NCBI GenBank assembly: GCA_023053685.1
Contig: JALIGW010000010.1
Span: forward strand, 6,516,096-6,580,095
Direction: 5' to 3'
Length of the DNA: 64,000 nucleotides
DNA from: Diadophis punctatus similis
Lineage: Eukaryota; Chordata; Lepidosauria; Squamata; Dipsadidae
Below, piece by piece: positions 1 to 64,000 of this stretch. The notes below the pieces were generated by a model, which saw only the letters and a program-made list of their open reading frames with translations, had not been told where the DNA came from and did no database searches. Both the position numbers and the translations under genes were made by a program. Each line of letters starts with the position of its first letter. The first letter of the stretch is position 1.

Positions 1-1060
1 ACCTTGGTAGAACATTCATTTTGACAGCAGCTATCCTTCCCAGCAGTGACAATTGCAATTTTTCCCAATTTTCCATATCTTTCTGTATTTTTAACCATAA
101 TGGTTCATAATTTTGTTGATATAGTTTTGTATTTGTGGACATAATATAAACCTCTAAGTATTTGATCTTTTGAACTACTTCAAAACCTGTTACCTTTTCT
201 ATTTCTTCTTTTTGGCTTCTTGTCACATTTTTAACTATTATTTTTGTTTTCGCTATATTTATCTTAAAACCAGATACTTGTCCATATAGATTAATTGTAT
301 CCATCAAGATTCTAATAGATTGTAACGGTTGGGTCAGAGTGACAACCAGGTCATCCGCAAAGGCTCGTAGCTTGTATTCTTCCTGTCTAATCTTAATCCC
401 CTTTATTGTGTCAAGTTCTCTTATTTTGCTAAGTAATATTTCCAAACTCAAGATAAACAACAAAGGAGATAAAGGACATCCTTGTCTTGTTCCTTTTTCT
501 ATATTGAAATTATCTGTTAATCCACCATTAATTATTATTTGTGCTGTTTGTTTTTGATATATTGCCTGAATAGATTGTACAAAATAATCTCCAAGTTGTA
601 ATTTTTCTATTAGCTTTAATAAAAATCGCCAATTGAGTCTATCGAAGGCTTTCTCGGCGTCCAAAAATACCAGTGTTGCAGGGACCTGGTTGTTCTTTCC
701 CAAATATTCTAATAAGTTAACAACTTGTCTAACGTTAGTTTTCATTTGTCTACCTGTTAAAAACCGAGTTTGATCATGATGTATTATCTGTTGTAAAACT
801 GTCATTAATCTATTTGCTAAGATTTTTGCAAAAATTTTATAATCTAAATTTAAAAGTGAGATCGGCCTGTAGTTTTTGGGATCTGTAGGATCTTGACCCT
901 CTTTTGGGATCAGAGAGATAAAAGCCGTTTTCCAAGATGGAGGTACAATACCTCCCTTTTGAATATTGTTAAACAGTTGGTTCCACCATTTGCTCCTGCA
1001 ATTTTTTATAATAAACAGCAGTCAATCCATCTGTCCCCGGGGCCTTGAATTTATCAAATA
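1..1060 (-). mobile_element. L1 LINE fragment, ORF2 reverse-transcriptase region
   Basis: Read on the minus strand this is the middle of an L1 ORF2, covering the reverse-transcriptase core. It aligns along its whole length with the sense L1 at about 35340-36425: the conserved APGTDGL segment lies near 1030-1050, the EKAFDR motif near 640-660 and the FADDLV catalytic motif near 345-365. It is truncated at both sides, by the window edge and by a CR1 piece near 1070. Stops and frameshifts are present and only short open frames remain, so it is a dead copy. It lies antisense to the host gene. Confidence 0.9.
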
Positions 1061-1072
1061 TTTTTGGTCTTG

Positions 1073-1255
1073 AGTGCTCCAGGATTTTTGAAAGATATGG
1101 TACAGTGTTTCTGATATGACATCTGCCAACTCCTTTAGAACTCTGGGATCTAATCTGTCAGGTCCCAGTGATTTATATTCATCAAGAGCAGACAGGTGTT
1201 CTCTTACAATTTTTGCTTATTTTAAATTGTATTTATAGTCTGTTTTTTAAAGTTA
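1073..1255 (-). mobile_element. CR1-type LINE fragment, start of RT domain
   Basis: On the minus strand this matches the opening of the reverse-transcriptase domain of the CR1 copy at 26880-27610, with the same order of an EHLS..DE segment, a PGPD-like motif, VLKELAD and a ...IFQ.SW segment. Only about 180 bases remain, between an L1 fragment and a Ty3/gypsy element. It is decayed and noncoding. Confidence 0.7.
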
Positions 1256-4200
1256 TGTTTTTGGTAGGTTGACTGAGGAGGGGGGTTCCCTTGGGTATTC
1301 CGGCATTGGGATGAAGTCCATACTACTTACTACTTTGAAAGGGGTTAATCCCGTGGTACTGTGAACAGCATTATTGTAAGCAACCTCTGCGACTGGCAGA
1401 AGGTCCACCAAATTGGACTGTTGGTAGTTCACATACCACCTCAGGTACTGTTCTACCATGGTGTTAAGTCTCTCAGCCCCGCCATTGATACTCGGATGGA
1501 AAGCCGAGCTAAGGCCCTGGAACGACCCAATGGCCTGCAAAAACTCCCTCCAGAACTTAGCTGTGAACTGGGCCCCTCTGTCTTAGATGATTCTGTGCAG
1601 TAATCCATGCAGGCAGTAGATGTGGTTCAGGAAGAGTCTGGCTAGCTGGTGGGCTGCTGGTAGTCTGCGACAGGGTAGGAAGTGTGCCTGCTTGGAGAAT
1701 AAGTCAATCACATTCCAGATCCCTGTGTTCCCCCCACTCTTTGGCAACTCAATTATAAAGTCCATTGTGATTTCCTCCCATGGTCTCGTTGGCTCTGCCA
1801 CCTGTTGCAGCAACCCGGGGTGGGGGTACCTGGTCTCTTTTTCATAATGGCACAGATGGTGCAGCTTTTTACATAACTGTCCATGTCTTTCTTCATGCCG
1901 AGCCATCAGAATTGTCTCTTCACTAAGTGTAAAGTTTTTAGGAATCCAAAGTGGCCCGCCAATTTAACAGCATGGCTTCTCTGGAGGATTGAGGTGCATA
2001 TGGACTCGGGGATGTAGAGTTTTGCCCTCTTCCACACTAGGTCCTCACTTTTTGTCAAGATGTGTTGGTTGTCAGGGAACCAGGGGTCTGCTTCCAGTTC
2101 AGTTTTGAGTTTCATGGTTAAATCATTTACGAGTTGGCCTTGCCTGTTGCAGCGTTGTTGGTGGGTCGCAGCTTGGGAAAGGGGAATGATGGCATCTACT
2201 TCCTCCTCTCACCCACATTTGTATTGGGGCATCCAAGAGAGGGCGTCAGCTAGGAAATTCCTCTCCCCTGGGATGTGTTTTAGCACGAAGTTGATTCAGT
2301 TGAAGTATTGAGCCCAGCGCACTTGTATGGGTGATAGTTTCTGCAGGGTTCTAAGGGCCTCCAGATTCTTATGGTCAGTCCAGACTTCAAACGGCTTCTC
2401 CCCCCCTTCCAAAAGGTGGTGCCAGGTTAGTAGTGCCCATCTTACTGCAAAAACCTCCTTTTCCCACACTGCCTATCATCTTTCTATGTCAGTGAATTTA
2501 TGGGAGGTATAGGCACAAGGTTGTAGTTTTCCCTGGCAGTTTCTTTAGAGTAATACGGCTCTATCATGCCCCCGTCAGAGTCTGAATCTGAGACGGAAGA
2601 TGAACAGCTGACAGAGAGTGGGAGAGTGGCTCCATTGGCTGTGCAGGAAACTGGGGAAGGGCAAACTCAGGCTGGGCAGAGCAGAGCAGGGGAGAGGTAA
2701 GGGGGAGGGGGTTCAGATGTAGACCAAGGCCCACCCCTTCTCATCCTAGAGCGTGCAGAGAAGGACACAGAAGAGAGCAATGTGGGTTGCATGGCTTCCG
2801 AGGAAGGAAAGGGCCCCGATTCCCTTCACAAGGCACACCTGGGGATGGAGTTTAAAGGAGCAGCAGTTGGGAGGGGCATTTGTCGGGAACAAATGCTGAA
2901 TTCATATAGTGTTGAGAGTTGTGGCCTGCATTGCTGGCATTCCTCCTGACCGTTTGAAGTATTATCTTGCTTCTGTGTGCTTATCTTCTCTTGCTGGAAT
3001 TATTGCTGTGAATTCTTCACTTCTGGGACTCATTATCTTGCCCTGCTGGAGTGATTGATTGCAGATACTCTGCTTACAGCATTTGGACTGGAGTATCTGT
3101 GGCCAAAAGCTGCTGCAGGTTTGTAGGAGAGCTTTTCTCCAGGCCGGAGAGTAAACGGGATGTTAGGGGCAAAGTTGTTGCCAATAAAGGGACTCATACC
3201 AGTTCTCTGGCTGTGTTGCCTTCGTGTCACTCCCCAGGTCATCACAGGCTCCCACCGCCATGTCTCTGGCAATTGCTTGGATGACGAAGGGTTGTTTGGG
3301 TTTGGGATGTTTCAGTAGAGGTTCTTTTGCAAACAGCTTTTTTAGTGTTTCAAATGCCTCTTGGCAAGTTAGGTCCCACTGTAGGGGTTGCCCTGGGTGG
3401 GGTTTTGTACCTGGGCTCCCTGTTTTTAGGAGGTCTGTCATGGATTTGGCAATTTTTGCAAAGGAGGGGATGAATTGCCTGTAAAAGTTTGTGAATTCCA
3501 GAAACTTTCTAACTGTCTGCGGGTGCAAGGGGGCTGCCACTCTAGGACGGCTTGTACTTTGGCTGGGTCCATCTCTATCCCCTTGTTTGACACTCGGTAG
3601 CCCAGGTAGCCTAGCCACGAGTGATGAAATTTGCACTTTGACAGCTTGACGTATAAGTTTGCCGCCAAAAGCTTTTCAAGCACCTGGTGGACTAGGGGTA
3701 TGTGGTCCTCTATGGTCTCAGTGAAGATAAGAATGTCGTTCAGGTAGACGAGGACCCCCTTCTAGAGGTGCTCATGCAGCACTTTGTTTATTAACTGCAT
3801 AAACACTGCCAGGGCCCCCTGCAGCCTCAAAGGCATTACTTTGAATTGAAAGCTTCCTAGGGGTCAGTTGAAAGCTGTTTTCCATTTGTCTCCCTCCCTG
3901 ATTCAGACTCGGTATTATGCTTCTCTGAGGTCTAGTTTAGTAAAGACCTTTCCTTTGGCTAAGTGGGACAGCATGTCCTTCATGAGAGGGAGGGGGTATA
4001 GGTTGTGCATGCACACACCGTTAATCCCCCTAAAATCCACACATAATCTCATAATTCCATCTTTTTTTTCTTTAAATAGGACTGGGGCCACAATTTGTGG
4101 CTTGGCCGGCTCGCTGAACCCTCTTGCTAGGTTTTTGTCTATGTATTTGCACATTTGTTGCATTTCCCAGGGCACCATGGTGTACAGTTTGGGTTTGGGA

Positions 4201-4290
4201 AGCTTGGCACCAGGGATGATTTTGATGGCACAGTCCGTTCTGCAGTGAGGGGGGGGGGGTAGCACATCACACTTGGTTTCACTGAACACT
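1256..4290 (-). pseudogene. Ty3/gypsy pol remnant (RT, RNase H, integrase)
   Basis: Broken pol gene. Reverse transcriptase lies at about 3252-4290 (LCVDFRGIN and FTKLDLREA segments near 3920-4060, fingers to palm). The connection and RNase H parts lie at about 2280-2556 and 3252-3400. The integrase zinc-binding and core parts lie at about 1256-2115 (HFGF, MDFIIELP, LFSKQAHF and a glutamate-bearing AERLN segment). The frame is cut by several stops and frameshifts and by the 685-bp LTR insertion, so no functional polyprotein can be made. Family roles are known: RT/RNase H copies the RNA and integrase inserts the DNA. Here only the fossil sequence remains. Confidence 0.88.
2562..3246 (+). mobile_element. 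Solo LTR inserted in gypsy copy 1
   Basis: The gypsy RNase H sequence stops at GGCTC (2557-2561) and resumes after a second GGCTC (3247-3251), so the 685 bases between carry a 5-bp target duplication, the size expected for LTR elements. An AATAAA polyadenylation signal lies at 3183-3188, near the right end. The ends are not a clean TG...CA. Length and layout resemble the LTR at 42344-43012 and the gypsy copy 2 LTR. No internal genes are present, so it is probably a solo LTR left by LTR-LTR recombination. Confidence 0.65.
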
Positions 4291-4323
4291 TCAGCAAGGT
4301 CCTGGTATTCTCCAGGGATCTGT

Positions 4324-5650
4324 TCAGCCTCTGGGTTTGTTCAGAGGTGGCTGCCAGTTGTTCTGGTGGGGCTCTAGAGGGAGTTTCTTGTGGGCAAAGC
4401 CTTTATTTGCTGGTGGAGGGGGTTGGGGGCCTCTTGCTAGCCTCAGCCTTTGGTTTCCCTCTTGCCACCAGATGGTCAGGCCCCACTTGAGAGCCCCAGT
4501 ATGACCGTCTCTGTCATTTTGGGAGCTATTACGAATCAAATTGATTCCCAGTGGTCCTCCAGCTCTAGCCTCACTGGTTTGGTCAGGTGGGTGGTGTGGG
4601 CTCCCCCCCAATAGGGACCCATCAACTTGCTGAAACTTAATTGGGTGGGCCAATTTCTTCGCTCTAATCCTGCAGCCTGAGTCTATTAGGGCTTCGAACA
4701 TGCCCTGAGTCCCTGTTTTTGGGGCTTTGAGATGTATCGGGAAGACAAAAGGGTGGATAGTTTCACTCATCATTGGGTCGTTTTCCCCCTCGTCCTCACT
4801 GTCATAGGGTTCTGGCGATTGGTCACCGTCAGCTGGAGTTTCCCCCCTCGGCTGGGTGGGGAAGGGCCTCTACAGCCTGGAGGGCTTTTCGGGACTTGTC
4901 GGCGGCACGCCTGAGGCCTCGTTCCAGTTGTGTCCTGGGTGGTGGCTCTGGCTTGGGTTTCGGAGCTGGAGTTGTGCAAGCCGATGCAAAGTGGCCTATC
5001 CCTCCACATCTGTAGCATTTCAACTGGCCTCAGAGGAGGGTTGGTCTTGGGGCTGGTTGGGTTACCACGACATCCCATCAGCCAGGTGGTCTCCACTCAG
5101 GTTGTCCTCTCTTTCTGGGACTCGGTTGCCTCCGCATATCATTGGCACGCAAACCACATTATGGCTACTTGAAACCAGTCAGAGAGTCAGTTGGGAATGT
5201 CCTGATAGATGGTGGCTTGGCTAATTTGCTTGTTTAGGCTTTCTCTGAAGAAATGTAGCTCCTCCGGCCAGGGCAGTAGCTTTCCCATGACTCTTCTGAA
5301 CTCATGGATGTGTTCTTTAATGGGTCGCCCTCTCTGCTTTAAATTCTGAAACTCATCCTACGCATATTGATCCTCCTCCAGCTCCTCGAATCTGGCTTCT
5401 AGTTCTTGCAGGAATTTGTCGACGTCCTGCAGCTGGGGGGCTCTCCTCCTATGGAGGGCTGCTAGCCATTCATTTGCTTCTCCCTCTAATCCCATGGCGA
5501 TGGCATTCACCATGGCTCTATGCAATGGGTAGAAGTGTCCATAACAACCTAGATGGACTCCAGCGGAGTCAAGGAATAGAGCCAGTTGATCTGGGTCCCC
5601 ATCGAACTTCCCCTGAATTGAGGTGGCACGTTCAACACTACCATTCCCTC
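4324..5650 (-). pseudogene. Ty3/gypsy gag-protease remnant
   Basis: Reading leftwards, gag capsid-like sequence (about 5100-5650) is followed by a zinc knuckle at about 4980-5023 (CYRCGGIGHFASAC, a CCHC nucleic-acid-binding motif of gag), a proline-rich linker, and an aspartic protease-like segment near 4680-4720 carrying a DSG triad (ALIDSGC). The reading frame changes several times and stops interrupt it. The family role is coat protein and its processing protease. This copy is dead. Confidence 0.8.
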
Positions 5651-6502
5651 ATCTTATTGTTCAAAAAGTTTTATTAGTACAAAATTACATAGATAGTAGC
5701 TAAATATTAAATATAAAGTACAAACATTTTTTTATTTTTTCTCCCCCCTAGCCCACCCCCTTCCCTCCCCCCCTCCCCCCCGGACTTCCCAGAGATAATA
5801 CAGGGCATAATATCAATTAAATAAGTTTAAATTAAGTTAATAAAAAAAGAACATTATTTTTTGAAAGCTTCAACTCCAAATTATACACTAATAATATATC
5901 GTCTATGTATACAATAATAAAGATACAAAAAAAAGAAAAAAAGAAAAAAAATCTCTTTAACAATACAAGAAAAGCATAACTAAAATAAAGTAGAGAGAAA
6001 ATAAAAAAGAGAAAAAAAATAAACAAACAAACTTCCTTCCTCCTCCCTTCAATCCTCTACCTTGTGCAAAGTAAATATTATATAAATAATAGCTAAATAT
6101 AAAATACAAAAATCTTAAACTAATATTATTAACATTAAAAATAACCTCAAAGATAAATAAAACTTAGCTAAATATTACATAAGTAATCATTAAATATTAA
6201 ATTTCATCATAATATTAATAACATAATATTATTCTACATTAACTTATTAACTTCAAAAAACAAAAAATCTTTAGTCTTAAAAAAAAGGGAAAAACAAATC
6301 TTCAAAAAATTGTATATATCTAATATTATTAACATTAAAAATAGCCTCAAAGTTAAATAAAACTTAACTAAATATTACATAGGTAATCATTAAATATTAA
6401 ATTTCATCATAATATTAATAACCTAATATTATTATACATTAACTTATTAACTTCAAAGAACAAAAAATCTTTAAGATCTTAAACAAAAGAAAGACAAATC
6501 TT

Positions 6503-6683
<181 letters not shown>

Positions 6684-6777
6684 GGGGAAGAGAAAAGGAA
6701 AAGTACAATCATATTAGTCTCTATCCGTCCAATATATTTCAACACCACATCTTTTTGTATCTTGATAGTTGCATCTT

Positions 6778-7848
6778 TTAATAACTCAATGATTTTGAAT
6801 TTATCAACTCGTCTCCCATCTGGTCCCGATCCTCCATCTCCTTTTCCCCGACTGTCTGGCTCTGGCACTCCTTTTGGTTTTTTAAATCTATTTCCTTTTG
6901 ATCCAACAGGGATGGCTTCCCCTCCTCCTCCTCTTTTACTTTCATACATCCTTCCTCTGGAATTTTGGATATATCAGCCTTTAAAACATTGACATAAAAT
7001 TCAGTAGCTTTTTTTATCGTATTAAGCTGGTATCTTTTTCCAGAAAATTTCACCGCTACTCCTACTGGCGCTTCCCATTTATATTGTAAATTTAATCTTT
7101 TGAGTTCATCAATCAGAAAAGTGTAACTTTTTCTGGCTTTAAGCATTTTAGAGGGAATTTCTTTCCAGATCTATAATTCCTGACCATTCACCTTAAGATT
7201 ATTGTTGAACGTTGCCTGTATAATTCTATTCCGTAAGGCTCTTGTAGTAAAATATATGACAATGTCCCTTGGTAAATGTTTTTGTTTAGCATACCACGAG
7301 TTGATTCTGTATATCTTGTCGATTTGTGTAGCCAGTTCCACTTTAGAGATTCCAGACACCTGATCCAAAGCATCAACCATCCTTCCTTTTAAATCTTCAT
7401 ATAATCCCTCCTTCAATCCTCTGACCCTTATAGCAACTTCCATTGATCTGAACTGTGTCATCAACACCTCTGTTTCAAAATTTGCAATGTCATTTTGAAT
7501 TTTATCTATGTATTCCACCGAGGTTGCCAAAGCTTGTTTATTTGTTTCAATACGTTCTGCCAGAACTTCAATATTTGTTGCTAATCCTTTGCAAACCTCT
7601 AACACGTCCAACCTAAGTTGTTGATTCATATTCTTCAAAGCAGCCTGCATTTTTTTGTCTATCTCACTAATTTTCTGATTAAATTCCAAAGTCAGTTCAT
7701 GTTTCATAATCTTTAAATTATTTAATAATTTTTCAGGTGTCAAAGGCTGTGGAGGTGTTAACTCAGTATTAAGTTGCGTTTTAGAAATATAACCAGAGGG
7801 ATAGTCATTTCTTTTACTCAAAACAGTCTTTCCAGATTTTGAAGCCAT
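6778..7848 (-). pseudogene. L1 ORF1 pseudogene (RNA-binding protein)
   Basis: Starts at the ATG ending at 7848 (MASKSGKTV, matching the sense copy at 32744). A 225-codon open frame covers an N-terminal segment, a long coiled-coil region (about residues 40-125) and an RRM-like core (VRGLKEG, then LPRDIVIYF). The frame breaks near 7150-7170 and resumes in another frame for the C-terminal domain (6778-7146, with ARKSYTFLIDELK). L1 ORF1 proteins form trimers that coat the element's RNA. The frameshift and missing ORF2 make this copy nonfunctional. Confidence 0.85.
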
Positions 7849-8169
7849 TGTGGTGTTTCAAAAGAATTCAAAGAAAAAAGAAAAAAAAGCCAGATGCCTA
7901 ATTAAAGTTCTTTCCAGTTTCAAAACCAGGTAGTCTTTTATTATTAAAAATCTTTCAGTTATAACTTTAATCCAGGGTTAGGAGACAGAGAAAGAAAAGC
8001 CAGTTTTCCAAGTCAAAAGTTTCCATAAGAGAAAAAAAAGCCTCTGGGAAAACGAAAGTCACTTTCACTTCTCAATCGCCATATTGTTACTGTATGTTCT
8101 GGCGTATAAGACAACTTTTTCCCCATTGAAAATCATCTCGAAAGTCGGGGGTCGTCTTATACGCCGGGT

Positions 8170-8524
8170 ACTGAAACTTCGGAGCTGGGGGGAGCTCAAA
8201 AACGGCCGCAGCTGCATCCCTGCCATTCTCCAGCCAAGCGGCTTAAGGCAAGAGGCAGGCGGGAGACACGGGCAGGAGCCTGCTGCCGCCGATGCAACTT
8301 CTGGCATCTCTGCGCCTCTCGCACCGCTCGCCGGGTGCCTCTGCTCCGCGATCCCTCTCGCGCGTGCCCACCTGCTGGGAAGGCTGCAGCTGGCGGTGGC
8401 GGCAGGAGACCAAGATGCAGGGCAGCGTCGGGGCTCCGGGGCTCCTTCGGCCGCTTGGCTGGAGAATGGCAGGGATGCAGCCGCGACCGTTTTTGAGCTC
8501 CCCCGGCTCCGAAGTTTCAGTACG
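8170..8524. repeat. CpG-rich fold-back (inverted repeat, arms about 73 bp)
   Basis: The arm at 8170-8243 (ACTGAAACTTCGGAGC ... AAGCGGC) is repeated in reverse complement at 8451-8524 (GCCGCTTGG ... GAAGTTTCAGT) with few mismatches. The arms flank a GC-rich loop of about 205 bases. Confidence 0.85.
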
Positions 8525-8819
8525 ATAGCAGCAGCGGCGGTAGCGCGCGCTCTCTCCTTCCCTCCCATGCGTTCACCCTGCCGGCGCCGCGGTCGGGGAC
8601 TCAGTCAGGTGGCTGGAGTCCCGCGGGAGACGGCGACAGAGGCTCCTTCTTCCTCCGAGGGGAGGGGAGCAACCCACCCACCTACCTTGCTTCCACTTGG
8701 CGTCTTGGAAGAGGGCTGGGCGAGGGAGAAAGGAGCCATGGTGGGGATTGATAAACTGCTCCTAGCTTCTAGGGAAGCAATATTGTTCAATATGTTTAAG
8801 GGCATAACTTTCCTTCAGA

Positions 8820-9288
8820 AATTAATGATTCTCTGACAATTGTTCATTGAATTGCCTGATGGAATTATTGTATTTTATCATATTTTATATTTTATGATAG
8901 CTCTTTTTTTATTTTGCCTATTTCCCAGAGAGTTATTTTGAGAGGGCTTATAAATCAAACAATTTGAGTGGGTGTATAAATCAAACAATTAACTAAATAA
9001 AATATGCTTTTTATAATTTGGTACAAGTTTCATGCCTGGGTTATCTCCTGCTTTGGGTATGAGAATGATTTCTTCCAGATAAGTTCTTTTTGTCTTGGTT
9101 ACCTTCTTATGGAAAATATGGGTTAAGCTTGGAATTGCTTTGGATCTGTTTTCCATCTGCTACAGTTTTCTTGTTGGATGGAATACATCCCTGATTTGTA
9201 CCCTGGAAATTGACCCTCAGTTTAGCATTCCACCAAAAATATTTCAAGCTAAGTTAGATCCTTAGTGTCACATTCATAAGGTCAAGTC
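8820..9288. other. AT-rich sequence inside the TIR element, no gene seen
   Basis: A single-copy-looking stretch between the fold-back and the GA satellite. I see no open frame of note, splice pair or known repeat motif. Confidence 0.5.
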
Positions 9289-9295
9289 AGGAAAG

Positions 9296-9327
<32 letters not shown>

Positions 9328-9537
9328 GGAGAGGGAGAGGGAGAGGGAGAGGGAGAGGGAGAGGGAGAGGGAGAGGGAGAGGGAGAGGGAGAGGGAGAGG
9401 GAGAGGGAGAGGGAGAGGGAGAGGGGGAGGGAAAGAGAGGGAGGGAGGGAGGGAGGGAAAGAGAGAAAGAAAGAAAAAGAAAGAAAGAAAGAAGGAAGGA
9501 AGTTAGGAAGACAGACAGACAGACAGACAGAAAGAAA

Positions 9538-9630
<93 letters not shown>

Positions 9631-9669
9631 GTTAGGAAGGAAGAAAGACAGAAAGAAAAAGAAAGATGG
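9289..9669. repeat. (GAAA)n/(GGGAGA)n/(ACAG)n compound satellite
   Basis: Purine-only strand: GAAA units, then about 20 GGGAGA units (9330-9425), GGGA units, a short CAGA block near 9510-9530, and a long GAAA run to about 9630. Compound structure suggests repeated slippage. Long purine tracts can form triplexes. Confidence 0.97.
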
Positions 9670-9899
9670 TAGGAGGGGTAGTCTTATACAGCGAGTATAT
9701 CCTAAACTCTATATTTTAACTGGAAAAGTTGGGGGTCGTCTTATACGCCCAGTCGTCTTATACGCCGGAATATACGGTACTTTGTTTCCTTGCCGAAGTG
9801 AAAGCTTGCACAGGAGTTGAAGAAAAAAGAAAAAAGAGATTTCAGTACTTGCCCATCTCACGCCTGTTTCTTTCTGTCTGCTTCTATAAATCAAAAATA

Positions 9900-10180
9900 G
9901 TTGTAAATCCCATTCTGGAAGCAGCGGTGGTCACAACATCTAGCTCCGCAAAAGCGGAAGTTTCCTGATTCCCGGAGCTGGAGACAGGCTGCATGGGGAG
10001 CCCTCCCTTCGTGCCCCTAGATGGCTCCTAGGGCGCTGGGGGGGCTCTACCCCACCTGTCAGGCTCTCATCTCTCCCCTTTGCCCGGGGAAGAGATTTCA
10101 AAGCCGCCAGACAGCTGTTCTGGCGGCTTTTTACAAGAATCAGAAAGGCGCCCAACGAAGGGGCGTCCGCGATGGCGCGA
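9900..10180 (-). mobile_element. L1 5' UTR-like fragment
   Basis: In reverse complement this shares motifs in the same order with the 5' UTR of the sense L1 (about 32190-32400), including an AGCCGCCAGA-type stretch, a run near CCCCGGGCAAAG, CCTAGG(A/G)GC and TTTTGCGGAGC. It is a GC-rich detached fragment. Confidence 0.5.
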
Positions 10181-10375
10181 TCCAAACCGGAATCCAAACC
10201 ATTCCCTCATCTTGTTGGGCCCCATCTGCCTGCACCTGGTGCGCTTGGAGGTCTCCATTGGCTCTAGCTCATGGAGAGAGATCAACCCGCCTGGGCAGTT
10301 TGCTTGTTGTGGGGGGAGCCACTGGCAACAGCCTCGGGCTCAGTGTCCTTCTGGTGGGTGGAGAAGGGGTTCTTC

Positions 10376-10783
10376 TCACTTCCTGGAATTTGATCTCACC
10401 TCTTCCCACTCCTTCATCCACTCCAAACTTCCTAGCTCGCTTATGGGTTGCCCCAAATGACGGGAGCTAGGGTAGGGGAATTTGGCCTCAACTGCTTTAG
10501 GGACTTTTTTCCACCAAAACTCATCCCTTTCTGCTTCGGTTGCTGAGGCGGGCATCCCGGATGTCTTGGTTTCCATGGTCAGAGATGGCTGCACTTGGAT
10601 TCTGATTGGGCTGCTGGCGACTGGAGTTCCCTGGAGCGGGATAGGATCTGCCTCCTTCTGGGTTGCCAGGGACAGGCTTTCTTCGGAGATTTCGCCCTCT
10701 GCCATGGTGGCCTGAGTTTCTCTCACTGCACCCCAGTTATCAGAGAGCAAGTGAAGAGTCCGGGGCTCAGGAATCCTGGTCAT
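10376..10783 (-). pseudogene. Gag-like open frame of unclassified LTR element
   Basis: A 135-codon open frame begins about 30 bases downstream (minus strand) of the putative LTR at 10814-11180, where gag would start. It is hydrophilic, acidic in the first half, with a C-terminal WWKKVPKAVE segment. I recognise no domain, and there is no zinc knuckle in what remains. The sequence to the left runs into L1-like DNA near 10180. Placement suggests gag, but sequence identity does not prove it; it could be an unrelated open frame. Confidence 0.35.
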
Positions 10784-10813
10784 TTTTGGTTAGTTTTGAG
10801 AGAGCTGGCTTGG

Positions 10814-11180
10814 TGTCATGGTTCCGACCAATGCCCTAATAAAATCAGGAGCCTCAAGCCATTGTGCACAAAAAATCCAGTTGTTTATTAGGAGTGCCAT
10901 GTCGGCACGACCTTCGTAAAGCCAGCTCTGACTTCACCCAGTTCGTGCCTTGCCTCTAACCCTGTTGCTCCATCCCCCCAAGGTGTGTCACCAGTCACAT
11001 TCCCCAATGAAGCAATTTTCGTAGACGTCACTCCCTCTGGCCATTGCGGGTCTCCGTGGAAATGGCCTTGACTTTGGCTGGCTAGGATGTGTTTTGTTTT
11101 GACTGAGGTGTAAATTTCTCGGTGCAGCTTTGAGGTGCGATTTCCCATCCCCCTGCCTATGGCAACTCAGGAGCAGGTCA
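10814..11180 (-). mobile_element. Putative LTR of unclassified retroelement
   Basis: Bounded by TG at 10814 and CA at 11180, so TG...CA on either strand. In minus orientation an AATAAA signal (reverse complement near 10886-10891) lies close to the 3' end, and an open frame follows outside that end. No second LTR and no target duplication are found, and the right edge abuts a CR1 fragment. Confidence 0.4.
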
Positions 11181-11451
11181 GGAAAGCTTCGTGAGTTGAC
11201 ACTTTCCCAAGTACTCTCTGAGTTTGTTAAAATCAGCTCTTTTAAAATCTAAGACTCTGGTATCATTATGTTCTACTGCTTGTGTTTGTATTATGTTGAA
11301 TTTCAGTATGACATGGTCACTCTCACTCAAGTTTCCTGTAGTTTCAACTCCCTCTATCAGTTCTTCTCTGTTCGTAAGAATTAAGTCTAGTATGGGTGTC
11401 CCTCTAGTTCCCTCCTCTACCTTTTGGACAACAAAGTTGTCAACTAGGTTG
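11181..11451 (-). mobile_element. CR1-type LINE fragment, endonuclease end
   Basis: The minus-strand translation has the end of a CR1 AP-endonuclease domain (LDLILTNREE, then NLSESDHVIL with the conserved SDH motif) and the linker that follows it (DFKRADFNKLRE). It is cut at 11452 by the LTR of gypsy copy 2, so it was the target of that insertion. Confidence 0.85.
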
Positions 11452-12180
11452 TGTTCTGATCCAGCTGCTGGACCAAGAAACACAGCACAAACAGTGTCTG
11501 AACAAACCTTGTTTTAATATTAACAAACTACTAATTATCTGTCTTAGCAGTCATTCTAAAGTCAATGAAATGATAAATCAGTCTTTTTGATGCAATAGCT
11601 GTTAATTAACCTTCTTAACAGCCAGCAATAGTCCAAGTAAAAAGAACCAAAAGTCTGACAAAGAGTCTGTCTGATAACAGCACACAATCTTACTGTTGTT
11701 GGCAAAATGCCCAAGAGCAATTTGCAAGAAACTGGACGTCTTTCAAACAAGAGCTGAACAGGAGTTTTGAAGTCAAGGACAAGACGTGCAATCAAAGACC
11801 AACGTGGAATGAACAGAGTTGTTTCCTGCAAATTGGTCAGTCCTTTTCCTCACTTAAATAGGCCTCAGGAGTGGCCAATTATCTCCAAGCCTTACTCCCG
11901 AGTAGTCCTTCTCCTCAGGAGCCATTCCTGCCTTTTGGCAGCTCTGCACGCGTGCACATTGAGAACAGGTTCCTCCTCCTCCTCTTTTTCTTCTGCACTC
12001 ATGACAGCCTCTGAGGGTTCTGAAGGCCCTGGCTGAATCCCTGCCTCTGGGATCGAGTTCTCTCCAGCCTCCTCACTGTCCGACTCTGATGCCAGCTGCG
12101 TAAGCTGCTGGCAAATCACCACACCAGCCTCCTCGCTGTCTGAATCAGCTACCAGCTGCACAGAGCGCTGGTGGGCCACA
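11452..12180 (-). repeat. 3' LTR of gypsy copy 2
   Basis: 729 bases bounded by TG and CA. In minus orientation it begins TGTGGCCCACC and ends TCAGAACA. A purine-rich tract (reverse complement of CCCTTCCCCCAGG, near 12205-12217) lies just upstream of its start, as expected for the primer of plus-strand synthesis. Its end matches 15445-15582 and the end of the solo LTR at 42344-43012. Confidence 0.7.
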
Positions 12181-14500
12181 ACACTATCCCTCACCGCAGG
12201 GCCCTTCCCCCAGGTCTGACGGTCCGGATGCGGTTGAGATGGGAACTGTTCATGGATGGCGTGTACAAGATCTGGAGCATGGACAGAGGTCGCATCCTCC
12301 CAGGTGAAGTCCTCCGGTCCATCCCTTTCCACTCGATGAGGTACTGGAACCAGCCCTTCATCCACTGAGAGTCTTGAATGCTGGTGACCTCGTACTTGGA
12401 CGGTTCATCTCCATCACGGGGCACCGGCTGGGGACAATCAAGTTGGCGGAGCGGACAAGCAGGCCATTCGGGAACGATGAGGGACCGATGAAAATGGGAT
12501 GTACCCTCAAAGACTGTGGCAAGGTCAGGCGGTAGGCGACCGGATTGATGACCGCCTCCACAGGGAATGGGCCAAGGTAACGATGGTCCAGTTTCCTGAC
12601 TGGCTGGTCTGAGGGAAGATGCTTCATCGATAACCACACGCGATCTCCCACAGCCAACGGTGGTGTTGCCTATCAAGAGCGGTCTGCGACCCATTTATAA
12701 TCCTCTTTGGCTTTATTGAGATAGCGTTTCACCAGTTGGTGCACGGCCTGCAACTCGGTCAGAAATTCCTCCGCTGCCAGAACTGGGGAGTCAAGGGGCG
12801 TGAGTGGGAAGAAACGAAGGTGATAGCCCATATTGGCTAAGAAAGGGGTCGTTTGAGTGGAGGTTTGCTGGAAGTTGTTAAAGGCAAACTCTGCAACTGC
12901 CAAATACTCCGACCAATTGTCCTGTTGCTGATTGACAAAGCAACGCAGATATTGTTCTAAGATCCCAATCACCTTTTCAGTCCCAGCGTCAGTTTCGGGA
13001 TCATGTGCCCACGACAGGCAGATCTTGACATCTAAGGCCGTCATCAGCCCTTTTCAAAACTGGGTGGTAAATTGGGCCCCTCTGTCTGACATGATTCTAT
13101 CTGGTAGGCCGTATAAATGAAAGACATGTTGGATGAACATGCGGGCGGTGGTGCAAGCTGTCGGCAATCCTCGACGGAATGAAATGCGCCATCTTTGTCA
13201 ACATGTCCACCACCATGAACCCGGTTGTGAAGCCAGAAGATGGGGGCAAATCCATTAGAAAGTCCATAGAGATGGCACCCCAGGGTCTCTCTGGTGTCGG
13301 CAAGGGCTGAAACAGTCCAGGGGGAGCTCCTGTGGCCAACTTGGCCTGTTGGCAGCGTACGCAGGACATCACATAAGTATGTACGTCGTGGTGGAGTCGA
13401 GGCCACCAAACGATCTGAGACACTAAGTTTAGGGTCTTAAAAAGACCAAAATGTCCCGCCGCAGGGTTGTCGTGGCACTGAGACAGAATAAGACCACAAA
13501 GCGGCCCCGATAGTACATAAAGTCTCTCCTGGTACCTCAAGAGGTCGTCAGTAAATGTCCAGGGAGAATTGGGTCCTACTTCATGCTTCCATTGATCGAC
13601 GTACGTGTCCTGCCACTGTGCCTCCCAGATCTGAGCCCATAAGTCGACAGGTTCCTGGATGGCAGTGAATGACTCGACGGGCAGAATTGTCTGAGGCGGA
13701 AGCGGGTCCTCGACTTGGGCATACTCGGGTTTTCTTGAGAGTGCATCTGCTTGTTGGTTGCGCCCACTAGGGATGTAAGTCACTTTGAAGTTGAAGCAGG
13801 CAAAAAAGAAGGACCAACGGATCTGGCATTGATTGTTTCCACGCGGTCTGCAGAAACTCTAGATTCTTGTGGTCCGTCCGGACTTCTATCTGATGTCGGG
13901 CCCCCTCAAGGTGATGTCTCCAGGTCTTAAATGCAGTCATAGTGGCCAGTAGCTCTTTTTCCAAAATAGTGTCATTGCGCTCGGAAGGATTCAACTTCCA
14001 AAAATAGTACGCACAAGAGAAGAGAGTGTGGCCAGACGTGTGAGTCTCGAGTAACACCGCTCCAACAGCAATATCCGATGCGTCTGCTTCCACCACAAAC
14101 GGACGGTGAGGGTCAGGATTCTTCAGGATCGGCTCTTTCATGAAGGCCTGCTTTAAGGCCAGGAATGCCTGCTGCTCGGGGGTGCCTCACTGGAACGGGA
14201 CTTTTTTCTGCAGGAGCTGAGTGAGGGGTGCGGTCAAAGTAGCGAAGCCAGAGATGAAAGTCCGGTAGTAATTGGTGAACCCGAGGAGTCTCTGGACATC
14301 TTTTACTCAACGGGGAGGTTGCCAATTACTCGACCTTGCTCTGATCCATCGCTATGCCTTTTGGAGAGATGCGATATCCCAAGAAGTCAATGGTAGTTTG
14401 GTAGAACTGGCATTTCTCCAGCTTCACATATAGCTGGTGTTCACGAAGCCATTGCAAGACCAGGCGGAGATGTTGGAGATGACCCGGTGGTGGTATGTGC
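11990..14500 (-). pseudogene. Gypsy pol remnant: RT end, RNase H, integrase, chromodomain
   Basis: Minus strand, right to left. The RT thumb and palm end lie at about 14113-14500. RNase H (13767-14141) has VVEADASDIAVGAVL and LEKELLA, carrying acidic residues of the active site. The integrase zinc region lies near 13420-13500 (H...HFGLF ... C..CQ), and the integrase core near 12673-13330 has MDFLMDLPP. A chromodomain-like tail (FQYLIEWKG near 12330, continuing in another frame through EDFTWEDA) places it among chromodomain Ty3/gypsy elements. At least four frame changes show it is dead. Confidence 0.85.
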
Positions 14501-14539
14501 CTGACCCAGGGTCTCCCCTAGATCGGGCGCTGGCCGTAT

Positions 14540-15402
14540 CCCAACAGGGTAGTCCGCGATTGTGGTACAGGTACAGGAGCTGATGCCCCTCAACGTTTCT
14601 TGGGGCAAGAGGCGGCTATGTGTCCAGGCTCCCCACAATACAATCAAAACCCCCCTGCACATCATCTGTCCTTCTCAGCTATGGACAGGTGAGGTCTGGC
14701 TGCACCAATTTCCATGGGCTCTTCCCGTGGAGCCAGGGTCTCATGCACGACTGGTATCGCACGGGATTCCTGGCAGCCATGATGAGGGGTCTGTCTCTGT
14801 AACCTCACATCAATTCTGAGGCACAGATGAACCAGCTCGTTGAGAGTTGGAGGAATGTCCACTCGGGCTGACTCGTCCTGTAATGCCTCCGACAAGCCAT
14901 CCTGGAATGCATCCAAAAGTGCTGCTTCATTCCAGGCCGAGTCCTGGCTTAGCAAACAGAATTCGCTAATGTATTCCTGCAGGGGTTGCCGGCCTTGCTT
15001 CAATGACTTCAGATGCCTGGTAGCTGTCTGTGTTTTGATGGGGTCCTCATACATTAGTTGCAAGTGTTTGCAAAACCCCCTAAAGTCATTAAGTAACCAA
15101 CTGTTCTGGACCAACAGGGGCGTGGCCCAACGAGCTGCAGAGCCGGAGAGCAGGCTGATAATGAATCCTACTTTGTCCCGGTCCATGGGAAAGTCCTCCG
15201 CTCTCAAGCTCATAAATAATTGGCATTGTCCAAGAAAAGCCAGGAACATTTCTGGATTTCCAGCAAACTTGTCTGGCACAGCTACCGGGCAGCTTCTCCG
15301 AGGAGGAGTTGGAGCGACCTGGGCTTGGAGCTGAGCCAGCTGGCCAGCCAACAAGCCTAATTGTTGCTGAAGCTGCGCGTTCTCTGCACGCAGCTGATCC
15401 AT
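14540..15402 (-). pseudogene. Gypsy gag (capsid and zinc knuckle)
   Basis: Most likely start is the ATG ending at 15402 (MDQLRAENAQLQQ), just inside the LTR; the open frame extends upstream only because the LTR happens to be open. A short coiled coil is followed by a capsid-like region (FAGNPEMFLAFLGQC, SLLSGSAARWA, FCKHLQLMYEDP) resembling gag of the sushi-type gypsy lineage, from which the mammalian PEG10/RTL genes derive. A CCHC knuckle (CGEPGHIAASC) is readable at about 14590-14640 in another frame. Protease and most of RT, expected next, are missing. Confidence 0.8.
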
Positions 15403-15582
15403 CTTGATCAAGATTTGTTGTGTTTGTTTGGGCAGGAAACAAACTGTTCTGACCCAGCTGCCGGACCAAGGAACACAGCACAAACAGCGTCTGAACAAAC
15501 CTTGTTTTAATATTAACAAACTACTAATTATCTGTCTTAGCAGTCGTTCTAAAGTCAATGAAATGATAAACCAGTCTTTTCG

Positions 15583-16534
15583 GTGCACTTTTATGTGCTT
15601 TCAAGGAACAAGGGAAAGATTTTCCTAAATAAAAAACTCTTAGAAAAGACAGTGTGGTCACCTCCGACAGCTGATTTTTTATACTGATTGTCCTCAATTT
15701 GCAACCATTAATTTAGCAACTGTTCAAAGTTACAAAAGCACTGAAAAATGTGACTTACAACTGGTCACCACACTTACAATTGTTGCAGCATTCCCATAGT
15801 CAGATGATCAAACTTTGGGTGCTTGCAACCAGTATGCATTTATGATTGCAGCATCCCAGGATCACGTGATTGCCATTTGCAATCTTCTTAGCTGGCTTCC
15901 AACAGGCAAAATCAATGGGGAAAGCAGGATTCACTTAACTACTGTGGCAAAAAGTTCATAAAATTGGGCACAATCTACTTACGGTAACTACTTTGCTTTA
16001 GCAACAGAAATTCTGGTCCCAGTTGTAGTAGTAAGATTGGGATATAAACCAACAAATATATGCAAAGGTTCCATTATTTTCTATTCTAAAGAGTCTGAAA
16101 AGAGCAATTTCACACACAAGATCTCTCTTGATATGTGTTCTGACCCAGCCTTCTCAAGTAGTGATAAGATGTTTACTCATGAGTAAATCAAAACCCTTTT
16201 TATAACAGGGCAGTAACAGTCTTTTATTCACAGGGATAAACAAAAGATCAAAGGTAATTACTCCCAACAAACCTGGATTTATCCAAGAAATCCAAATTGT
16301 TTGTTGTATATTAGAAATGAACGTAATTCAAGGACTACCTGTATTGTGCTCTTGGAATAAACCTCATTCTAATTCAAGCAATTGCCTGCATTATTTGTTC
16401 CTGGCTTGGAAACAAATCTGTTATGTCATTTCAAGTGTTTTTTTTTTCATTTGGGTTAGAGTTCTTTAGATGTTGCGGGCTAATCTCAGCAGTTCATTAG
16501 CTACTATTTAGAGGATGTTTGTCATGCATTAGAC
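15583..16534. other. Unclassified repeat plus AT-rich sequence
   Basis: No gene seen. About 15660-16030 is written in the short TTGCAACCATTAATTTAGCAA / CAGGATCACGTGATTGCC style that recurs at about 54140-54350 and 46750-46815, suggesting an old interspersed repeat. The rest is AT-rich. The whole stretch is repeated at about 18088-19039. Confidence 0.5.
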
Positions 16535-16669
16535 CAGGGGTGTCAAACTTGCAGGGTCACGGCAGCATCACATGATGTATCGGGACTTTTTCCCCCTTTG
16601 CTAAACCGAGTGGGGGCAGAGTCCGCACGTGACGCATCTGGCCTGCGGGCCGCGAGTTTGACACCCCTG
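16535..16669. mobile_element. hAT-type mini-element (MITE) with 8-bp target duplication
   Basis: 135 bases with terminal inverted repeats CAGGGGTGTCAAACT / AGTTTGACACCCCTG and perfect 8-bp flanking repeats CATTAGAC (16527-16534 and 16670-16677). Eight-base target duplications with CAGNGG-type ends define the hAT superfamily. There is no coding capacity. Confidence 0.92.
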
Positions 16670-16884
16670 CATTAGACTGTTTCTATACTTTCCCTTACCT
16701 TCTATAGGATTAAATGTAAATGTAAATCATGTTGCCTTCTGTAGGTTTAATTGGGAGTTATTCAGCAAACATCAAGGACTATGACTTTCTTATAGCATTT
16801 TTAATTGTGCATTTATTCCTATGTCCAAAGCAGCCTGAATAGTTGACTAACTGTATATAGACAGTAATATATATTCTTCTAGCT

Positions 16885-17014
16885 CAGGGGGTGTCAAACT
16901 CGCAGCATCACGGCTGCATCACGTGATGTATTGGGACTTTTTCCCCCTTCGCTAAACCGGGCGTGGCCAGTGCGTGATGCATCTGGCCTGCGGGCCACGA
17001 GTTTAACAGCCCTG
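16885..17014. mobile_element. hAT-type mini-element, second copy of the family
   Basis: 130 bases with the same family ends (CAGGGGGTGTCAAACTCG / CGAGTTTAACAGCCCTG), flanked by TTCTAGCT (16877-16884) and TTTTAGTT (17015-17022), an 8-bp duplication with two mismatches. It is older than its neighbour by that measure. Confidence 0.85.
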
Positions 17015-17022
17015 TTTTAGTT

Positions 17023-17601
17023 CATACCTTAAATTCCATTCTTACAGAGTTGGAAGCACAAGCTTATTTAAGCATGTGAAACTAACTAGAAAATAGTAAA
17101 CATTTATTGCTGATATCCTTTCAAATAAGAGCTAATAGTAAAGTGGACCATTAAATTGGACTATTAAATCTACTGAATTATGGCAAATTAAAACATGAAC
17201 TATTTGAATTAAAATTATTTTTATTCATCTGAATATTAACAAGCAAAGCTACTGTGAAATTTTAAGTATCATCTTTTATTAAAGGGATCATTCAGATGTC
17301 TTAATGTTACTACTTACCTAATAGGCATGACATTTTTCTTCTTAAACTCTCCCCATCATATTCTAATATAAAACACATTTCTTTATAAATGATCTCAGTT
17401 GACTTGTTGTGTCTTACTTTTAAGGATGCATGCTTAGGATCATAGTATTAATCACTTCTAACGTACATGTTTGTGTAATTAAAATTGCAAACTATAATAG
17501 CTTAGCATTTTTTTATGGCTAAAGCTCTCTGGCAGTGTGCCATAACAATAGTTACTGACTGCTATTAAATGTTCAGGTGTCAAATTTGAATGCATGAGAT
17601 G
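17023..17601. other. AT-rich intron-like sequence
   Basis: No gene, RNA or recognisable repeat seen. It is repeated at about 19528-20106 within copy B. Confidence 0.5.
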
Positions 17602-17936
17602 CAGGGGTGGGTTCCTACCGGTGCGGACCAGTACTGCGTTCCGGTAGTGGCGGGCTGGTGACGTAATTTACGTTTGACGGCTCCGGTGCTGTCTGTGCCA
17701 GTCCGTGTGTGTCGCCATCTTTTTTCCACAATTTTTGTCCATTTTTGGGGGGTTGGATGGCTTCTCCTCATCCTCTGTTTCGAAGAAAAGCCCTCCCGCC
17801 AGCTGCAGGTTAATACCTACCTTTATTGTCCGAAGCACAGCTGAGCAGCTCCTCAGCTGTGTTTTGGGCTGCAACATCCTTCTGAGCATGCGTGGAAGTA
17901 AAATAATGCAATGGGACGTAGCAAACGGTAACTGGA
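17602..17936. mobile_element. hAT-like element lacking its right end (copy A)
   Basis: Starts with CAGGGGTGGGTTCCTACCGG and follows the complete element at 20107-20452 until GGTAACTGGAAC, where the duplication junction removes the last CCACCCCTG. Confidence 0.8.
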
Positions 17937-19039
17937 ACTGGAACAAACTGTTCTGACCCAGCTGCCGGACCAAGGAACACAGCACAAACAGCGTCTGAAC
18001 AAACCTTGTCTTAATATTAACAAACTACTAATTATCTGTCTTAGCAGTCGTTCTAAAGTCAATGAAATGATAAACCAGTCTTTTCGGTGCACTTTTATGT
18101 GCTTTCAAGGAACAAGGGAAAGATTTTCCTAAATAAAAAACTCTTAGAAAAGACAGTGTGGTCACCTCCGACAGCTGATTTTTTTATACTGATTGTCCTC
18201 AATTTGCAACCATTAATTTAGCAACTGTTCAAAGTTACAAAAGCACTGAAAAATGTGACTTACAACTGGTCACCACACTTACAATTGTTGCAGCATTCCC
18301 ATAGTCAGATGATCAAACTTTGGGTGCTTGCAACCAGTATGCATTTATGATTGCAGCATCCCAGGATCACGTGATTGCCATTTGCAATCTTCTTAGCTGG
18401 CTTCCAACAGGCAAAATCAATGGGGAAAGCAGGATTCACTTAACTACTGTGGCAAAAAGTTCATAAAATTGGGCACAATCTACTTACGGTAACTACTTTG
18501 CTTTAGCAACAGAAATTCTGGTCCCAGTTGTAGTAGTAAGATTGGGATATAAACCAACAAATATATGCAAAGGTTCCATTATTTTCTATTCTAAAGAGTC
18601 TGAAAAGAGCAATTTCACACACAAGATCTCTCTTGATATGTGTTCTGACCCAGCCTTCTCAAGTAGTGATAAGATGTTTACTCATGAGTAAATCAAAACC
18701 CTTGTTATAACAGGGCAGTAACAGTCTTTTATTCACAGGAATAAACAAAAGATCAAAGGTAATTACTCCCAACAAACCTGGATTTATCCAAGAAATCCAA
18801 ATTGTTTGTTGTATATTAGAAATGAACGTAATTCAAGGACTACCTGTATTGTGCTCTTGGAATAAACCTCATTCTAATTCAAGCAATTGCCTGCATTATT
18901 TGTTCCTGGCTTGGAAACAAATCTGTTATGTCACTTCAAGTGTTTTTTTTTTCATTTGGGTTAGAGTTCTTTAGATGTTGCGGGCTAATCTCAGCAGTTC
19001 ATTAGCTACTATTTAGAGGATGTTTGTCATGCATTAGAC

Positions 19040-19174
19040 CAGGGGTGTCAAACTTGCAGGGTCACGGCAGCATCACATGATGTATCGGGACTTTTTCCCC
19101 CTTTGCTAAACCGAGTGGGGGCAGAGTCCGCACGTGACGCATCTGGCCTGCGGGCCGCGAGTTTGACACCCCTG
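19040..19174. mobile_element. hAT-type mini-element (copy B of 16535-16669)
   Basis: Same element and same CATTAGAC flanks (19032-19039 and 19175-19182), carried along by the tandem duplication rather than by a new insertion. Confidence 0.92.
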
Positions 19175-19389
19175 CATTAGACTGTTTCTATACTTTCCCT
19201 TACCTTCTATAGGATTAAATGTAAATGTAAATCATGTTGCCTTCTGTAGGTTTAATTGGGAGTTATTCAGCAAACATCAAGGACTATGACTTTCTTATAG
19301 CATTTTTAATTGTGCATTTATTCCTATGTCCAAAGCAGCCTGAATAGTTGACTAACTGTATATAGACAGTAATATATATTCTTCTAGCT

Positions 19390-19519
19390 CAGGGGGTGTC
19401 AAACTCGCAGCATCACGGCGGCATCACGTGATGTATTGGGACTTTTTCCCCCTTCGCTAAACCGGGCGTGGCCAGTGCGTGATGCATCTGGCCTGCGGGC
19501 CACGAGTTTAACAGCCCTG
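19390..19519. mobile_element. hAT-type mini-element (copy B of 16885-17014)
   Basis: Same ends and flanks as the copy A element, with one difference (CGGCGGCATC instead of CGGCTGCATC). Confidence 0.85.
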
Positions 19520-20106
19520 TTTTAGTTCATACCTTAAATTCCATTCTTACAGAGTTGGAAGCACAAGCTTATTTAAGCATGTGAAACTAACTAGAAAATA
19601 GTAAACATTTATTGCTGATATCCTTTCAAATAAGAGCTAATAGTAAAGTGGACCATTAAATTGGACTATTAAATCTACTGAATTATGGCAAATTAAAACA
19701 TGAACTACTTGAATTAAAATTATTTTTATTCATCTGAATATTAACAAGCAAAGCTACTGTGAAATTTTAAGTATCGTCTTTTATTAAAGGGATCATTCAG
19801 ATGTCTTAATGTTACTACTTACCTAATAGGCATGACATTTTTCTTCTTAAACTCTCCCCATCATATTCTAATATAAAACACATTTCTTTATAAATGATCT
19901 CAGTTGACTTGTTGTGTCTTACTTTTAAGGATGCATGCTTAGGATCATAGTATTAATCACTTCTAACGTACATGTTTGTGTAATTAAAATTGCAAACTAT
20001 AATAGCTTAGCATTTTTTTATGGCTAAAGCTCTCTGGCAGTGTGCCATAACAATAGTTACTGACTGCTATTAAATGTTCAGGTGTCAAATTTGAATGCAT
20101 GAGATG

Positions 20107-20452
20107 CAGGGGTGGGTTCCTACCGGTGCGGACCAGTACTGCGTTCCGGTAGTGGCGGGCTGGTGACGTAATTTACGTTTGACGGCTCCGGTGCTGTCTG
20201 TGCCAGTCCGTGTGTGTCGCCATCTTTTTTCCACAATTTTTGTCCATTTTTGGGGGGTTGGATGGCTTCTCCTCATCCTCTGTTTCGAAGAAAAGCCCTC
20301 CCGCCAGCTGCAGGTTAATACCTACCTTTATTGTCCGAAGCACAGCTGAGCAGCTCCTCAGCTGTGTTTTGGGCTGCAACATCCTTCTGAGCATGCGTGG
20401 AAGTAAAATAATGCAATGGGACGTAGCAAACGGTAACTGGAACCCACCCCTG
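20107..20452. mobile_element. hAT-like nonautonomous element, 346 bp
   Basis: Ends are inverted repeats CAGGGGTGGGTTCC (20107) and GGAACCCACCCCTG (to 20452). The flanking 8-mers (ATGAGATG and CCCCGCTG) do not match, so no target duplication is preserved, fitting a rearranged right side. The same right-hand terminus (GGAACCCACCTCTG) recurs at 44754-44767. Confidence 0.75.
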
Positions 20453-20885
20453 CCCCGCTGCCACTACTTTTGCTCTAGGCTTCTTCTTGGTGCTCTTAAA
20501 GTTGATCTTGAAGAAGATCTTGAAGGAAGACATTTCCTAGACCACCGCCAAACTCATCGTTGGGAGAGGTGTAGGCTAGCCCCTGAATATATGAGAAGTC
20601 TTGGCCAAAGCTCTTCCAAAGTTTGGCCAAGTCTTCTCCTCCTTCTCTGCCTTAATGTGTGTGAGCAAACACGCACACCATTAGGTGTGTGCGCCGTGAC
20701 TGTTCATGTTTGCTTTGTGATAATGAGGACAAGAAGGAGGAGAAGACTTTGCCGAACTTTGGAAGAGCTTTGCCTAAGACTTCTTGTATATTCAGGGACT
20801 AGCCTACACTTCCAGCTCTTCAAGATCTACTTTAAGAGCGAGATTAAGAAGCCGAGAGCAAAAGTAGCAGCAGTGGGGGTGATGT
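20453..20885. repeat. Fold-back repeat with arms of about 190 bp
   Basis: GCCACTACTTTTGCTCTAGG (about 20458 on) is mirrored by GAGAGCAAAAGTAGCAGC (to about 20875), and matching segments continue inwards (TTGGCCAAGTCTTCTCC against GGAGAAGACTTTGCCG) to a loop near 20650-20710. A partial third copy of the arm end occurs at about 20985-21025. The long open frame over it has no protein-like character. Confidence 0.75.
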
Positions 20886-21039
20886 GTGTGTGTGTATGTG
20901 TGTGTATGTGTGTGTGTCCCTCTGCAAGGAGTGTGAAGGGAGGCAGACACCGCTCCTCTGAGGAAAAGAGGAGGCGTTGGCGATCCACTTTAAGAGCGCC
21001 GAGAAGCTGAGAGCAAAAGTAGCGGGGTGGTGGTGATAG

Positions 21040-21040
<1 letters not shown>

Positions 21041-21089
<49 letters not shown>
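21041..21089. repeat. (TG)n microsatellite
   Basis: About 24 TG units; a weaker interrupted TG run lies at 20882-20918. Confidence 0.95.
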
Positions 21090-21090
<1 letters not shown>

Positions 21091-21099
21091 CCAAGATTT

Positions 21100-22135
21100 A
21101 CTGCACTGGATGACAAGGGGGTAGGGGAAGCCCCGCAGCCAGCGAGGACTTGGGTGGTCACAGACACATACACCCTAATTAGAAGGGTAGCTAAATCAGG
21201 AAGAGGCAGAGAGGATCTGCAGGGATCCCTTCTAGCCCAGCTGGATCCTCCCCCCAGCATCCTCCCCACTTCCCCGAGGAATCCTCATCTTGGTTCTCTC
21301 GGGAAAGGTGCAGCTTCACTTTAACGGGAGAAAAAACTGTTTTCCTTCCTTGAAACACGCATCTCTCTTGCTCAGAACGTCTGTACGAACCAGCTCCTTC
21401 CGATTCTCTGCCTCTCAACCCCAAATGTGAAGGAACCACCCCTCTTTCTGTGGTCAGGAAGAAATTTTGCCAGTATAAAAGTGCAGATGTAGAGTGGAAT
21501 TGTGATGAGTTCCCCCCCCCCCAGGAATTTGCATATTTCGGCTGTGGAACAAGAAGCGCTTCTAAAACAAAAGGCTCCCTTTTATTATTTTTTATTAAGA
21601 TTATCATGGCATAAAATAGAAAATAAAGGTAGTAAAGAAATGGGAAAGGGAAAGAAAGGGAAAGGAGAAGGGTGGAATAAAGGGGGAAAGAAAAGAAGGG
21701 AAAGGGGAAATGAAAGGAAGATAGAAGGGAAAGGAGTGGAGTGGGGTGGGATGGTACGGCTCAAAAGTCAAAAGTCTGAGAAAAAGACTTCTTCCCCCCA
21801 ATTCAGAACTGCCGATTCCTCCTCTGGGGTTGGAAGCATCTGGCCAGGACACTCCCTTCCTACCTTCCACCCCCGTTCATTTAAGGTGAAGATTGTGCTG
21901 TAAGAAAAGTTGCTGCCTGGGTGACAAGGGGGGAGAGGCAGCCCTTCAGCTAGCGAGGACTTGGAGGTCACAGACAGACCCCCCCAATCTGAAGGGAAGA
22001 AAGGAAAACCCTCAGCTGAATCAGGAACAGGTGGAGAGGATCTGCAGGGATCCCTCCTAATCCAGAAGGTTCTTCTTTCCCCCAGCCCCCCAGCCCACCT
22101 CCCAATAACCCCCGTCTGACAACTTTTGTTGCTGC
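21100..22135. repeat. Pair of diverged direct repeats around an L1-tail-like insert
   Basis: A block at about 21105-21265 (TGACAAGGGGGTA..., GCGAGGACTTGG, GAGGATCTGCAGGGATCCC) recurs in the same orientation at about 21920-22090 with many differences. Between them are a TATAAAA motif (21474-21480), promoter-like but unproven, and a poly-T/purine-rich insert (about 21580-21770) resembling a reversed LINE tail. An old LTR pair or tandem duplication is possible; I cannot name the family. Confidence 0.45.
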
Positions 22136-22607
22136 TGCAGCTGTTTTCTTTTTTCTTTTTTTTAAATAATCTATATTAATTATGTTAAAAAGACAAACAA
22201 ACATACAAACAAACATAAAAACATGTAAACATATGTATATACAAATAAAGTATCAAATATCGTTGAAAATAGAAAACATTGAACATACATGTCAACCATC
22301 TCATCCACACTATCCTTTTACAGCCTAGTGATACAAAAACATGTTTATTCTATATAGTTATTATTTACATCATTATCTTCCTTATATCTTCCAATATTTT
22401 CCTTATTCTTTTCTATTGTTATATTATGTTCAGTCTATTATCATTACAATAAAACAATTTTTCCTTTTTCAACAATGATTCTTTTGTTCAGCTTGATTAA
22501 TATTTTAAAACCTTGTAAAATTGTATATATTCCGATAATTTGTTCCGGTTTGTGCGAAAAAGTAGACATTTGTTATTATTTATACTGTCTAAAATCATGA
22601 CACATAA

Positions 22608-22850
22608 TTATAGCAATTTTTGATATTTGTTTTGATTAAGCCAATTATACCACCTGTCCCAAGTTTTATAGAATTCAGAGTCATCTTTATCTTGCATTTC
22701 CAATGACATCCTACTAAGTTCTGCGCACTCAAATACTTTATTAACGAGATTTAACGTAGTTGGGATTTGTTCGGTTTTCCAAATTTGCGCATATATAATT
22801 CTTGTGGCTGTTGTAATGTGTAGAATTATATATCTGTCTTCATTCGTCAT
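22608..22850 (-). pseudogene. L1 ORF2 C-terminal end
   Basis: 80-codon open frame (ATRIIYAQIWK, then FYKTWDRWYNWL) homologous to the C-terminus of ORF2 of the sense copy (ARLLVARYWKKE..., about 37500-37735). It is separated from the rest of the gene by the L2-type insertion. Confidence 0.85.
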
Positions 22851-22867
22851 TTTTTCTCTGAAAATAC

Positions 22868-24575
22868 CTAATAAGAAAAGCTCCGGCTACCCGGGAGGTT
22901 ACACGAGGCTGGCTCCAGGGAATTATTAACGCTTCTTTGGGGGAGGGTTATTTCCCCACGGCTTTGAAAGAAGCGGTGGTGAGGCCTCTCCTCAAGAAGC
23001 CCTCCCTGGACCCAGCAATTTTAGCTAACTATCGCCCTGTCTCCAACCTTCGCTTCGTGGCGAAGGTTGTTGAGAGTGTGGTCGCACGACAGTTTCCCCA
23101 GTACTTGGAGGAATCATCATACCTAGATCCGTTCCAGTCGGGTTTCAGGGCCGGGCACAGCACAGAAACGGCATTGGTCGCATTGGCTGATGATCTCTGG
23201 AGGGCTCGGGACAGGGGTTGTTCCTCTGTCCTGGTCCTATTAGACCTCTCAGCGGCTTTTGATACCATCGACCATGGTATCATGCTGCACCGGCTGGAAG
23301 AATTAGGGATAGGGGGCACCGTTTTTCATTGGTTCTCCTCCTTTCTCTCCAACCGGTCGCAGTTTGTATTGGCAGGGGGGCAGAGGTCGTCCTCGAGGCC
23401 TCTTACATATGGAGTGCCCCAGGGGTCGATTCTCTCGCCCCTTCTGTTCAACATCTATGTGAAGCCGCTGGGTGAGATCATCCGTGGCTTTGGGGTGAAG
23501 TACCATCAGTACGCCGATGATACACAGCTGTACATTTCCACCCCAGGCCACCCCAATGATGCCCTTGAAGTGATGTCCCGGTGCCTGGAAGCTGTGCGGA
23601 TCTGGATGGGGAGAAACCGACTCAGGCTCAACCCTTCCAAGACGGAGTGGCTGTGGTTCCCAGCGTCTCGATATAGTCAGATGATTCCATCTCTGACTAT
23701 CGGGGGCGAGTCTCTAGCCCCTGCCGAAAGGGCTCGCAATCTGGGTGTCCTCCTGGATCCACAGCTGTCCTTAGAGGACCATCTGACAGCTGTGACCAGG
23801 GCGGCCTTTTATCAGGTCCGCCTGATATGCCAGTTGTGGCCCTTTCTGAATCGGGATTCCCTGTGCACAGTCACCCATGCCCTGGTCACGTCGCGTCTGG
23901 ACTACTGTAATGCTCTCTACATGGGGCTCCCCATGAAGAGCACCCGGAGGCTCCAACTGATCCAGAATGCAGCCGCGCGGGTGGTTTCGGGGGCTAATTG
24001 GCGCTCCCATATAACACCCCTCCTGCGCGAGCTGCACTGGCTTCCGGTGGTCTACCGGGTGCGCTTCAAGGTGCTTGTTACTACCTTTAAAGCGCTCCAT
24101 GGCATTGGACCTAGGTATCTCCGAGACCGCCTGCTGCCACAAACTGCCTCCCATCGACCAGTGTGCTCCCACAGAGAGGGCCTCCTCGGGGTGCCATCAG
24201 CCAAACAGTGTAGGCTGGTGACACCCAGGGGGAGGGCCTTCTCTGTGGGAGCACCCACCCTCTGGAATCAGCTCCCTCCAGACTTAAGAACCATTCACTA
24301 CCTGTCCACCTTCCGCCGTGCTCTCAAGACATATTATTTTTATCAAGCCGGGCTGGCGTGAAAAAGTTTTTGGGGTTTTTAAAATTTTAAGATTTTACTA
24401 AATTTTAATTGTATTAAATTAGGGCCACATTGAATATTTTATTTTAATATGTATTTTAATGTTTTTTACTTGGCTTAAATGTATTTTAATGTTTTTTACT
24501 TGGCTGTTCACCGCCCTGAGTCCCCTGGAGAGGGGCGGTATATAAATTTAATTAAACTTAAACTTAAACTTAAGG
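22868..24575 (+). mobile_element. L2-type LINE, 5'-truncated, inserted in L1
   Basis: A non-LTR element lacking its 5' half, with an intact RT-containing frame, a short AT-rich 3' UTR and a tail of the form CCGCCCTGAGTCCCC...GGGCGGTATATAAAT followed by (TTAAAC)n. It lies in the middle of the antisense L1, so it inserted later. Confidence 0.92.
22937..24361 (+). CDS. L2-type LINE reverse transcriptase, intact 474-codon frame (5'-truncated ORF)
   Basis: Open from the truncation to the natural stop. RT motifs run in order: KKPSLDP and [37 protein letters not shown] (catalytic aspartate), [24 protein letters not shown] (catalytic YADD at 23510-23521), then the KTEWLWF and LGVLLD segments, followed by the long C-terminal region typical of L2/CR1-group elements ([33 protein letters not shown]). 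The endonuclease half is missing, so the first ATG is simply the first one left in frame. Lack of stops over 1.4 kb points to a recent insertion, but the copy cannot move alone. The antisense copy at 48963-52831 is very similar. Confidence 0.9.
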
Positions 24576-26172
24576 GAATCATTTTTGAGGTAATTTGTTC
24601 AAGGCAGTTTTTGATCTTAATCCAAAAGTTCTTCACCTTGGGACAGGTCCACCATAGATGGTAGTATGTTCCTATACCTTCTTTGCATTTCCAGCACTTT
24701 GGGGAAAGTTTTGGGAACATTTTTGCCAATCGTGCTGGAGGAAGGTGCCACCGGTAAAACATTTTGTATATGTTTTTTTGTATGGTATCGCCAGTGTTAA
24801 TTTATAATTTATAGTCCAAATTTTTTCCCATTCGTTTAAATTAATTGGATAACCAAAGTTTTGTGCCCATGCAATCATTGAACCTTTTACCACCTCTTCG
24901 AATAGATTATATTGGAGTAGGAAATTATATAGTTTAGAAATCATTTTTTTGTCATTGCCCATTGATATCCTATCTAAATCACATTTTTTTTGAAATCCAT
25001 ATTTTGTTTTATCTTTGTTGTATTTTGATTTGACCTGTAGATAGTGCCACCAATCAAGGTCTATTCCTTTTCCTTTGAGTTCTTGTTTTGAGAACATCTC
25101 ATTGTGTTCGTCTAGGAGTTGTTGATATGTTATAATCTTATTTACATCTAAGAGGTTCAGGTATATAATTGCTTCAGTTGGTGATATCCATTTTGGAACA
25201 CTTCTATAATGATCCTTCCTTATTATTAGCCATGTGTCTAATAAGTTCTTTCTTATATAATGTCGGTGGAAATATGTAGGTGTCCCCCCATAAGAAGGCA
25301 TGCCAACCAATCTGCAAATCGAAACCCTCTAGGATTAATATCCTTCTGTTTTTGAGTATGATCCATTCCCTCATCCAATTGAGTGTAGCAGATTGGTGGT
25401 ATAGCTCCCAGTTGGGGAGACCAAATCCTCCTCTCCTCCTATGGTCTTGAAGAAGTTTCAGTTTGATCCTCGCTTTTCTTTTGGCCCATATGAATTTGTG
25501 AATCATTTTATTTAAATTTGAAAAAACTGTTTTATTCAACTTTATTGGGATTACCTGGAATAGGAATAAGATCTTGGGTAGGATGTTCATTTTAATTGTT
25601 GTAATTTTACCCATAAATGATAATTGAAGTTTTGACCATCCATCAAGGTCCTTACTAATTTTCTGTATTAGTTTTATATAATTGTCCTCCTTTAATGAGC
25701 TACATCTCGCAGTGAGCCATATCCCAAGATATTTAACTCTTTTAACTATTTTCATACCTAATGAATTTTCCAATTCGATATTTTGTTTCGGTGTCATGTT
25801 TTTAGTTATTATTTTTGTTTTTTCCTTATTAATTTTTAGGCCTGCCGCCTTTCCAAATTTTTCAATTTCATTGATTAGAGTCGGGCCAGTGTCTAAAGGT
25901 TCTTCAACTATAAATGTCATATCATCAGCGAAGGCTTGAAGTTTGAATTCCTCCTTCCTGATTTTTAGGCCTTTTATCTCTTGCATGCTTCTTACTTTCC
26001 TCAGTAGGCTTTCCAATGCTAATATGAAAATTAATGGGGCTAACAGGCATCCTTGACGTACTCCTTTTTTAATATCTATTTTCTCCGTTATATCGTTATT
26101 TACTATTATTTTTGCTGTTTGATTACTATATATAGCTCTGATCAACCCTATAAATTTTTCGCCAAATTTCAT
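24508..26172 (-). pseudogene. L1 ORF2 remnant (RT to C-terminal zinc region)
   Basis: Three overlapping open pieces on the minus strand. The RT half (25204-26172) has VRQGCLLAPLIF, the catalytic FADDMTF, LKINKEKTK and LGIWLT. The middle (24672-25310) carries the region after RT. The C-terminal part (24508-24762) has MFYRWHLPPARLAKMFP and CWKCKEGIGTYYHLWWTCPKV, a CXXC...H...C zinc-binding pattern. Frame changes near 25250 and 24720 and truncation at both sides make it nonfunctional. Confidence 0.88.
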
Positions 26173-26225
26173 TTTTTCTAATTGTATAATAAAAAATTGC
26201 CAGTAAAGGTTGTCGAACGCTTTTT

Positions 26226-26878
26226 GCGTTCGACAACCATGGGGCTACCCGTGAAGAGTATCCGGAGACTGCAATTGGTGCAAAATGCGGCTGCGCATGC
26301 TGTGGTGGGTGCCACCAGATATACCCACATAACACCCATACTCCGCCAGCTGCATTGGTTGCCCATTGGTCTCCGGGTGCAATTCAAGGTGTTGATTATC
26401 ATCTTTAAAGCCCTACATGGCTTAGGACCATGGCTTAGGTTATCTTCGGGATCGCATCCTACCTCATACATCCCTATGACCAGTTAAGTCCCACAGAGTC
26501 GGTCTCCTCCAGATCCTGTCAGCCAAACAATGTCGGTTGATGGGACCAAGGGGGAGAGGCTTCTCTGTGGGGGCTCCGGCTCTCTGGAACCAACTACCCC
26601 CAGAGATCCAAACTATTCCCACCTTGCTGGCCTTCCGGAAAGCCATTAAGACATGGCTCTTCCTGCAGGCGGGGTGAGAGACCATTGAACATCTCAGTCT
26701 CCTCCTTGGTATGAATGGCGTATGTTGGTTTTTTCTATTTTAAAAAATTGTTTTTTATGATTGTATTTTTAACTATATTATAGCTGTTCATGTATATGCT
26801 GTACGCCGCCCTGAGTCCCCCGGGAGTAGGGCGGCATATAAGAATTGCTAAAATAAATAAAATAAATAAATGTAGATG
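26226..26878 (+). mobile_element. L2-type LINE 3' end (strongly 5'-truncated)
   Basis: Carries the last part of the ORF (GLPVKSIRRLQLVQNAAA, LRQLHWLPIGLR, FKALHGLG, then in another frame the end homologous to 24180-24361) and the family 3' tail GCCGCCCTGAGTCCCC...GGGCGGCATATAAG followed by (AAATA)n. At its left edge the first bases (GCGTTCGACAACC) are an inverted copy of the L1 end next to it. Confidence 0.85.
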
Positions 26879-26879
26879 C

Positions 26880-27610
26880 AGTTCCATTGAGCACTACACG
26901 TTGAGTGTGGTTGGTCAGCCAGTTTTGAATCCATCTGATGGTGTTTCTATCTAGCCCACATTTTTCTACTTTATCTAGTAGTAGGTTATGGTCTACTTTA
27001 TCCAATGCCTTACTGAAGTCCAAGTAAATTATATTGACAGCATTCCTCTGGTCCACTAATTTTGTCACTTTGTCAAAGAATGCAATAAGATTAGTCTGGC
27101 ATGATCTGTTTTTGACAAACCCATGTTGGCTTTTGGTTATTACTTTGTTTGCTTCTAGGTTTTCATTGATTTGTTGCTTGATTATCTTTTCCAGAATTTT
27201 CCCTGGTATTGAGGTCAGGCTGATAGGTCTGTAGTTTCCTGGATCTGTTTTTTTCCCTTTTTTGAAGATGGGCACTGCATCAGCTCTTTCCCAGTCCTCT
27301 GGCAGTTCCCCGGTGCTCCAATATCTTTGAAAGATATAGTTCAGTGGTTCTGAGATCTCATCTGCCAGTTCCCTCAGAACCTTGGGGTGTAATCCATCCG
27401 GTCCTGGTGATTTGAACTCATCTAGGGTAGACAGGTGTTCACTTATCATTTTCTTCCCTATTTTAACTTGTGTTCCTAATCTGTTTTTTGTGGTGCTGTT
27501 TTTGATAGGTTGGACTGTTTTTTCCCTTTGTGTAAAGACTGATGCAAAAAATGAGTTATGTAGTTCTCCTTTCTCCCAATTTGATGGAATGAATGTAGAG
27601 TTATTCTGTT
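26880..27610 (-). mobile_element. CR1-type LINE fragment, first half of RT domain
   Basis: An open frame (26778-27449) reads EHLSTLDEF, SPGPDGLHPKVLRELAD, GNYRPISLTSIPGKILEKII, HGFVKNRSCQTNL and YLDFSKALDKVDHNLL, the diagnostic fingers/palm sequence of CR1-clade elements; upstream the linker FFASVFTQREK-like sequence continues to about 27610. The YADD motif and 3' end are missing. Confidence 0.9.
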
Positions 27611-27611
27611 A

Positions 27612-28060
27612 GCAGTATATTTAGAATCTATGTGAATGTTCACATAATGTGATCGTGTTATAGTTCAATTATTGCTAGAAGTTTGTGATTGGGCAATTGT
27701 TATAAACATGTTTTTTCATAAATAGAATCAAGTTAGTTAAAATTTAGGTCAAAATTTGTTAAGGTCTACATTAGAAGTCATCATAAGGATTACAATCTGG
27801 ATTAATTTTGATAGATAGTAATAGCATTATGATTTGCCATTGAGTGTTGAGCAAGAGTATTGTGCTATATTTTTATGCATATTAGCTTCGGTAAAATTAA
27901 TTTTCAGCTTTGTTGAACTCTAGGCTAAGGGTTAGTTTTGAATTCTTATGGTTTCACACCAGCATGATTGAAAACCTACCACTTGTGTATATGGATCAGT
28001 ACTGCATACATGAACAAAGGAGTTTGGCTTCAATTACATTGCTGCTACCACCATCTTTAT
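27612..28060. other. AT-rich intron sequence, no feature identified
   Basis: Nothing gene-like is visible. It may be original intron 44 sequence or the diverged start of the LINE tail that follows. Confidence 0.5.
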
Positions 28061-28142
28061 GTATCTCTTCTTTTATGTACACTGAGAGCATATGCACCAA
28101 AGACAAATTCCTTGTGTGTCCAATCACACTTGGCCAATAAGG
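28061..28142 (+). mobile_element. Snake CR1/L3-type LINE 3' tail
   Basis: The segment AATTCCTTGTGTGTCC...CACTTGGCCAATAA leads directly into an (ATTCT)n array. From memory this is the 3' tail of the snake CR1/L3 LINE family that is tied to AATAG microsatellites. No coding part is present. Confidence 0.65.
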
Positions 28143-28286
28143 ATTCTATTCTATTCTATTCTATTCTGTTCTGTTCTGTTCTGTTCTGTTCTGTTCTGTT
28201 CTGTTCTGTTCTGTTCTATTCTATTCTATTCTATTCTATTCTATTCTATTCTATTCTATTCTATTCTATTCTATTCTATTCTATTC
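28143..28286. repeat. (AATAG)n microsatellite with a central (CAGAA)n block
   Basis: Pentamers ATTCT, then about eleven ATTCT-to-GTTCT variant units (28166-28217), then ATTCT again for 14 units. The ordered three-block structure suggests a variant unit spread by slippage inside the array. Confidence 0.97.
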
Positions 28287-28355
28287 AGAATTATATTGTA
28301 TTTTTTTAATCACCCATGAATGATTTATCCTCTTTAAAATACTTTCCATCACAAG

Positions 28356-29367
28356 TACAGTATTTTTCGGAGTATAAGACGCACCTTTTTACCCCCAAAA
28401 AGAGGGTGAAAACTTGGGTGCGTCTTATACACCGAATGCAGCCCCACCCACCCAGCCACCCCCACCCTTTGGCCTCTGTCTTCCAGCAATTTACCTGCTT
28501 GCAGGAAAGAGGGAAGAGCCTGTAAAGCCAAGCAAGTCAGTAGCAGTTTCCCGATCTACAGCTGATTAGGTTTGCCACGTGGGAAAATGAAAGTGAAACT
28601 AACTGCAAAGAGGCAAATAGCTGGGAGAGACACGCAGATTTTTATTTTTTGCTGAACTGGATGGAAGGGGGTAAGTGAATAACTATAAATGTCTGTAGAA
28701 TGTTCAAATTATTAGACTTATTTTTTAAAGACTGCTTTATTATTGTTCTAGAGCCAGGGGTCTCCAACCTTGGCAACTTTAAGACTTGTGGACTTCAACT
28801 CCCAGAATTCAACAGCCAGCTTTGTTAGCTTTGCTGGCTGTGGAATTCTGGAAGTTGAAGTCCACAAGTCTAAAAGTTGCCAAGGTTGGAGATCCCTGTA
28901 AATCTAGACAACTTAACAAAATAAAGAAGCTTTTTAAAATAAATGCTTGCTCTGAAGAGGCCCAGTGCTATTGTATCTTCTTTTAAATAATAGAGAATAA
29001 TGTATACTTCCAGAAATTTTAATTAATTTTAACAGCTCTGTACAAGTATAGTATGAAATGTAACAGTGTCCTGTTTAGTATTAGAGTTTAGTTACCTTGG
29101 AGTAGATCTATTTAAATAATTGGGAAGAGTTAGTGTGACTACATTTAAGAAAACTTTCTGGCATAATGTACATTTCTCCAATTCTTTTCTATTTCTATGG
29201 GTCAGGCACACATGCACAGAAATACACAGCAAGCAGTGTATATCATCTGTGCTGTTTGCTGTTTGGCAAATTGCTTGGAGGCAGAGGCCTTTTTCCCTTG
29301 TTTTCCTCCCCCAAAACTAAGGTGCGTCTTATACTTCGGTGTGTCTTATACTCCGAAAAATACGGTA
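28356..29367. mobile_element. Terminal-inverted-repeat DNA element, 1.0 kb, nonautonomous
   Basis: The left end TACAGTA then TTTTTCGGAGTATAAGACGC and the right end (reverse complement TACCGTA then TTTTTCGGAGTATAAGACAC) form a near-perfect terminal inverted repeat of about 30 bases. The sequence GTGCGTCTTATAC recurs just inside both ends, as in the element at 8088-9779, which has related termini (GGCGTATAAGACGAC). No transposase is present. A smaller hAT-like element sits inside at 28755-28898. Confidence 0.75.
28755..28898. mobile_element. Palindromic hAT-like mini-element
   Basis: 144 bases that fold on themselves: CAGGGGTCTCCAACCTTGGC ... GCCAAGGTTGGAGATCCCTG with arms of about 65 bases (GACTTCAACTCCCAGAATTC mirrored by GAATTCTGGAAGTTGAAGTC). 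The ends are hAT-like and match a family common in squamates. A clean 8-bp target duplication is not visible. Confidence 0.8.
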
Positions 29368-29922
<555 letters not shown>

Positions 29923-30126
29923 CTTTTCTACGTAATCTTCTATAGTGCATCAAAAGTCATAAGAAAAACATATCTGAAAATAATTCATGCTTGTAAAAAA
30001 AACTATCACTATTGATAAATTTGGTATTTAAAGACAAAAAAGATTATATCATGTATATTTACTGTGTCTACATCTGTCACAGCATTCTTGATCTGTAATG
30101 AAGCAGAAGGGGATTGCTTTCTAGTT

Positions 30127-30152
30127 TAATTAGATTATTTGGTATCTTGCAG
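30127..30152 (+). promoter_or_regulatory. DMD: Splice acceptor of the dystrophin exon
   Basis: A T-rich stretch ending TTTGGTATCTTGCAG directly before the coding sequence; AG at 30151-30152. Confidence 0.9.
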
Positions 30153-30328
30153 GATCTTCAGGATGACATTGGGAGGCAGCAAGCTGTTGTCAGAACTTTG
30201 AACATAGTTGGAGATGAGATTATTGAACAATCATCAACAACAGATGCCAGCATTTTAAGAGAAAAATTGGACAGCTTGAATTTCCGATGGAAGGAAGTCT
30301 GCAGGCAGTTTGCAGAGAAAAAAAAGAG
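30153..30328 (+). CDS. DMD: Dystrophin exon 45 (spectrin-repeat coding exon)
   Basis: Dystrophin links cortical actin to the sarcolemmal dystroglycan complex; its rod is built of spectrin repeats. This exon is preceded by a pyrimidine-rich tract and AG (30151-30152) and followed by GT (30329-30330). It is exactly 176 bases, the length of human exon 45, starts in phase 0 and leaves two bases of a split codon (AG|G). Its translation (LQDDIGRQQAVVRTLN, TDASILREKL, FRWKEVC, ending KKKR) agrees closely with the human exon, differing mostly by conservative changes. The frame has no stop. The exon encodes part of one rod-domain repeat with heptad-like spacing. It is flanked by noncoding sequence on both sides and not fused to exons 44 or 46, so it is a genuine exon rather than a processed copy. 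Confidence 0.96.
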
Positions 30329-30334
30329 GTAGGG
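30329..30334 (+). promoter_or_regulatory. DMD: Splice donor of the dystrophin exon
   Basis: AAGAG|GTAGGG. GT is present, but the +3 to +6 bases are AGGG rather than the optimal AAGT, so it is a moderately weak site. Confidence 0.85.
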
Positions 30335-31257
30335 TAATAACAGTTTTATTTTATTTTTGGTATTTTATAACATATTCCAATAATGGTTACTGTGAAGGAG
30401 GTCTAATTTTATGTGTGTAGATGGATGACACACTGCTGAGGAGACAATAGAAAGTATTAAGAAGTGGTTTTAGGACTTGGCATTATATTATATTACAGTT
30501 TTTGTTTTTAGTAGCACACGTTAAGTTGATTTCTGTCTAAATTCATTTTCTGAAGAAGGAACACCCTAGTCTCTCTTCCACAAGTAAAAGATACCAGTTT
30601 TAGCAGACATTTTGGCAAACATTTAATGCTTGAATTTAAGGTTCTCAATATAAATTTTACTTGCCATCAAGAAGGAACAATATGCAATTGTATAAGAATA
30701 TAGAACATGTTGTGATAAAATTAAAATAAGGTAATATATTTTATTTTTCTCATCAATATAACATATTTGTTTAAACATGGCTGGTTGTTTCAGCATTTTC
30801 CTAATTTGTAAACTACTTCAAATGTAAATTAGAAATGTAACATAAAGGGTCATTTTATCATGCTTGGTGAAAAACAACTAGAAAATGTTGCATACATGCA
30901 GTGATACAAAGAATTTTAAAGATTAATATTCATTTGAAACCAGAACTGAGAGTAATGGATAGAGAAGACATATAGAAGGTTGTTTTTATATATGATAACT
31001 GCTGCAGGATTATTATATACACAAAAATGGGAAGATTCTGAAATACCCACGAGGAAAGGCTGGTGAAAATGACAGCATTAGAAGAGATAACAGAATTGAC
31101 TTAGAAAAAAGGCATTTATTATTGTGATTAGAAACCCTTATGAAGTTTTTTCTGAAAAAAGAAAAAATGTGTTTATGGATTTGAAAAGTATGAGTAAGTA
31201 TTGAGTAAAACTTCCAATGTATTCTATGATTAATTGAACTTACTTTGCATAAAAGCA
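30335..31257. other. Start of dystrophin intron 45, AT-rich
   Basis: No repeat family or gene recognised; probably original intron sequence. An 87-codon antisense open frame at 31013-31276 has no recognisable content. Confidence 0.55.
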
Positions 31258-32743
31258 GGACGGTGAGGAAGATCAAGCTCCCCTAAACTTTGAATTTACC
31301 CCAAACTTTTGCCAAAGGAGACACCCCCCTGTGAGAATTCTCTCTTTGGGGAGTTATAAGATCTTACTAGGCACTCGTTGGGCTTGCCGGTGATTTCTTT
31401 CCGCCTGGTTGAAGTGCCTTTTTTCTCCTTTCTTGATCGGCGTTCGGGAAGTTTGTCGCCCATCTCGGGACTGCCGCCACTGCTGCTGTGAGGGTTAGTG
31501 AGGGTTATCCTACTAGCCTGGATTGAAAGAAAGAGGACTGAGGACTGAGGATTAAAGCGACTTGTAGGCTATATTGGGGGATAGGGAAGGGCAGGTGGAC
31601 TCGAAGAATGTACTGGCTGTTACGGTTGCTGGGAGTTCGCCTTCCCTTTTCCCCTGATCTCATCTTGCTGCTGTATCTGTGGTTTGGCTTGGGCGGGGTT
31701 TTCCATCTGTTCATTCCCGCGGTGGGCTTGCTGACTGCCGAAAGCTGAAACGCTGACATTGCTACTATGGGAGGCTGGATGAGGAAACGAGGACCCTGAC
31801 GGTCGGAGGGTTGTGTGATTTCGATCTGGAGGTGGAGACCGAGGGACTGCATTTTCCCCAGCTAGGGGCGAGGAGAAGAGGAAGATGGTTACCGGTCTCC
31901 CTTTAAAAGCATTATGGGATCTTGATCTGCTTATTGTATGGACTATGCTTAAACGGCACTGGTTAGTATTATCTACCTTCGGGCTGGCTGCACGAGCAGT
32001 GTTGCTGGCAAGGAGGTTTGACCGGCTGGATTGGCCATATGGCTGCCTTTTGAGGCCACTATTGCTTACCATCTCTCTCGGGTTGCCGGGAGACCAACCA
32101 CCATTTGGTGAGGGATTTAAAACTGCTGCCGTTCTTCCAGTTGGCTCCGCGATCGACGAAGATGCTCTTCTTTTGGAGCGCCGGTCCCTGGCACCGTCAA
32201 AGCCGCCAGAAAGCCGACAAACAGCTGACTGGTGGCTGAAAACTCCCTCCCCAGGCAAAGGGGGGGGTGAAGAGCAGGCAGGCACAGGTAGAGCCCCCCA
32301 AGTGCCCTAGGAGGAAATCCTGGGGCGCGAAGGGTGAGGGCTCCCTGGAAACCTGCCACTGCTCCGGACCTGGGACATCTCCACTGTTTTGCGGAGCAAG
32401 AAGATTGCGACCAACACTGCTTTAAATGATTACATTTAATTGTGGAATATCTGCAGCAGAAAAAGCCAGGAGACAAGCTGGGCAAGTAACCACTACTTAA
32501 CTCTTATTGACTCTTATCTCAGAAGTTACAAAGTAGCAAGTGGGTTCTAAAATGGTGATGGAAGCTTGAAAGGGTGTGGAAAAGTGAAAGTGAGAAGAAA
32601 GAGAGAAAGTTTCACTTTGCTGGCAGGCTTACACAGGAGAGTTTTTTGACTTGATTTTGGACTTGCACTTTGATTTGGAGATCCTTCTTTTTGGTATTAG
32701 ACTAATACAACTTGGAATATTATAAAGATTTGTCTAAATTCAA

Positions 32744-33991
32744 ATGGCTTCTAAATCTGTGAAGACGGTTCCTTCTAAAGGAGCTGGAAGTGCTGAGAGC
32801 TCACCCACTCTCACTTCTAAACTGCAATCTCTCTCAGTACAAGCTCAGCCTCTAACTCTGGGGATGCTACAAGAAAGTCTCAAAGCCATGCAGGCGGAAA
32901 TGACTATTAATTTTAATATAAAAATTGATGAATCCAATGATAAAATTAATGACATGATTAATGACAAAATACAAGTTGTTTCTGATAAAATTGAAATCTG
33001 CAATAATGAAATCAGGGCAGATATTTTGGAAGCACTTAAAGGCTTGGCAAACAATGTGGAGTATTTGGAACAGCAAGTGGAACGAATTGGAGACATTGCA
33101 GCAGCCCTGAGAGGGAAAATAGAAGATGTTGAAGTCAAAAGGGAAAAAGATGCAGATGAAATTACAATGATTCATTATAGAAACATGGAATTTGTGATCA
33201 GAGTTAGAGGTGTTAAAGAAGATAAACAGGAAAATCTGAGAGATTTGATGGTGGAGGCTCTTGCTCAAGTGGTGGGGATGAGGAAAGAAGAGTTGGTGTG
33301 GCAGATGGATAAGGTATACCAAGTTAATTCTCGTGTGGCCAGATTGAGAAATCTTCCAAGAGATATTGTAATATATTTTAACAACAGAACACTGCATAAT
33401 GATATTCTACAAGCAACTTATCAAAATAAGTTACAGGTGGGTGGACAAGAAGTGATGACAATAAAAGAGATTCCTCCAAAACTGCTGAGAGCTAGAAAGG
33501 AATTTTCCTTTCTGGTGGAAGAACTTAAAAGACAACAATTGCCATTTAGGTGGGAGGTCCCAGCTGGAATATCTCTGATTTACGCTGGAGAAAGACATCG
33601 ACTTAACACGGTATAGAAAGCAAGAGATTTTTACACATACATTTTAAAGGCTGGGACACCAAGATCACCAGAAGGGAGGAGAAGGGAGGATGAAAGAGCC
33701 AGACAAAGAGAAGAAGTCCAGCAAGAAGGAGCCTCATCTGGCCAAAGTGATTTAGCCACAACTCATTTGGATCAAAATTTGGATTTATTTGGAGAAGAAC
33801 GGATAAAAGAACAAAGACAGACCAGAGCAACAACCAAGCGTATACAGGAAATGACACAACAGCAACTCCAGCCGGTAGATAAAGAAGCTACTAAAACAAA
33901 AGCAGTGGGAGGAACAAGACCAAAGAAATTAAAGAAGCTAGATGTCCAGCCAATGTTCCAGAAGCTTCAAAAGCCCTTAGATGGGAAGTAG
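32744..33991 (+). pseudogene. L1 ORF1 (one in-frame stop)
   Basis: The frame runs 415 codons from MASKSVKTV to the stop at 33989-33991, interrupted once by TAG at 33614-33616; the antisense copy has a lysine codon at the same place, so a single substitution explains it. Order: N-terminal serine-rich segment, long coiled coil (about residues 45-140, with repeated IND.I motifs), RRM-like core (VIRVRGVKED, RLRNLPRDIVIYF), C-terminal domain (LRARKEFSFLVEELKRQ), then a charged tail rich in Q, R and K. L1 ORF1p is the RNA chaperone of the retrotransposition particle. The last 11 bases overlap the ORF2 start. Confidence 0.9.
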
Positions 33992-36900
33992 ATTCCTAAC
34001 CTGGAATGTCAATGGATTAAATTCACCACAGAAAAGAAGGAAAATATTTCACTATCTTAAACAATTCAATAATGACGTGGTCTGCCTTCAAGAAACACAT
34101 ATTAGAACACAAGACCAAAAACATCTGATAAATTCAAGATTAGGAACACATTTTGTTACAGCAGCATCAGGGGAAAAAATGGCATTGTTATATATGTTAA
34201 AAGACATTTGATTGCTAAGCTAATCGAAGCAGATGATCAAGGAAGATTTCTAGCTATAGAACTTTTAATTAAAGGAGAGAAAATATTGGTGATTGGTGTA
34301 TATGCCCCGAACCAACAACAAGGAAAATTTTATGATCTTCTACATACAAAGTTGATACAATGGGACTACAATACCTGCATCCTTCTAGGGGATTGGAACG
34401 GTGTACCAGACGTCAAAAAAGACAAGAAGGGCCCTAAGCAAAATATTTTTTCAAGAGCAAAATTGCCAAAATCCTTTTTCGAGATGATGGAGGATTGGGA
34501 GTTGAGGGATATTTGGCGTGAAAGAAATACAGAAGAAAAGGATTTTACTTTTTTTTCCGATAGACACCAATCTTTTTCAAGGATTGATTTTATTTTGATT
34601 ATACTAATAATCTTTTTTCTAGGGTAAAGAAGATGAAGATATGCTCAAGAACATTGACGGATCATAGCCCGGTCAGGTTGGAATTGGAATATGGAAATGG
34701 ACCTAGAAGGTCATGGAGGTTAAATGATAATTTATTTAGATATGAGGATAATGTGAAGGAGTGTAAAAAATTAATGAAAGAATTTTTTGTCAACAATATG
34801 CAGAAGGGTACCTCCACGGAAATGGTTTGGGATGCAAGTAAAGCTTATATGAGAGGTATTTTGATATATTTGAACAATAAATTTAGAAGGAAAAAAGGTG
34901 AAAAAAGGAAAGAATTAGAAGAGGAGATTAAAAGACAGGAGAGGGCTTTAATTTCTAATCCAATGGACAAGAAAATTAAAGAGACAATTAATTTACTAAA
35001 GGGTCAATTTAACATGTTAATGGCAGACCAAGTGGCAACCAATTTACAATATACTAAATTTAATACTTTTAGTAATGCTAATAAACCAGGAAGATGGTTG
35101 GCATATACGCTAAGAAAGAAGCAAAAATCAAGAATTATTGAAAAAATAAGATATAAGGGTAAAGAAGTTTACAAACAAGAACTTATTAAAAAATCCTTTT
35201 TAGAATTTTATTCAGGATTATATAGTGGGGATAAAGTTAAAGAAGAGGATATAGATAAATATTTGCAGAAACAGAATATTTATATAACTACTAAGGTGCA
35301 GAGGGATATTTTAAATCAATTGATAACTTCAGAAGAGATTTTACTGGCAATTAAACAGTTAAAAGTGGGCAAAGCCCCGGGGACAGATGGTTTAACTGCT
35401 GTTTATTATAAAAAATTGCAGGAAGAAATGGTGGAACCACTTAAAGAATTGTTTAACAATATTCAACAGGGAGGTAATGTACCCCCAACTTGGAAGACTG
35501 CCTTTATTTCTCTGATCCCAAAAGAGGGTCAAGATCACACAGATCCAAAAAATTATAGGCCGAGCTCACTTTTAAATATAGACTACAAAATTTTTGCTAA
35601 AATCTTAGCAAACAGATTAATGATACTTCTGCAACAGATGATACATCATGATCAAACGGGGTTTTTAATTGGTAGACACATGAAAACTAATGTTAGACAA
35701 ATTGTTAATTTATTAGAGTACTTGGGAAGTAACAACCAGGTTCCCGCAGCATTAGTATTTTTGGATGCCGAGAAAGCCTTTGATAGATTGAATTGGCAGT
35801 TTTTATTAAAGTTAATAGAAAATTTACAACTTGGAGATCATTTTGTACAATCCATTGGGGCAATATATCAAAAACAAACAGCGCAAATAATAATTAACGG
35901 TGGACTGACAGATACTTTTAATATAGAAAAGGGAACAAGACAAGGATGTCCCTTGTCTCCCTTGTTGTTTATTTTGAGTTTGGAAATATTACTTAGTAAA
36001 ATAAGAGAGCTTGATACAATAAAAGGAATAAAAATTAGACAGGAAGAATACAAGCTACGAGCGTTTGCGGATGACCTGGTTGTTACTTTGACTCAACCAC
36101 TACAATCTATTAGTATTTTGATGGATACAATTAACTCTTATGGACAAGTATCTGGCTTCAAAATAAATATAGCTAAAACAAAAATAATAGTTAAAAATGT
36201 GACAAGAAACCAAAAAGAAGAAATAGAAAAGGTAACAGGTTTTGAGATAGTCCAAAAGATTAAATATTTAGGGGTTTATATTATGTTCACAAATACAAAA
36301 CTATATCAATATAATTATGAACCACTCTGGTTAAAAATACAGAAAGTTATGGAAAACTGGGGGAAATTACAATTGTCTTTGCTGGGTAGGATAGCTGCAG
36401 TCAAAATGAATGTCTTACCAAGATTTTTATTCCTCTTTCAAATGATACCAATACTTAAAAAGGATGAAAATTTAAAGGAGTGGCAAAAGGGTATAAATAA
36501 ATTTATTTGGGCAGGAAAGAAGCGAAGGGTAAACCAGAAGATTATGCAGGATACACACGAAAGAGGTGGTTTAAAAATGCCTAATTTAAAACTGTATTAT
36601 GAAGCAGCAGTTCTCTCAGCAATTACGGATTGGATTAATTTAACGGAAGAGAGGGTATTAAATATTGAGGGATATGTCTGTATTACGGGTGGCATGCTTA
36701 CCTAGTATATGATAAAAAAGTAGATAAAGCCTTTAAGAGCCATATATTAAGAAATGCTTTATTGCGTGTCTGGAAAAAGTACCAATGTAAATTAAATGAT
36801 AAGTTACCTTTATGGACAGTACCCAGACACGCAATAGAAGACATAAATCTGGAACAAAAATTAGATAAGATTACATATAAAGTACTTCTTTCTGAAGATG

Positions 36901-37735
36901 GAATTTCATTTCAATTAAAACCGTTTGAGAAATTAAGAGAGGAAGGAATAATCAGAACATGGTTTCAATATAGACAACTACAGGCTAGATGGAGAGAAGA
37001 TCAAAAAATTGGTATTCTGAAAAAAGAGAATAATTTGATTGTACAAATAAAAGATAAGGGCCCAATGCATATAAAGAGACTGTATAATATTTTATTGGAA
37101 TTAGACTCAGAAACAGAATTAGTTAAGGATTGTATGATAAAATGGGCTCAAAATATTGGAGAACCTATAATGATGGAAACATGGGAAAAGATATGGGTTA
37201 GAAATGTTAAATTCACACAGGCTCAAAATTTAAGAGAAATTTTTTATAAAATGTTTTATAGATGGCATTTAGACCCAAAAAAACTAGCTTGTATGTACCC
37301 AAATTTACATCCTAAATGTTGGAGATGTGAATGTGAGGATGCTACATATTTTCATATATGGTGGTCTTGCAAAAAAATTAAGGCTTTTTGGATAAAAATT
37401 TGGTGGATTATACAAAATATTTTAAAGAAAAAGATTAAGTTTACACCACAGTTTTTTTTTTGCTGGGAATAATTATGGATTGTTCTGTTATAGAGACTAA
37501 GTTGGTTTTGAACTTTATAACTGCTGCCAGGTTATTGGTGGCACGATACTGGAAGAAGGAAGATATACCTACAATTGAAGAATGGACATTGAAAGTGACA
37601 CATTTGGCTGAAATTGCCAAAATTTCAGCATATCTTAAGGACCACTCAAATGAAAGATATATATTGGAATGGAGCAAGTGGACTGAATATATTCAGAAAA
37701 AGTATCAGATTAAGATAACCCAAACAGTTTATTAA
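33981..37735 (+). pseudogene. L1 ORF2 (endonuclease-reverse transcriptase), few lesions
   Basis: Starts at ATGGGAAGTAG, overlapping the end of ORF1. AP-endonuclease: FLTWNVNGLNS, VVCLQETHI (catalytic glutamate), then LLGDWNGV and, after another shift, LTDHSPVRLEL (histidine of the active site near 34660). RT: KAPGTDGL (near 35370), YRPSSLLNIDYKI, FLDAEKAFDRL, RQGCPLSPLLF, and catalytic FADD at 36064-36075. C-terminal zinc region: CWRCECEDATYFHIWWSC (about 37318-37370). The frame is broken near 34205, 34630, 36705-36760 and 37465. Otherwise it is long and open (690 codons over RT), so it is relatively young but inactive. Confidence 0.9.
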
Positions 37736-38008
37736 TGTTAGATGTTTGGGAAATTTTAGATTATACTTTCAAGTTTTTGGAGTAACAAAGAGTTAAGAAT
37801 GGAAAAGATATTATTGAACTAACAACTTTTTTTAGTATTTTGTAGTTTTATGCTTTTCTTTTTGAAATTATACCTTGTGCTTTTTCTGGGAAGTCCGGGG
37901 GTGGGTGGGTGGGAGGGTGAGTAGGGGGGAAAGGGTGGAGGGTGGAAGGGGGGGAGAAAAGAGAAAAATGTATGTACTTTGTACTTTTAAAACTTTTCAA
38001 TAAAAAAA
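37736..38008 (+). other. L1 3' UTR with G-rich tract
   Basis: At 37895-37965 runs of three to seven G occur about ten times (GGGGGTGGGTGGGTGGG and on), a pattern able to form G-quadruplexes. AATAAA followed by a short A run marks the end of the element. Confidence 0.8.
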
Positions 38009-38422
38009 ACTGGGAACTTCTTCGTTCCCTGTGGTTCTTCCTCTGCTGCTTACCTGTCTATCGGGGGTCAGTGACGGAAGGACAAATATGGTCGCTATTA
38101 CCCCCGCCACTATCATTGCCATTATCATCTTGGCAAAGACTCTTAAGAACATGCACCAGAACAACTTTTATTGCCTATTATTGGACTGTACACGTGAACA
38201 TGTTGAGATTATATCTTTTACAATAGACAGACAGGGCCTTGGAGCCATTATTTGTAGATGGGATTCATTGGCTCCCATTAATTATTATTCTAAGTTGCTT
38301 TTATTCTTTTACTTTATATCAACTGACCCTGGAAGTTTTTTATAGGGGGGGAGTGGCTGATTAGTATGTGTACTTAATTGTGGATGGTGATTGATTGGGT
38401 TACTGGAGAGTAAGATGTATGG

Positions 38423-41400
38423 GTGGATGTGATAGGATTGAGTTGGCCCTGGGAAAACACCCCTTACCTGCTGAGTGTGAAAAAGCAGAAGCAGGTGGGC
38501 GCCAGATCCTGGTACCGACACACTATGTATGAACAAGTGGGCCAGTCAGAAAGAATGGGGGCTGGCAGAGCGGGGGAGTGGATCTCCGGTGAGGAGGAGA
38601 GCCAGAATATATCGGTCATTATGGGGAGGGGGAGATACGGCGGGAGCCAAGGGGTGGGCCGTACTCGGAGAACTAGGACTCACTATTTGCAAGCAATTCC
38701 ATATTCTAACCCCTTGGAGTCAACTCAAAGGCCTGGGGACCAGGGTTGTCAGGGCCCTGGGCTCAAGCTGCTGCTGCTGAATGCCAGGTCAATTGTCAAC
38801 AAGGCCCCCCTCATTCGGGTTCTTATCCTAGAAGAGGGAGCCGACCTGGCATGTATAACCGAGACCTGGCTGGGCCCTGAGGGAGGTGTTCCCCTCTCGG
38901 AAATATGCCCAGACAGGTTTCAGGTGCACCATCAGTCTCGACCCCAGGGAAGGGGTGGCGGAGTGGCAGTTATCATCCGGAAGGGTCTGTTACCTCGTAG
39001 GATCCCTGCGCCAGAGATTGTCAGGTGTGAGGCTCTCCTTGTGAAGCTGGACCTAGGGGTTCAGGTGGGCCTATTGCTCACGTACCTGCCTCCCAGCTGC
39101 GTGTCAATGGTCCTGCCCGCTCTGCTGGAGGCAGTAGCCGGCCTGGCGGTGGAGTTCCCCAGACTCATGGTGCTGGGGGACTTTAATCTGCCATCGCTGG
39201 GCGATTCCTCTGATGCGGAGCTTCTATGACAACCATGGACCTGTCCCAGGTAAATCAAGGTCCGACTCACAAGGGGGGGGTCACACACTCGACTTAGTAT
39301 TTCTCTCAGGGCAGTGGATCAATGATCTGGAATTAAGGGGTTTAGTCATCTCTCCCTTGTCATGGTCAGATCATTCTCTATTAAGGTTGGACTTTTCCAC
39401 GCCACTCCCTCACTGCAGGGCGGCGGAACCGACTAGGTGGTTCCGCCCCAGGCACCTAATGGACCTGGAAGGGTTTCAGAAGGAGCTTGGGGATTTACCT
39501 GAATCCCTGGTACACAATTCCTCCAAAGCCATAGTAGCTGCCTGGCATAGGGCGGGAGTGGGGGCTTTGGATAGAATTGCGCCTTTGCGGCCTCTCTGCA
39601 GCAGTGGATCTGGGAGAGCACCTTGGTTTACTGAGGAACTCTGGGAGATGAAACGCCAGAAGAGATGCCTAGAGCAACGATGGAGGGCCACTAAATCCGA
39701 ATCCGACCGAACACTGCTAAGAGCCTTTATTAGGACTTACCTAGTGGCGATAAGAGTGCATTTTTCCGCTCTTATCGCATTCACAGATTCTCGCCCAGCC
39801 TCCCTTTTTAGGGTGACCCGTTCCCTTCTCAATGGGACAGGGGCAGAGGAACCACTTTAAGGGAGAGCTGAGGAATTCATACAGTTTCTGGCGGATAAAA
39901 TCACTCAGATTCGGACAGACCTGGACTCCAATTGGGCAAAGCAAGCCGAGATGACAGGGGCAGATCTTAATCCCATTTTATGGGAAGAGTTTGACCTGGT
40001 GACCCCTGAGGAAGTGGACAAGGCCATTGGAGTGGTAAGCTCCGCCACTTGTATGCTGGATCCGTGCCCCTCCTGGCTTGTTTCGGCAAGTAGGGAGGGG
40101 ACACGAGGTTGGTTCCAGGAGTTAATCAACGCTTCTCTAAGTGAGGGGTTCTTCCCCCAGCCTTTAAAGGTTGTGGTGGTGAGGCCCCTCCTTAAGAAGC
40201 CATCCCTCGACCCAACTGATCTTAAAAACTATCGACCAGTCTCCAACCTCCCCTTTATGGGGAAGGTGGTGGAGAAAATGGTGGCGCTGCAACTCCAACG
40301 ACTCTTGGATGAAACAGAGTATCTTGATCCTTTTCAGTCGGGTTTCAGGCCCGGTCACAGCACAGAAACTGCCTTGGTCACGCTGATGGATGATCTCTGG
40401 TGAGCCCGAGATGGAGGTTGCTCCTCCATCTTGGTGCTACTTGACCTCTCAGCAGCTTTCGATACCATTGACAATGGTATCTTTCTGCGACGGCTCGGGG
40501 AGATGGGAGTGGGAGGCACCATTTTGCAGTGGTTCTCCCCCTATCTCTCTGACCGGTCGCAGTCGGTGTTGGCTGGGGGACAGAGGTCGACCCCGAGACC
40601 CCTCATATGTGGGGTTCCTCAGAGGTCAATTCTTTCCCCTATGCTCTTCAATATCTACATGAAACCGTTGGGTGAGATCATCCGTAGGCATGGGGTGAGG
40701 TTCCAACAGTACGCTGACGACACTCAGCTGTATATATCCACCCCATGCCAATTCAGTGAGGCAGTTGATGTGATGTGCTGGTGTCTGGACACTGTAAGGG
40801 CCTGGATGGGGGTTAACAGGCTCAAATTCAACCCGGATAAGACCGAGTGGCTTTGGATGTTGCCTCCTAAGGACTTTGACATCTGTCCCTCCTTGGTTCG
40901 GGGGGGGGATTTGATCCCCTCAGAACGGGCTCGCAAGTTGGGGGTCCTTCTGGATCCACAGCTAAAATTGGACCAACATCTAACAGCTGTGGCCAGAGGG
41001 ACCTTTGCACAAGTTTGTCTTGTGCACCAGTTGCGTCCTTTCTTGGATCGGGAGGCACTACTGACAGTCACTCATGCCCTTGTTACCTCACGCCTTGACT
41101 AGTGCAACGCACTCTACATGGGGCTATCCGTGAAGAATGTTCAGAGACTGCAGCTAGTGCAGAATGTGGCAGCGCATGTGGTGATGGGTGTCCCGAGATA
41201 CACCCATGTGACACCCATCCTTCGCGAACTGCACTGGCTGCCCATAGGGCTCCGAGCGCAATTCAAGGTGTTGGTGATTACCTTTAAAGCCCTACATGGC
41301 TTAGGACCAGTTTACCTCCAAGACCGCCTTCTCCAACATACCTCCCTAAGACCGATTAGAGCCCATAGAGTTGGTCTGCTGGTGGTCCCGTCAGCCAAAC

Positions 41401-41561
41401 AATATCGGCTAGTGGGCCCACGAATGAGGGCCTTCTCTGTGGTGGCACCGGCTCTCTGGAATACACTACCCCCCGAGATCCGCATAATTCCCACCCTGCC
41501 AGCCTTCGGAAAAGCATTAAAAACATGGCTTTGTCGACAGGCCTGGGGCCAAGGATTTTAA
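38423..41561 (+). pseudogene. L2-type LINE ORF2 (endonuclease and RT), inactivated
   Basis: Endonuclease: KLLLLNARSIVNKAP, ITETWLGPEGG (catalytic glutamate), GRGGGVAVIIRKG, LVLGDFNLP-like MVLGDFNLPSL (near 39170). After a frameshift near 39220 the rest is one frame to 41561: LSWSDHSLLRL (SDH motif), then RT with [45 protein letters not shown], catalytic YADD (40710-40721), and the C-terminal region ending WNTLPPEIR. Stops at 39858-39860 (TAA), 40401-40403 (TGA) and 41100-41102 (TAG) break it. Three nonsense changes and one shift in 3.1 kb make it older than the copy at 22937. Confidence 0.9.
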
Positions 41562-41756
41562 TATAACACCGATTATTCTTGGCCCCATGAGTGCATCATT
41601 GGGTTTTTAAATTGTGGTTTTTTTAAAATGCTTTAAAATGTTTAAATTGTTTACATTATTTTAATCTTGTTCTTAAATTTTTTAACTGTTTTTTAGATTT
41701 TGTATTTAATATGCTGTGAGCCGCCCAGAGTCCCTTTGGGAGTTGGGCGGCATACA

Positions 41757-41757
<1 letters not shown>

Positions 41758-41815
<58 letters not shown>
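41758..41815. repeat. (AATC)n microsatellite at LINE tail
   Basis: About 14 units directly following the L2-type 3' terminus, as expected if it grew from the element's own short 3' repeat. Confidence 0.95.
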
Positions 41816-41817
<2 letters not shown>

Positions 41818-41820
41818 TAA

Positions 41821-42343
41821 AACATGTTTTGATTTATTTTTCTTTATTATTTCAATGTAACCTAAGTCCCACTACTAGCTCTAACTAAATGTTATGCATT
41901 GAACTGAAGTCTTCAGGAGCAGTATTAAGTATGGACAGTGAATTTTATCCTTTAGGTGGTTCACTTCATTGCCTATGAATATATTGATTGAATGACTGAA
42001 TTCAATAAGGGACATTTGGGCTACCAGGAACTGAAAGTCCATGAAAATTTATTTTCAATGTTTGTGTTTTGTTGAGGGGCTCAATCAGTAAAGCTACGTA
42101 TTACAGCTAGAAATCCCATGGAAAATTTAAAAAACCCTAAATATCATTAATCTCCATATCTTAATCGGTCACTACCTAACAAGGTAGATAAGAAAACAAG
42201 AGCAAATATATTTGATATAGTGCTGGATGACTTTTCATATTGATCCATTATCATGACAGATTACTTCCTTGTGACAATGAAGTTAACCAGAGCAGGAAAG
42301 AAAGGACCTGCTTTTTAAGATGTAATGGCTCCACCAAGCTTCC
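41821..42343. other. Intron sequence, no feature identified
   Basis: No repeat or gene recognised; target region of the LTR that follows. Confidence 0.5.
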
Positions 42344-43012
42344 TGTTGTGGTTCATCGACTACCAGCGGAGCTGGCAGTCAAGTCAGATGAGTCAGAGGA
42401 GGTGGAGGGGGTGCCTGGATTAACATTGGAGCCTGCGGAAGGCTCTGAGGAACAAGAGGACTCAGAGCCAGATGCAGAGCAGGGCCCATTTTCTCACGCT
42501 CAGGCTGTTTTGGGGGCCTGAGCTCAGCGAAGGGGAGGAACAGCCGGGCCCATCCCAGACATGCGTATGAGCAGAGAAGAGGGGAGAGGAGAGCACAGCG
42601 GACTGGGGGCCGACTCTCCAAGAAAAAAAGGAAACATTAACAAGCCCCTCCCTGGCTGGAACATAAAGAGAAGAGGTGTGGGAGGCATTGGTTGCTATAG
42701 ACAACCGTTCGTGCTACAGGAGAGTTCCTTTCGTCAGATTTCTTTGCCAGGATTTCTTTGCCAATACCCAGGTTGGCCAGGACTATTTCTGTTGGGATTG
42801 AAATGCTAATTGAGCCTCCCTACAGGGAACTCAGAGACATTGCAATTAGCTGAGCCGGTGTGAGCAGAGACTGCTACTGCTTGTTGAAACATCTAAGAAC
42901 TCTTACCTAGAGTTTTTCAGTGAATGCAGTTTATTCCTGCCTTGTTAAATAAAAAGGGGTTTTCCTCACGAGTAAGCAGTTGAGTAGTACTTGCGAAGGC
43001 TGGGTCAGAACA
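42344..43012 (+). mobile_element. Solo LTR of a gypsy-type element
   Basis: 669 bases beginning TGTTGTGG and ending GGGTCAGAACA, the latter identical to the end of the gypsy copy 2 LTR. Flanks CTTCC (42339-42343) and TTTCC (43013-43017) match at four of five bases. AATAAA at 42947-42952 gives plus orientation. The A/G-rich block with GAGGAGGTGGAGG and GAGGAACAAGAGG mirrors that of the other two LTRs. Confidence 0.7.
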
Positions 43013-43344
43013 TTTCCTGGTGGCAGTTGGGGAGTTTCTCAGTGATATTAATGGGTACTTGTTGAGCCAGGATGCTCAACAAATCACTCCTGAGTAATTT
43101 TTCCAACCTGCCTATCCCATGTAGCTCCTTGGTTTACTAAAGAGTCCTAGCAAATAAGTGATTGAACAGTGACTAAAGAGGCCAAAGACGGTGGAGGAAA
43201 TGTGAACAGATGAGTAAGACTCCCAGTGTAAGGCTTCTCAGTGGCAATTAAGGTGGCAAAGCATATAGAAATTGAATAAATAAATATTTTCATGCTGTTA
43301 TTGTGTCTGAGAATGTCATTCAGCTACACTGTTCAAAGCACCCC
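43013..43344. other. Intron sequence, no feature identified
   Basis: Nothing recognised. Confidence 0.5.
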
Positions 43345-43500
43345 CGGTCCCTGACTTCTTTTTTAAATAATAATTTTATTAAAGTTTACAAATACAAAGA
43401 TAAAACACTAATAGAAGCTAAGAAATATATAAAAAGTAAAGAAAAAAAGAAAACTGCAAAAATATATATTTTAAAATTCTTTCTTTTCAATACTGTGACT
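43345..43500 (-). mobile_element. L1 3' end remnant
   Basis: T-rich sequence reading as a reversed L1 3' UTR (TTAAATAATAATTTTATTAAAG..., like the starts of the antisense copies near 5655 and 22150). No coding sequence is left. Confidence 0.5.
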
Positions 43501-43674
43501 TTTCAAAGACTTTGCAGGTCATGTGAGAATGGGGTGTGTTGTCATGTGGCCCTCAGACCCTCTGCAAGTTGTACAAGAGGCTGTGCTCTCACATGACATC
43601 TGAACCCTCTAAAAATCACATGAGAATGGGGCATGCTTTTTTTGTGGCTTTTGAAGGCTGCAGAGGGTGTAGAA

Positions 43675-44767
43675 CAGCGGTTCCCAACCTGGGGGTCACG
43701 ACCCCTTTGGGGGTCGAACGACCATTTCCCAGGGGTTGCCCCGGCATCCTCAGCTCCCCCCCCACTGCCACAAGCCTGGCCATATCGCACCCCACAACCC
43801 GCGCCCCCACCGCGACCCACCCCGCTGCCGCCATTTGGGTTATTTTACCCTCTGCGCATGCGCAAAGCGTTCTGCGCATGCGCAGAGGGTAAGAGAACCC
43901 AAATGGCAGCATCCAGGCAAAGTCTCCAGATCCAGGCGAGGTCTCCGCTTGCTTCGCATGTTGTCGCTGGGAGCTTTTCGAGTCCTGTCGCGAAAAGCAT
44001 GCACGACTTCGGCGGGGCCGGGACAGGTGGCTGCCCGGAGAGAGCAATCCCCTTCGCAGAATCTCTCCCGTCTACCTGTAGCGTTCAGGGCGAACCCCCC
44101 CCACTTCCCCTGCCTGCCTGGATGCCACCATTTGACTACTTTTTCCCTCTGTGCATGTGCAAAGCGTTCTGCATGCACAGAGGGCAAAAGAACTCAAATG
44201 GCGGCGTCCAGGCTGGCGGGGGAAGCGGGCGGGGGAAGCCCTGTGCCACGACCGCCACCGGCTCCATTGGCCCTGCAACGACCGACAGGCAAGAGTGAAC
44301 CAGGAGCATTTCACCCCTGGGCGAAGGGGGTAGCTCTCTCCGGGCAGCCGCCTGTCCTTGCCCCTCTGAAGTCACGCACGCCTTTCGTGACGGGGCTCGA
44401 AAAGCTCCCAGAGGCAACGCGCAAAGCGAGCGGAGACCTCACCCAGATCTGGAGACTTCGCCCAGACGCCGCCATTTGGGTTCTTTTACCCTCTGCGCAA
44501 AGCGTGTGTGCGCATGCGCAGTGCTGAAAAATAAAAAATTCAAAAAAAATCAAAAACAAGATGGCGATGCATGCGCAGTGCTGGAAACTCGGCTTCTGTG
44601 CATGCTCAGAAGAAGAAAAAATTCAAAAATTCAAAAAAAATTTAAAAAGTTGGCGGCGCCCATGAACCGGCACCGACCGAACTGGTTCCGTGACATCATT
44701 GTGACATCACCAGCGGGTCACTACCAGTTTGGGTGAACCAGTCCAAACTAGGAGGAACCCACCTCTG
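43675..44767. mobile_element. CpG-rich hAT-like composite
   Basis: The left end CAGCGGTTCCCAACCTGG with GGGTCACGACCCC resembles the SPIN hAT family known in squamates. The right end GGAACCCACCTCTG (to 44767) matches instead the terminus of the element at 20107-20452. So two elements appear fused or nested, and no shared target duplication is seen. Inside are three related palindromic units (43825-43910, 44121-44215, 44465-44525). The ORFs over it are low-complexity read-through. Confidence 0.6.
43825..43910. repeat. Palindromic unit with two NRF1-like sites
   Basis: CTGCCGCCATTTGGGTTATT...CTGCGCATGCGCAAAGCG is followed by its near-perfect reverse complement. Each arm holds TGCGCATGCGCA, the palindromic consensus of the transcription factor NRF1. 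Partial copies lie at 44121-44215 (decayed to TGTGCATGTGCA) and 44465-44525 (TGCGCATGCGCA at 44509-44520). Confidence 0.75.
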
Positions 44768-44991
44768 GTCTAATAGCTGTAATGGTTCTTGAAGTAATAA
44801 TACAAAGACATAGGGCTTTTGTACTACCATGTACATTACATGAGAAATCTAAGGATATATCATTTATACCAGTGGTTCCCAAAGTGGGCGGGTACCGCCC
44901 CCCAGGGGGCAGTGGGAACCCTTAGGGGGGCGGTGAGAGGGAAGGGTAGTGACAGGGGGTGGTGAGAGGGTAGGTGGTTTGCCATGCTTTT

Positions 44992-45130
44992 GCACTTGAA
45001 GCTCCCTTGCGTTCCTCGCTCTTGTGTGCAGGGCAGCCCATTCTGAAAGAAAACACGAGATGTTTTCTTTCAGAATGGGCTGCCCTGCACACAAGAGCGA
45101 GGAACACAACGGAGTTACAAGTGCTAGGTA
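44992..45130. repeat. Palindrome 1 inside the hAT-type element
   Basis: Arms of about 65 bases around 45060 (GCAGGGCAGCCCATTCTG mirrored by CAGAATGGGCTGCCCTGC, extending out to CACTTG/CAAGTG). Confidence 0.85.
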
Positions 45131-45216
45131 TGATGCCCGCCTAGCCCCCACCCAGGCTCCGCTCCGCCCCGCATGATTGGTCACCCCAAACTGCATCCAA
45201 CCACGCGACGGGTGTC

Positions 45217-45362
45217 CTACCTAGCACTTGAAGCTCTCTCGCGTTCCTTGCTCTTGTATGCAGGGCAGCCCATTCTGAAAGAAAACGTGAGATGTTTTCT
45301 TTCAGAATGGGCTGCCCTGCATCCAAGAGCGTGGAATGTGGCGGAGTTACAAGTGCTAGGTA
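45217..45362. repeat. Palindrome 2 inside the hAT-type element
   Basis: Second copy of the same palindrome with outer ends TACCTAGCACTTG / CAAGTGCTAGGTA. It differs from palindrome 1 at scattered positions, so the two are not a fresh duplication. Confidence 0.85.
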
Positions 45363-45489
45363 CTGAGCACGGCACAGCAACGAGGGAAGCCGACCGCTCC
45401 TGAAGCTGCTCGGGCGAGCACTCGTAGACCTGTGGGAAGGCCCCGTTGCGGAACCTGCGCATGTGTGGACTTTCCCGCCCGGCATCCCC

Positions 45490-45502
45490 ATCACCTAGCA
45501 AC
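45490..45502 (-). promoter_or_regulatory. X-box-like (RFX) motif before the captured exon
   Basis: ATCACCTAGCAAC, reverse complement GTTGCTAGGTGAT: one strong RFX half-site (GTTGCTA) and one weaker one. RFX factors drive ciliary genes, and RSPH14 is a ciliary gene, so this fits a captured native promoter. It lies 34 bases upstream of the ATG. Confidence 0.55.
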
Positions 45503-45536
45503 CTGGCGCGTGCAATTCTGCGGGCTCCCCTCCGGC

Positions 45537-45734
45537 ATGGCGCACCCGGGGATCTCAGCCCAGCTGCCCCCCGACATCGACCCCACCAAGGTGTCTGTGG
45601 CCTTCGGCCGCCGAGGCCTCCCCAAGCTCAATGAAGAGCTGCAGCACCCCGAGCTGCTGACGTGGCAGCCGGCCTTGATGGCACTCTGTGACCTGGTGCA
45701 CAACCCGGAGAACGCTTACCAAGCCATCGGCCTG
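45537..45734 (+). pseudogene. RSPH14: RSPH14-like first coding exon captured in a transposon
   Basis: From the ATG at 45537, 66 codons run to a GTGAGC donor (45735-45740). The translation begins MAHPGIS and continues [18 protein letters not shown] and [13 protein letters not shown], which matches the N-terminus of radial spoke head 14 (RTDR1), an armadillo-repeat protein of motile cilia, residue for residue over most of its length. The context is GC-rich, unlike the surrounding intron. An expected arginine is tryptophan here (TGG in LLTWQ), consistent with decay of a CpG codon, and the following lysine is also changed. No second exon follows; after the donor comes a GA-rich satellite. It lies between the ends of a hAT-type element, so it is read as a captured fragment, not the resident gene. 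Whether it is transcribed is unknown. Confidence 0.85.
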
Positions 45735-45764
45735 GTGAGCGGCGGCGGCCTGGCCACAGCTGGC

Positions 45765-46275
45765 GGGAGGGAAGGGAAGGGAGGGAAGAAGGAAAGAAAA
45801 AGGAAAGAAAGAAAGAGAGAGGGAGGGAGGAAGGAAGACAGAAAGAAAGGGACAGAATGATGATAGGAAGGAAGCAAGCAAGATAGATAGAAAAAGAAAG
45901 AAGGGAGGAAAGAAAGAAAGAAAAAGAAAGAAAGAAAGAAAGATGGTAGGAAGGAAGGAAGACAGACAGACAGAAAAAGAAAGGAGGGAGGGAAGGGAAG
46001 GGAGGGAAGAAGGAAAAGAAAGAAAGAAAGAGGGAGGGAGGAAGACAGAAAGAAAGATGGTAGGAAGGAAGGAAGACAGACAGAAAAAGAAAGGAGGAAG
46101 GGGAGGGAAGGGAGGGAAGATGGAAAGAAAAAGGAAAGAAAGAAAGAAAGAGCGAGGGAGGGAGGGAGGAAGGAAGGAAGACAGAAAGAAAGAAAGATGG
46201 TAGGAAGGAAGGAAGATAGACAGAAAAAGAAGGGAGGGAGAGAGGGAGGGAAGAAGGAAAGAAAAAGGAAAGAAA

Positions 46276-46308
<33 letters not shown>

Positions 46309-46745
46309 GGTAGGAAGGAAGGAAGATGGTAGGAAGGAAGGAAGGAAGACAGACAGAAAAAGGAGGGAAGGAAGAAAGAAAGAAAAAGGAAAGAAAAAGG
46401 AAGGAAGGAAGAGGGAGGCAGGGAGGGAGGAAGACAAAAAGAAAGAAAGATGGTAGGTAGGTAGGAAGGAAGACAGACAGAAAAAGGAGGGAGGGAAGGG
46501 AGGGAAGAAGGAAAGAAAAAAGAAAGAAAGAGGGAGGGAGGGAGGGAGGGAGGGAGGGAGAAAGAAAGAAAGAAAGATGGTAGGAAGGAAGGAAGACAGA
46601 CAGAAAGAAAGAAAAGATGGTAGGAAGGAAGGAGGACAGACAGAAAGAAAGAAAAGAAAGAAAGAAAAAGAAAGATGGTAGGAAGAAAGATAGAAAGAAA
46701 AAGAAAGAAAGAAGGGGGAAGGTAGAGAAGAAAGAAAGAATGAAA
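45765..46745. repeat. GA-rich satellite, about 1 kb
   Basis: Purine-only strand of GAAA, GGAA, GGGA and GACA units, organised in recurring blocks of 100-150 bases, each ending GATGGTAGGAAGGAAG(GAAG)ACAGACAGA. The long antisense serine/phenylalanine-rich open frames are artefacts of it. Confidence 0.95.
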
Positions 46746-46963
46746 GAAATACTTATGACCACAATTGAGCCTAACATTTTGGTTGCTAAGCAAGAGCGTT
46801 GTTAAGTGAGTTTCACCACACTTTACAAGTTGGCCACGCCCACCCGGTCACCTGACCACTAAGCCATGCCCACCTGAGGGGGTGGGGTGGGGGGCGGTGA
46901 GGATGAGTTTGTAGCACCAAGGGGGCGGTGGACTGAAAAAGTTTGGGAACCACTGATTTATAT

Positions 46964-47125
46964 CATAGGCCAGAAAAATCAGATAATTTATATAAAATGT
47001 CAGTAACAGATTGTCTCATAGTTTAAGCAAGGAGAAGACTTGCCTTTGCTTACTTCAATCCACTTTTCTTTTGATGTTGTCTAACTATTCCTTATCCTCA
47101 AAACACTGAAGTTAGATCTTCATCT
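46964..47125. other. Intron sequence after the hAT-type element
   Basis: AT-rich, nothing recognised. Confidence 0.4.
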
Positions 47126-47640
47126 TCTTTCAGTTGTAGAGTACTCTTTTATTTTTAAGTTTTATTTTTAAAACCAGGTTGAGAGTAGCCGTTGGGTCAT
47201 TGACCTTCGGTGAGATAGGGACTTGTCTATCCCGAGCATGTGAAGTCAGATTCCAGTGGACTGAGCGGATGAAATCTACTAGAATAGGACAACGGTCATG
47301 AAGGCGGTCTCTGCAAGCGATGTGGTATGCTAAGAGCACGGCAAGACACGAAAGATTCCCTGGTCAACCACTGTGCCCAGCCCATCTCCAACTGTCTCGA
47401 CTCTTGTCCTGCTATTTGGAGCAAGATGGAATCTGGGAAGAGAGAGTGAGGCTGACTATGCGCACATATCCCTCACTTTAATCCAATTCACGCGCAAGTC
47501 TTGACATCCCCCCAAGTCCTGTGAAAAGTCCTGTGACAATGGGCGAGCGACAAAGCAGCTGGTGTGGATACACTGGGAGCTGTAGCTGCAGACCTCCACA
47601 TAGGCAACTCAGGTCTATGATAGATGTTAAGGTCCTCTTC
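47126..47640. other. Unclassified moderately GC-rich block
   Basis: Compositionally unlike its AT-rich neighbours. A 69-codon antisense frame (47130-47339, AYHIACRDRLHDRCP) matches nothing I recognise. It could be an old LTR, a LINE 5' region or a retrocopy; I cannot decide. Confidence 0.35.
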
Positions 47641-48124
47641 GAATACTATGGATGAACATCATTTTTAAGTACACAAACATTTTAAAACTCTGACTATTTA
47701 ATGCACAGAACTGTTCTTCTTTGCACTTACTTTTAAATTATATGTCAATTCCTCACCAGGCTCTCTTTATTATTCCATTTACTGAAAATATTAGAAGTAT
47801 TTATAATGCAAGCAGAGTCTCATCCAATATTTCAAACAGACCATAATTTTTTTCTTCAGTAAATGCTTTTAAATTACTTTGCAATAAAATATTTAGCACT
47901 TAATTGTAGATGAAGAGTTTTAAATGCACCATTTATAACTGTTACTACCACATACTGAAATAAATCCTAGCAATCATTACACTTGTAGGTAAACAAAGAA
48001 ATAATAGTTGAGATATTGAATGCCGGAAAAGCATTTTTAAACATTGCTATTAAGATAGGAATCTTTTTTTTTAAATGTAGGATTATTTTAATGTTCCAAT
48101 AAAAGAAAATATATGTATTTCAGG
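47641..48124. other. AT-rich intron sequence
   Basis: No feature identified. Confidence 0.5.
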
Positions 48125-48900
48125 GTTGAACTATAAAGTTCTTGGAGCACTCTGAGCTTGGTTGTTTCCTTGCAGATGTTTCATTACTCAGCTAGGCAAT
48201 ATCATCAATCCAAATATAGAGTTTGCTTCCTGTTTATTTGCTGCAGCTCAATTTTGATGGGGGAATGATTTCTTCCTTGCTAGTTCTTTCATTATTGTTT
48301 TCTGCCTGATTGTATGACTAGTGTTGATCCCTGTTTATCTGTTGGTTAATGAAGAACTGTGTTCTAGTCTTTTTGTTTCGTCCCTAGGTTTTTTTTAAAT
48401 TGTCTCTTTCAAGTGGCGTGGAAATAGAATCTATCTCTAAGTGTCTATTGATGGCTGATTTGCCTAAATGCCAAGTTTCCAGGACTTCCCTAGCATTTGT
48501 GAATTTGGCTTAGTCTAAGATGCCAACAGTTTCTTGGTTGAAAATGTGGTTGATTCTGTCCTGGTGTTCTGAATTTGAGGAGGTTTCATTATGTCTTTTT
48601 GTGTGTGTTTGTGGATGCACTTGACTATTCTGCCTATCTGTTTTCCATAGTGGCTTTTGCAGTTCTTGCACTATATATTGTAGGTGACTCCTGTTTTTCT
48701 TTTCATTTCAAGCGCTTATCTTTTGGTTTGCTTAAGATGTTTTGGAGTTGGTTTGTGTGCTACAGTGATGACATATGGTTGTAGCAGTCTGTTTCTTGAA
48801 AGAAATATACTAGGGAAGCATAAAAATGAAATCAGCTGTTTCATTTTCTTTTTTAGCAAAATAAGGTGAAATTGCCAAGAATGATAGACCCATTGCAAAT
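48125..48900 (-). mobile_element. Penelope-like element remnant (GIY-YIG region and 3' end)
   Basis: The minus-strand translation near 48600-48700 shows a decayed GIY-YIG endonuclease start (YNIQCKNCKSHYGKQIGRI, with one internal stop), then ...REVLETWHLGKSAINRH in the region 48430-48520, the pattern following the GIY-YIG domain in Penelope elements. The 3' end near 48130-48220 reads as GATGATATTGCCTAGCTGAG then AATGAAACATCTGCAAGGAA, the characteristic conserved tail of vertebrate Penelope copies. Many stops and frame changes; dead. Confidence 0.7.
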
Positions 48901-49169
48901 TATTGCTAGATATTGCGGCATAAGCCTAAATACACAGCCACTAAAATTCATTGGATAAATGGAGTTTAGTTTAGTTTAGTTTAGTTTAGTTTAATTAGAT
49001 TTATATACCGCCCTTCTCCAGGGGACTCAGGGCGGTGAACAGCCAAGTAAAAACACAATAGAAACATTAAAATATATATACAATTAAAATAAAATATTCG
49101 ATGTGGCCGTGATTTAATACAATTAAAATTTGGTAAAATCTTAAAAATTTAAAAACCCCAAAAACTTTT

Positions 49170-52100
49170 TCACGCCAGCCCGGCTTGATAAAAATAATAC
49201 ATCTTGAGGGCACGGCGGAAGGTGGACAGGTCGTGAATGGTTCTTTTGTCTGGGGGGAGCTGATTCCAGAGGGTGGGTGCTCCCACAGAGAAGGCCCTCC
49301 CCCTGGGCATCACCAGCCTACACTGCTTGGCTGATGGCACCCCAAGGAGGCCCTCTCTGTGGGAGCGCACTGGTCGATGGGAGGTAGTTTGTGGCAGCAG
49401 GCGGTCTCGGAGATACCTAGGTCCAATGCCATGGAGCGCTTTAAAGGTGGTAACAAGCACCTTGAAGCGTACCCGGTAGACCACCGGAAGCCAGTGCAGC
49501 TCGCGCAGGAGGGGTTTTATATGGGAGCGCCAATTAGCCCCCGAAACCACCCACGCGGCTGCATTCTGGATCAGTTGGAGCCTCTGGGTGCTCTTCATGG
49601 GGAGCCCCATGTAGAGAGCGTTACAGTAGTCCAGACGCGACGTGACTAGGGCATGGGTGACTGTGCACAGGGAATCCCGATCCAGAAAGGGCCGCAACTG
49701 GCGTATCAGGCGGACCTGATAAAAGGCCGCCTTGGTCACAGCTGTCAGATGGTCCTCTAAGGACAGTTGTGGATCCAGGAGGACACCCAGATTGCGAGCC
49801 CTTTCGGCGGGGGCTAGAGACTCGCCCCCGATAGTCAGAGATGGAATCATCTGACTATATCGAGACGCTGGGAACCACAGCCACTCCGTCTTGGAAGGGT
49901 TGAGCCTGAGTCGGTTTCTCCCCATCCAGATCCGCACAGCTTCCAGGCATCGGGACATCACTTCAAGGGCATCATTGGGGTGGCCTGGGGTGGAAATGTA
50001 CAGGTGTGTATCATCAGTGTACTGATGGTACTTCACCCCAAAGCCACGGATGATCTCACCCAGCGGCTTCACATAGATGTTGAACAGAAGGGGTGAGAGA
50101 ATCGACCCCTGGGGCACTCCATATGTAAGAGGCCTCGAGGACGACTTCTGCTTCCCTGCCAATACAAACTGCGACCGGTTGGAGAGAAAGAAGGAGAACC
50201 AACGAAGAACGGTGCCCCCTATCCCTAACTCTTCCAGCCGGTGCAGCATGATACCATGGTCGATGGTATCAAAAGCCGCTGAGAGGTCTAATAGGACCAG
50301 GACAGAGGAACAACCCCTGTCCCGAGCCCTCCAGAGATCATCAGCCAATGCGACCAATGCCGTTTCCATGCTGTGCCCGGCCCTGAAACCCGACTGGAAT
50401 GGATCTAGGTATGATGATTCCTCCAAGTACTGGGGAAACGGTCGTGCAACCACACTCTCAACAACAATTAAGAGCCGAGGTGGCGCAGCGGTTAGAGGCA
50501 GAACTGCAGGCCACTTTAGCTGACTGTGATCCACAGGTCAGCGGTTCAAATCTCACCGGCTCAAGGTTGACTCAGCCTTCCATCCTTCCGAGGTAGGTAA
50601 AATGAGGACCCAGATTGTTGGGGGCAATATAAATATACATTGCTTACTGGTGTAAACCGCTTAGAGAGTGCTTGCATTGTGAGGCGGTATATAAATCTCA
50701 CAAATAAATAAATAAATAAAACCTTCGCCCATGGTTGCTGGGTCCAGGGAGGGCTTCTTGAGGAGAGGCCTCACCACCGCTTCTTTCAAAGCCATGGGGA
50801 AGTAACCCTCCCCCAAAGAAGCGTTAATAATTCCCTGGAGCCAGCCTCGTGTAACCTCCCGGGTAGCCAGCACTAACCAGGAGGGACACGGGTCCAATAA
50901 ACATGTGGCTGCACTGAGCCTCCCCAGAATCTTGTCCACATCCTCAGGGGTCACCGAATCAAACTCTTCCCAGATAACGTTCTCAAGACCATTCCCTGTC
51001 ACCGCGTCCGTATCCACCCAGTTGGAGTCCAGTTCCCCCTGAATCTGAGCGATTTTGTCATGCAGATATCGTCCAAAGTCCTCAGCCCTGCCTTCCAGGG
51101 GATCCTCACGTGCTTCTTGATGGAGTAAGGAACGGGTCACCCTGAACAGGGCCGTTGGACAATTCTCTGATGATGCAATAAGAGCGGAAAAATACTTCGA
51201 TTTCTCCACTTTTATTGCCACTAGGTAGGTCTTAATATGCGACCTTACCAGTGTTCGATCAGATTCAGAGAGACTGGCCCTCCAACTGCTCTCTAGGCGT
51301 CTTTTCCGGCGCTTCATCTCCCTCAGCTCCTCAGTAAACCAGGGAGCCGAGCGGGATCGGAGCTGAGTCAGAGGCCGCAAAGGCACAACTCGGTCCAAGG
51401 CCCCACCAGCCGCCCTATCCCAGGCGGCAACCAGGTCCTCGGCCGAGTTGAGGGCTAGATCATCAGGAAGTGGCCCAAGCTCCGTCTGGAACCTATCCGG
51501 GTCCATCAGGCGCCTGGGGCGGACCCATCTAACTGGTTCCGCCTCCCTGCGGCGTGGGGAAGCGGTATGGAGGTCTAGCTGAAGGAGTGAGTGATCTGAC
51601 CATGACAAGGGTTTAATGACTACATCCCCTATATCAAGACCACTCAACCACTGGCCAGAGACAAAAATCAAGTCTAGAGTGTGTCCTCTCTCATGTGTGG
51701 GGCCATGAACTAACTGGGTTAGGTCCATGGCCATCAAGGAAGCCAAGAACTCCCGAGCCAACTCAGATGTTTTGCCAACAGATGGCAGGTTGAAATCTTC
51801 CATGACCAAAAGCCTGGGTGTGTCAACCGCCACCGTGGCTATCGTGTCGAGTAGCTCAGGCAGGGCAGCTGCTACGCGGCAGGGAGCCAGGTATGTAAGC
51901 AGCAAGCCCTTCTGAACCCCATGGCCCCATTTCACAAGGAGGGACTCACAACCAGCTATCTGTGGCACAGTGGTCTCCCTTGGCCCAAGACCCTCATTAA
52001 TAACAACCGCCACCCCCCGCCCCTCCCCTGAGCCCTCGGCTGATGGAATGCTCTGAAACCTGGTGGACAAATCTCCACCAGAGGGACACCTCCCTCCGGC

Positions 52101-52831
52101 CCCAACCAGGTCTCCGTGATACCCGCCAGGTCCATTCCCCCCTCAACAATAAGATCGTGAATGAAGGGGGCTTTATTTACCATGGACCTGGCATTGCATA
52201 GCATCAGCCGAAGACTCGGGTCCTGAGTATCTAAACCACCCAGTATCCGGGATGAGCTGTAGAGACCGGGACGCGCAATCGCTTTTAAACAGCGAGTGCG
52301 CATCCCCAATACATGATATGGTCTCTTGCTCCCAATTCCATATCTGCCCCTTCCCATCACCGTGCTGATGGCACAACCCTCATTCAAATGTCCATTTTCC
52401 ATAGACTGCTCCCCGATCCCTCGTCCAACATCCTCTCGCCCGTTACCCCCTGCCGGGCTAGTTTGCGTCAGCCTAGGAGGATTTCCCCCCCAATCCCCCT
52501 TGGTTGTATTCCCAATTCCCCTTAAAACATATTTATACATTAATTTAAACAAAAAGCCTCTTAAACCCCTTTTAGTTGCATGCCATCTCTCAGGGCTCCA
52601 AAGCCCATCATCGAGGAAGGCCCTTGATAATACAGGGGGCCATCGCCGCGAGGGGGGGGCATCTCGCAGTGCAAGCAATTCCTTTGGAGAGTAGCCCATC
52701 ACACAAACGGTGGGGTGAGGAGAGGGGGCTCCAAATCCATAAGAGTCGTATTTCGAGGGGTTGAAGATGTAGAAAGGTGGTGAAGAGGCTAAAGTGAGGA
52801 GGCTGAGGTTAGGGCCCCTACATTCTCCCAC
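49170..52831 (-). pseudogene. L2-type LINE ORF2, interrupted by SINE and one frameshift
   Basis: Right to left: N-terminal region, endonuclease (RLMLCNARSMVNKAPF, ITETWLGPEGG, then after a frameshift near 52040 VVINEGLG, MEDFNLPSVG and LSWSDHSLLQLD with the SDH motif), a linker to [10 protein letters not shown] and LLKKPSLDP, the SINE, and RT from [12 protein letters not shown] onward with [41 protein letters not shown], the catalytic motif changed from YADD to YTDD (near 50020-50031), and the long C-terminal region. The frames on the two sides of the SINE are in register. The alanine-to-threonine change next to the catalytic aspartates and the SINE both argue the copy is inactive. Confidence 0.9.
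50472..50720 (+). mobile_element. tRNA-derived SINE inserted in the L2-type LINE
   Basis: Box A TGGCGCAGCGG (50481-50491) and box B GGTTCAAATCT (50543-50553) of an RNA polymerase III promoter, then a body (CAGCCTTCCATCCTTCCGAGG, AATGAGGACCCAGATTG), a LINE-like end GCGGTATATAAAT and an (AAAT)n tail. No tRNA acceptor stem is formed, so it is a SINE and not a tRNA gene. A diverged tail of the same family is at 54505-54575. Confidence 0.9.
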
Positions 52832-53371
52832 AATGAGGGGGCAGTCAGATTACATGTCTGCAGGCAGGAAAGCCGATCCATCCATTCTCTCACAATGGTA
52901 GATGGTAAAAAGTTCTGGTGAGCAAAACTCTGTTCCAGCCTGCTGATAAAAAATAAATTTCCATCGGACTAGCCTCAGTAACTCCAGCCCGCCTACCATC
53001 TCTTTCCCCTCTAGCCATAAGTCACTGGATAACAGATGGAAATAGATGCTATATTGCCAAATTCAAAGGAGGGAGCAAAACATTACCTATAAGGTAAATG
53101 GTGATGATAATAATAAAATGCCCAGAAGATATATAATGGCCATGAGATGTATAATTGGCCTGTAAGATGATCCCCGAGGCAGCTGGACAATAAACCTCAG
53201 TCTATTCAATCTGGGTCTGTGGAAGGGCGTACTGTAAAAGTGACAATTAGGAACAGCTTATGAAGCCTAGATAAATGTGTAGTTGTTTTAATTATTTGAA
53301 AGTGGTATTTTATACATTGTCTCTTATACAAACCACTTTTTCAAAGATTTTCACACTTTTATTACTGTTAT
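52832..53371. other. Intron sequence, no feature identified
   Basis: A short repeat of CATTCTCCCACAATG / CATTCTCTCACAATG occurs at about 52820 and 52880, possibly a boundary of the L2-type 5' end. Otherwise nothing recognised. Confidence 0.45.
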
Positions 53372-53592
53372 ATAATGGAGTGGCATGGTGGCCTAGAGGT
53401 GAAGTTCTCGCAGGACGATCAGGAGGCTGTGAGTTCGATACTAGGTAGCAATAGATTTTTTTCTCTCTGGGTGAAAAGAGAAAATATCTGCTGTGAGCTC
53501 CTCATAAGTGTCAGGAAGGGCATCCGGCCAGTTCAGTCGGCCCGACTCCACCCCAATCAAGAGATTACAGGATCATTTAAAAGAATTACTGT
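53372..53592 (+). mobile_element. tRNA-derived SINE with BovB-like tail
   Basis: Box A-like TGGCCTAGAGG (53389-53399) and box B-like AGTTCGATACT (53432-53442), then the segment GTGTCAGGAAGGGCATCCGG (53510-53529), which is the tail shared by Sauria-type SINEs and BovB LINEs in squamates. Ends in an AT-rich repeat. Confidence 0.7.
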
Positions 53593-53593
53593 T

Positions 53594-53643
53594 ATACAAT
53601 ACACTATGATATCGTTATAGTGATATCATAGTGTGTTGTATAT
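53594..53643. repeat. Short near-perfect hairpin
   Basis: ATACAATACACTATGATATC, an 8-base loop, then its reverse complement with one mismatch, directly after the SINE. Confidence 0.85.
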
Positions 53644-54504
53644 TTGCTCAGAATCACAAATGAATAAGAGAAGACAGACAGGTAAGATAAAAAAAGAATG
53701 ATGTTCAAAATATTTTTTGGAAGTTGTCTAAGAATGGAAGGGGCTGGAAAAGGGCAGAGGATTGTGGATTTTTTAAAAAAAAGATAGATTGCTTTATAAA
53801 AAGAGTATCAGAATTATTCTTGATCTTCTTTTCTCTGATGCACTGATTCCACACAGCCCTTTGAATGAGTCAGAAAGAGCAGAGCAATATTCTCCAAGCA
53901 GGTTTGTGTATAGGTTAACCAAGTAGCCAATAATTATGTTACAGTCTCTCCAAGAAATTCCTAAACCATCTTATCAGCATGGTTTCAACATGCAAAAGTT
54001 AAATACCAAAATTATCTCTATTATTTCTGTATTGGAACACTAGCTACACCAGGGTTTCATCAGGACAAGGCAACAAACATATATAGCAGAACTCAGCTGC
54101 TGTAAACATCCACTACACATAATGGGGAGTTCCACAGATACCTCCCCCAACAATAGAGTAAATAGTTGCAGCTAAAGACTCCAATAGTGATCATGTGACT
54201 GTGGGATTATGTGACTACATGCAATTTGCCTAACAATGGCAGTTAGAACTGCCACAATTGCTATCATAAGTCAGCATGGTCATTTGATGTTGCACAGAAC
54301 TTAGCAATGGAGTTGTCAGTCCCAATTAGCATTATTAAGTGAGGATTAAATGTAGTAAATATGCAGCTTTCTGGGGATTATTTTAAAAAACAAAAACAAT
54401 ACAAATTCTGAATGCACTTTTCTTCTTTAAGTACAGCCAATTATTTAAACTTTGATGTTTTTTCTAGAAGTTCTAATTCTATAACTGGGGTCAGGGAAAC
54501 TTAA
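53644..54504. other. Intron sequence with an old interspersed repeat
   Basis: About 54140-54350 (GATCATGTGACTGTGGGATT, CAGCATGGTCATTTGATG, TTAAGTGAGG) is written like the repeat at 15660-16030. The rest shows nothing recognisable. Confidence 0.45.
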
Positions 54505-54575
54505 ATTATGTCAGAGAGGGCTATAAAGCACTGTGAAGCGGTATATAAGTCTACGTGCTATTGGTATTGCTATTT
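54505..54575 (+). mobile_element. SINE 3' tail fragment
   Basis: GGGCTATAAAGCACTGTGAA, GCGGTATATAAGTCTACG and TGCTATTGGTATTGCTATT match the 3' end of the SINE family at 50472-50720. Confidence 0.7.
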
Positions 54576-54659
54576 GGTCACTTTATTTGTTTTCTGGATC
54601 CATTTCTAATTCAGTTGAAATAAATATATTTTGTTCTTACACTTATGGATTTTTCACCA

Positions 54660-56060
54660 GTCTCTGTTCTTTTTTTTTTCAAATTTTTATTATACAATTT
54701 TTCCTCATTTTACCTTACAATTTCCATTTTGCAACAGTTCTGTACCAGTATGTATTTAGTTTTTTACTTTTATATATACTAATATGTATACAATATATCA
54801 TTATCATTCTAAATATTTCTTACATCATTCATTTTTGTAACATCTTACCATAATATATATAATAAATATTCTTCGTCTATCAATATTCTTATACTTATTT
54901 CTCATTTCTAATTCATTGATCATCTTTCCTCGTTTGTTTTCTAATCTTTGCATCTACTATCTATCCAATTGTACCATAAATCCCAAATTAAATAATATTC
55001 TGTCTCTCCTTTGTCCTTAATTTCCATTGTCAGCCTGTCCATTTCAGTGCAATCTAATATTTTCTTTATTACCATTTCTTCAGAGGGTATATTTCCATTT
55101 TTCCAGTTTTGAGCATATACAATTCTGGCTGCCATTATTACATGTAGCATTAAGTATTGAGGTTTTTTGTTATATTTCCCTGTTAGTATGCCTAATAAAA
55201 ATAGCTCTGGTTTTAACTCTGTTTGCTATTTTACCATTTCCTCTAACCACTGTTTTATCCTTATCCAATATTTTTGTGCCAATGAGCAAGTCCAACCACA
55301 TGTGGTAATATGTTCCCTGCATCTGTTTACACTTCCAACATTCTGGTGATATATTTGGAAACATTTTTGCTAATCTTGCTGGTGGTAAATGCCAACTATA
55401 TAACATTTTATGTAAATTTTCTCTATAAGCTGCCAACATTGTCAATTTATAATTTCCCCCTCCACAATTTTGTGGCATGGAGAAGTCAAACTCTATGCAG
55501 AACTTGCAGAGCATGCAGGTAATGCTGCTAATGATACAAGAAACTATGACAAAGACACAGGAGACAAGATCGAGAAATCACGAGTAGATGAAAAATGAGA
55601 TGGGAGATGTGAAAGGAGAGATTCAAAAGATGGACGATAAAATAGGGGAGATTCAACAAACAATAACCAAAAATGAACGAAGAATACAAACTGTAGAAAC
55701 AAAAACAGAACAAACAGAAAAGAAGATGGAAATAATGGAGCAAAAATTTACTTTGGCTAATAGGGAACTAGAAGAGACAATTGTCTTTCTAGAAATGGAA
55801 AAGGCAGCTTTCTTCTTGAGGTTCCAGACTATAGTAGAGGACAAAGAAGAAGACCTGGCTATGGTTATGACGGACCTGCTAGTGGCTACACTACAGAAAA
55901 AAAAGCAGGATATACAAGGAGATATTGACAAAGTTTATAGAATCCACACAAATTATGCAAGAAGACATAAATTGCCAAGGGAAGTACATGTGAGGTTCAC
56001 CAAAAATACAATAAGAGATGAAATATACACCAGTCTCTGTTCTAATCACACCGATATTCA
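54660..56060. mobile_element. L1 LINE with inverted halves
   Basis: 54660-55485 is an L1 3' end on the minus strand (3' UTR, then ORF2 C-terminal codons with YSWHLPPARLAKMFP and CWKCKQMQGTYYH). From about 55486 the sequence switches to L1 ORF1 on the plus strand. Inverted 5' parts are typical of twin-primed L1 insertions, though here most of ORF2 is missing between the halves. Confidence 0.7.
54941..55514 (-). pseudogene. L1 ORF2 C-terminal remnant
   Basis: Two open pieces: 55170-55514 with the CXXC...H zinc-like pattern, and 54941-55150 (ARIVYAQNWKNGNIPSEE, then YYLIWDLWYNWI). Diverged from the other antisense L1 copies; frameshift near 55160. Confidence 0.8.
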
Positions 56061-56080
56061 AATCTTTGTTAGACAAAGCC
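55588..56080 (+). pseudogene. L1 ORF1 remnant of another L1 subfamily
   Basis: A long coiled coil (VKGEIQKMDDKIGEIQQ..., KTEQTEKKMEIMEQK) followed by an RRM-like core (FLRFQTIVEDKEEDL, then RRHKLPREVHVRFTKNTIRD). The N-terminus and C-terminal domain are missing. The open frame continues by chance into the DNA element downstream. Clearly distinct from ORF1 at 32744. Confidence 0.75.
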
Positions 56081-56111
56081 AACTAGTACAATATGATCAT
56101 ATTAATATCAC

Positions 56112-56256
56112 ATTAGTACTTCAATTAACACAGGGGATGCGTGTACATAGTTGGGGAAGGGGGCTTATGTTCGGGGGGCTTATTTCAACGCATGTCCTGA
56201 AAAGCCCTGTTGGCCTTATTATCAGGGCATGTCTTATTTTCGGGGAAACACAGTAC
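56112..56256. mobile_element. Partial TIR-type mini-element
   Basis: GGGGGCTTATTTC...CATGTC and GGGCATGTCTTATTTTCGGG form an internal inverted pattern, and the right end GGAAACACAGTAC resembles, in layout, the TACNGTA ends of the elements at 8088 and 28356. The left terminus is not recognised. Confidence 0.5.
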
Positions 56257-56590
56257 ATATTTCCTATACATTTCAAAGACAATTCATTTAGGATTTAATG
56301 TTTAAAAATTGATCCCTTCAGGCAAGGGATAATCCTTTCATAATATTTTCATTTTAGACCTCTGGAAGTATATTGTTAGAAATTATTACAGTTGGAATGG
56401 CTTTATCAGGAAGTTGCTGGACTGGGTTCCTATATTTTATACAGGCATCTTAGCCAACATCTCTAAAGATATCTAGAGAAAGTTGACATGATGGCTATAA
56501 ATTATGCATTTACACGTACCATTTTATTGCAATAGCAAAAGTATCCAGGCTGTCATATTAAAAAAAAACTAAGAAAATGCCTTATTATCG
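56257..56590. other. AT-rich intron sequence
   Basis: No feature identified. Confidence 0.5.
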
Positions 56591-56591
56591 T

Positions 56592-57151
<560 letters not shown>

Positions 57152-57551
57152 CCAGGGACGAACTTTTGAGACCAGCCAAGGTTTTCAAAAGGATTTCCTT
57201 TATTTTGCATCTGTATACATCCATTCAATTCAAAGCAAGGTCTAAAATGCCTTCGGGCAAGACAAGTCTTTTAAGCTTAACACCCCACCCCATTCAGCAT
57301 AATGAATCCACAAATGTTTGACAGATGGATCTGTTTCCCAGCCTCACTCTTCCGTTCAATTACCCCCCATAAAACCTTATCTTAAGATGAAGAGGCTCCC
57401 AGGTGTCTGGGATCCGGATACCCCCCCATAAAACCTTATCTTAAGATGAAGAAGCTCTCAGGTGTCTGGGATCCGGATATGTATAACCTTTTGATCAAAC
57501 AGAGCCAAAAAACCCCTTCTCCTTCTGAATGACAGAGTCTGGACTCTGACA
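57152..57551 (-). repeat. Left LTR of the gypsy array (truncated)
   Basis: Sense start TGTCAGAGTCC is at 57551, right after a purine-rich tract in the internal region. Near-identical to 62464-62862 but lacking the last 27 bases (the TTACA end), so the array is cut at this side. It contains a tandem pair of about 60 bases (57360-57419 and 57420-57479). AATAAA in sense lies near 57200. Confidence 0.85.
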
Positions 57552-57614
57552 TCCTGCCTCTCAAAAAAAGAGAAGGTCCACCTGTAAGACATAAGCAGAA
57601 TCAATTATGATATG

Positions 57615-60600
57615 TTAGCAAGGTTTGCTAGGGTATTTGGAGTGGAATCTTCTCCATAAGGTGGGGGATTTCACATGTTTTTTAGCGACCCACTCGTTCT
57701 GTGATGAAGGCAAATGTTTCCAGGCTACCAGATACTGGGTCTTCCCTCTGTGGATTCTGGAGTCAAGAATTTCCTTGATTTCAAAATGTTGTTCCCCCTC
57801 TATCATGATTGGGGCAGGTGGTGTATTTGCCACCGGTCTAAGTGACGAGGTTACCTCTCTCTTGAGTAGACTAATGTGAAATACTGGGTGGACTTGTCTA
57901 AGTGTTTTTGGAAGAATCAATTCAACCACTACTGGGTTAATGATCCTGCTAATAGTGAAAGGCCCAATAAAGTTAGGTCCTAATTTTTTTGATGGTTGTA
58001 ACAATCTCAAGAATTTTGTAGATAAATATACTCTATCCCCAACCTGGAAAGGTTTAGCCTCTACTCTTTTCTTGTCAGCTTGAATTTTGAAAGCCTCTCT
58101 AGCCTCCTGTAAAGCCAACCTGACTACTGGCCATGTGTTTTGCAAATTTTCTATCCACTCCTTAAGTGAGGGGATAGTGGGTTTTTCTATGGGTAGTTCC
58201 GGTATTGGGCTGAAGTCTTGCCCTGTGGCTACTCTAAAAGGTGTAAAACCTGTACTTGAATGTACAGAGTTATTAAATGCAACCTCTGCAAATGGTAAAA
58301 GTTCAGTTCAATTGTCCTGTTGAAAATTAATAAAACATCTTAGATACTGTTCAAGAACGCTGTTCAAATTCTCGCAATTACCATTTGTCTGGGGGTGATG
58401 GGAGGAGCTTAATCCTTGGGCGGTGCCAAGTAGGCCCAAAAACGCCTTCCAAAAATTGGAGGTAAATTGGACTCCCCTATCCGAGATTATCCTTTTAGGA
58501 GCTCCATGAAGACGATAAATGTGTATTAGAAACAGTCTAGCCAAGCCTTTGGCTGTTGGAATCTTTTGGCAAGGAATAAAATGTGCTTGTTTTGAAAACA
58601 AGTCTGTCACAACCCAAATGACCGTGTTTCCCCCACTTTCCGGTAGTTCTACAATAAAATCCATAGCAATTTCTTCCCATGGGGCTGACGGCTCAGCTAC
58701 TTTTTGTAGAAGTCCTGGAGTTTTCTCCTGACGTCTTTTTGCTGCAGCACAAATGGGGCAACTTGCTACATAGCTTTCTATGTCCTTTTTCAACGAAGGC
58801 CACCAAAATTGTCTCTTTATTAAGTGTAAAGTTTTTACAAAGCCAAAATGTCCAGCCAACCTAGAGTCGTGGCACCTTCCCATTAAACGTAATCTTTGGC
58901 TAGCAGGTACATAAAGTTTGTCACCTACCCACGCTAATTCATCTTTCATCACGCAACTGGATCTGTGGTTCAAAATCCATTCATCGTTGACTAATGCTTG
59001 TTTAAATGCGTGAGTGATGTCTGCGTCCCTCAATGCGTCTTTTCCTCCTTCGGACCTGGTGATTACTTTGGCTGCCAATTGATTTGTTTGTACTATAGGT
59101 TTAAATACCTCTGATTTCACACAATTATATTGTGGCTTTCTGGACAGTGCATCTGCCAGAAAGTTTTTCCCCCCAGGGATAAATTTAAGAGTAAACTCGA
59201 ACCGTTTGAAGTATTGCGCCCAACGAACCTGTTTAGGAGATAGTTTCCTTGGTGTCTTTAAGGCTTCTAAGTTTTTGTGGTCAGTCCAGACTTCAAAAGG
59301 GATCTTACTCCCTTCTAAGAATTGTCTCCAAGTTAAAAGTGCCCATCGCACCGCATAAGCTTCTTTTTCCCAGATCGCCCACCTTTGTTCAGTTTCACTT
59401 AGTTTCCTGGATGTATATGCACATGGCTGTAGCTGTCCTTGCTCATTGCTCTGGAGTATTGCCTATTGCCACATCGCTAGAATCAGCTTGTATTATGAAG
59501 GGTTTTTCTGGGTCTGGGTGCTTCAAAATTGGTTCTGTTGAGAACAGCCGTTTTAGTTTTTCAAACGCTGCCTGGCATTCCATTGTCCAATTCACGGGAT
59601 GTCTCGGTTTAGGATCTCCCTCCCCCTTTGTTCTTAGCAGTTTTGTGATGGGCAGGGCAATTTGAGCAAATGCGGGGATAAATTGGCGATAGAAATTTGC
59701 AAACCCCAGGAAGCTTTGCAGCTGTTTGCGTGTGCGAGGCGTTTCCCAATCGAGTACTGCCTGTACTTTTTGAGGATCCATTTCTATGCCCTGGTGTGAA
59801 ATACGGTACCCCAAGTAATAAATTTTTTCTCGGTGGAATTCACATTTTGAGAGTTTGGCATAAAGTTTTGCCTCGCGGAGTTTGCTCAGCACTGCCCTCA
59901 CCAATTTAACATGTTCAGCCTCGGTCTCTGAGTATAATAGAATATCATCTAAATAAACGAGAACCCCTTTGTATAAGTGTTCATGTAACACATCGTTAAT
60001 TAATTGCATAAACACTGCAGGTGCCCCTTGTAGCCCAAAAGGGAGCACTTTGAATTGGTAGCATCCCAGGGGGGTGTTGAATGCCGTTTTCCATTCATCC
60101 CCCTCCTTAATTCTGATTCGGTAGTATGCCTCCCTGATGTCTAGTTTGGAGAAAATTTTCCCTTTTTTGAGGTGGGTCAGCATGTCTTTCATCAGGGGGA
60201 GGGGATACATGTTTTCAACACTTATCGAGTTTAGGTTTCTGAAGTCGACACATAAGCGTTTTGTGCCATCTTTCTTCTCTCTAAATAACACCGGGGCTGC
60301 TATCTTTGGTCTGGCTGGTTCAATGAACCCCCTTGCTAGGTTTTTCTCAATGAAAGCACTCAGCTCCTCTAACTCCCCCGGTGACATTCTATACATTTTT
60401 GGTTTAGGTAGTTTAGCCCCGGGTAAGATTTCTATTGCGCAGTCGGATGCGCGATGCGGGGGAAGTTCATCCGACGCTGCCTCGCTAAAGACTTCTGCCA
60501 GGTCTTTGTATTCCTTGGGTATGCCGTCTGTTTCCACGCTATGACCAGACATGGCTGTTTCCCTGCGTTCAGCCCCTTCAGTTTCTATCTGTGGGTCCTC

Positions 60601-60618
60601 CGCAGTAGTTACATGCAT
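57615..60618 (-). pseudogene. Gypsy pol (RT, RNase H, integrase, chromodomain), three lesions at most
   Basis: RT at 59443-60618: LCVDFRNLNSI, FSKLDIREAYYRI, catalytic YLDDILLYS (YLDD at 59944-59955), LGFANFYRQF. RNase H at about 58960-59460: QADSSDVAIG, KEAY, TDHKNLEAL. Integrase: H...H...C..C zinc site (GRCHDSRLAGHFGF, CPICAAAK), core aspartates in MDFIVELP and ISDRGVQF and the glutamate in CENLN. C-terminal chromodomain (EILDSRIHRGKTQYLVAWKH) that in such elements guides integration to modified chromatin. A frameshift near 59450 and a TGA at 58308-58310 interrupt it; the neighbouring copy reads tryptophan at that codon. Likely retrotransposed recently. Confidence 0.92.
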
Positions 60619-62368
60619 TTGGAATTTTATGGTGCCTTGCTCCCAATTTATTTTTGGATTCCACTTTTTTTAGCCATGCGAGTCCCAAGACTAGTGGCCA
60701 TTCCATGCCAGGTGCTACTATAAACGTAAGTTTCTCTTCGTGGTTATCAATGCCTATTTTCAGGGGTTCCGTGGCAAAAGCAGCCGGCTCCCCCCCTGCT
60801 ATAGACCCATCCAATTGGCAAAACGCGATGGGATTTCTCAGCTTTCTCACTGTGATTCCCAGCTCCCTGATTAGGGTTGGGCTGATTAAGCAACGGGTGC
60901 ATCCTGAGTCTACTAAAGCGGAGATATTTTTTCCCTCCTCTTGGTTAGGGATAAATAGTCTGAGAGGGAGGGTGAGTGGTTCAATTGGTTTGCTTACCAG
61001 TGGTTCATCCTCCGGATCGCTCTCGAATGCGGCTGGATCTTCCCTTCGAAATGCCGGGGTGTTGTTTCCAGCAGGAGGAGGGGGTGGTGGTCCCACCATC
61101 TCGCTGCTCCTCAGGGCTGTTTCCCTCCCCCGCTGGATGGGTCTCGTTGGTCTCTCCCCCGTTTGGCGTTCGGGTTTCCGGGTGGGTGTTTGGGGCCAGC
61201 ATTTGGGTGCTCGGTGTCCCTCCTTCCCGCATTTGTAACAGATTGGAGGTTTAGGGGAAAAACCCTGTTGCCTTCTGAAGGGTTCTTTCCTCCATTGGGG
61301 TGGGGATTTCTTCCATGCTCTCCCCGTACGGTACTGATTCCTAGCCATATCAATCTCCACTTCTTCAGCGGTGAGGTACCACTCATGCAGATGATTCGGT
61401 GCACCCCTAGCCATGCAGGCATTATACAGATCGTCACTCAGTCCATCCTTAAAACAGCTTACCAGGATGTCTTCTGGCCAGTTTAGCCGACATGCGAGGT
61501 CCCGGAATTCTTCAGTGTACTCCGCCACTGGTCGTCGTCCCTGTTTCACCACCTTAATACGATCGCGTGCTTTGCGGTCTGCCAGCGGGTCCTTGAACCG
61601 TCGTCGTAGGGCCGTCATGAATTGGTTGAAGTTGCGCAGTTCGGGTGCGTCGTCGTTATGTAGGGTTACCATCCATCTGGCCGCGGCTCCTTCCAGGGCT
61701 AAGGTAACTGCTCGCACCCGGGATCCCTGGGTTTGGAACTCACGTCCATATTCTTGCATATAGGTGAGCACATGTGCTACGAAAAATCCCAATTGTTGTG
61801 GGTCCCCATCAAATTTCACTCCCAGGGGGGGAGTTTTCCTTTCTAGTTGTGGAGTTTGGAGTTGGTTAGGAAAGGGTGCCGCTGCGTGTGCTGCCCTGGG
61901 GGGGTTGTTGGGTCTCCTGCCGCGTCCTCCATCTGCACGCCTGCTCCCCAGAGGTTGTTGCCCCCCCAGTCTCCTCAGCGGTTGCTGTGCTCCCAGCGCT
62001 CGTTGTCCGTTGTTCTGGGGTCCCTCGGATGTTGAGATTTTCTAATGTTTCAATCACCAGCTGGGACAGGTATCTCTTCAACCGCCCCTCCCTTAGAGGC
62101 GCTTCGGTGGGCTCTTCCTGATCCATGGCAGCTTCTAGCTCTAATTCCCAACGGGGCTTCCGATCCCCCCGATTAAGGGTGACTCCTCTGGTTCTGCCAT
62201 CCCAGCTGTCTTTTTTTCCAATGCCGATAGACCAGCGTGGCTTTCCAGAGGCCTCAAAATCTCCCTCAGCCTCTTTGCTGGGGAGTGCGGGACAGGCTTC
62301 CGCCCGGGGGTGATTGGTGTCTCCCCCCAGCATTCAATTTCTTCCTGCTCCCGGTTTTTTTCAGTCAT
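60578..62368 (-). pseudogene. Gypsy gag-protease
   Basis: Likely start is the ATG ending at 62368 (MTEKNREQEE), about 70 bases inside the LTR. The N-terminal part changes frame near 62170 and again near 61840, both beside homopolymer runs. From 61819 a 413-codon frame has a capsid region (KFDGDPQQLGFFVAHVL, LEGAAARWM, EYTEEFRDLA), a CCHC knuckle (CYKCGKEGHRAPKC), a proline-rich linker and an aspartic protease (SALVDSGCTRCLIS, then LDGSIAGG and LVLGLAWL). It overlaps pol by about 40 bases in a different frame, as would suit programmed frameshifting between protease and RT. Confidence 0.88.
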
Positions 62369-62436
62369 GATTGCCCGGTCCCCTCAGTAGAGCGAAGTTA
62401 CTCTCTGGGTTGACCGATTTTGCAGACCTTGCTTTC

Positions 62437-62862
62437 TGTAAGGTATGTCTTCCAGCCACAAGCAAGGGACGAACTTTTGAGACCAGCCAAGGTTTTCAAA
62501 AGGATTTCCTTTATTTTGCATCTGTATACATCCATTCAATTCAAAGCAAGGTCTAAAATGCCTTCGGGCAAGACAAGTCTTTTAAGCTTAACACCCCACC
62601 CCATTCAGCATAATGAATCCACAAATGTTTGACAGATGGATCTGTTTCCCAGCCTCACTCTTCCGTTCAATTACCCCCCATAAAACCTTATCTTAAGATG
62701 AAGAGGCTCCCAGGTGTCTGGGATCCGGATACCCCCCCATAAAACCTTATCTTAAGATGAAGAAGCTCTCAGGTGTCTGGGATCCGGATATGTATAACCT
62801 TTTGATCAAACAGAGCCAAAAAAACCCTTCTCCTTCTGAATGACAGAGTCTGGACTCTGACA
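62437..62862 (-). repeat. Middle LTR of the gypsy array, complete
   Basis: 426 bases, sense TGTCAGAG...CCTTACA. It serves both as 3' LTR of the partial copy to the right and 5' LTR of the full copy to the left. Same internal 60-base tandem pair as the left LTR. Confidence 0.88.
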
Positions 62863-62925
62863 TCCTGCCTCTCAAAAAAAGAGAAGGTCCACCTGTAAGA
62901 CATAAGCAGAATCAATTATGATATG

Positions 62926-64000
62926 TTAGCAAGGTTTGCTAGGGTATTTGGAGTGGAATCTTCTCCATAAGGTGGGGGCTTTCACATGTTTTTTAGCGAC
63001 CCACTCGTTCTGTGACGAAGGCAAATGTTTCCAGGCTACCAGATACTGGGTCTTCCCTCTGTGGATTCTGGAGTCAAGAATTTCCTTGATTTCAAAATGT
63101 TGTTCCCCCTCTATCATGATTGGGGCAGGTGGTGTATTTGCCACCGGTCTAAGTGACGAGGTTACCTCTCTCTTGAGTAGACTAATGTGAAATACTGGGT
63201 GGACTTGTCTAAGTGTTTTTGGAAGAATCAATTCAACCACTACTGGGTTAATGATCCTGCTAATAGTGAAAGGCCCAATAAAGTTAGGTCCTAATTTTTT
63301 TGATGGTTGTAACAATCTCAAGAATTTTGTAGATAAATATACTCTATCCCCAACCTGGAAAGGTTTAGCCTCTACTCTTTTCTTGTCAGCTTGAATTTTG
63401 AAAGCCTCTCTAGCCTCCTGTAAAGCCAACCTGACTACTGGCCATGTGTTTTGCAAATTTTCTATCCACTCCTTAAGTGAGGGGATAGTGGGTTTTTCTA
63501 TGGGTAGTTCCGGTATTGGGCTGAAGTCTTGCCCTGTGGCTACTCTAAAAGGTGTAAAACCTGTACTTGAATGTACAGAGTTATTAAATGCAACCTCTGC
63601 AAATGGTAAAAGTTCAGTCCAATTGTCCTGTTGAAAATTAATAAAACATCTTAGATACTGTTCAAGAACGCTGTTCAAATTCTCGCAATTACCATTTGTC
63701 TGGGGGTGATGGGAGGAGCTTAATCCTTGGGCGGTGCCAAGTAGGCCCAAAAACGCCTTCCAAAAATTGGAGGTAAATTGGACTCCCCTATCCGAGATTA
63801 TCCTTTTAGGAGCTCCATGAAGACGATAAATGTGTATTAGAAACAGTCTAGCCAAGCCTTTGGCTGTTGGAATCTTTTGGCAAGGAATAAAATGTGCTTG
63901 TTTTGAAAACAAGTCTGTCACAACCCAAATGACCGTGTTTCCCCCACTTTCCGGTAGTTCTACAATAAAATCCATAGCAATTTCTTCCCATGGGGCTGAC
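62926..64000 (-). CDS. Gypsy integrase to chromodomain, intact so far (partial at window edge)
   Basis: Open through the window edge. Integrase core (MDFIVELPESGG, LFSKQAHFIPC, IISDRGVQF, the glutamate in CENLN), C-terminal strands (FQVGDRVYLST, LGPNFIGPF) and chromodomain (HFEIKEILDSR, QYLVAWKHLP), stop at 62926. It matches 57615-58990 almost base for base but has TGG where that copy has the TGA stop, and alanine instead of serine near the C-terminus. The rest of pol lies outside the window, so full integrity cannot be judged. Confidence 0.9.
   Translation of the reverse strand, partial: SAPWEEIAMDFIVELPESGGNTVIWVVTDLFSKQAHFIPCQKIPTAKGLARLFLIHIYRLHGAPKRIISDRGVQFTSNFWKAFLGLLGTAQGLSSSHHPQTNGNCENLNSVLEQYLRCFINFQQDNWTELLPFAEVAFNNSVHSSTGFTPFRVATGQDFSPIPELPIEKPTIPSLKEWIENLQNTWPVVRLALQEAREAFKIQADKKRVEAKPFQVGDRVYLSTKFLRLLQPSKKLGPNFIGPFTISRIINPVVVELILPKTLRQVHPVFHISLLKREVTSSLRPVANTPPAPIMIEGEQHFEIKEILDSRIHRGKTQYLVAWKHLPSSQNEWVAKKHVKAPTLWRRFHSKYPSKPC

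Follow-up and report, generated by a model that had tools for sequence, protein, structure and literature searches.

A hAT-type transposon family carrying the predicted promoter and first exon of RSPH14 in the genome of Diadophis punctatus similis

Intron 45 of the dystrophin gene (DMD) of Diadophis punctatus similis harbors a non-autonomous hAT-type transposon that carries the start of another host gene, RSPH14, with a predicted promoter, an ATG, exon 1, and a splice donor. A stretch of this exon is found about 990 times in the genome, and the element was likely multiplied by hAT transposase acting in trans, a reading to which we assign a probability of about 0.93.

Within the window, by which we mean the whole 64,000-nucleotide stretch of DNA that was analyzed, the element at 44870-46955 is bounded by exact 14-bp inverted ends, CAGTGGTTCCCAAA at 44870-44883 on the plus strand and at 46942-46955 on the minus strand, with 0 mismatches each. 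Six further CAGTGGTTCCCAAA-like sites in the window each have 2 or 3 mismatches. The target site duplication (TSD) of this copy, ATTTATAC/ATTTATAT, matches at 7 of 8 positions. A first-pass annotation of this DNA had described hAT-like inverted ends, an 8-bp TSD with one mismatch, a GC-rich 5' flank, a splice donor, and insertion in sense orientation in a dystrophin intron, all of which we recovered. The element lies on the sense strand of DMD intron 45, 14.5 kb 3' of exon 45. Exon 46 lies 27.8 kb beyond the element, outside the window, and starts ~9.5 kb past the window's end. The proposal that host DNA had been captured inside the transposon stands for 45363-45771, to which the RSPH14 DNA within the insert is limited, but not for the rest, the palindromic block (44992-45362) and the microsatellite (45772-46749). 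Searches of the window for tRNA and Rfam families gave no match. Elsewhere in the window, the same peptide, KEWIENLQNTWPVVRLALQEAR, is encoded twice on the minus strand, at 58098-58187 and 63409-63498 (5.3 kb apart); both places were weak chance matches of the dystrophin query, and the pair is probably a repeat family.

Table 1. Features of the element and its surroundings in the window
Feature	Position	Strand	Basis
DMD exon 45	30153..30328	+	Peptide match; the start is the start of the match, not a mapped acceptor
TSD, left copy, ATTTATAC	44862..44869		Sequence reading and TSD comparison
Left terminal inverted repeat (TIR), CAGTGGTTCCCAAA	44870..44883	+	Repeat and end-pattern search
Left arm of hAT-type element, common to the family	44870..44991	+	Comparison of copies
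Palindromic block: two long palindromes with 148-bp arms, 82% complementary	44992..45362	+	Family feature; without counterpart in the resident region (L059)
Captured RSPH14 DNA: coding exon 1 flanked by 174 bp 5' of the ATG and 37 bp from intron 1	45363..45771	+	Family consensus versus resident L059; window limits read from the sequence
NRF1-like site, decayed, TGCGCATGTGT	45456..45466	+	Motif scan of copies
RFX-like half-site, CCTAGCAAC, 43 bp 5' of the ATG	45494..45502	+	Motif scan; exact in 31/40 copies
RSPH14 coding exon 1 with 66 open codons, followed by donor GTGAGC at 45735	45537..45734	+	Protein matches; one G fewer than the family
GGAA/GAAA microsatellite, in the family directly next to the captured piece of intron 1	45772..46749	+	Repeat search and resident alignment; without counterpart at the resident segment
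Right arm, terminates in inverted repeat 46942-46955	46750..46955	+	End pattern and copy comparison
TSD, right copy, ATTTATAT	46956..46963		Sequence reading and TSD comparison

The translation of 45537-45734 matches RSPH14 residues 1-65 in a structure database search (PDB entries 9fqr and 8j07, with E values of 6e-20 and 5e-16, respectively), and the window exon shares 88% identity with Laticauda RSPH14 across 66 residues. Named snake RSPH14 proteins of Laticauda, Naja, Erythrolamprus, Candoia, and Crotalus match the window exon at 83 to 91%, and the family exon, once corrected for CpG decay, departs from Crotalus adamanteus RSPH14 at a single residue, residue 45. These matches uphold the earlier assignment of the 66-codon ATG exon to the RSPH14 N terminus. 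The exon had also been said to end in phase 0, which is true of the window copy (198 bp) but not of the family, whose 199-bp exon terminates in phase 1, with CTGG preceding the donor GTGAGC; the window copy is shorter by one G. A 169-residue Crotalus adamanteus protein named "radial spoke head 14 like" (P0122) tracks RSPH14 for ~100 residues and then continues in other sequence, and it may be a truncated gene model.

A search of the genome with the Laticauda RSPH14 protein gave 119 scored matches, the best of 1,223 candidates, of which 116 consisted of exon 1 alone and lay off the resident contig. The resident RSPH14 gene is located on contig C362, where the matches cover exon 1 and portions of two exons downstream of it, and is the only place with later exons among the 119 scored matches. 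When the family consensus is compared with the resident exon 1 region (L059, 3.2 kb), homology begins 174 bp 5' of the ATG, extends through the first 40 bp of intron 1, and is lost at both breakpoints. No match to the element's ends, arms, or palindromes was found in these 3.2 kb, so that the comparison with the resident locus advised in the first-pass annotation came out in favor of capture.

Copies and target site duplications

When the complete element was used as a query against the same genome, the best 40 of 5,778 candidates were scored, each place being represented by its main match (the first 40 of 100 match rows listed), and the exon was present in all 40 places. For the analysis of TSDs, eight copies from the RSPH14 protein search (L060 to L067) were added, for a set of 48, which are the best-scoring copies and not a random sample. 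The two TSD copies agree at 8/8 positions in 33 of the 48 and at 7/8 positions in 3 more, and 35 different TSDs occur among these 36 copies; in a control of shifted TSD pairs (n = 8,149), 8/8 agreement was reached in 0.025%. The remaining 12 copies are without a good TSD, either because no end pair is present in the stretch read (7 copies) or because only 1 to 4 of 8 positions match (5 copies); L025, one of the latter, looks like a copy with its boundary shifted by one base. Because 36 of the 48 copies have TSDs matching at 7 or 8 positions, 35 of them different, the unit moved after capture. The sister copies L038 and L040, on tree branches of 0.0049 and 0.0098, carry different TSDs, and transposition therefore continued until relatively recently.

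Elements of the hAT superfamily have short TIRs that begin with CAG, and TA at the TSD center is characteristic of Buster-type hATs. The RSPH14-bearing family has 14-bp ends that begin with CAG and 8-bp TSDs with TA at the center, where position 4 is T in 35 of 36 copies and position 5 is A in all 36.

Pattern counts, which leave out decayed copies, were made across the genome for several parts of the element. With up to 2 mismatches allowed, a 23-bp stretch of the exon is matched 990 times, a number that includes the resident RSPH14 exon itself, and 0 times in the reversed control. A 34-bp promoter-proximal stretch spanning the RFX-like half-site and the leader gave 887 matches (control, 0), and in the C1 entries compared, among the matches listed, the two stretches begin 123 bp apart, as they do in the window. 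The right end has 2,192 matches (reversed control, 0), or about twice the frequency of the exon. In the copies examined, the exon moves as one unit with both arms and the palindromes. Multiple copies that share both the ends and the exon, which the first-pass annotation had named as evidence of mobilization after capture, are thus present in this genome. The right-end pattern had 0 matches in viral contigs.

Two right-end places lacking the exon, L068 and L069, were considered as the parent element, and neither shows parent structure, as both are rearranged or truncated. L068 (C1:134816800-134817500) is a ~600-bp derivative with the right arm present at each end, in inverted orientation to one another, a microsatellite in between, and no clean TSD, and L069 is truncated within the microsatellite. 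The number of palindromic blocks also varies among copies: in 5 of 33 bounded copies (L018, L020, L024, L025, and L032), the left end and the ATG are 891 to 969 bp apart instead of 648 to 714 bp, as if the longer block had gained one extra unit.

CpG decay and predicted activity of the copies

Transitions at CpG sites account for 781 of 4,371 positions (17.9%) versus 180 of 11,815 (1.5%) at other sites, a ratio of 11.7, and this decay is visible in every one of the 40 copies (10 to 27% per site versus 1 to 5% at other sites). We compared 49 shared CpG sites, picked by their state in the copies, a choice that does not favor the resident gene. The resident retains 46 of them and has lost 0 by transition, whereas 42 element copies retain a mean of 63% (range, 41 to 82%; window copy, 61%); in the flank alone, the resident retains 25 of 27 CpGs versus 62% in the copies. 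Because the CpGs of the copies decay by transition while the resident has lost none in this way, we infer that most copies became methylated in the germline, with the captured CpG island methylated at new sites and protected at home. Most copies are likely silenced. Since CpGs persist at the resident gene but not in the copies, the family makes it testable whether a CpG island owes its protection from methylation to its sequence or to its genomic location.

An intronic copy on the sense strand is predicted to act as a promoter and first exon and to splice into the host gene, and sense copies in introns could by this prediction serve as ready-made alternative first exons for neighboring genes. 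We advance only tentatively, at somewhat less than even odds, the idea of a mobile exon trap of ~990 copies, in which sense intronic copies would supply RFX-driven first exons and the captured CpG island, protected at home, would be methylated almost everywhere else. The alternative that every captured promoter and donor has been silenced or has decayed, leaving host transcripts unaffected, falls just short of an even chance. Along with the CpG decay in all 40 copies, it is consistent with the state of TGCGCATGTGT, which we take to be an NRF1-like site and whose core is intact in 10 of 40 copies (33 of 40 when as many as 2 mismatches are allowed). It is also consistent with the protein searches: a fusion protein with family residues was found in 0 of 158 proteins (from 120 of 144 matches in one search plus all 40 of another), and none of 8 long fusion-protein candidates that were scored proved to be one. 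However, CCTAGCAAC, presumably an RFX-like half-site, is exact in 31 of 40 copies, the donor GT is present in 39 of 40, and the ATG and an open frame with no stop are retained in 27 of 40. Moreover, a few active copies among ~990 would be missed by these searches, and the argument from methylation concerns the germline only. Among the 13 copies outside the open class, 5, including the window copy, are without the last exon base, which alters the splice phase and leaves the 66 codons unaffected; 2 of these 5 also have a stop.

The motifs TWQ and QPALM were likewise absent from all 158 database proteins (0/158). Two proteins considered as fusions, P0001 and P0121, were rejected; they carry the host residues and are read as resident-type exon 1 plus intron. 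For the copy in DMD, joining the window exon to exon 46 in silico predicts residues 1-66, an I, and then a stop, for a 67-residue peptide, and the 199-bp family exon joined in the same way is predicted to add 22 more codons before a stop. The earlier claim that the frame would not be preserved into DMD exon 46 agrees with this predicted splice, which stops at once. The copies are also an annotation hazard, as the same first exon, often open, can be predicted at hundreds of sites.

Capture and stages of the family

The family would go back to a single capture, in which the RSPH14 DNA was probably copied into a hAT element during repair. It is possible, though we consider it unlikely, that the fragment was instead acquired by another process, for example, in connection with the palindromic block or by filler repair, and that a hAT unit enclosed it later. 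The palindromes that adjoin the captured 5' end and the microsatellite that adjoins its 3' end would suit such a sequence of events, but the left arm, palindromes, exon, and right arm move jointly in the copies examined, among which no palindrome-plus-exon unit lying outside the ends was noticed, and this argues for capture by the hAT element. On the reverse complement of L059, at ~1970, a different hAT-like end, CAGTGTTTCCCAACC, is followed by a palindrome; it lies in RSPH14 intron 1, ~230 bp beyond the captured 3' limit, and might bear on the capture route.

A stretch of ~28 bp in the 5' flank of the element is missing from the resident allele L059. Since two older copies, L070 and L071, have this stretch, with extra inserted bases, and the protein frame of P0001 reads through it, the resident probably lost the ~28 bp after capture. 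The transposon would in that case preserve an older version of the host's predicted RSPH14 promoter.

The resident state around codon 45 (up to 1 mismatch) is found at five places in the genome, the resident and four others, two of which (L070 and L071) were read. Both are host-like at exon sites 59, 95, 126, 133, and 138, and their 3' microsatellite junction is the same as that of the family. The amplified subfamily has the derived states at these five sites, including the change R45P, and codon 45, which goes back to CCG in all 40 copies, reads CCG in 24 of 40 copies, CCA in 9, CTG in 5, CCC in 1, and -CG in 1 (one copy read in part). Because the two older copies keep R45, the change R45P marks the amplified subfamily and not the capture, and P45 as a universal feature of the family is ruled out. 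The changes at exon sites 105 and 193 are read as changes on the resident side. The distribution of these states fits one capture and then one derived master, carrying R45P, that would have been amplified. A second candidate founder mutation, W43, taken from the majority consensus, was rejected: codon 43 is TGG in 22, CGG in 11, CAG in 5, CTG in 1, and a gap in 1 (n = 40), mostly CpG decay of the host CGG.

That the master was retained for its coding exon, with the RSPH14 fragment under selection as part of the transposon, is very improbable. Four of the five fixed exon changes by which the amplified subfamily is set apart from older copies or the resident (sites 20, 59, 95, and 138) do read as synonymous and one (site 133, R45P) as nonsynonymous, numbers too small for a test. 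Among the 40 copies, however, non-CpG transition rates relative to the consensus are 0.0153 at nonsynonymous and 0.0091 at synonymous sites, the corresponding transversion rates are 0.0025 and 0.0039, third codon positions are the least variable, and the tree sisters L042 and L046 have the same stop codon. The copies show no sign of coding selection. Non-CpG differences from the consensus amount to 148/4,599 in the 5' flank, 124/6,507 in the exon, 22/1,303 in the intron piece, and 17/960 in the palindrome tail. The excess in the 5' flank is due in part to a T/G split at -46 (17 versus 23 copies), and the lower divergence of the exon is not read as exon selection because the intron piece and palindrome tail are equally low.

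The notion that the copies are ordinary RSPH14 duplicates or pseudogenes, arising by segmental duplication or as retrocopies, that hAT elements chanced to enter would fit a multiplied exon alone and the 12 of 48 copies without a good TSD, but its probability is negligible, and it is refuted for the 36 copies with TSDs, as their different TSDs flank the whole unit, both breakpoints are shared by older copies where readable, the segment includes intron 1 sequence and upstream DNA (contrary to a retrocopy), and 116 of the 119 scored protein matches are to exon 1 only, away from the resident contig.

Relation to known gene-capturing transposons

Multicopy capture of host genes by cut-and-paste transposons is reported to be very rare in animals. 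In a survey of 100 animal genomes, 370 Pack-TIRs are counted, 208 of them in hAT elements, with 4 multicopy families (PMC8277862). The RSPH14 family resembles these animal Pack-TIRs and Pack-hATs in having hAT TIRs with a host gene fragment between them, multiple copies, distinct TSDs after capture, and a source gene elsewhere without the element. In the same survey, hAT-N8_XT of the western clawed frog has three copies of a 291-bp piece of the CAPSL 5' untranslated region (UTR) (PMC8277862). Unlike this 5' UTR piece, the RSPH14 family has ~990 exon matches and combines a predicted promoter with an ATG, a coding exon, and a donor; it would exceed the three-copy example hundreds-fold while carrying the predicted start and splice parts of a transcript. 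Plant Pack-MULEs are also TIR transposons with gene fragments, many of them multicopy, but they belong to the Mutator superfamily, and the survey gives 0 Pack-MULEs in animal reference genomes (PMC8277862).

Captured promoters at such a scale are already known in vertebrates, via another transposon class. The bat Helitron HelibatN3 contains the NUBPL promoter, 6 codons, and a splice donor; it acts as an exon trap in cultured cells and gives rise to chimeric transcripts in bats, and Myotis lucifugus has 4,690 Helitron copies of captured promoters from 15 genes (PMC4778049). The layout of the RSPH14 element is like that of HelibatN3, with a captured promoter (predicted here), first codons, and a donor, spread as a potential exon trap (PMC4778049). 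It differs in having 66 codons instead of 6 and in its TIRs and TSDs, both of which a Helitron lacks. HelibatN3 also transposes by another mechanism, and chimeric transcripts are shown for HelibatN3 but are a prediction for the RSPH14 element. Helitrons have 5'-TC and CTRR-3' ends, insert between A and T, and have no inverted repeats (PMC4778049); the family described here has inverted ends (CAGTGG...CCACTG) plus 8-bp TSDs. The view that such capture is rare in vertebrates, as the first-pass annotation put it, therefore holds for multicopy Pack-TIRs, with 4 in 100 genomes (PMC8277862), but must be qualified by the close functional precedent of the bat Helitrons (PMC4778049). No RSPH14-bearing transposon was recognized in the open-license PMC literature among the matches listed.

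As to the source of the transposase that likely multiplied the element in trans, the best 150 of 984 candidate matches to hAT dimerization domains were scored. An autonomous element with CAGTGGTTCCCAAA ends was not identified among these 150 matches, which cover the domains and their reading frames, and by eye, 0 of the 12 hAT-domain matches on C1 below 134.8 Mb lie within 10 kb of a perfect right end among the matches listed. In a viper genome study, an excess of low-divergence hAT elements is described (PMC5059746). Some of the frames with hAT dimerization domains in the present genome are open for >600 amino acids, and those of 631 to 669 residues, for example, at C57:5948792, C1:181490298, and C397:9535470, are possible intact hAT transposases.
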